Below are positions 1 to 27,471 of a DNA stretch of 27,471 bases, piece after piece. The translations under genes were made by a program, and so were the position numbers. Source of the stretch: a virus; IMG/VR virus record IMGVR_UViG_3300008116_000267, positions 1 through 27,471 of that record; one strand, 5' to 3'. How positions within the stretch are numbered: position 1 is the first letter of the stretch; the number at the start of each line of letters is the position of its first letter. The notes beneath the pieces are model-generated. The model saw nothing but the letters and a program-made list of their open reading frames with translations. It ran no database searches and was not told the origin of the DNA.

Positions 1-2030
1 GGTGCAACATGGCCATCGGCCAGCACGTTGACAGTCTTGCCCTCTAAGTGCGACAACCCAGAAAAACTCTTGCGGGCATGCGCCCAATGGGTAGTGGCTG
101 TGCTGCGCAGCTCGGTGGCCACGTCGCGGTTGATCGTCACCGTGACTACCGTGCCGCTGGTGCGTGCCGTGATAGCCAAGCGCAGGATTCTGTCGTCGTC
201 GGCGGTCAAATGAATCTCGCTACCCACATCGCCCGCCACAAAGTAGCTGGCGCTGGCTGTTAGCGTAAACGTGGCCGCGCTGCCGTAAGTCCACGCACCG
301 CTGGAGGTGAGCGTCATGGTGGTAGCACCTGTATTTCTGCCATCGTAAGACAAGCCAGAATCGACAAAGAAGGCGTTCTTGATGTCAGTGATGTAGCGCG
401 TGTTCATACGCTCCACATACCGCTTGGTGACACCGCCGATGGTGCGCTTGACTGCAATGTAGAGCGCGTCTTCTGTGCCTTCAGAGATCACGCACACGCT
501 CTCAACCTCGCCGTCAGTGTCGTGCCGGTGCCAGCCAATGACCTGCTGCTCGCGCATGTACGTCATCGACAGCAGTACACCATCGTCACGCACGCACCAC
601 AGGCACGTAAAGGGCACCTGCTGATACGCCCATTCCTCAATTGTGTAGCCCTGCACCAGGTGCGAAGACAGAATCGTCAGATCGTTGCCGGTGTAGGAAT
701 CGGAGGCGAACTCATAGCCCAGATCCCGCACCGTCGATCCCTTGTCCTGCAAGTACAGCGCCGTGTTACCAATTACCTGCGGTGGCACCGTTGAGCTGCC
801 GCGGTAGCCTTGCTGCTTGATGTTGATCGACGACGGCGAGATCGTGTCATTCTCAGCGCCGGCGACAATCCACTCACCGCCCGATGTCAGCAGCACCAGC
901 TTGTCTAAGGTCAGCATGTGCCTAATCGCATTGACCTGGCGCGAGGCGATCGTAAAGTTGACCGCGTCATCATCAGCAATCGGATTGCTCTTGCCAAAAT
1001 CCACGTAGGCATTGGTGCGCGACATCCACACCGTCTGTGGCTGCGCAGTCGTGTTCGCAAAACACAGGCGCTGTTGGTGAAATGCGACGCTGGCCGGATA
1101 GCCTTGATTGCCGCCCCAGGCTTCAAACGCCCACTTGTAGCTGGCCGTGGCGGTTGTCTCGTCCGGTATGCGCAAGATGACCGTCGCCGTTGCGCTCGTG
1201 CCGCTGGCCACAGCGGTGATGCGACAAATACCAAAGCCTGGGTGCAAGAAGCGCCAGGTCACCGCGCCGTCGGACCAGTCGTCGGCCTCGTGCGTTGGGC
1301 GCAACGAACCGGTGGTTGCCGCATTGGTTGCTTGGTAATACTTGCCGTCAGAGCGCCGGATGTCATTTAACGCCACCGCTTTGCCGGCCTCCCAGGGCTG
1401 GCCAAAGTTCTTTTGTTCCAGGTAAAACAGTTGCCCCACGTGATAAGACTGAAACAGCGAACCGCCACTGACTGTGAGCGTAACAGTGCCGGTCGTTGCA
1501 CTGGATTGGACAATCAACGACGTGTTGGTGTTAATGTCTTGAAACGGGCCTTTGATGTTGTCGAACTCAGCCACGGTCCAAGCGTCGTGCGCGGTTCTGC
1601 TGATGGTGCGCGGCTGGTAACTTGGGTGGCACACGTACAGCACGTCGGCCGACTGCGTAAAGTTGAGTAACGGAAGATCGGATTCCGACCAGGGTGTGGC
1701 CACGTTGACCGGCGAGCCCGCCGAGCCGCCCGAGCTGTAGACCACCTGGCCGCCGTCCTTGTAGACGCGCATGGTCTGGTGGCCAAACTCCAGCACATAG
1801 GTTTGCGTCGTCGAAAACGCGAACGGGATCAATCGATGGCGCCGGCTGCTGCTGGCGACCTCGGCCAAAAACTTTGTGCCGGCGCGATTGCGCACGCCGC
1901 CATAGGCTTGCACAATAAAATTGCGGCAGGTCTTTAAGCTCGTGCCGTAGCGTGCCAGGTCGACGCGACCGTACAGCGACGGCGAGAGCTCACCCCCCGT
2001 AAACGACGCCTGTATTAGGCTGCTGCCCAT
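1..2030 (-). CDS. Tail nozzle / tail tubular protein B-like protein (3' end beyond window)
   Basis: The reading frame is open from an ATG at 2030 to the left edge, so about 676 residues are visible and the C-terminus is missing. It begins MGSSLIQASFTGGELSPSLY and continues with an arginine- and tyrosine-rich stretch ending in a GGVRNRAGT segment. This N-terminal signature (GELSP, a GRxDL step, then a conserved GG...R.GT) is typical of large podovirus tail proteins that form the distal tube or nozzle. The rest is rich in Thr, Ser and Gly, as in beta-structured tail proteins. The start overlaps the end of the tail tubular A-like gene by 41 bases, so the two are probably translationally coupled. 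The tail role rests on the family signature and on position after the adaptor gene; assignment to nozzle rather than another tail protein is inference. Confidence 0.8.
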   Translation of the reverse strand, partial: MGSSLIQASFTGGELSPSLYGRVDLARYGTSLKTCRNFIVQAYGGVRNRAGTKFLAEVASSSRRHRLIPFAFSTTQTYVLEFGHQTMRVYKDGGQVVYSSGGSAGSPVNVATPWSESDLPLLNFTQSADVLYVCHPSYQPRTISRTAHDAWTVAEFDNIKGPFQDINTNTSLIVQSSATTGTVTLTVSGGSLFQSYHVGQLFYLEQKNFGQPWEAGKAVALNDIRRSDGKYYQATNAATTGSLRPTHEADDWSDGAVTWRFLHPGFGICRITAVASGTSATATVILRIPDETTATASYKWAFEAWGGNQGYPASVAFHQQRLCFANTTAQPQTVWMSRTNAYVDFGKSNPIADDDAVNFTIASRQVNAIRHMLTLDKLVLLTSGGEWIVAGAENDTISPSSINIKQQGYRGSSTVPPQVIGNTALYLQDKGSTVRDLGYEFASDSYTGNDLTILSSHLVQGYTIEEWAYQQVPFTCLWCVRDDGVLLSMTYMREQQVIGWHRHDTDGEVESVCVISEGTEDALYIAVKRTIGGVTKRYVERMNTRYITDIKNAFFVDSGLSYDGRNTGATTMTLTSSGAWTYGSAATFTLTASASYFVAGDVGSEIHLTADDDRILRLAITARTSGTVVTVTINRDVATELRSTATTHWAHARKSFSGLSHLEGKTVNVLADGHVA

Positions 2031-2634
2031 CGAGCACTCCCCGTATTGCGATAAATTCGGAATCTGGCGCCGATTGTTCGGTGCTTTCAGTCAAATTGCT
2101 TGCCGCTGCCGATGAGGCCACCATCATGTAAGCGCTGCGCGCCTGCTCGGCCACCTTGGGCTGTACAGCCAGCGGCATGGCAATTTCAGCGGCAATCAAA
2201 TAAGACAGCGCCGAGGCAAACATGGGGTCGAAGATGGTGGGGTCTTCAATGCGCTTGGTGTAAATCAGCTCGGCCTGATCCAGGTTGCTGTAGATAACGC
2301 GCTGGCCGTTGTAGTAACCCGTCTCAAACGGAATACGCTGGTCGCTGCGCGGTGCGCGCAGGCCCGGCGGAACGATAGCGCGGGCCTTTAGGCAGTCACT
2401 GGGATAGACGTACATGTACTCCCAATTGGTTGGCGCGTCGCCCGCCTCAGACAATGCCACGCGGGTGTTCGCAAAATTCCACGGATAGTCGCGCAGCGCG
2501 TAGTCGCGCATCTGCTCGTAGAACAGCGCGCAGACGCGTGCTTCGTTGCTGGGCTCAGTCAGCGAAGAAATGAAACTGGACACGCCAACTCGTGCCAAGG
2601 CCATGTTGCAGATGGAGATGACGGACGCTGCCAT
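1990..2634 (-). CDS. Tail tubular protein A-like head-tail adaptor
   Basis: This 214-residue protein begins MAASVISICNMALARVGVSS, followed by an acidic segment and the motif LRDYPWNFA around residues 47-55. That start and the RDYPWNFA block are characteristic of the gp11-like tail tubular A family, which forms the ring between portal and tail nozzle in T7-like virions. The length is normal for the family. The ATG lies three bases after the stop of the preceding capsid-associated gene. The next gene starts inside its last 41 bases. The position after the capsid genes and before the large tail protein supports the call. Structural role is from family knowledge; no catalytic function is expected. 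Confidence 0.85.
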   Translation of the reverse strand: MAASVISICNMALARVGVSSFISSLTEPSNEARVCALFYEQMRDYALRDYPWNFANTRVALSEAGDAPTNWEYMYVYPSDCLKARAIVPPGLRAPRSDQRIPFETGYYNGQRVIYSNLDQAELIYTKRIEDPTIFDPMFASALSYLIAAEIAMPLAVQPKVAEQARSAYMMVASSAAASNLTESTEQSAPDSEFIAIRGVLDGQQPNTGVVYGG

Positions 2635-2637
2635 GGA

Positions 2638-2913
2638 TTAGCCCTGCCCGTACATGACTTCGGCTGGATCCTTGCGCTCACCTGGCGAGAGCTCCAGGTC
2701 AGTGAGCTGGATCTCCACACTCATCGACTTGCCGTCGTCTTGCGTCTCGTAGGCGCTGGTGCTTTTGACGTAGCCCATGGCCATGACGTTCATCTTTTTT
2801 TCGAGCTCGTCCTTACCCAAGGTCAGGCACAGGCCATACGGGTATTGCGGCTCCTCGTAATCAGTTGCCATCTCGGTAGACTTGGCGTCCGGGCTGCGTT
2901 TCATATCGACCAT
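2638..2913 (-). CDS. Capsid staple-like / minor capsid protein
   Basis: The frame can be opened from a TTG at 2970, but the ATG at 2913 is preferred. It has a strong GGAG ribosome-binding site six bases upstream and gives a protein starting MVDMKRSPDAKS, a start I associate with small podovirus capsid-bound proteins. The 91-residue product has a central YPYGLCLTLGKDELEK segment and then a beta-rich half ending in IQLTDLEL. This YPYGL...L...L pattern resembles proteins annotated as phage capsid staple proteins. It sits between the cement protein and the tail adaptor, where such minor head proteins are usually encoded. The specific staple role is an inference from remembered family sequences; a minor structural protein is the safer reading. 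Confidence 0.6.
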   Translation of the reverse strand: MVDMKRSPDAKSTEMATDYEEPQYPYGLCLTLGKDELEKKMNVMAMGYVKSTSAYETQDDGKSMSVEIQLTDLELSPGERKDPAEVMYGQG

Positions 2914-2966
2914 GTCGGGCTCCGCTGTGAATTCGTAAGGCAGGGGCACGTAGCCCCTGCGGTGTT

Positions 2967-3185
2967 TCAAATAACTTCGCGCTCGCTCACAGGCACATCA
3001 GCCTGCAGCTCGCTCAAGGCAATGGGCTCTTGCTTCTTTGCCCTGGCCTTGGGTTTTTCGACAGGTGTATCGTCAGCGACTGGCTCAAACCACTTGCCCT
3101 TGGCGCCTGGTTTGATCTCAAACACAGCGCCAGCGCGCTGACGCACACCGCCATAAAAGCCGTCAGTGATTGCTTTGACTTTCAT
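2967..3185 (-). CDS. Small conserved phage protein, head gene cluster
   Basis: This encodes 72 residues beginning MKVKAITDGFYGGVRQRAG, followed by a VFEIKPGAKGKWFEPV stretch and a lysine- and proline-rich linker. The N-terminal half looks like a small beta barrel: the pattern K..A..DGFYGG.R...G.VFE recurs in short proteins encoded beside phage capsid genes. The second half is charged and probably disordered. It lies 15 bases downstream of the cement gene and reads in the same direction. A role in the virion is suggested only by position. No enzyme motif is visible. Confidence 0.6.
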   Translation of the reverse strand: MKVKAITDGFYGGVRQRAGAVFEIKPGAKGKWFEPVADDTPVEKPKARAKKQEPIALSELQADVPVSEREVI

Positions 3186-3200
3186 GTCGGTGCGCCCTTA

Positions 3201-3668
3201 TCAGATGGCGTCAGCCGTGGCGACCCACTTGGCCACATCAGTGGTCAGGAAGGCGTTGATCTTGCCTGCCGTCACAGTGGTGGTGCCAATGGTGGCCAAG
3301 ATGCCGAGATAGCGCTCATAGGTGCCATTAGGCAGCGCTACTGCAGCGATCACACCACCCGCATTCAAGGCAGCCGAGTTCGCCGCAGCGTCGTCGGTCA
3401 CCAAAGATGCAGAGGTGTAATGCACGCTGGCAGAGCCATCGGTGGCAATAGCTGCTGCAGCGTCGGACGCCAGCTGGAACTGGATCGTGCCGGCAGAGCC
3501 GCCGGTGATGATCTCCGTGTCAGTCTGGATGACCAGGTACAGAGGCTGGCCGTTGCCGATGTCGCTGGACGTGGCGCCCAGGTCAATCACGTCACCGATC
3601 AGCGCGGTGCCGGCAGAACCGGCGACCGAGACTGCATCGGCAAATTCATTACGCTCGTCGAGAATCAT
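3201..3668 (-). CDS. Capsid cement (Bbp16-like decoration) protein
   Basis: The ATG at 3668 is chosen because an AAAGGA ribosome-binding site lies just upstream; the longer frame back to 3755 would overlap the capsid gene. The 155-residue product begins MILDERNEFADAV and has a VIDLGATSSD segment near residue 30, then long small-residue-rich beta-like stretches. This opening (LD...F.DA..V....S....IDLG) matches the Bbp16 family, the cement protein that stabilises the BPP-1 capsid by binding the outside of major capsid protein subunits. Its place directly after the major capsid gene agrees with BPP-1 gene order. The function is inferred from family resemblance and synteny recalled from memory. 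Confidence 0.7.
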   Translation of the reverse strand: MILDERNEFADAVSVAGSAGTALIGDVIDLGATSSDIGNGQPLYLVIQTDTEIITGGSAGTIQFQLASDAAAAIATDGSASVHYTSASLVTDDAAANSAALNAGGVIAAVALPNGTYERYLGILATIGTTTVTAGKINAFLTTDVAKWVATADAI

Positions 3669-3696
3669 GATGCTTTCCTTTCTTTGATTGAGCCGA

Positions 3697-4695
3697 TTAG
3701 ATGCCGGACTCGGTGTTGGTGATGGCGTCGCAGCGGCGCACAGGGATACCGTCAAACATGGTGACGTGCTTGCCTGCTACCTGTTCGATAGTCAGGGTGG
3801 AAGCCGCGACCTTGTTGGCGATCTGGCGACGCAGGAACGAACGCAGCGTGCGGTTCATGTAGAACGCAGGACGGCCCATCGACAGCGAAGGGATCAGCTC
3901 CACAGCCTGAGTCATCAAATCGATCAGGTCAGGACCGGACGCGGCATTCTTGACCAGGTCTTCCTGATCGAGGTTGACGCGAACCACATAGCGCCAGTCA
4001 CGAACCGACAGACCGCAGTCCCAGCGATAGTGCGTGCGGTAGGCTTCCATGCGGCCGCCGTTGCCGTCCACGTTCTCGATGGTGACCTGGCCTTTGTCTT
4101 CCATGTTTAAGCCCGCCTTGCTGCCCTTGGGGTAGATGCCGTGGACAGTGTTTGGACCCCAGACCACCAGCCAGATCGAGGTGTTGTCGGTGCTGTCAGG
4201 TGTCGCTGCGCTGGTGATGATGTTGTCGCCATTTTCTGCCGACTGATCATTAAAGCGCGCACCAAAACCTGTGAAGGCTTCAGGCTCAGTGGCTTCGTTA
4301 CCGTAGAACAGCGTCGAGGCAAACTCCTGGTTCATGCCTTCGATGTGCGCACGATCTTCCGAGAGACGAAATGCCGCGGTGTTGCCGTTCAAATCAGCCA
4401 ATGCCTTGTCGACTTCGGCATACGCTTCGAGCATACCGGTCGCATCGGTCACTTGCACGGTACGCGATTTGCCAGGCTGCACGCCGCCGTACAGTTTGCG
4501 CCACGTTGGGGTGGGCAGACCGGTGCGAATGGTGGTGCGGTGGCCGGTCGGCAGGTTACCTTCAAGCCAGACCATGTCGTCCAAGATCTCGTTGGTCTGG
4601 TTCATGATCTCTGCGATCGTGTCGATCTTGCCCTGGGGGTCCAGACGCTTTGTCACGTCCAGCAGGGTTGGGTGGGTAGTTGCAAGGGTTGCCAT
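3697..4695 (-). CDS. Major capsid protein (BPP-1-like)
   Basis: This is a 332-residue protein beginning MATLATTHPTLLDVTKRLDP. It has a long charged N-terminal helix, then a GLPTPTWRKLYGGVQPGKSR segment near residues 59-78. A conserved block around YRTHYRWDCGLSVRDWRYVVR and a C-terminal NRTLRSFLRRQ region follow. These features match the major capsid proteins of BPP-1-type podoviruses, which adopt the HK97 fold. An AAGGAAG ribosome-binding site sits five bases before the ATG, consistent with very high expression. It is preceded by the scaffold gene and followed by the cement gene, the usual head-assembly order. No protease gene is evident nearby. Confidence 0.87.
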   Translation of the reverse strand: MATLATTHPTLLDVTKRLDPQGKIDTIAEIMNQTNEILDDMVWLEGNLPTGHRTTIRTGLPTPTWRKLYGGVQPGKSRTVQVTDATGMLEAYAEVDKALADLNGNTAAFRLSEDRAHIEGMNQEFASTLFYGNEATEPEAFTGFGARFNDQSAENGDNIITSAATPDSTDNTSIWLVVWGPNTVHGIYPKGSKAGLNMEDKGQVTIENVDGNGGRMEAYRTHYRWDCGLSVRDWRYVVRVNLDQEDLVKNAASGPDLIDLMTQAVELIPSLSMGRPAFYMNRTLRSFLRRQIANKVAASTLTIEQVAGKHVTMFDGIPVRRCDAITNTESGI

Positions 4696-4706
4696 TTAAC
4701 TTCCTT

Positions 4707-5378
4707 TCATTTCATGTTGGGGAACATACGTTTGCTTTGGTCGGCTTCAGCGCCGCCGGCGTTACCGCCAACATGCGTGTCCTCGGCCATCGCTTTGCCA
4801 ATGCGCGCAAACACTCGCACAAGCTCCGGGTGGTTTCCCATGCCGTATGAGTCGAGCGCTGATTTGAGCTCCGGCGTGCCGAACTTGTTGATCGCGTTTT
4901 GAGCATGCTTCACGCTGGGCGTGAAACTGTCGCCACCGATCTCCTTGTCCGATTTCATGTCGGATACCCACTTTGCAATCGTCTGGTTCCAGCTCTCCTG
5001 CTGCTGCTGTACGGACTTCTGCATCCGGTTGGCATATATGCTCGCCAGCTTCTGCGCTTGCTCGTTGTTCAGATTGAGCTCTCGCGCAATCGGATCAAAC
5101 TCAGCTAGGGCTTCCTGGTCGAGCTCCATGCCATCGGGCAATTGAAACTCGTACTTTTCCGGTGGACCTTCGGGTTTCGCATCCTTGTTATCGGTCTGCT
5201 TGTCACCCGTATCTCCGGTGCCTGCATCAGTGGTATCGCCAGACGCTTGATCTGGTTTCGCCTGGTTCACGTTGCCCGTCGGCTCAGTGGTCAGTACGGA
5301 ACCAGCACCAGCTGCGTCGCCACCTTGTGCCGTGTTTGCGGTGTTGTCCTGCACGGCGTTGGTATCTGCGTCAGCCAT
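4707..5378 (-). CDS. Capsid scaffolding protein
   Basis: The ATG at 5378 gives 223 residues starting MADADTNAV; an in-frame ATG at 5390 is possible but would have its ribosome-binding site directly against the start. The first 80 residues are low complexity and rich in Asp, Gly, Thr, Ala and Gln. They are followed by a YEFQLPDGMELDQEAL segment and a helical, glutamine-rich region (QKLASIYANRMQKSVQQQQ) predicted to be coiled. An acidic disordered N-terminus and helical C-terminus immediately upstream of the major capsid gene is the standard profile of a phage scaffold, which guides procapsid assembly and then leaves. It overlaps the upstream gene by eight bases. Confidence 0.8.
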   Translation of the reverse strand: MADADTNAVQDNTANTAQGGDAAGAGSVLTTEPTGNVNQAKPDQASGDTTDAGTGDTGDKQTDNKDAKPEGPPEKYEFQLPDGMELDQEALAEFDPIARELNLNNEQAQKLASIYANRMQKSVQQQQESWNQTIAKWVSDMKSDKEIGGDSFTPSVKHAQNAINKFGTPELKSALDSYGMGNHPELVRVFARIGKAMAEDTHVGGNAGGAEADQSKRMFPNMK

Positions 5379-5694
5379 TGGTTCTGTCATCCTCTTTGGA
5401 TTCGTTCATCATCACGACGTACTGGTCAGCAGCTGCTGCCATCACGTCCGCCAAAACAATGAGGCCGATGTTGCGCTGGCCTTCATTAAAAAACGTGGTG
5501 CTGTTTCCCGTAAACGATGTGCGAAACACACCAGCCCGGTCGAGCAAACGCCACACAAATCGGCGACCTTCGCGGGTGGACATCATCTTCTTCATGTCCG
5601 CCAGCTCGATGTCGCGCAAGCGCTCATCTTTGCGCTTGCGATCCTTGACCTGCGACTCTTCAGCCGCGTTGAAACTTTTGTCCTTGTCGCTCAT
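5371..5694 (-). CDS. Bbp19-like phage protein
   Basis: This 107-residue protein has a charged, lysine-rich N-terminus. A conserved core follows, with GRRFVWRLLDRAGVFRTSF around residues 43-61, GNSTTFFNEGQRNIGL, and a short helical tail ending in YVVMMNE. The FVW.LL..AGVF..SF.GN...F.EG.RN.GL pattern is diagnostic of the Bbp19 family, named after the BPP-1 protein encoded at the same place, between portal and scaffold. Its molecular role is not established. Its start overlaps the stop of the upstream minigene (ATGA), and its end overlaps the scaffold start, so translation is probably coupled along the operon. Confidence 0.8.
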   Translation of the reverse strand: MSDKDKSFNAAEESQVKDRKRKDERLRDIELADMKKMMSTREGRRFVWRLLDRAGVFRTSFTGNSTTFFNEGQRNIGLIVLADVMAAAADQYVVMMNESKEDDRTNG

Positions 5695-5729
5695 TTCTTT
5701 GGCGGCTTCTTGCCGTAGCCCTTCTTCAT
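5691..5729 (-). CDS. Twelve-codon basic minigene MKKGYGKKPPKK
   Basis: Between the portal and the Bbp19-like gene is an ATG with a near-perfect AAAGGAG ribosome-binding site upstream. It opens a 12-codon frame encoding MKKGYGKKPPKK, then TGA. The stop overlaps the ATG of the next gene (AAATGAG), so ribosomes finishing the minigene can restart on the Bbp19-like gene. The downstream gene has no other obvious Shine-Dalgarno site, which makes translational coupling the likely job. The peptide itself carries six lysines. I recall similar short Lys/Gly-rich frames at this position in other podoviruses, but I cannot verify that here. Confidence 0.6.
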   Translation of the reverse strand: MKKGYGKKPPKK

Positions 5730-5742
5730 GGCATCTCCTTTA

Positions 5743-7407
5743 TCACGCGGGCGCGCCGCGCAGGTTGTTGATCATGTTGGTCAGCGCATTCTCATCAGTG
5801 ACTTCTGTCTCGGAAAGGGTCTTCGCGCTTTGCGCGCCCTGCTGCGCCATTTGCATGGCCATCATCGAGTTCTGCTGCTGGGCACGCTGGGCTCGCACCT
5901 CTGCCACTTCGGCGTCGTCTTTGATGATCGACGGTGGCACGCCAAGCATTGAGCTGTACTCGTCAAGCGCTTGGTCAAAATCGATTTTGTCGAGCACCTG
6001 CGGGTTGGCTTGCGCCATCTGGCCGGCAAACTGCATCGTGCGCTCAATCGATGAGATGCCCACCATCTTCATGGCCTGGGCCATCACGCTGATGTACTCG
6101 ACCGACAGATCTATGCCCTGCAGCTCTTTGGGCGGCGGCGGGATCATGCCGACCTTCATCATGATGTTAAATGCGCGATCAATCAGCGGGTCCAGCAGCT
6201 CATCGTTTAGACGCTCAAGCACGGGACCGAGCATCAAAAGCTTCTCTTCGTGGCGCTCTTGGATCTCGCGGGCGGTGATGTTGCTGCGCGAATCGTTGGC
6301 AATCATCAGGAACAAATCCTCGAAGAACGCACGGCGAATGCGGCCCTGGTTCTCCTGAATGTCCATCATCAGCTCGTTGATACGCGGGTTGATTTGGTAG
6401 GCAGGCGCAAATCCCTGGCCGCCTTGCTGCACATCCACGTAGGTCACATCCCCTGGCAGAAGGCTGGCGCGCTGGTTGCGCAGCGATGAAGGCGCCGTCA
6501 TCGGTGGGTTGACTAGCTTGTCGATTGCCTGGGCCTTGCGTCGCTGCTCGAGCTGCAGCGCTTTGATGTCGCCTAACGCATCCATCGCTGGCGAATAGCC
6601 GTAGATGTCCTCGCCCGTCAGCGCCCAGCGAGGCGCCATCAGCGGGAAGTCATCAAAGCCAGACTCGCGCAGAAACTTGTCCTGGTTGTTGCCTGCCTCG
6701 TAGTAAACGCTACGAAAACGCTTGTACTTCGATGCTGGCCGGCGCTGGTCGTACTCTTGATTGGGCTCAACCACGTGGATCACATCGATCCAGGCGTCCT
6801 TGTTGCCGCGCTCGTAGAGGTTCTTGACTGTTTCCGATACTTGATCGATGCCGAACTGGCCCACCACCTGCGACACCGACATTTGAAACTCACGGTAGCA
6901 CGTGTCGACATTGCCGCGGTACGACACGCCCAGCATGTAGCTGCCAATCGGATATGGGTAGCAGCGGATCACATCCTCTTGGTCCTCGAGCACCGCAAAC
7001 GCATTGGTGCCAAAAACACCTAAGTCACCGTAGGTAATGGGCAGCGTGGTGTACAGATTGCTGCGCAGGAAGACTTCAGTCATGCGCGTGCGCACCAGGT
7101 CCAGCCACATCTTGACCGGCTTGAATTCGTTTAAGCCAGGATCGGGCGTGCGCAGCGAGAACCACGGGCGCGCAGGTGACGTGATGCCCGACATCATGCC
7201 GGAGGCCAGTGTGCGCACCGCCAGTGTTGCGGTGTTATCGACGATCTTGGAATTCTTGCGGTCGCCCCGGTTGCGATCGGTGACAACAAAACGGGATTGG
7301 CGCGGCAGGATGTAGTCAGACAGCTCTCGCCAGTGCTCGATAAACGACGATCGCTCGGTCTTTAATGAGCCGAGGCGGCGGTTAAACTGTTCGCGCTTTG
7401 TTTCCAT
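5743..7407 (-). CDS. Portal protein (head-to-tail connecting family)
   Basis: The ATG at 7407 is preferred over an adjacent GTG at 7410; it has AAGGGA upstream and its ATG overlaps the preceding stop (TGATG). The 554-residue product begins METKREQFNRRLGSLKTERS and includes HWRELSDYILP near residue 25. It also has LASGMMSGITSPARPWF around residues 68-84 and a glutamine- and methionine-rich C-terminal helix. These are hallmarks of the bacteriophage head-to-tail connecting protein family, the podovirus portal. The dodecameric portal nucleates the procapsid, is the DNA entry channel and docks the tail adaptor. Length and gene order (terminase, small genes, portal, scaffold, capsid) agree. Confidence 0.93.
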   Translation of the reverse strand: METKREQFNRRLGSLKTERSSFIEHWRELSDYILPRQSRFVVTDRNRGDRKNSKIVDNTATLAVRTLASGMMSGITSPARPWFSLRTPDPGLNEFKPVKMWLDLVRTRMTEVFLRSNLYTTLPITYGDLGVFGTNAFAVLEDQEDVIRCYPYPIGSYMLGVSYRGNVDTCYREFQMSVSQVVGQFGIDQVSETVKNLYERGNKDAWIDVIHVVEPNQEYDQRRPASKYKRFRSVYYEAGNNQDKFLRESGFDDFPLMAPRWALTGEDIYGYSPAMDALGDIKALQLEQRRKAQAIDKLVNPPMTAPSSLRNQRASLLPGDVTYVDVQQGGQGFAPAYQINPRINELMMDIQENQGRIRRAFFEDLFLMIANDSRSNITAREIQERHEEKLLMLGPVLERLNDELLDPLIDRAFNIMMKVGMIPPPPKELQGIDLSVEYISVMAQAMKMVGISSIERTMQFAGQMAQANPQVLDKIDFDQALDEYSSMLGVPPSIIKDDAEVAEVRAQRAQQQNSMMAMQMAQQGAQSAKTLSETEVTDENALTNMINNLRGAPA

Positions 7408-7739
7408 CACTTCGTTCCCTTTGGCACGGAGTAGTAGCGGTTACCGTATTTCTTTACCTCAAACCCGCGTTCTTCCTCGCCCTTGACTGCTAAGTCCCAG
7501 GTCTTGTGTGACTTGCCTTTCAACAGCAGGTAGCTCTCGTCTGGCAAGCCGTACTTCTTCTTGTCCGCATCACTGGCCATCGTGACCGATCCCCAGTGGC
7601 CTTGGTTCTCGCCGCTGGCTGCTGGACCCATGCCAGCAGCCGTTGCGGTTTTGTAGTCATACCCAGAGCTCTCGGCATTGAATACCTGCTGCGCTGCTTG
7701 CGCTGGCGGCGCTGATCGCTGCATGCCAGGCAAACACAC
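7407..7739 (-). CDS. Conserved phage protein upstream of portal, Met-Cys start
   Basis: A GTG at 7739 gives 110 residues starting MCLPGMQRS; the Met-Cys start shared with the two preceding genes favours this codon. The N-terminal 45 residues are Ala/Gln/Gly-rich. The C-terminal 65 residues form a compact charged domain with YGLPDESYLLLKGKSHKTW and GNRYYSVPKG. The stop overlaps the portal ATG, so the two are probably coupled. No enzymatic motif is visible. Proximity to portal and terminase suggests a packaging or virion role, but function is unknown. Confidence 0.7.
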   Translation of the reverse strand: MCLPGMQRSAPPAQAAQQVFNAESSGYDYKTATAAGMGPAASGENQGHWGSVTMASDADKKKYGLPDESYLLLKGKSHKTWDLAVKGEEERGFEVKKYGNRYYSVPKGTK

Positions 7740-7741
7740 AA

Positions 7742-7936
7742 TCAGCCACCCAGCACGGTCTTAGGTGCTGCAGTGGCTGCGGCCATACTGTCCTGGGTGT
7801 TAGCGTCCATTGCAGCCATGCGCCGGCGTTGCTCATCCTGCTCCGCGTTTACGTCTACCGCAGGCGTGGCTGCAGGCTGCGCAACAGGTGCTGGCACTGG
7901 TGCTGGCTGCGATCTGCTACGTCCAAAAAAACACAT
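7742..7936 (-). CDS. Small Pro/Ala-rich protein, Met-Cys start, paralogue of its upstream neighbour
   Basis: This 64-residue product begins MCFFGRSRSQPAP, has a proline-alanine linker, a glutamate/arginine-rich EQRRRMAAM centre, and ends KTVLGG. The neighbouring 69-residue protein (7938-8147) has the same plan: MCF.G.S at the start, a proline run, a charged ERRRQAAAM centre and a KTLLGA end. The two probably arose by tandem duplication. The ATG lies one base after the preceding stop (TGACATG) with AGGAG eight bases upstream. The function is unknown; the position between terminase and portal is typical of small conserved virion-associated proteins. Confidence 0.7.
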   Translation of the reverse strand: MCFFGRSRSQPAPVPAPVAQPAATPAVDVNAEQDEQRRRMAAMDANTQDSMAAATAAPKTVLGG

Positions 7937-7937
7937 G

Positions 7938-8147
7938 TCATGCTCCTAGCAAAGTTTTTTGAGTCGTCGCCGCAGGCGCCTGCACGCCCATGCCGCTTGT
8001 CAGAATCGTTGATTGCTGACCCATGGCAGCTGCCTGACGGCGGCGCTCACGGTCCATAGAATCCTGAACAGCCTGCTCCTGCTCGACCGGCGCTACCGGT
8101 GGCGGAGGCGGAGGCGGTGGGGGTTTTGAGCTGCCACCAAAGCACAT
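7938..8147 (-). CDS. Small polyproline protein, Met-Cys start
   Basis: This 69-residue product begins MCFGGSSK, followed by nine consecutive prolines. It continues with PVAPVEQEQAVQDSMDRERRRQ in two segments, a Ser/Gly/Ala stretch and a KTLLGA terminus. An AGGTGA ribosome-binding site lies upstream of the ATG at 8147. The proline run is encoded by a (GGN)n-like repeat on the plus strand, which may be slippage-prone. It matches the downstream gene in overall design. I do not know its function; small proteins of this look are common between terminase and portal genes in podoviruses. Confidence 0.7.
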   Translation of the reverse strand: MCFGGSSKPPPPPPPPPVAPVEQEQAVQDSMDRERRRQAAAMGQQSTILTSGMGVQAPAATTQKTLLGA

Positions 8148-8181
8148 AGATCACCTCATGTGAATATCACAACGTGCACGG

Positions 8182-8212
8182 ATTATCGCACCAATTTGCC
8201 CAGAATAATCAA
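8182..8212 (-). promoter_or_regulatory. Weak candidate promoter between terminase and the portal cluster
   Basis: In the 61-base gap downstream of the large terminase gene, the minus strand has GATAAT (8182-8187) preceded directly by TGC, which resembles an extended -10 element. A TTGATT lies 19 bases further upstream (8207-8212). The spacing is longer than ideal, so this rests mainly on the extended -10. It would feed the small Met-Cys genes, portal and head genes. Confidence 0.22.
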
Positions 8213-9681
8213 GCGCTTTGCAGCGGATCGTATTCAGTCACCGCTGCTGCCATCTGCCCCAGACTCGGATGAATGTGCGCCAGGCTCGGCGACACCGGGT
8301 AAGCAAAGGTCAATGCCAGTGCGTCAGCCTTGTCCGGGCTTCGCCCAATCAAATCCTTGATGTCGTCCTTGTCGCACAATCTGAACTTGTCGCCCTGGAA
8401 AGTGTAGGTGGCCGCGATCAGCTCCTCGGCCAGCTCCCTATCCCGCGGCAGCGCACCGCCATCCTTGATCCACTTGGCCATCTCAAACCACATCTCGCTT
8501 CGCTTGTTGAAGTACCGGCCATCGAGCGGCTTGCCGCTGAAGTACACCTCGATCGGCGTCTTGTTGATCTGGCGCAGCGCATCCACGACCCCAACGCCAT
8601 AGCCGCCGGTCGAGTCAACAAACACAGCGTCCGGCTTCCACTTGTCCATCGACAGGGCCACCTGCTGGGCGACCAACATGGTGTCCGGGATGCGCAAAAG
8701 GCGTGGCTTAAATGCCACTCTGCCCTGGCGCGGGTAGATCACCGAGCTGTCGTCGCCCTGCCTAGCCACGTCCACGCCCAGGATCTTGGCGGCAAACTCG
8801 TACTGTGTCACATCGTAGTGGCGCGACATAGCGCGCTCGACGTCCTCGGGTCCAATCAGCGCATTGGCCGAGCTCGACGGGAACACGCCGCGCACACGCA
8901 CGCGCACAAAGTCGGAGTCCTCGCCGTAATCGTCGACCCACTTCTGCAGCTGGGCCTTGTTCGTCATGGCCACGGTGCGGCTATCGATCTGCCGGGTGAT
9001 CCACCGGTGGCGAAAGCGCCCAAAGCATTCACGAAACCGCCCGGTGTTTAAGGTCGGGTTACCAAAGCAGCACCAGATGATCTCGGTGTTGGCGTCAGTC
9101 AGCGCACCCTCCGAGACTTCCCAGATCAGGTCAGGGATGGCGGACGCCTCATCGAACACCAGCAAGATGCGCTTGCCCTTGTTGTGCAAGCCGGCAAACG
9201 CTTCGGTGTTGCGCTCGGACCAGGCCACCATGTCGATGCGCCAGGTCTTCTCGTGCGCTGGATCCTTGGAAAACAGCGCCGTGGCGGTCAGCTCAAACCA
9301 GTGGCGCACCAGGCAGATGCGGTGCCACTTGGCCAGCTCCGCCCAGGTTTTGGTTTTGAGCTGGTTCTCGGTGTTGGCAGTCACCACGCCCTTGGTGTCC
9401 TCGTGGGTGGCGATCGCCCACAAGATCAGCCAGGACACCAGCGCTGACTTGCCGATGCCGTGGCCAGACGCAATCGCCAGCTGGATCGCCTCATCAGCCG
9501 ACATGCCGGCCTGCAGCCGCTTGCCGATCTCAATCAGTGCATCACGCTGCCACTCGTCAGGTCCATCAAAGCCGACCAGCTCGCCCTGGCCCCACTCAAA
9601 CGCAGCCAGCACAAACCCGAGCGGGTTGTGCGTGAACCCGGCAATGAAGTCGATCAGCTCGTGCTGAACGTCAGTAGACAC
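8209..9681 (-). CDS. terL: Terminase large subunit (packaging ATPase-nuclease)
   Basis: A GTG at 9681, overlapping the end of the small terminase gene, gives 490 residues. The N-terminal ATPase has a Walker A-like GHGIGKS near residues 73-79. A Walker B strand RILLVFDEAS spans residues 171-180, with the catalytic Asp-Glu at 177-178. The C-terminal RNase H-like nuclease shows the expected acidic residues in LGVDVARQGDD (Asp about 304), VFVDSTGG (Asp about 356) and DKADALALTFA near the end. The protein pumps DNA into the procapsid through the portal and cuts concatemers. It is flanked by the small subunit upstream and the portal cluster downstream. An in-frame longer start at 9723 would run further into the small subunit gene and lacks support. 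Confidence 0.93.
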   Translation of the reverse strand: MSTDVQHELIDFIAGFTHNPLGFVLAAFEWGQGELVGFDGPDEWQRDALIEIGKRLQAGMSADEAIQLAIASGHGIGKSALVSWLILWAIATHEDTKGVVTANTENQLKTKTWAELAKWHRICLVRHWFELTATALFSKDPAHEKTWRIDMVAWSERNTEAFAGLHNKGKRILLVFDEASAIPDLIWEVSEGALTDANTEIIWCCFGNPTLNTGRFRECFGRFRHRWITRQIDSRTVAMTNKAQLQKWVDDYGEDSDFVRVRVRGVFPSSSANALIGPEDVERAMSRHYDVTQYEFAAKILGVDVARQGDDSSVIYPRQGRVAFKPRLLRIPDTMLVAQQVALSMDKWKPDAVFVDSTGGYGVGVVDALRQINKTPIEVYFSGKPLDGRYFNKRSEMWFEMAKWIKDGGALPRDRELAEELIAATYTFQGDKFRLCDKDDIKDLIGRSPDKADALALTFAYPVSPSLAHIHPSLGQMAAAVTEYDPLQSA

Positions 9682-9997
9682 GTTCGCGTGCCTGCTTGAG
9701 CTTCTCTGCCAGCACCAACTCAATCGCGCCGGATACCTCGGCCTTCATCTCACGCGGTAGCACCTTGCCCACCAGGGACATGAACGCCGTCGGGTTAGCC
9801 TCGGCCTGCTCGGCCAAGTACTGCTGGCCGCCGACTTGTTCCAGCGCGCCCAGTACCATAGCCTTCACATCGCCGTTAACTTTGTTCGGCTTTCCCTTCG
9901 GTCGGCCTCCGCCCTTGCGTAGGTTTGCCTCCGATCGATCGCGGCCTGTCAATTCTTCAGTTGCCATGTCGGTAAGTATCGGTAATTTTCTGATCAT
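9671..9997 (-). CDS. terS: Terminase small subunit
   Basis: This encodes 108 residues from the ATG at 9997, which overlaps the RusA stop (ATGA); an ATG at 9967 (MATEELTGRD) is an alternative. It has a basic LRKGGGRPKGKPNK motif around residues 26-39. A helical region with GGQQYLAEQAEANPTAFMS and KVLPREMKAE segments follows. The GRPKG..NK motif followed by this helical part is common in small terminase subunits, which recognise the packaging site and regulate the large subunit. Its position directly before the large subunit supports the call. The recognition sequence cannot be deduced from the protein. Confidence 0.8.
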   Translation of the reverse strand: MIRKLPILTDMATEELTGRDRSEANLRKGGGRPKGKPNKVNGDVKAMVLGALEQVGGQQYLAEQAEANPTAFMSLVGKVLPREMKAEVSGAIELVLAEKLKQARERVY

Positions 9998-10359
9998 GAT
10001 GCGATTCTCTCACCATGCAAGGCAATTGTGATCTCGACCTTTCCGCCTGGCTCGGGATCCTGCCAGACCAAATGCAAGCTGCGCACCTGGTGATCATCCT
10101 GCCACACTCGCGCTCGAGTCAGACTGTCGGCCAAAACCTTCCAGGCATTATCCAAATCGCGTCGGCGATTGTCTGGCGGATACAGCCGGCACTCGACTAT
10201 AACGGGCACATCCAGGTTAACCATCTTGCCCTGCTGCATGACGGCGTACTGCACGTCGCGATAGAACCCTTTGGCCTTCTCGCCCAGATAAGTCCTGCCT
10301 TGCCCTTTGCGCCACATCGTGTTGCCCGAAGGTGGGTACGGTAAGGTGAGGTTGATCAT
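9994..10359 (-). CDS. rusA: RusA-like Holliday junction resolvase
   Basis: This 121-residue protein has the RusA pattern throughout. LPYPPSGNTMWR lies near the start, then GRTYLGEKAKGFYRDV, and the acidic motif PPDNRRRDLDNAWK around residues 62-75. SLTRARVWQDDHQVR follows at about residues 79-93. The aspartates of RRDLDN and WQDD are the metal-binding catalytic residues in this family. RusA dimers cut four-way junctions symmetrically, and in phages they debranch recombination or replication intermediates before packaging. Its position next to terminase fits that role. The start overlaps the upstream stop (ATGA), and its own stop overlaps the small terminase start. Confidence 0.92.
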   Translation of the reverse strand: MINLTLPYPPSGNTMWRKGQGRTYLGEKAKGFYRDVQYAVMQQGKMVNLDVPVIVECRLYPPDNRRRDLDNAWKVLADSLTRARVWQDDHQVRSLHLVWQDPEPGGKVEITIALHGERIAS

Positions 10360-10583
10360 CGCTTCCCCTTGACCATCATGGTGCTTTGGATGGTTGCGTC
10401 AATGCAGGTGCCTTCCATCTGCGTAATCACCTCGTTCAATGCTGTTGCCATGTTGTGCATTTTTTGCTTTTGCTCAACCAGGACTTCCTGGCACAGCGCC
10501 TCGCTCGTGAAGTAGCGCGTCTGCTGCATGAACTCGCAATTGCCAGCGATGCACAAGAAAAGCACCGGGATAAAAATTGTCAT
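10356..10583 (-). CDS. Small exported or membrane-anchored protein
   Basis: This 75-residue product begins MTIFIPVLFLCIAGNCEFMQ, a short hydrophobic segment that could be a signal peptide or anchor. A hydrophilic helical region with further cysteines (ALCQEV, EGTCID) follows. A strong AAGGAG ribosome-binding site precedes the ATG at 10583. It is the first gene after the TGTCCCA repeat array and overlaps the RusA start by ATGA. Four cysteines suggest disulfides outside the cytoplasm. The function is unknown, and no family is recognised. Confidence 0.65.
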   Translation of the reverse strand: MTIFIPVLFLCIAGNCEFMQQTRYFTSEALCQEVLVEQKQKMHNMATALNEVITQMEGTCIDATIQSTMMVKGKR

Positions 10584-10605
10584 TTTTGCTCTCCTTTTTT
10601 AAGCC

Positions 10606-10800
10606 TGTCCCAGGGGTGTCCCATACTGTCCCACCTTATATAAGGTGGTGGGACATGGGACACTGACCGTCCCAAGGTGTCCCAGATCGTTTTGGGACAA
10701 AACTACCGCACGTTTGCTACGTTTTACGGTTAGTGTCCACTCTTGTCCCAGCAAGTCTGGGACAGTCCAATCACAAGGTGTCCCAGGCGTTTCTGGGACA
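10606..10800. repeat. TGTCCCA heptamer array (candidate iterons or operators)
   Basis: Eleven exact copies of TGTCCCA lie in 195 bases. The plus-strand orientation starts at 10606, 10617, 10627, 10678, 10744 and 10779. The inverted orientation occupies 10649-10655, 10656-10662, 10693-10699, 10758-10764 and 10794-10800. Degenerate copies lie at 10669 (GTCCCA) and 10734 (TGTCCA). Several pair as inverted repeats: an 8-bp arm pair at 10744-10751/10757-10764, a 9-bp arm pair at 10778-10786/10793-10801, and a 7-bp pair at 10678/10693. The array lies between the primase-helicase and the next gene. This looks like a multi-site protein-binding region: a replication origin, a late-operon control region or a partition or packaging site. 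Which of these is inference. Confidence 0.85.
10631..10648. repeat. 18-bp perfect palindrome with AT-rich centre
   Basis: CCACCTTATATAAGGTGG is a perfect palindrome whose centre is TTATATAA. TGTCCCA copies overlap its left end (10627-10633) and abut its right end (10649-10655). An easily melted core flanked by repeats in opposite orientations would suit strand opening at an origin, or a symmetrical operator over a TATATA promoter box. Confidence 0.8.
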
Positions 10801-10831
10801 CTTTTCTTACAAAATCCTGACAAAACACTTG

Positions 10832-12700
10832 TCACTTTGATCTCTTCCAAACAGGTTTGCCGTGCCCCAAAATCTCGTGCCCGGCGCGCGAGAGCTCATC
10901 CAATCCAGCCTGCGTGATGCCCTGCTCGCCTATAAATCCCAAGCGCTTCAATGCGCCCATGACGCGCCCAGCAGTGGACTTCGATACCATCAGCGGATCC
11001 TCCAGCTGGCGAGCCGTGTGCCACTTCTGGTCAAGGATCTTCAACACGTCGATGGCCGTGATCTGGGTGCCGTCGGTGCGCTTGGCCAGCTGCGAATGGA
11101 TCATGTCGCCGGCCACGTCCAGCACCGCGGAGGTCACCGGGTTGCCGTCTTCATCCAACAAACCGGGCAGCTCGACGCCCTTTAACTTCAGCATCATCTC
11201 GGGCGGAATCTCGGCGTCTTTCATCTTTGTAAAGCGCACCCGGACCAGGCCCGAGTCATCCCGCGAGACTTCGCACTCCGCGTCCACCGCGGCTTTTAAT
11301 GCCGAGGATCCGCGCGCCCGCTCCATGTTGTGCCCGGCGTGATGGACGGTCGCCACGCAGCAGCCAAACGGCCGGCGCAGCCATTTGTCCAGGTGGGAGA
11401 TGAAGACCGACATGTCTTCAGTGGAGTTTTCGTCGCCGGCGCCAAAGTTACGGGCCAAGGTATCGATGCAAATGAAGGCCGGTGCCTGACCACTGGCGTC
11501 GCACGTGCGTGCGATCTGCTCATACACCGCGCGGATGCTGTCCTCATCAAGCGCCGCCATGGCGCCGCCCGACTTGAACAGTGTCCCTGGGACAATCGGG
11601 ACACCGTGGGACACTTCCCAGGCTTTGAATCGCCTGGCCAGACCGTTGTGGCCTTCGCCGGCGATATAGAACACCGGCCCCTGCTTGACCTGGCGCTCAA
11701 AGAACGCGTTGCCGGTGGCAATTGCGCAAGCAATGTCGACTGCAAAAAAAGATTTGCCGCCGCCCGGTTGCCCGTAGATCAGCGCCAGGGAATCCGCCTC
11801 AAACGCATCGCGCACCAGCCAGTCAATGGGCTTAATGTCAGCGATCAAATCTGACACATCAAAAAATGGGAAGTTGCCGGGATTGTCGTTACTGGATTGA
11901 TCTACATCAAACGCATCGACTGTATTGTTGACAATGTCATCAACAGTAGCGCCCGCTTCGATCCAGTCGGCCAAGTCTTTACCTGACGTAGGATTGACGA
12001 CTCTGACGCTGCGCGCCTTGTCTCGCAGGGTACTAATTACCCATTCAGCGTGACGCCCGCCAGGCTCGTCCTGGTCCGGCACGACCACGACATCTGCGCC
12101 CCGCAAGAGTTCCCCGAACTCCGGCAGCCACTTGTTGCCGGACCCGTTGTCCGCACCCATCGCATTGCAGGTCGCAACCAGACCCAAGGACCGCGCTACC
12201 TCAACGTCCTTCTCGCCCTCGCAGACATAAACCGTTTTGCCCTCTGCGATGGCGGCAAGAACTTCGGGTAGCCGATACAGCACCCGGCGCACACCCTTGA
12301 TTGACCAGGTCCACCCGCTGCCATTGATTGGTGCGCGCTGCCTAAAATCCTTCGGCACATACCTCAGTGCCTGGTAGAGCAGCTGGCCATGCTCGTCGGT
12401 GTAGCTGTACTCGGCAATGACCTGGCCTTTTCCTTGCCCCAGATTGATTTGCACCGGTAATGGATCCGGTGAAATGACTGTTTTAGGTGTGTTCCAAAGA
12501 CCGCGCGCCTTGAGTTCTGCCACCACGTCCGCCTGTGCGCAGCCTGCATGACAGTGGACTAGAAGCTTGCCGTTGGACTCTTCTTTGATAGATAGCGACG
12601 CGCGCTGGTCTTCGTGCGCTGGACAGCGGCACGACCAGTTGTCGCCAGATTTTGATGCGCCGCCTAGATGGCGTGCTATAGATTCCGAAGTTAACTGCAT
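10832..12700 (-). CDS. Primase-helicase (zinc finger, Toprim and RepA-like ATPase)
   Basis: This 622-residue replication protein is modular. An N-terminal zinc-binding region has CPAH (C26, H29) and CHAGC (C50-C54). A Toprim domain has VYVCEGEKD (Glu near 161) and VVVPDQDEPGG (Asp-x-Asp near 209-211). A RecA/RepA-like ATPase has Walker A GQPGGGKS at about 309-316, Walker B FICIDTL near 409-414 and a VHHAGH segment near 451-456. The C-terminal 80 residues look like a winged-helix DNA-binding tail. Together these indicate a combined primase and replicative helicase for phage DNA synthesis. It is the second leftward gene after cro, follows a structured leader, and ends about 30 bases from the TGTCCCA array. 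No phage DNA polymerase is visible, so host polymerase is probably used. Confidence 0.9.
   Translation of the reverse strand: MQLTSESIARHLGGASKSGDNWSCRCPAHEDQRASLSIKEESNGKLLVHCHAGCAQADVVAELKARGLWNTPKTVISPDPLPVQINLGQGKGQVIAEYSYTDEHGQLLYQALRYVPKDFRQRAPINGSGWTWSIKGVRRVLYRLPEVLAAIAEGKTVYVCEGEKDVEVARSLGLVATCNAMGADNGSGNKWLPEFGELLRGADVVVVPDQDEPGGRHAEWVISTLRDKARSVRVVNPTSGKDLADWIEAGATVDDIVNNTVDAFDVDQSSNDNPGNFPFFDVSDLIADIKPIDWLVRDAFEADSLALIYGQPGGGKSFFAVDIACAIATGNAFFERQVKQGPVFYIAGEGHNGLARRFKAWEVSHGVPIVPGTLFKSGGAMAALDEDSIRAVYEQIARTCDASGQAPAFICIDTLARNFGAGDENSTEDMSVFISHLDKWLRRPFGCCVATVHHAGHNMERARGSSALKAAVDAECEVSRDDSGLVRVRFTKMKDAEIPPEMMLKLKGVELPGLLDEDGNPVTSAVLDVAGDMIHSQLAKRTDGTQITAIDVLKILDQKWHTARQLEDPLMVSKSTAGRVMGALKRLGFIGEQGITQAGLDELSRAGHEILGHGKPVWKRSK
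11582..11613. repeat. TGTCCC/GGGACA cluster inside the primase-helicase gene
   Basis: Within 32 bases of the coding sequence (codons about 363-373) there is one TGTCCC and three GGGACA hexamers. Two are full TGGGACA heptamers (11588-11594 and 11607-11613), and the first two elements form the 13-bp near-palindrome TGTCCCTGGGACA. The same motif forms the array about 0.8 kb downstream. It encodes part of the ATPase domain, so the motif is kept within coding constraints, much as lambda iterons lie within gene O. Confidence 0.6.
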
Positions 12701-12724
12701 CCCCGTCCCATTGTTGTTTTTTTG

Positions 12725-12811
12725 CCCTGTCCTTAAAGATGCCAGCGCCGATATTCGGGACAGGGGAGTCGATGAAACCCTCGTTAGCTAGACAAGGGCA
12801 TCGGCGCTGGC
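12725..12811 (-). promoter_or_regulatory. Structured leader between cro and primase with competing hairpins
   Basis: Two perfect inverted repeats overlap here. Arms GCCAGCGCCGAT (12741-12752) and ATCGGCGCTGGC (12800-12811) pair over a 47-base loop. Arms CCCTGTCC (12725-12732) and GGACAGGG (12758-12765) pair over a loop that contains the first arm of the other repeat. On the leftward transcript the two hairpins cannot both form cleanly, which is the layout of an attenuator or translational switch ahead of the primase start at 12700. The second hairpin includes the TGTCC motif seen in the array. Function is inference; the repeats are directly visible. Confidence 0.55.
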
Positions 12812-12845
12812 GGTTAGATTATCGCACCGTGTTGGGTTATTCTCA

Positions 12846-13094
12846 TCAACTAGGCCGAGGCAATCCGGCCAGCGTTTGTGCGTCCAGCACCACACCACGC
12901 TTGGCCGCTTGCGCAATCAAGCTGCCCCAATGTCGCTGCGGAATCCGGCCACCCGTACCACCTAATGGCGCCGGCGTACACCAGCGAGACACCGCTGACG
13001 GACTCACGCCCACCAATCGCGCCACTGCCCGACAACCGCCCAATCGCATCACCACCGACATTGCGGGCTGCGCATCGTGTTTTGTTTTACTCAT
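12846..13094 (-). CDS. Cro-like transcriptional regulator
   Basis: This 82-residue basic protein contains a helix-turn-helix: MRLGGCRAVARLVGVSPSAV continues into SRW at about residues 16-38. A GGTGGRIPQRHWGSLIAQAA segment follows. The GG..AVA...GVS..AVS.W pattern and the following GG.IP..H...L block are typical of small Cro/YdaS-like phage regulators. It is divergently oriented from the CI-like gene across a 149-base control region and is the first gene of the leftward unit, the expected position of Cro. It probably represses the cI promoter and commits the phage to lytic growth. A short GAGA precedes the ATG as a weak ribosome-binding site. Confidence 0.8.
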   Translation of the reverse strand: MSKTKHDAQPAMSVVMRLGGCRAVARLVGVSPSAVSRWCTPAPLGGTGGRIPQRHWGSLIAQAAKRGVVLDAQTLAGLPRPS

Positions 13095-13243
13095 CGCTTA
13101 TCTCAAAAAAAACCAACACTTACAGATTCAATAAAATCCTTCGCCCCTTCAATACTTTGTTGCCCACAAGAATGATTATAACTGCCGTTGACTCCATGTT
13201 GCGTTTGCCTCAATATCTAGAGCCCAATCCCGATATAAGCTCA
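13095..13243. promoter_or_regulatory. Divergent cI/cro control region
   Basis: This is the 149-base gap between the divergent cro and cI starts, richer in A and T than its surroundings. On the minus strand there is an exact TATAAT (13175-13180), a good -10 for cro and the leftward operon, but no good -35 at 16-18 bases; GCAAC-type sequence is all that is present. On the plus strand, TTGACT (13188-13193) lies upstream of TATCTA (13214-13219) at a long spacing, so the cI promoter is uncertain. A TTGAGAT element (minus strand, 13100-13106) recurs downstream of cI. No long operator palindrome is obvious. Confidence 0.5.
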
Positions 13244-13846
13244 ATGGGCAATTCCTCCGCCGTTAACAAAGCCTGGTTCCAAGAACAGCTCGCGCGCATT
13301 GGTCTATCGCAGCGCCAGCTCGCCAAGCGCATTGACTTGGACCCTGCAGCCATCAGTTACATGTTCGCTGGCAAGCGAGCCATGTCTATGGACGAAGCCA
13401 AGGCCATTGCCGGTCAATTGCTCTTACCTGTCACCGAAGTCATGCGCCAGGCCGGCATCGAGGTCTTGGACGACGTGCGCAAAGTGCCGATTGCCGGCTA
13501 CATCGGCCCAGGATCGATCGTCACCCTGCTGCCCAAAGGCACCCACGACACCGCCATCGCCCCGCCCGACGTGCCCTCGGGCTCGTTTGCCATCCAGGTG
13601 CGCATGGTCCAAACCACCTTCGACGGCTGGTTATACTTCGTCTCAGGCGTACAAGAGCCCCCAGACCAATCCATGGACCGACTCTGCTTGGTCGCCGTGG
13701 AAGACGGCCGGCTGCTGCAAGGCATCGTGCGCCGCGGCTACAAGCGCGAGCTCTACAACCTGGTGCTCTCACCTGATAGCGGCCCGGTACTGGAAAACCA
13801 GAAGATTGCCTGGGCCGCACGGGTCCTGTGGATTCAGCCGCTGTAA
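13244..13846 (+). CDS. CI-like prophage repressor with degenerate S24 domain
   Basis: The ATG at 13244 gives 200 residues; in-frame ATGs at 13172 and 13196 are possible, and none has a strong ribosome-binding site. A helix-turn-helix covers about residues 10-65 (QLARIGLSQRQLAKRIDLD, then AAISYMFAGKRAM). The rest resembles the S24/LexA-like C-terminal domain: VPIAGYIGPGS near residue 86, then FAIQVRMVQTTFDGWLYFVS. The usual serine of the GDSM motif is absent at the expected place (VRMVQTTFDGW), and the expected catalytic lysine position reads GRLLQGIVRR. It may therefore dimerise but not self-cleave. It is divergent from the Cro-like gene, as expected for the lysogeny repressor. Induction by RecA-stimulated cleavage looks unlikely. 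Confidence 0.82.
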   Translation: MGNSSAVNKAWFQEQLARIGLSQRQLAKRIDLDPAAISYMFAGKRAMSMDEAKAIAGQLLLPVTEVMRQAGIEVLDDVRKVPIAGYIGPGSIVTLLPKGTHDTAIAPPDVPSGSFAIQVRMVQTTFDGWLYFVSGVQEPPDQSMDRLCLVAVEDGRLLQGIVRRGYKRELYNLVLSPDSGPVLENQKIAWAARVLWIQPL

Positions 13847-13974
13847 CATATTGATAATTGGTGAATATTTTTCACGTATTGTTTTCGTTTGAGTGTTGAG
13901 ATTTCCTCAACGTTGGGGCAGAATCTCAATCACTGGCACTGCGCCAGCAACTGAAACCAACTGGAGAACTGAAC
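13847..13974 (+). promoter_or_regulatory. Control region of the rightward operon with two or more dyads
   Basis: The 128 bases between the repressor and the first early gene contain GTGAA-TATTT-TTCAC (13861-13875) and GTTGAG-ATTTC-CTCAAC (13895-13911), both with five-base centres. There is also an overlapping TTGAGATT (13896-13903) with its inverse AATCTCAA (13922-13929). TTGAGAT also occurs in the cro leader. These are candidate operators for Cro or CI. No convincing -35/-10 pair is seen; TTGATA (13851-13856) is the best -35-like hexamer but lacks a well-spaced partner. Confidence 0.45.
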
Positions 13975-14166
13975 ATGCTCGAACTCATTCACCACGACGG
14001 CGACATCTGGGCTGTTATCGGCCACGGCGTTGTCCGCGACGACGGCTTGCAGTACTGCCACCTCGCCAGCACCACCCGCTTCGTTCAACAGCGCAATGGC
14101 CAGCGCGCCGTACAGATCGCCGACTGGATCAATCCATCAGACATCGAGCTTGAATTTGCTAACTAA
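13975..14166 (+). CDS. Small hypothetical early protein
   Basis: This encodes 63 residues starting MLELIHHDGDIWAVIGHGVV, with alternating hydrophobic residues that suggest a small beta-rich fold. It ends with an acidic tail (DIELEFAN). A clear GGAG ribosome-binding site sits nine bases before the ATG, in the leader CTGGAGAACTGAAC. It is the first gene of the rightward early operon after the repressor. The following gene has nearly the same leader (AGGAGAACTGACC). The function is unknown, and no family is recognised. Confidence 0.65.
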   Translation: MLELIHHDGDIWAVIGHGVVRDDGLQYCHLASTTRFVQQRNGQRAVQIADWINPSDIELEFAN

Positions 14167-14180
14167 CAGGAGAACTGACC

Positions 14181-14585
14181 ATGTCACTCGCACTCGCAAC
14201 CCAAACCACCACCACCATCGAAGAGCTGGTCGATCAATTCATCGGCGCCAAGGCAGCTGAAGCTGCTGCGACCAAGCGCCGCGTTGCCATCGAGGAGCAG
14301 ATGATCGCGCTGCTTGGCAAGCGCGACGAAGGTGCTGAGACGCACGAGCTCGCCAACGGATTCAAGCTCACCATCACTGGCAAGCAAACCTACACCGCCG
14401 ACATGGCTGCGCTGCAAGACATTTGCGCGAAGCTCCCGCAGGAATTTCGCCCCATTAAAACCAAGGTCGAGCTCGATCAGACCGGCGCCAAGTACCTGCG
14501 CGCCAACGAGCCGGCAATCTGGGCCAAGCTCGCCAAGGCAATTACCGTCAAGGCTGCCAAAACCAGCGTCGAGGTGAAAGCATGA
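14181..14585 (+). CDS. Conserved phage protein of the recombination cluster
   Basis: This 134-residue protein has a helical, Ala- and Glu-rich first half with a coiled-coil look (KAAEAAATKRRVAIEEQM). A central beta-like GFKLTITGKQTYTADM segment and a C-terminal AIWAKLAKAITVKAAKT helix follow. Proteins of this length and design often lie just upstream of Sak4-type ATPases and DUF669 proteins in phages, where they are annotated only as hypothetical. A GGAG ribosome-binding site precedes the ATG. Its stop overlaps the next start (ATGA). The function is unknown; a link to DNA metabolism is inferred from neighbours. Confidence 0.65.
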   Translation: MSLALATQTTTTIEELVDQFIGAKAAEAAATKRRVAIEEQMIALLGKRDEGAETHELANGFKLTITGKQTYTADMAALQDICAKLPQEFRPIKTKVELDQTGAKYLRANEPAIWAKLAKAITVKAAKTSVEVKA

Positions 14586-14869
14586 GCGCGCACACACCGG
14601 GACCCTGGAAGGTCCGCGAGGACTACGCCGGAGCAATGTCTGTAGTGTCATACGATTCGTTCTTGGCGCGTGTCGGCCCCCCAAATACCGAACAGGCAGT
14701 AGGCAACGCTCAACTGATGGCCGCTGCGCCTGATCTGTTGAAAGCACTGGAAATGGTGATGAATGACGCCGCTCTCCTTCGAGTCAGATCTGACCTGTAC
14801 ACAATCGACGGCGGCACACTTGCAACAGTGGCTGCCGCCATCGCCAAAGCAACGTGGGACGAAACATGA
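14582..14869 (+). CDS. Conserved phage protein, HTPGPW family
   Basis: This 95-residue protein begins MSAHTPGPWKVRED and has the characteristic NAQLMAAAPDLLKALE segment near residues 42-57. The H.PGPW start combined with NA.L.AAAPDLL.AL is a widespread signature in small phage proteins of unknown function. It overlaps the genes on both sides by four bases, showing translational coupling. Nothing in the sequence suggests an enzyme. Confidence 0.75.
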   Translation: MSAHTPGPWKVREDYAGAMSVVSYDSFLARVGPPNTEQAVGNAQLMAAAPDLLKALEMVMNDAALLRVRSDLYTIDGGTLATVAAAIAKATWDET

Positions 14870-14952
14870 ACCGCTTGCAAGTCCTCACGATGGTGGTCTA
14901 CGCAACTGCCATCGTCGTCGGCCTGCTGGATCTGCTGGTCTGGCGCCCTTAA
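14866..14952 (+). CDS. Very small membrane protein
   Basis: This 28-codon frame starts at an ATG overlapping the previous stop (ATGA). It encodes MNRLQVLTMV followed by an uninterrupted hydrophobic helix to LLVWRP, so it is almost entirely one transmembrane segment. It fills the space between two coupled genes and stops 19 bases before the ATPase start. Coupling and hydrophobic bias favour a real gene, but at this length the case is not strong. The function is unknown. Confidence 0.45.
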   Translation: MNRLQVLTMVVYATAIVVGLLDLLVWRP

Positions 14953-14971
14953 ACCTAGCTGAAAGCAAACC

Positions 14972-15703
14972 ATGGCATTCAATCTGAACTCAATCAAACG
15001 CTCAACTGGCATCAAAGCCCCTCGCGTGATGATCTATGGACCACACGGCCTGGGCAAAACCACCTTCGGCGCCGGCGCACCGAACCCGATTTTCATCATC
15101 ACCGAGGATGGCCTGGGCCGCCTCGAGGTCGATCACTTCCCCCTAGCCACGGCTTTTCAGGAAGTGCTTGATGCGATTGGCACACTGTATTCTGATGATC
15201 ACAATTTCGGTACCGTCGTCATCGACTCGCTCGACTGGCTCGACAACCTCATCTGGTCTGACATTCACGCCACGCACCAGGAGAAAGATCTTGCCTACGG
15301 CAAGGGTGCGGTGATCGCCGCTGGCTACTGGCGCCAGATCTTAGAAGGCTTAAACGCGCTGCGTGACGAGCGCGGCATGGCCGTGGTCTTAATCGCCCAC
15401 ACCGAGATCAAACGCTTTGACTCGCCTGAGACGGAGCCCTATGACCGCTACCGCCCCAAGCTCCAGGAGCGCAGCAGCGCGCTGATTCAAGAGTGGTGCG
15501 ACGCCGTGCTCTTTTGCAACTACCGCGTCATCACCAAAGAAACTGAGGTCGGCTTCAACAAGGAAGTGCGCCGCGGTGTGACCACCGGCGAGCGCCTGAT
15601 GTACACGACCGAGAAACCCGCCTACCTGGCCAAGAACCGCTACGGCCTGCCCGATTCCCTCCCGCTGTCTTGGGAGAGCTTTGCAACATCCATCGCCAAC
15701 TGA
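14972..15703 (+). CDS. Sak4-like RecA-fold ATPase (AAA_24 family), recombination
   Basis: This 243-residue protein has a Walker A motif GPHGLGKT at residues 23-30. A Walker B strand TVVIDSLDWL lies at about 81-90, and a sensor-like VVLIAHTEIKRF segment near residues 140-151. The small RecA-like core and these motifs match the AAA_24 / Sak4 group, single-strand annealing recombinases that pair complementary DNA ends in phage recombination. It is followed immediately by a DUF669 protein and a Cas4/RecB-type nuclease. This partnership is common in phages with Sak4 and gives an annealase, a single-strand-binding partner and an end-resecting nuclease. The annealing activity itself is inferred from family and context. 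Confidence 0.82.
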   Translation: MAFNLNSIKRSTGIKAPRVMIYGPHGLGKTTFGAGAPNPIFIITEDGLGRLEVDHFPLATAFQEVLDAIGTLYSDDHNFGTVVIDSLDWLDNLIWSDIHATHQEKDLAYGKGAVIAAGYWRQILEGLNALRDERGMAVVLIAHTEIKRFDSPETEPYDRYRPKLQERSSALIQEWCDAVLFCNYRVITKETEVGFNKEVRRGVTTGERLMYTTEKPAYLAKNRYGLPDSLPLSWESFATSIAN

Positions 15704-15717
15704 AAGGAAATTGAACC

Positions 15718-16227
15718 ATGGCACAACTGAACTTCGATGCAAACAACGTCGAGCCCGCAGACACCTTTGATGTTCTGCCCAAGGGCAAGTATCTCTGCAT
15801 GGCTGTCGCCTCTGAAATCAAGCCCACCAAGAACGGCACGGGCGAGTACCTGGAGATTACCTTCGAGGTGCTCGATGGCCAGGGCAAGAGTCGCAAGATC
15901 TGGGAGCGCTTGAACATTCGCAATGCCAACAAGAAGGCAGAAGAGATCAGCCAGCGCCAGCTGTCTGCTCTGTGCCGCGCAGTCGGCGTGCTGAACCTGC
16001 AAGACAGCAACCAGCTGCACAACCTGCCGGTGGTGCTTGACATCGACATCGAGCAGCGCGAAGGCTACGGCCCGCAAAACCGCGTCAAGGGTTACAGCCC
16101 TAGCAGCAACAGCGCGCCGGTACCAAGTAGCCCTGCCCTGCGCCAGTCGGCACCGGCCCCAACCCCGCAGGCAGCACCCGCTGCATCGGCGCCGCCCGTG
16201 TGGAAAACCAGAAAGGCCGCGGCCTAG
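15718..16227 (+). CDS. DUF669 protein, probable single-stranded DNA-binding partner
   Basis: This 169-residue protein begins MAQLNFDANNVEPADTFDVL. It contains LPKGKYLCMAVASEIKPTKN and YLEITFEVLDGQGKSRKIWE segments, the pattern of DUF669. The last 40 residues are Pro/Ala/Ser-rich, similar to the flexible tails of single-stranded DNA-binding proteins, though it ends in a basic TRKAAA rather than the acidic SSB tip. DUF669 genes regularly accompany Sak4 or RecT-type recombinases. A GAAAGGAAAT ribosome-binding site precedes the ATG. DNA binding is inferred from context and from the OB-like beta pattern. Confidence 0.8.
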   Translation: MAQLNFDANNVEPADTFDVLPKGKYLCMAVASEIKPTKNGTGEYLEITFEVLDGQGKSRKIWERLNIRNANKKAEEISQRQLSALCRAVGVLNLQDSNQLHNLPVVLDIDIEQREGYGPQNRVKGYSPSSNSAPVPSSPALRQSAPAPTPQAAPAASAPPVWKTRKAAA

Positions 16228-16336
16228 TCAATCACGGGGGAAAGCGGATGCTGATGGCGCATGTAGGTAATGACCGGAGGGCAACCGTCCGGGGCCAAGG
16301 TGCAGCGAGTACCCCACCTTCAACTGAGAGCTGAAC
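16228..16336 (+). promoter_or_regulatory. Untranslated gap with tandem hairpins in the early operon
   Basis: This is the largest gap in an operon whose genes otherwise overlap. It holds CCGGA/TCCGG arms (16274-16278 and 16288-16292) that can extend by two inner pairs around GGGCAACCG. AAGGTG/CACCTT arms follow (16297-16302 and 16315-16320). A GAGAG ribosome-binding site and the nuclease ATG come 16 bases later. No T-tract follows, so this is not a simple terminator. It could be a translational control element, an RNase site or a small RNA; I do not recognise a known RNA family. Confidence 0.35.
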
Positions 16337-17434
16337 ATGAGACTACCTGAACCTGTTCACACCCACACTACGGCAGACGCAATCGTGCAGTGGTGGGACA
16401 AGCAACCTGACGAGCCGCGCCCACACTTGGGCGCAAGTGAGATTGGCCGGCCGTGCGACCGCGCTATCTGGTACAGCTTCCGCTGGGCCACGAAGAAGAA
16501 ATTCCCAGGCCGCATCAAGCGCCTGTTCGATCGCGGCAACCGTGAAGAAGAAGTCTTCATGCGCGAGCTCAAGGGGATCGGTGCCGAGGTTTATGACCGC
16601 GACCCGGTGACCGGCTTGCAGCACCGCTTTGAGGCGATCGATGGCCACTTCGGCGGCAGCTGTGACGGCGTCGCACGCAACCTGCCCGAGGCGCCTAAGA
16701 GCTGGTGCATTGTGGAATTCAAAACCCACGGCAACAAGTCATTCACCGACCTGGTGGCCAAGGGCGTTGAAGAATCCAAGCCCGAGCACTACGCACAGAT
16801 GCAGGTCTACATGGGATTAGCTGAGCTCGAGCGCGCTTTGTACCTGGCGGTGAACAAAGACACCGACGAGCTGCACAGTGAATGGATCCACTTCGACAAG
16901 GCTGCATTCGCAGCGCTGCTTGAGCGTGCCGAGAAGATCATCCGCGCCGACGAGCCGCCGCCAGGCATCAGCACCGACCCGGCTTGGTGGCAGTGCAAGA
17001 TGTGCGACCACCAGAATGTATGCCACGGCGAGTTTGCTGCGATAAAAAACTGCCGCACCTGCGTGCATGCAAGCCCAGCACACGACGCACTGTGGCATTG
17101 CGCAGCACACAAGCGCAACCTGTCCGTGGCCGAGCAGCGTATCGGCTGCCGGTCCCACTTGGTGCTGCCACCGCTGGTGGCTTATGCCGAGGCGATCGAC
17201 GCGGGCCCTGACTTCATCAAGTACCAGCACAAAGACGACGGGACCATCTTTGCCAACTGCACCGAGGACGCAGACAAGAGCGAAGAAAACATGGGCACCG
17301 ACATTGTGGCTTGCTTTGACAGCGCCGAGCTGCAGCACGTGCCGCGCTCACAACTGTCGGACAAATTTACTTTAGAGATCCGAGAAACTTTTGGCGCGCG
17401 CATGGTGGGTGGCGAGAAATTGGAGAGCGCATGA
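16337..17434 (+). CDS. Cas4/RecB-like PD-(D/E)XK nuclease with Fe-S-type cysteines
   Basis: This 365-residue protein has a nuclease core: FGGSCDGV (Asp110), IVEFKTH (Glu127-x-Lys129) and a QMQVYM motif at about residues 154-159. That is the D...ExK...QxxxY order of the RecB/Cas4 exonuclease family. Cys40 (GRPCDR) together with C220-x2-C223-x5-C229 matches the four-cysteine iron-sulfur arrangement of Cas4 and AddB nucleases. A second set, C239, C242, C255 and C271, may bind zinc. The probable role is DNA end resection for the neighbouring Sak4-like annealase. The start has a GAGAG site and follows a structured gap. The activity is inferred from motifs. Confidence 0.82.
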   Translation: MRLPEPVHTHTTADAIVQWWDKQPDEPRPHLGASEIGRPCDRAIWYSFRWATKKKFPGRIKRLFDRGNREEEVFMRELKGIGAEVYDRDPVTGLQHRFEAIDGHFGGSCDGVARNLPEAPKSWCIVEFKTHGNKSFTDLVAKGVEESKPEHYAQMQVYMGLAELERALYLAVNKDTDELHSEWIHFDKAAFAALLERAEKIIRADEPPPGISTDPAWWQCKMCDHQNVCHGEFAAIKNCRTCVHASPAHDALWHCAAHKRNLSVAEQRIGCRSHLVLPPLVAYAEAIDAGPDFIKYQHKDDGTIFANCTEDADKSEENMGTDIVACFDSAELQHVPRSQLSDKFTLEIRETFGARMVGGEKLESA

Positions 17435-17622
17435 CATCCGCAGAAAAACTTGTGTTGGTTTTTTACTCCATCGTCGCCGTGTGCTCGATTACCGCATTCG
17501 TCGTGGTGCTATCGATGGACCCCGCGCCGCGCAAGGTGCCCTGCTCGATCGCCGAGATCAGCCCAGATGTAACACCGGAGGAGCGCAAGCAATGCCGCAT
17601 GATCAGGGGGCATAAGCTATGA
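17431..17622 (+). CDS. Small single-pass membrane protein
   Basis: This 63-residue protein begins MTSAEKLVLVFYSIVAVCSI, which continues as a single hydrophobic helix to about residue 28. A short soluble tail with two further cysteines and EERKQC follows. It overlaps both neighbours by ATGA, so it is translated as part of the early operon. The topology predicts the tail on the periplasmic side or in the cytoplasm; the sequence does not decide. The function is unknown. Confidence 0.6.
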   Translation: MTSAEKLVLVFYSIVAVCSITAFVVVLSMDPAPRKVPCSIAEISPDVTPEERKQCRMIRGHKL

Positions 17623-17894
17623 GCGACTACGACAAAAACTTAGACAAGGCGGCGAAGGTATTGGGCGCGAACGTCATCAAGATGGTGTCGTTGATTTTGC
17701 ACAAGCATGACGCTGCGATTATTGAGGCGAGCATGGAAGCGATTGAAGAGGCGCGGGCCGAGGAGCGCGAGGCGTGCGCGAAGGTGTGTTTAGATGTTAT
17801 GAATAACTGGAAAAAGTCTGAAGATAACAGCGAGTACACGCGCCCTGATGGTTTGGACTGTGCAGATGCTATCCGCGCAAGGAGGCAAGGATGA
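17619..17894 (+). CDS. Conserved small phage helical protein (EREACAKVC type)
   Basis: This 91-residue, mostly helical, charged protein contains ARAEEREACAKVCLDVMNNW and ends CADAIRARRQG. The E.REACA..C motif followed by C...IR.R is common in short phage proteins of unknown function. It overlaps the neighbours on both sides by four bases. Confidence 0.65.
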   Translation: MSDYDKNLDKAAKVLGANVIKMVSLILHKHDAAIIEASMEAIEEARAEEREACAKVCLDVMNNWKKSEDNSEYTRPDGLDCADAIRARRQG

Positions 17895-18193
17895 GCGGAG
17901 ATCACAACCAATACCAGAAGCCTGACAAACAATGCGACCGATGCGGCAAAGTCAACCCTGCTGATATACATACTTGCTCACCACAGGAAGCGGCATGGCC
18001 TCATAAATATGGATGCAGAGCAAATGCTTTTGGTAAGTGCGACATGGGATGCGTTTCCCCACCACAGCGCCAACCGGAGCCGGTGGGCTGGATATACGAG
18101 GATGACGAAGGCCGCATGATGTTTAGCCAGATGCCGCATCCTGATCCGTTGTGGGAGCCGGTCTACAGAATGAAGGCCAAGAATCATGACTGA
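17891..18193 (+). CDS. Small cysteine-rich hypothetical protein
   Basis: This encodes 100 residues. The first half has cysteines in KQCDRCGKVNPADIHTC (CxxC plus C), then CRANAFGKCDMGC, suggesting one or two zinc sites. The second half, PVGWIYEDDEGRMMFSQMP and DPLWEPVY, resembles segments seen in other small phage proteins. It overlaps the previous gene by ATGA and the following one by eight bases. The function is unknown. Confidence 0.6.
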   Translation: MSGDHNQYQKPDKQCDRCGKVNPADIHTCSPQEAAWPHKYGCRANAFGKCDMGCVSPPQRQPEPVGWIYEDDEGRMMFSQMPHPDPLWEPVYRMKAKNHD

Positions 18194-18419
18194 CCGCCCT
18201 GTTACCACCGACGAGCTCTGGTTTCGTGACCCGGCAATGGAGCCACCACCACGCGCAGCCAGCCTGCTGCTGTTAAATCCCGGCGGCGTGCTGATCGTGG
18301 GCAACTGGACCGATGACTGCCTGGGCTGGTGCCCAAAACCCAAGATCCCGGCCAGCATCAAGGCCAAGATGACTGCAGCACGCGAGCTGCAAAACACCCA
18401 GACAACGGACTGGAAATGA
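18186..18419 (+). CDS. Small conserved phage protein
   Basis: This 77-residue protein begins MTDRPVTTDELWFRDPAMEP. It has LLLLNPGGVLIVGNW and CLGWCPKPKIPASIKA segments. The pattern NPGGV.I.G.W....GW.PKPKIP is familiar from short phage proteins of unknown function encoded in early operons. It overlaps the helicase start (ATGA), so the two are coupled. Confidence 0.62.
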   Translation: MTDRPVTTDELWFRDPAMEPPPRAASLLLLNPGGVLIVGNWTDDCLGWCPKPKIPASIKAKMTAARELQNTQTTDWK

Positions 18420-20014
18420 AAGCACGCCCCTATCAATCTGAAGCAATCGCCAGCATCTTTGACTGGTTTGCCGCAGGCCATGATGCACCGCTGGTGGTGC
18501 TGCCTACCGGTGCCGGCAAAAGTTTTGTGCTGGCCGAGTTTATCCGCCAGGCGATCACGTCCTACCCTGACACGCGCATCCTGGTCGTCACGCACGTCAA
18601 GGAACTGGTCGAGCAGGACGCCGCTGCGATCCGCCGGGTGTGGCCGCACGCAAGCGTCGGCATCTACTCTGCCGGCCTGGGCCTGCGCCAATTCAAACCG
18701 ATCACGGTCGCCAGCATCCAGTCGATCTACAAGCGCGAATCCTTCTATGGCCGGTTCGATCTGATCATCGTCGACGAAGCGCACCTGATCCCGCACGCGA
18801 GCACCGGCATGTACCGCAAGCTGCTGGAGAAATCCGCCCAGGCAAACCCCGACGTGAAGCTAATCGGCCTAACAGCCACGCCCTACCGGCTGGATTCGGG
18901 CGTGCTGCACCAGGGCGAAGGCGCCATGTTTGACGGCATCAGCTATGAGGCGAACGTCGCTGACCTAATCACAGCAGGCTACCTGTGCCCGCTGACCGCG
19001 CAGCACGGTGCCAATGTGGATCTGTCCGGCGTGCGCATGGTTGGCGGCGAATTTAATCTCGGCCAGCTCGGCGAGCGCATGGCGGCCATGGAACTAGTCC
19101 AGCACCACGCCGACCTGATCATCGAGCGCTGCGCTAATCGCAATGCCTGGCTGATCTTCTGCGTCACCGTGCAGCACGCAAGTGCAATAAGTGCAGCGCT
19201 CAAGGTGCGCGGTATCCCGGCAGCCTACGTCTCCGGCGAGACGCCCAACGACGAGCGCGACCAGATCATCGGCGACTTCAAGGCCGGCCGCCTGCGCGCC
19301 CTGGTTAACTGCAACATACTGACCACGGGCTTTGATCACCCGGCGACCGACGCGGTCGTCATGCTGCGCCCGACCATGTCGCCAGGCTTGTACGTGCAGA
19401 TGGTCGGCCGCGGCCTGCGCCTGCACGAGAGCAAGACCAACTGCCTGGTGCTCGACTTTGGCGGCAACGTGCGCCGGCACGGATTCATCGATGCGGTCGA
19501 GCCGCCACGCAAAGGCAAGAAGGTCGAGGCCCAGGAAGCGCCGGTCAAGGAATGCCCGGAGTGCCACCGCCTGGTGGCCATCAGCCTGCACGTGTGCGAG
19601 TGCGGCCATGAGTTTGAAATCGCCCCGCGCACAAACGAAAAGGAAGCGCACGTCGGCGTCATGCTGGCTGCCCAGGTAGCGCCCACTGAGCTCGACGTGA
19701 TGCGCGTCTATTACGGCCGGCACATAGGCAAGTCAGGCGTGCCGACCCTGCGCGTGGATTACCAGTGCGGCCTGCGCACCGTCACCGAATACGTGTGCAT
19801 CGAGCACACCGGCTATGCGCGCACGAAGGCAATCGCCTGGTGGGGTCAGCGCTCAGAGAATCCTTTTGAGCAAGCGCCAAGTACCGTTGACCAGGCAGTG
19901 CTTGAGGCAGCCTATCTGCGCAAGCCCGCCCGCCTGCTGGTGTCATTTGCCAGCAAGTACCCAGAGATCAAACGGCATATGTTTGCGCCGGATGATGCGG
20001 TTATGTCAACCTGA
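18416..20014 (+). CDS. DEAD/DEAH-box (superfamily 2) helicase
   Basis: This 532-residue protein starts at an ATG overlapping the previous stop; an in-frame upstream extension would run through that gene. It has helicase motif I PTGAGKS (about residues 30-36), motif II DEAH (about 120-123), motif III-like LTATPYR, and the C-terminal motifs ILTTGFDHPATD and QMVGRGLRLH. A zinc-ribbon-like pair CPECH...CECGHEF follows the helicase core, then a 130-residue unique C-terminus. Such RecG/UvsW-like phage helicases remodel recombination or replication forks. Its place beside an annealase, a nuclease and (leftward) a RusA resolvase supports a recombination-dependent repair role. Confidence 0.88.
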   Translation: MKARPYQSEAIASIFDWFAAGHDAPLVVLPTGAGKSFVLAEFIRQAITSYPDTRILVVTHVKELVEQDAAAIRRVWPHASVGIYSAGLGLRQFKPITVASIQSIYKRESFYGRFDLIIVDEAHLIPHASTGMYRKLLEKSAQANPDVKLIGLTATPYRLDSGVLHQGEGAMFDGISYEANVADLITAGYLCPLTAQHGANVDLSGVRMVGGEFNLGQLGERMAAMELVQHHADLIIERCANRNAWLIFCVTVQHASAISAALKVRGIPAAYVSGETPNDERDQIIGDFKAGRLRALVNCNILTTGFDHPATDAVVMLRPTMSPGLYVQMVGRGLRLHESKTNCLVLDFGGNVRRHGFIDAVEPPRKGKKVEAQEAPVKECPECHRLVAISLHVCECGHEFEIAPRTNEKEAHVGVMLAAQVAPTELDVMRVYYGRHIGKSGVPTLRVDYQCGLRTVTEYVCIEHTGYARTKAIAWWGQRSENPFEQAPSTVDQAVLEAAYLRKPARLLVSFASKYPEIKRHMFAPDDAVMST

Positions 20015-20040
20015 TGGCCTAATTACAATACCGAGCTATT

Positions 20041-20223
20041 ATGCGAACGCTGATCAAGCTGACGTTTTATGTATGGCTGGCAATCACGGCCGTGCTGGCG
20101 TGGACCATGGACTGGCAGGTGCCGTCCGGGCAAATCGCGCTGGTGGGCTTATGTGCGCTGTCTTTTATAGGTGGCGTGTGTGGCGTCTTATTCACCATTC
20201 ACGGCACGCTTTACGAGGAGTGA
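20041..20223 (+). CDS. Small two-helix membrane protein
   Basis: This 60-residue protein has two hydrophobic segments, about residues 4-22 (ending VLAWTM) and 30-53 (IALVGLCALSFIGGVCGVLF), separated by a short polar loop. It starts 27 bases after the helicase stop. Its small size and hairpin topology resemble holins and superinfection-exclusion proteins, but it is far from the lysis genes and sits in the early operon, so membrane modification or exclusion is more plausible. The function is unknown. Confidence 0.55.
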   Translation: MRTLIKLTFYVWLAITAVLAWTMDWQVPSGQIALVGLCALSFIGGVCGVLFTIHGTLYEE

Positions 20224-20225
20224 TC

Positions 20226-20441
20226 ATGAATCAACCTGCAGTCAACGATGCAAACAAACCGCTGCGCTTTATCGACACTGGCAAAGTCAAAATTGGCGTG
20301 CATTACGTGCCACGCCCAAAAGCAGAAACGTATTGGGATACCGAAACGCTGCAGCGCAGTCTGCTACCGCAGGCACTAGGGCCACTCAACCCGATGGGAT
20401 GGCCGACGCCACGCAAGATCCTGCGCTGGTTGCTCACGTGA
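20226..20441 (+). CDS. Small hypothetical protein
   Basis: This 71-residue basic protein begins MNQPAVNDANKPLRFIDTGK and contains KIGVHYVPRPKAETYWDTET. The segment resembling IGV.Y.PRP is reminiscent of small phage proteins, but I do not recognise a family. A GAGGAG ribosome-binding site precedes the ATG. The stop overlaps the next start (TGATG). Confidence 0.55.
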   Translation: MNQPAVNDANKPLRFIDTGKVKIGVHYVPRPKAETYWDTETLQRSLLPQALGPLNPMGWPTPRKILRWLLT

Positions 20442-20809
20442 TGCCGTCCCCACCCGTTACCCGCAACGCCATTCTGGCGCTGCTAGAAGAGCAAGGGCCA
20501 TTGCATGCGGCAGCAATCGCCGAGCACCTGGGCAAAAGCGTGCGCACCGTGCGCAGCGCAATCCGCTTGATGCACAAGCTGCGCTTAATTCACATCAGTG
20601 GATGGCACCGCAATTTGGGAGTTCGCGGAGATTGGGCTGCGATCTACGCGCAGGGCAATGGCCCGGACCGTAAGCCGCCACAGGTCGATGCCCACAAGCA
20701 GGCCAATGAACGCTACCGGGAAAAGTACCGCGAGGTTTTGCGCCGGCGCATGAGCGCTAGGCGAGGCAAGCCAGTAAACCCATGGCTTGCAATTTTGCAG
20801 ATTTTTTAA
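20441..20809 (+). CDS. Winged-helix DNA-binding protein
   Basis: The ATG at 20441 overlaps the previous stop (TGATG) and gives 122 residues. A winged helix-turn-helix spans about residues 8-70, with ILALLEEQGPLHAAAIAEHL and then GKSVRTVRSAIRLMHKLRLI. A charged arginine-rich C-terminus follows (KYREVLRRRMSARRG). The repeat-sensitive helix and wing are like those of MarR/ArsR-type or replication-linked regulators. It lies upstream of the excision-integration genes, so it may regulate them or act as an auxiliary recombination factor. The target is unknown. Confidence 0.65.
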   Translation: MPSPPVTRNAILALLEEQGPLHAAAIAEHLGKSVRTVRSAIRLMHKLRLIHISGWHRNLGVRGDWAAIYAQGNGPDRKPPQVDAHKQANERYREKYREVLRRRMSARRGKPVNPWLAILQIF

Positions 20810-20820
20810 AGGAGACAACA

Positions 20821-21039
20821 ATGAGCAGACATTTTTTGAACAACTCTACAGAAGAAGAGCTGCGCAAAAATGCCGAGCGAGTAGCGCGCAAGCAGTGGCA
20901 AGGCCAGGTCGCCACACCCCGCACGTTCATTAAGACTGGAACTTACACCGGAGCAGAGCTGCAAGCGCGCTGGCGCAAAACCATTTGGGACGATGTGCCT
21001 AGCTTGCTGGGCGGCCAACGTCGGGTCAAATGTTTCTGA
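20821..21039 (+). CDS. Small hypothetical protein near integrase
   Basis: This 72-residue protein begins MSRHFLNNSTEEELRKNAER at an ATG with a very good AAAGGAG ribosome-binding site; the frame extends upstream to 20782 but would overlap the previous gene. The sequence is helical and charged in the first half, with an ARWRKTIWDD segment in the second. Its stop overlaps the next gene by ten bases. It could be a partner or excision factor by position only. Confidence 0.55.
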   Translation: MSRHFLNNSTEEELRKNAERVARKQWQGQVATPRTFIKTGTYTGAELQARWRKTIWDDVPSLLGGQRRVKCF

Positions 21040-21230
21040 CAAAAGACGAGCTGCGCCAATTGACTGGCGTGGCACGCAAGGCTGGCCAGATTGTGCAGTT
21101 GCGCAAGATGGGGATTGCGTTCTACATTAACGCAATAGGCGAACCCATTGTTGCAAAAGCAACGATAGAAATGGGAGTTGCCAAACATGACAACGTCAAA
21201 CCGTGGAGTCCTAGAGTCCTTGGGTCGTAA
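21030..21230 (+). CDS. DUF4224 protein, integrase-associated
   Basis: This 66-residue protein begins MFLTKDELRQLTGVARKAGQ and continues with QLRKMGIAFYINAIGEPIVA. The L...EL..LTG......Q...L...GI.F....G.P.V pattern is that of DUF4224, a small family regularly encoded directly upstream of phage tyrosine integrases. A role as excisionase or directionality factor has been suggested by this position but is not established. It overlaps the integrase start by 44 bases, giving coupled expression. Confidence 0.78.
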   Translation: MFLTKDELRQLTGVARKAGQIVQLRKMGIAFYINAIGEPIVAKATIEMGVAKHDNVKPWSPRVLGS

Positions 21231-22233
21231 GCGCACAACTAACCTGAACCTCCCGCTGCACATGAAGGCGCGCAAGCGCTCCAGCGGGACGTACTTCTAT
21301 TACTTCAACGGCACAAAAGAGTTGCCGCTGGGTAAGGACTACGTTGCTGCAGTCGCCAAATGGGCAGAGCTTGAGAGTGGCAATGCCAAAGCGCTGGTTC
21401 CGAAGATCACCTTTCGCTTTATTGCCGAGAAGTATTTTCAGTCCGAATCGTACAAAGCCAAAGCGCCGCGCACGCAGAAAGATTACTTGCGCGATGTCGC
21501 CAAGCTGTACGAATACTTCGACAACCCGCCTGCGCCGGTCGATGAGATCGAGCCGCATCACATTGCGCTCTATCGTGATTGGCGCAAAAGCACACACTCT
21601 ACGCAAGAGCTTGGCTGCTTCTCTGCTATCTGGGCAAACGCCAAAGAGAAGGGCTACACCAAACTACCCAACCCGGCATCAGGCATCAAGCGCAACCGTG
21701 GCGCTGGCCGAGATGTGTACGTCGACGACGAGCTGTTCTATCGCGTCTATGAAAAGGCAGACCAGCCTACCCGCGACGCAATGGACTTGGCCTGGCTGGC
21801 CGGTCAGCGACCCGGCGACAGCCTGCGCTTTAAGGAAACCGACATCCGCGAGGGGGCGCTCTGGGTACACCAGGGCAAGACCAGCGCGAGAGTGCGAATC
21901 GAAATCACCGGCAGGCTGGCCGAGGTGATCGAACGGATCAAGGCACGCAAGGCCGCCACGCCAGGCATCAGATCGCTTGCGCTGGTCGTCAACGAACGCG
22001 GCCTGGCTCTGAGTGCCTCGGCCCTAGACAATCGCTTTGAGGCCGCCAGGCGGGCTGCTGGGGTGGAGTTGAACAGCTTCCAGTTCCGCGACCTGCGCGC
22101 CAAGGCAGCCACCGAAACGGAAGAGCAGATCGGAATGGAAGCCGCGCAGAATCTTTTAGGTCACAAGAGTTCCGGCATGACTGCCCATTATGTACGCAAC
22201 AGAAAGGGTAAACTGGTCAAGCCGACTCGCTAA
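21187..22233 (+). CDS. int: Tyrosine recombinase integrase
   Basis: The ATG at 21187, with GGGAG nine bases upstream, gives 348 residues; a TTG at 21178 is an alternative. The N-terminal half has a DNA-binding arm and a core-binding domain (PRTQKDYLRDVAKLYEYF, residues 94-111). The catalytic domain shows AGQRPGDSL (Arg208), a substituted box II FRDLRAKAA (Arg304, with Arg at the usual His position, 301), LLGHKSSG (His326) and the nucleophile in HYVRN (Tyr335). It catalyses integration at and excision from a chromosomal tRNA-Asn gene, as shown by the attP immediately downstream. The stop touches the first attP inverted repeat. The box II His-to-Arg change occurs in some phage integrases. Confidence 0.92.
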   Translation: MTTSNRGVLESLGRKRTTNLNLPLHMKARKRSSGTYFYYFNGTKELPLGKDYVAAVAKWAELESGNAKALVPKITFRFIAEKYFQSESYKAKAPRTQKDYLRDVAKLYEYFDNPPAPVDEIEPHHIALYRDWRKSTHSTQELGCFSAIWANAKEKGYTKLPNPASGIKRNRGAGRDVYVDDELFYRVYEKADQPTRDAMDLAWLAGQRPGDSLRFKETDIREGALWVHQGKTSARVRIEITGRLAEVIERIKARKAATPGIRSLALVVNERGLALSASALDNRFEAARRAAGVELNSFQFRDLRAKAATETEEQIGMEAAQNLLGHKSSGMTAHYVRNRKGKLVKPTR

Positions 22234-22459
22234 TTTTTGTTCCCCAAAAATTTGCGTAGCCCCGAGAAAATCACTTTTTTTACGGTGGTTTTGGGGAACA
22301 AAAATAGGGTTAAGTGTTTGATTTTAATGACATTGCCGGTGGACTGTTAATCCGCAGGTCCCTGGTTCGAGTCCAGGTCGGGGAGCCAATAAATTCAATG
22401 ACTTAGGCTACTTTTTCAAGTAGCGCTCTGTTCCCCAAAACAGGGTTTGTTCCCCAAAA
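22233..22459. other. attP: Phage attachment site attP: tRNA-Asn core with four arm-type repeats
   Basis: The region directly after the integrase contains four exact copies of GTTCCCCAAAA. They lie at 22239-22249, 22289-22299 (inverted), 22430-22440 and 22449-22459, two on each side of a tRNA-derived core. The left pair forms a 17-bp perfect inverted repeat (22233-22249 and 22289-22305). The right pair is direct, with 19-base periodicity. This is the classic architecture of an integrase attP with P and P' arm-binding sites around a core. The interpretation of the repeats as integrase arm sites is inference from position and symmetry. Confidence 0.82.
22341..22388 (+). other. attP core: 3' half of tRNA-Asn(GTT)
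   Basis: The sequence runs from the anticodon stem through the loop CTGTTAA (anticodon GTT), the variable region, the T-arm CCTGGTTCGAGTCCAGG and the acceptor strand TCGGGGA to G-CCA. The 5' acceptor strand (expected TCCCCGA) and D-arm are missing upstream, so it is not a functional tRNA. Integration would restore the 3' end of a host tRNA-Asn gene. One G-T wobble is present in the anticodon stem. Confidence 0.88.
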
Positions 22460-22484
22460 AAGACCCCGGCACTCAGGCCGGGGT
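22456..22484 (-). terminator. Rho-independent terminator of the late unit
   Basis: A perfect 8-bp stem, ACCCCGGC (22463-22470) and GCCGGGGT (22477-22484), with a six-base loop is followed on the minus strand by C and six T residues (22461-22456). It lies 61 bases downstream of the Rz stop. It would end leftward transcription of the lysis genes before attP and the opposing integrase gene. The T-tract overlaps the rightmost integrase arm repeat. Confidence 0.88.
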
Positions 22485-22544
22485 GAAACCTGCGCAAGGC
22501 TAAGTTGGCGGATGGAGGGGTCCGCGCCAAGGCAGGCGTTGCCG

Positions 22545-23033
22545 TCAGTTGCTATCCATCATCATCTTGATCACGGTGTCGTATTGGTCGCGGCACTGCT
22601 TGAGGAGGGCTCGGGTTTCGTCTCCTCGGGCAGCTTCCCTTGCAAGAAACTCTCCATCCGGGCGGTAAAGTTTTTCTCCAGTACATCCGGTGGCAGCGGG
22701 TCTAACCTCGGCGGTACTGGACACGGCACTGGCTTCGGTGGTGGGGCGGTTCGGACGCTCCCGCAAGCTGTTAGACAAAGCGGTAGCACGAGCATTAAGA
22801 TTCCTGATCTCACGATCCTTCTCCTGTCTTAGATGGTCAGCACGAGACTGCAAGGATTGTTCTTTCTGACGGGCAGCAGCCTGTGCCGCAGCATACTCAG
22901 CCTCCTGTGCTGCCCTCTCCTTGTCCCACTTCTGCTGGACTTCAGCCACGCCCATCTCATGCCCTTGGTATAGGCCAGCACCACCAGCAGCAGCAACCGC
23001 CAGCACAAAACCAAGGATCAGCCACGGGTTCAT
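22545..23033 (-). CDS. Rz: Rz-like inner-membrane spanin
   Basis: This 162-residue protein has an N-terminal signal anchor (MNPWLILGFVLAVAAAGGAG, about residues 4-22). A long periplasmic coiled coil follows, rich in Ala, Glu and Gln (AEVQQKWDKERAAQEAEYAA and onward). A polar segment and a C-terminal helix with LKQCRDQYDTVIKMM end the protein. That is the architecture of Rz i-spanins, which join with an outer-membrane lipoprotein to fuse the membranes at the last step of lysis. The nested Rz1 frame confirms the assignment. Its ATG overlaps the stop of the upstream exported protein (ATGA), and a terminator follows. Confidence 0.88.
   Translation of the reverse strand: MNPWLILGFVLAVAAAGGAGLYQGHEMGVAEVQQKWDKERAAQEAEYAAAQAAARQKEQSLQSRADHLRQEKDREIRNLNARATALSNSLRERPNRPTTEASAVSSTAEVRPAATGCTGEKLYRPDGEFLAREAARGDETRALLKQCRDQYDTVIKMMMDSN
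22571..22813 (-). CDS. Rz1: Rz1-like outer-membrane spanin lipoprotein, nested in Rz
   Basis: This 80-residue frame lies wholly inside the Rz gene in a different reading frame. It begins MRSGILMLVLPLCLTACGS, a signal peptide with an LTAC lipobox (lipidated Cys17). A proline-rich mature part follows (PPPKPVPCPVPPRLDPLPP) and a Ser/Thr-rich end. A short proline-rich lipoprotein embedded in Rz is the hallmark of Rz1, the outer-membrane partner of Rz. The mature chain is longer than that of lambda Rz1. The two proteins span the periplasm as a complex. Confidence 0.87.
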   Translation of the reverse strand: MRSGILMLVLPLCLTACGSVRTAPPPKPVPCPVPPRLDPLPPDVLEKNFTARMESFLQGKLPEETKPEPSSSSAATNTTP

Positions 23034-23203
23034 TTCTGCCCCGGTACTTTCTTGCCTTCCAATTTCTTATGGACTTTGATGGTCTTACAAACAGGAACTT
23101 CCTTGCCCTGCTTGTTACGCTCCATGTGGCACACCTTCTTGATCTCGCCGCCGGCAAAGGCAAGTCCAGGCAACAGGCACAGCATGACAAATAGTTTCTT
23201 CAT
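23030..23203 (-). CDS. Small exported protein of the lysis cassette
   Basis: This 57-residue frame encodes MKKLFVMLCLLPGLAFAGGE, a textbook Sec signal peptide with cleavage expected after AFA. A basic, two-cysteine mature part of about 40 residues follows (IKKVCHM, VPVCKTIKVHKK, LEGKKVPGQK). The ATG follows a GGAGATC ribosome-binding site, and the stop overlaps the Rz start (ATGA). The product would be periplasmic, possibly with one disulfide. Position among lysis genes suggests a lysis-related or periplasmic role, but the function is unknown. Confidence 0.65.
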   Translation of the reverse strand: MKKLFVMLCLLPGLAFAGGEIKKVCHMERNKQGKEVPVCKTIKVHKKLEGKKVPGQK

Positions 23204-23205
23204 GG

Positions 23206-23712
23206 TCAGATCTCCGGTTCGTGGGCGGGGGGTGGTGCCGGCTTGCCGGCATATCCTGTAGTAGGTGCGAGCTGGGCGACGGGCTCGCCGGTGAACACCG
23301 GTGCGGGCGGCGTCGCGCGCGTGGCCACGGGCGCAGGCGCGACCGGCTGCTCGGGCGCAATGGCCGCCGGCTTGGCCGCTTGAGCAGACTGGTCCTTAAA
23401 CCCTGCCATGGTGGTTTTCATGGCATCCATTTGGCCCTGGTCGGTACCGTTCAACATGATCCCGGACAAGATCCCGCACAGAAACGATGCCACCGGAATG
23501 ATCACCTCGAAAAACTTCTGATCAATCGGACTGATCGCCTTCAAGGGCTGCGTCACAAAGATGACGCTGTAGAGAATCGTGAAGATGATGCCCATCAAGG
23601 TCAGCGTCAGGCAGATGCCGATGATGAACTTCAGGCGCGCCATCAGCTCATCCGTGCTGTACCGACAGTTCGGATCAAAAAAACTTGCAGCCACTTTATC
23701 TAGCACACTCAT
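23206..23712 (-). CDS. Holin candidate with two membrane helices and a long Pro/Ala tail
   Basis: The ATG at 23712 gives 168 residues; a longer frame to 23865 would run through the lipoprotein gene. Two strong transmembrane helices lie at about residues 28-53 and 68-87, separated by a short loop. A charged segment and a 70-residue Pro/Ala/Thr-rich C-terminus follow (PVAPAPVATRATPPAPVF). It is encoded among the endolysin, lipoprotein and spanin genes, so it is one of several holin candidates. The 14-residue loop and unstructured tail are unusual for a small holin. Assignment is by topology and position. Confidence 0.6.
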   Translation of the reverse strand: MSVLDKVAASFFDPNCRYSTDELMARLKFIIGICLTLTLMGIIFTILYSVIFVTQPLKAISPIDQKFFEVIIPVASFLCGILSGIMLNGTDQGQMDAMKTTMAGFKDQSAQAAKPAAIAPEQPVAPAPVATRATPPAPVFTGEPVAQLAPTTGYAGKPAPPPAHEPEI

Positions 23713-23902
23713 TCTTGCCCTCCTTCTTGACTTCGGGTTCCATGTTCTTCTGCCCGTTGAACACATGCTCCGGGCATTCCTGATTGACTTCGCACACGGG
23801 CTTCTGGCAGCGCGCGGTTTCCCAGTTGGCCGGGTCTTGGCACGGGTAGCGGTAGTACTGCTCACACCCGGCCAGCAGCAGCACGATCAAAAGCGCGCGC
23901 AT
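23696..23902 (-). CDS. Small cysteine-rich lipoprotein
   Basis: This 68-residue protein begins MRALLIVLLLAGCEQYY, a lipoprotein signal peptide with LAGC lipobox (Cys13). The mature part has four or more cysteines (YPCQDP, ARCQKPVCEVNQEC) and a basic lysine-rich C-terminus. Its ATG touches the endolysin stop, and its stop overlaps the holin candidate by 17 bases. A lipoprotein between endolysin and holin may serve as an accessory lysis or superinfection-exclusion factor, but no family function is recognised. Confidence 0.72.
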   Translation of the reverse strand: MRALLIVLLLAGCEQYYRYPCQDPANWETARCQKPVCEVNQECPEHVFNGQKNMEPEVKKEGKNECAR

Positions 23903-24525
23903 CAGTGCGCCCCCATCACATGCAGTGCGTGCTCGTAGTGCTTCTGCCGATCTTCGAGCCCGATGTAGCCGCCGTTGATCGCTTTGGTCAGACCCTTGAT
24001 GTCGCCGGCATCGGCGTAGCGGTTCAGGTTGTTGGTTTCCCAGTACCAGCAGGCCGACTGCGCGGCACCCTCAAAGGTCGCCAGGTACTCGGGCACGTCG
24101 TTGATGTCCATCTCCAGCGAATCGGCAAAGGCCTGGTAGTTGGTGCGGCCGGTGAGCTGGATCAGGCCGCGACCACAAAAGCGCCAGCCATCTCCGCTGG
24201 CCTCATCGCCATTGCCCATGCGATTGGCATAGGCACGGTTGGCAATGTGCATCTGCTTGTTGAGCCTAGAACAATACTCTGCGGCAATCGCATCACTTTG
24301 GAAGTACTTGTTGAAGATCCGGCGCAGCGTCGCGGGCTTGTAGTTGAGGTTCTCTTTGAGCACCATGAACCCGCCGCTCTCGTGCGCGCACTGCGCCACG
24401 AAGGCCGCGACACGCTTGGGTGTGTTGATGTCGTAGTCAGGGAACAGCTTGCTTAGTGCGCTGTGCCAGTTGGCAACGTAGGGATTCTTGGGCAGCATCT
24501 GCCGCAGTTGTTGCTCGGTCAACAT
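23902..24525 (-). CDS. Endolysin, glycoside hydrolase family 19 (chitinase-like muramidase)
   Basis: This 207-residue enzyme begins MLTEQQLRQMLPKNPYVANW. It has CAHESGGF with the catalytic Glu near residue 49, and GWRFCGRGLIQLTGRTNYQA around residues 113-132, the family 19 substrate-binding block. No signal peptide or SAR helix is visible, so it needs a holin for release. It degrades peptidoglycan glycan strands at the end of infection. The ATG overlaps the upstream membrane protein stop (TAATG), and its own stop overlaps the lipoprotein start. The length is close to other phage family 19 endolysins. Confidence 0.92.
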   Translation of the reverse strand: MLTEQQLRQMLPKNPYVANWHSALSKLFPDYDINTPKRVAAFVAQCAHESGGFMVLKENLNYKPATLRRIFNKYFQSDAIAAEYCSRLNKQMHIANRAYANRMGNGDEASGDGWRFCGRGLIQLTGRTNYQAFADSLEMDINDVPEYLATFEGAAQSACWYWETNNLNRYADAGDIKGLTKAINGGYIGLEDRQKHYEHALHVMGAH

Positions 24526-24776
24526 TACTCACCTCTCATTCGCTCGTTGATAATCTGCTTGCGCAGCTCGCGCAGTTTTCTGGCCTCATAGACCGCCGCA
24601 TTCATAGCATTGTTCATGTCCATGTACATGATGCCTAGCAGCGGTATGACAATAACAAACGTCAAAGCCATAACTAATACACATAGTACGAGAGCGAACG
24701 ATACGTCTGACTCTCCCGAATTAGAAGAAGCACGGCGAGGAGCCACACTACGACGAAAAGGATTGCGCCAAACCAT
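24525..24776 (-). CDS. Small membrane protein, holin candidate
   Basis: This 83-residue protein has a basic N-terminus (WRNPFRRSVAPRR), a strong transmembrane helix at about residues 27-50 (FALVLCVLVMALTFVIVIPL and onward), and a C-terminal charged helix. One helix with a basic N-terminus and helical tail is compatible with a class III holin or an anchored accessory factor. It starts within the last 103 bases of the preceding gene, with AAGGA about nine bases before the ATG, and is coupled to the endolysin (TAATG), a favoured position for a holin. Confidence 0.6.
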   Translation of the reverse strand: MVWRNPFRRSVAPRRASSNSGESDVSFALVLCVLVMALTFVIVIPLLGIMYMDMNNAMNAAVYEARKLRELRKQIINERMRGE

Positions 24777-25366
24777 GTTGCATATTCCTTCCGCTTCCTC
24801 AGTAACCTACGTCTGTTCAATCTTTCCTGCTGCAAACGTGATGTCTCACGCTTGTGTGCCTCGTCCTGCTCGACAATGATCTGCTTCCACATCTTCTCGT
24901 ACTTCGTCCACAAGTCACCCAACTCAGGCGGCGCTTTGTAGACCATCGTCTCACGCAGCTCAACGATCATGGCATCCAGCCTTGCCCTGATGATTACCCG
25001 GTTCAGCGCACGTTTACCTATTGAATCGCTACCTGTGTAAACCTCTTTTGCTTCTGCTTCCTGCTGAATGAATGCTTTGCCAATAGCATCGTAAGCATCC
25101 ATCAATCCACCAAGGTCATTACCGATCCGCAAGAACACATCGTTCGGATCAGCCTTGGCAATCTCTTGTACCCTTGCAACCTCCTCGTTGTACTGAATCT
25201 TTTGCGCGTTACTCGGATTCGGTATCTTCCCGAACTGCGACTTCAGGTCATCCAGTACATCCTTAACCTCACCCGCTGCGCCCTTGATGTCCTTGTATAA
25301 CTGGCATCCTTTCTTGACGGCAGCAACAGCAGCATTGGCAGCAGCAAGTAGGGTTAGTGGGTCCAC
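24674..25366 (-). CDS. C-tail-anchored phage protein of unknown function
   Basis: A GTG start gives 230 residues; an overlapping ATG at 25368 opens only a short frame. It begins MDPLTLLAAANAAVAAVKKG and continues with a helical, charged domain (VKDVLDDLKSQFGKI, DPNDVFLRIGNDLGG) and a long arginine- and glutamate-rich coiled coil. It ends with a transmembrane helix (AILFVVVWLLAVLLLI) and a short tail. Similar proteins beginning MDPLTLL and ending in a membrane helix occur in other podoviruses beside tail and lysis genes, without assigned function. A holin-partner or virion-membrane role is possible. Confidence 0.65.
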   Translation of the reverse strand: MDPLTLLAAANAAVAAVKKGCQLYKDIKGAAGEVKDVLDDLKSQFGKIPNPSNAQKIQYNEEVARVQEIAKADPNDVFLRIGNDLGGLMDAYDAIGKAFIQQEAEAKEVYTGSDSIGKRALNRVIIRARLDAMIVELRETMVYKAPPELGDLWTKYEKMWKQIIVEQDEAHKRETSRLQQERLNRRRLLRKRKEYATWFGAILFVVVWLLAVLLLIRESQTYRSLSYYVY

Positions 25367-25369
25367 ATA

Positions 25370-25648
25370 TTAGAACAGGTGCAACTGCTTTTTCATTGCA
25401 ATGATCTCGTCGCGCAAGGCATCGTTCGCTTCCTCGCACTTACGGTTCTGCTCCTCAACATTAGCCAATCTCTCTGACAGGCGTGTGACTTCCTCACGCA
25501 GAGTAGTTATGACCTGCTGCCATGCAGCGTCAGTAACATCAGCGGCCTTGTTGCTGCGGCTGTCAGCCATGATCTTTTGGTACATACCGTAAGCACCAGC
25601 GCCAGCAGCAGCGATACCTACACCGAGATTAGTCAGCCAATCATTCAC
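25370..25648 (-). CDS. Small membrane-anchored coiled-coil protein
   Basis: A GTG at 25648, overlapping the previous stop and preceded by AGAGG, gives 92 residues. The N-terminal helix is glycine-alanine rich (VGIAAAGAGAYGMYQKI). It is followed by a predicted coiled coil (ITTLREEVTRLSERLANVEE and onward) and a short basic end. This anchor plus coiled-coil layout resembles small holin-associated or spanin-like proteins. Longer in-frame upstream starts overlap the preceding gene and lack ribosome-binding sites. The function is unknown. Confidence 0.62.
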   Translation of the reverse strand: MNDWLTNLGVGIAAAGAGAYGMYQKIMADSRSNKAADVTDAAWQQVITTLREEVTRLSERLANVEEQNRKCEEANDALRDEIIAMKKQLHLF

Positions 25649-25841
25649 TTGGCACCTCTGGCTCTGTATCTGGTTCAGCAGGAGCGATGACAACAGGCTC
25701 CGGGTCAGGCACCTCAGTGATACCGATGGCATTCTTCTCGTGGATCGTGGTAAGCCGCAGCCAGTTGGCCGGGAAGGATGTGCCATCCTCCGTTTTAAAT
25801 GGGGTGTCCAAAGGCAAGGGGACTCCGTTGAGTAGAAACAT
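25641..25841 (-). CDS. Small tail-region protein with acidic Pro-rich end
   Basis: The ATG at 25841 overlaps the previous stop (TAATG) and gives 66 residues. The first 45 (FLLNGVPLPLDTPFKTEDG, then FPANWLRLT and EKNAIGITEV) match a compact fold seen in many small phage proteins encoded beside tail fibres. The rest is acidic and proline-rich. It may be a tail or chaperone component, but this is not established. A longer frame to 25925 lies within the HNH gene and is not supported. Confidence 0.65.
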   Translation of the reverse strand: MFLLNGVPLPLDTPFKTEDGTSFPANWLRLTTIHEKNAIGITEVPDPEPVVIAPAEPDTEPEVPSE

Positions 25842-26317
25842 TATTGCACCTCGTAAGTGTTGTGTTTTCTCATGTTCTCTTTTGCTGGCAAATATTGAAG
25901 GTTGTTCTCTACATGAAACCCACAAACATATTTGCCACGCAAAGGAACAATATGGTCAACGTGATAACCTTCAGGACGATTGACATAAATTTCACGAATC
26001 TTATTCATGTCTGCCCATTTTGGTCTCTGCCTTATTTCAGCAATTTCACGCAGCCTACTTTGAAACCTTGCATACCCTTTAGTTCGTGATTGCCCATGCT
26101 TTAAATTTTCTCGTCCTTGCTTTGGCGCTGTCACTTCTGATCGGTAACATCCGCATGAGCGAGTGTGTTCTGTGCGTAGTTTCTTGCCATCGACAACGAT
26201 AAAGTTTCCGCAGTCGCAAGCACACCGCCATGCAGCGCGAGTGCCAGAGTTCTCGACGCGAGCGATGACGGTAAGCCGTGTGAAGCGTCTGCCAATCATG
26301 TCAATTAACTTACCCAT
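25841..26317 (-). CDS. HNH endonuclease (probable homing nuclease)
   Basis: The ATG at 26317 is one base after the tail fibre stop (TGACATG) and gives 158 residues; a longer start at 26467 lies inside the tail gene. The N-terminus has FTRLTVIARVEN then RCACDCGN and SCGC, a zinc-ribbon-like set (C32, C34, C36, C55, C57) common in phage HNH proteins. The catalytic region is YHVDHIVPLRGKY (His119, Asp121, His122), with NNLQYLPAKENMRKHN completing the beta-beta-alpha metal fold. Such enzymes cut specific DNA and often spread as intronless homing genes. Its base composition is richer in A and T than the head genes. Confidence 0.85.
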   Translation of the reverse strand: MGKLIDMIGRRFTRLTVIARVENSGTRAAWRCACDCGNFIVVDGKKLRTEHTRSCGCYRSEVTAPKQGRENLKHGQSRTKGYARFQSRLREIAEIRQRPKWADMNKIREIYVNRPEGYHVDHIVPLRGKYVCGFHVENNLQYLPAKENMRKHNTYEVQ

Positions 26318-26318
26318 G

Positions 26319-27471
26319 TCATCGAGCCAAGCTGTTCTTGAATGGACTGGAAGCAAACGCAGCGTACACATATGTTGATCCAGACCCGTTAAATTGTGAG
26401 TTGCTGGTTCGCAGTTTGAATCCGTTTGAAAGACAGTCGATAGCAGTAAACGTTGTTTCTGCGTCACTTACATCTGGACGCAAATACAAATCCATGACGT
26501 TGTATGTGTTTCGCACTGTGTCATAGACATACCACCCTGTGCCAGCCGCAGAAGAACACTTAATCAGCACCCACCGTGGCAAGAATCCTGTAAAAATCAT
26601 AGGCCCATCCGCTGACCCGTTACCCGTGTAGCTGCCGAACTTACTAAAGCCTGCGACTTCGGAGAAGGCATAGCAGACCATCGTCTGCGTGTTTGCATTT
26701 GTGTTTGCCCAAGTGCCAAGCGTAATATCAGACGAGTTAGGCAAAGTGCTGTTCATAAACGTGGACAGCGATGCTTTTGCGTTAGTCAAATTTAAATAGA
26801 CATACTCGTTTACAGCAAATGACTTGTGCCACACAGGCCAGTTGTCTGCTGCATTGCGAGGCTTAAAAATCATCATGCTCGGCGCAACACCCAGCGAGTG
26901 CGCCACCGTCCTGTTCGCACCAGTGCCGGTATACGTCACAATGTCGAAGCCCTGCGTTGCGCCTTCTTTCCACTGCCAGCCGACAGCAGCCACGCCGTTG
27001 TTGTTATAGCCACTTGCAGAACCTAGCGCAAAACCGTTTGCATTGAATGCGGTGACTCCATTCGTATCTGTGGTTTCTGCATTTGTAAGATTGGAGTACA
27101 GAGCCTTCGTTGCGCCACGAACTGCATCGACAAGATTGTGGCCGGCAGATAGACCGCGCATCTTTGTCCACACAAGATCAGGCTGAAAGCCGCCAGCATT
27201 AACGATGCTTTGTGTCGAGCCATTACCCGTATAGGTCGTCGCATCAAAATACTGATTGCCCTTCAGGATGGTCGGCGTTGGCAGGTTCAGCGTGTTCAGT
27301 GCTTTGAAGCCTGTTGGTGGTGTGTAGGTGAAGGGGCGCTGGCCGAAGTTCCAATTTACGCTGTTGCTGTACACATTAGAAAATGGGAACAGACCAACCA
27401 TTGATGTTGTTGATGTCGCGTTTGCGCCAGTAGCAGGGTCACCGTTTGCTGTGTATGTTGAGTTATACCAA
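26319..27471 (-). CDS. Tail fibre / receptor-binding protein, C-terminal part (5' end beyond window)
   Basis: The frame is open from the right edge, so the N-terminus is missing and about 383 residues are seen; the in-frame ATG at 27401 is probably internal. Near the visible start is FGQRPFTYTPPTGFKALNTL, a segment that typically ends SPRY-like phage domains. A repeating beta-rich region follows with Tyr-Thr-Gly-Asn/Thr-Gly motifs (TYTGNGSTQSI, TYTGTGANRTV, SYTGNGSADGP) and the ending AAFASSPFKNSLAR. This matches the DUF7483 type of C-terminal domain in phage tail fibres. It probably lies at the host-contact end. Receptor specificity cannot be read from the sequence. Confidence 0.78.
   Translation of the reverse strand, partial: WYNSTYTANGDPATGANATSTTSMVGLFPFSNVYSNSVNWNFGQRPFTYTPPTGFKALNTLNLPTPTILKGNQYFDATTYTGNGSTQSIVNAGGFQPDLVWTKMRGLSAGHNLVDAVRGATKALYSNLTNAETTDTNGVTAFNANGFALGSASGYNNNGVAAVGWQWKEGATQGFDIVTYTGTGANRTVAHSLGVAPSMMIFKPRNAADNWPVWHKSFAVNEYVYLNLTNAKASLSTFMNSTLPNSSDITLGTWANTNANTQTMVCYAFSEVAGFSKFGSYTGNGSADGPMIFTGFLPRWVLIKCSSAAGTGWYVYDTVRNTYNVMDLYLRPDVSDAETTFTAIDCLSNGFKLRTSNSQFNGSGSTYVYAAFASSPFKNSLAR

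Follow-up and report, generated by a model that had tools for sequence, protein, structure and literature searches.

What does a dense array of one heptamer, repeated in both orientations directly 3' of a primase-helicase gene, do for the virus that carries it? We addressed this question in the window, by which we mean the complete stretch of viral DNA analyzed (27,471 bp; positions 1 to 27,471 of IMG/VR record IMGVR_UViG_3300008116_000267). Eleven exact copies of TGTCCCA/TGGGACA were counted within the 195 bp at 10606-10800, in agreement with the initial annotation of the locus. TGTCCCA is read on the + strand six times (10606..10612, 10617..10623, 10627..10633, 10678..10684, 10744..10750 and 10779..10785) and on the - strand five times (10649..10655, 10656..10662, 10693..10699, 10758..10764 and 10794..10800). 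Numbered by position, words 3 (10627..10633) and 4 (10649..10655) form the two flanks of a core palindrome, CCACCTTATATAAGGTGG (10631..10648, no strand), the equivalents of which in relatives also lie between words (e.g. CCCCTATAAGGGG and TCATCTATATAGATGA). Two degenerate + strand sites, CGTCCCA (10668..10674) and TGTCCAC (10734..10740, an inexact copy), are interspersed with the exact words. Four and seven words lie on either side of a 44-bp spacer of average AT content, within which a conserved word-free segment (10704..10730, - strand; + strand TACCGCACGTTTGCTACGTTTTACGGT) marks the site of a constant element, AAACCCGCATGAATACTGGGTTT, in relatives. AT-rich stretches are found at both outer ends of the array.

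The heptamer occurs 15 times in the whole window, compared with a mean of 3.0 and a maximum of 8 in dinucleotide shuffles (0 of 100 reached 15). The Poisson probability of 11 copies in 195 bp is ~1e-25, or ~1e-17 after correction for all heptamers and positions. Inverted pairs had been described as spaced by 5-8 bases, which holds only if longer arms are counted; the clean inverted pairs have gaps of 7, 8, 8 and 15 bp. The array starts 32 bp 3' of the primase-helicase stop codon and spans 32-226 bp after it, in a gap bounded on the other side by a 75-aa frame (10356-10583) and then by RusA and terminase genes. An 83-aa frame that overlaps the gap is absent from a 90% identical relative (L255), and on this ground the gap was taken as non-coding and a conserved coding frame through the array was rejected. 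Searched against GenBank phages, the array DNA returned chance-level matches only. GC skew of the window, put forward earlier as a check for origin position, showed no turn at the array. Frames at 3-2030 (tail-like) and 26319-27470 run off the ends of the record, which is therefore probably incomplete or permuted.

The adjacent gene (10832..12700, - strand) encodes a 622-aa primase-helicase, the proposed initiator, with a CHC2 zinc finger, a TOPRIM domain, a RepA-type AAA_25 helicase and a C-terminal winged helix. The helicase domain was assigned to AAA_25 by Pfam (7e-37), no Pfam match to the SF3/D5 helicase family was obtained for this protein, and the TOPRIM and CHC2 zinc-finger matches fell below curated cut-offs. 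For the last 80 residues, Pfam gave weak matches to winged helices and nothing stronger. AlphaFold models of the C-terminal part (15 sequences) and of the full protein (17 sequences) both predicted a winged helix, with a MarR-like fold at aa 545-610 (10871..11068, - strand) and a recognition helix at aa 574-587 (KSTAGRVMGALKRL; 10940..10981, - strand). Foldseek searches with this domain retrieved winged helices of the MarR type (probability up to 0.99, rmsd ~2, E-value at best 0.14); weak E-values are expected because the domain is short. The C-terminal part is also the fastest-diverging region of the primase-helicase.

To assess the arrays of relatives, we collected helicase homologs from viral and genome contigs, giving 135 distinct proteins with 3' flanks in 62 groups below 60% identity, and scored each 800-bp block by its best cluster of a 6-8-base word, a cluster being called strong when a score of 8 was reached. 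The block at the helicase stop contained a strong word cluster in 35 of the 62 groups compared with 12 of 406 control blocks, and was the best-scoring block of its locus in 42 of 62 (8.7 expected); no strong cluster was found at the helicase stop in the remaining 27 families. The words vary by lineage and include TGCCCCA, CGTTCA, TGTCCA, GTATCA, TATCACC, TTGGTTCA and TTGCTCA, as well as CGGACA, CGGGACA, CGGGAAA, CGTGACA, CGTCACA, CGTGCGA and more. The finding that would have refuted an iteron-like system, namely relatives with the same helicase and no nearby cluster, was not what we obtained: clusters recur in the same place and their words vary in step with the protein. The array of some families extends into the 3' end of the helicase gene, and that of L249 and L232 lies 640-1090 bp beyond the stop. 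L231 and L232 encode helicases that are 99% identical, but ~340 bp of additional DNA sets the L232 array farther from its gene; direct adjacency of the two is therefore not required. In two clades (L290, L291, L289, L284, L231 and L230), perfect DnaA boxes (TTATCCACA) lie <500 bp from the helicase stop, with four of them in L290.

This survey bears on two readings that do not involve replication. Terminase genes come after RusA in the window, and the array could be a packaging (pac/cos) or partition site; we give this little credence, since arrays of other families follow the helicase without an adjacent terminase and since plasmids carry such arrays. The paired words could also act as RNA hairpins or terminators in a leftward transcript, there being several inverted pairs and one terminator-like structure on the + strand. 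This is hardly credible, as other families have unpaired or same-orientation words (nine in one orientation in L045) or words inside the helicase gene, and an Rfam search of the window and of the constant-element loci returned no family.

A closer comparison is between the window and its close relatives L009-L011/L255, three identical proteins that are 90% identical to the window type and were counted once. The L255 array aligns site for site with that of the window, and 11 of 11 words read TGCCCCA instead of TGTCCCA. The other six word positions are identical at 66 of 66 comparisons and the spacers at 73 of 118, and both degenerate sites switch like the exact words. Within the recognition helix, 5 of 14 residues differ between the two proteins (S575G, A577V, G578S, M581V and A583G; hypergeometric P 0.008), an enrichment that we regard as modest; a scan for the densest window of changes anywhere in the protein was weaker (P 0.10). 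A natural control pair of comparable identity (L229 and L262, 91%) differs at 2 helix residues, and 12 of its 13 words are the same. L250, which is 66% identical to both types, resembles the window in beginning the helix with SKSTAG and in having the half-word TGTCC, compared with SKGTVS and TGCCC in L255. Another group with a similar core carries CGGGACA in L196, mixed CGGGA(G/A) words in L197 and CGGGAAA in L198. The contrast between the window and L255 is one evolutionary event, and the switch rests on one close pair together with the wider contrasts.

Two exact words also lie inside the helicase gene (11588 and 11607; 11588..11613, - strand), and their role is uncertain. In the 90% relative one of the two switches and the other is lost. 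At these words two valine codons change from GTC to GCC in that relative, in step with the array word and with the protein altered. As a general second cluster the in-gene words were rejected, since outside the window/L255 pair they were seen, weakly, in L250 alone.

The spacing and orientation of the sites were kept across lineages with five different words. In the window, the site offsets and orientations are 0+ 15- 36+ 50- 101+ 116- 138+ 145+ 167- 177- 188-, and most of these offsets recur within a few bases in L252 (CGTTCA), L250 (TGTCCA) and L229 (GTATCA). The arrays are homologous by descent, so the point is not whether the layouts agree by chance; it is that the layout persisted through changes of word. 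Two parts recur independently of the word: the palindrome between words near one end of the array, described above for the window, and the spacer occupied by the constant element in several relatives.

These comparisons also bear on a regulatory reading, in which Cro, CI or a late regulator would use the array as its operator, or the array would control a late promoter. The window belongs to a temperate phage with Cro-like and CI-like genes nearby, which speaks for such a reading, and yet the cro/CI region (12690-13200) contains zero words, the words co-vary with the C-terminus of the helicase, and arrays persist where the following genes differ; we consider it very improbable. Of the functions offered in the initial annotation, the iteron or origin option is the one favored, an iteron-like system beside the primase-helicase being supported, and no support was found for the late-promoter, packaging and partition options.

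We think it likely that the array serves as an iteron-type replication origin, either entire or as the core that acts in cis, and that the adjacent primase-helicase binds it with its C-terminal winged helix. This assignment draws on sequence comparison, structure prediction and analogy with characterized systems; there is no binding or replication experiment, and origin function is accordingly an inference. That the C-terminal domain recognizes the words sequence-specifically is likewise inferred, from the co-variation of the two. Under this model, the TGTCCCA words would be bound by the recognition helix of the winged helix, and several copies bound in fixed geometry would assemble the helicase on the DNA. 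The duplex may then open at the word-palindrome-word core (CCTTATATAAGG) or at the AT-rich flanks, after which the helicase would load, the TOPRIM domain would prime, and host replication proteins would take over. The computations establish the array, where it lies in many relatives, the concerted change of its words, its conserved geometry and the fold predicted for the protein; protein binding, melting, loading and priming at the array are all inferred steps. If the word is set by the recognition helix, initiator and array would be expected to change together.

Arrays were also present in circular plasmids in which the only evident replication gene encodes a primase-helicase or a RepA-type helicase. 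Klebsiella pKp_Goe_795-4 has 5 copies of GTGCGGCA right after this gene, together with a variant constant element; Caenibius p1 has 12 copies of CTTCCGCA right after its replication gene; and Salinibacter pSR14 has 7 copies of GTGGTCCA after a replication gene whose product matches the zinc finger and TOPRIM, and not AAA_25. No convincing array was found at the helicase stop of Streptomyces plasmids H67 and H68 or of Polaromonas pPNAP03. Plasmids that combine gene and array are supporting context only for a need of the array in autonomous replication.

The alpha helicase of P4 is SF3-type, whereas the window helicase is RepA/AAA_25 with no SF3 match, and the repeated word differs. In P4 alpha, as cited in PMC4234260, a TOPRIM primase and a helicase are joined in one protein, and the origin repeats are bound by a winged helix at its C-terminus; the window protein is likewise a TOPRIM-type primase-helicase fusion with a C-terminal winged helix, according to Pfam and AlphaFold. 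The crr repeats of P4, in both orientations, lie directly 3' of alpha (46-345 bp), the same position that the array takes behind the initiator gene in the window. The annotated P4 ori is ~4.5 kb away from crr and has the same repeats, and crr is required though it is not the annotated origin. By analogy, the primase-helicase could bind the words in an array that, like crr, has an accessory or copy-control role, with the true origin at another place in the genome, a reading to which the small second word group within the helicase gene lends some support. We consider it unlikely: P4 has a second array at its separate ori, whereas no second sizeable TGTCCCA cluster was found in the window, only isolated words (single copies at 16394 and 22922), with the reservation that the record may be incomplete, and the array downstream of the initiator gene in SaPI/PICI and SCC elements serves as the (putative) origin itself.

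An origin at the array, our preferred reading, has matching layouts in those elements. SaPI/PICI origins have iteron sets immediately 3' of the initiator helicase gene (PMC6092414), where the words of the window also lie, and the C-terminal domain of SaPI Rep recognizes iterons downstream of its own gene (PMC7581432). The present arrays differ in occurring in whole phages and plasmids (the window has terminase-, portal- and tail-like frames, unlike satellites without virion genes), in their TOPRIM plus AAA_25 protein, in having more sites on a conserved mixed-orientation scaffold, and perhaps, in the window, in the absence of a clear arrangement of two iteron sets about a single AT-rich core. 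In SCC elements the iterons bound by the C-terminal domain of Cch2 lie directly behind the Cch2 gene (PMC7581432), but there the helicase is Cch-type, the iterons are three 5-nt units and the primase-polymerase is separate. The DNA-binding domain of RepA from the PLE satellites of Vibrio co-varies with the ori iterons, and only cognate pairs replicate (PMC8263062); that system exchanges RepA_N modules, whereas here all words changed in place on a retained scaffold. ORF904 of pRN1 likewise ends in a winged helix, and DNA immediately 3' of its gene is required (PMC4234260), but this plasmid uses a stem-loop and not iterons. The RepA helicase of RSF1010 works at an iteron origin (PMC4234260), with functions split over three proteins (RepA/RepB'/RepC). 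The expectation of a new system therefore holds for the family of the initiator, for the words and for their switching in place, and not for the layout, since iterons 3' of an initiator helicase's own gene are known from P4 crr, SaPI/PICI and SCC.

If this assignment is correct, the window and L255 document a natural case, of a kind seldom seen, in which a replication initiator and its origin changed specificity in concert, and bear on the open question of how an initiator with a dozen sites changes its DNA word without losing replication. Natural pairs of ~90% identity, of which one has switched and the other has not, share the scaffold and make this question directly testable. The assignment would also provide origins, each with its cognate initiator, in a large set of phages and plasmids where none are annotated, and an incompatibility rule in which the same word means the same group.

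The constant element, AAACCCGCATGAATACTGG (~19 nt), was found inside many word arrays beside unrelated initiators (AAA_25, DUF5906/D5, VapE and DUF927 with a Cch-type HTH), the loci being L229, L264, L231 and L353-L461 (e.g. L398:4039-4056); the copy in the window is diverged. An exact scan for AAACCCGCATGAATACTS matched 109 viral stretches, compared with 1 for the reversed pattern. Of the 66 distinct occurrences, 32 fall within a strong word cluster, compared with 43 of 1958 control blocks. The element also lies upstream of rep in small E. coli plasmids, which we infer to be related in type to pIGWZ12, a plasmid whose origin was mapped upstream of rep (PMC6856555). A literature search by the element's sequence returned nothing related, as judged by title. 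As a hairpin the element was rejected, its outer stem pairs being no more frequent than in partner shuffles.

It is possible, and we advance it only tentatively, that in many mobile elements these unrelated initiators (AAA_25, DUF5906/D5, VapE, DUF927-Cch) share one origin plan, consisting of exchangeable initiator-specific words around the constant element, together with a word-palindrome-word core, in which every word is replaced in place while the scaffold is kept. The constant element would then presumably be read by a host factor or by the primase. Many occurrences of the element lie beside integrase, portal or tRNA genes with no obvious word array (L356, L384, L389, L395 and others). One of 398 bacterial genomes contained the element, within a word array; this sole match (L462:1500) is flanked by TGGCAC words and probably represents an unannotated integrated element.
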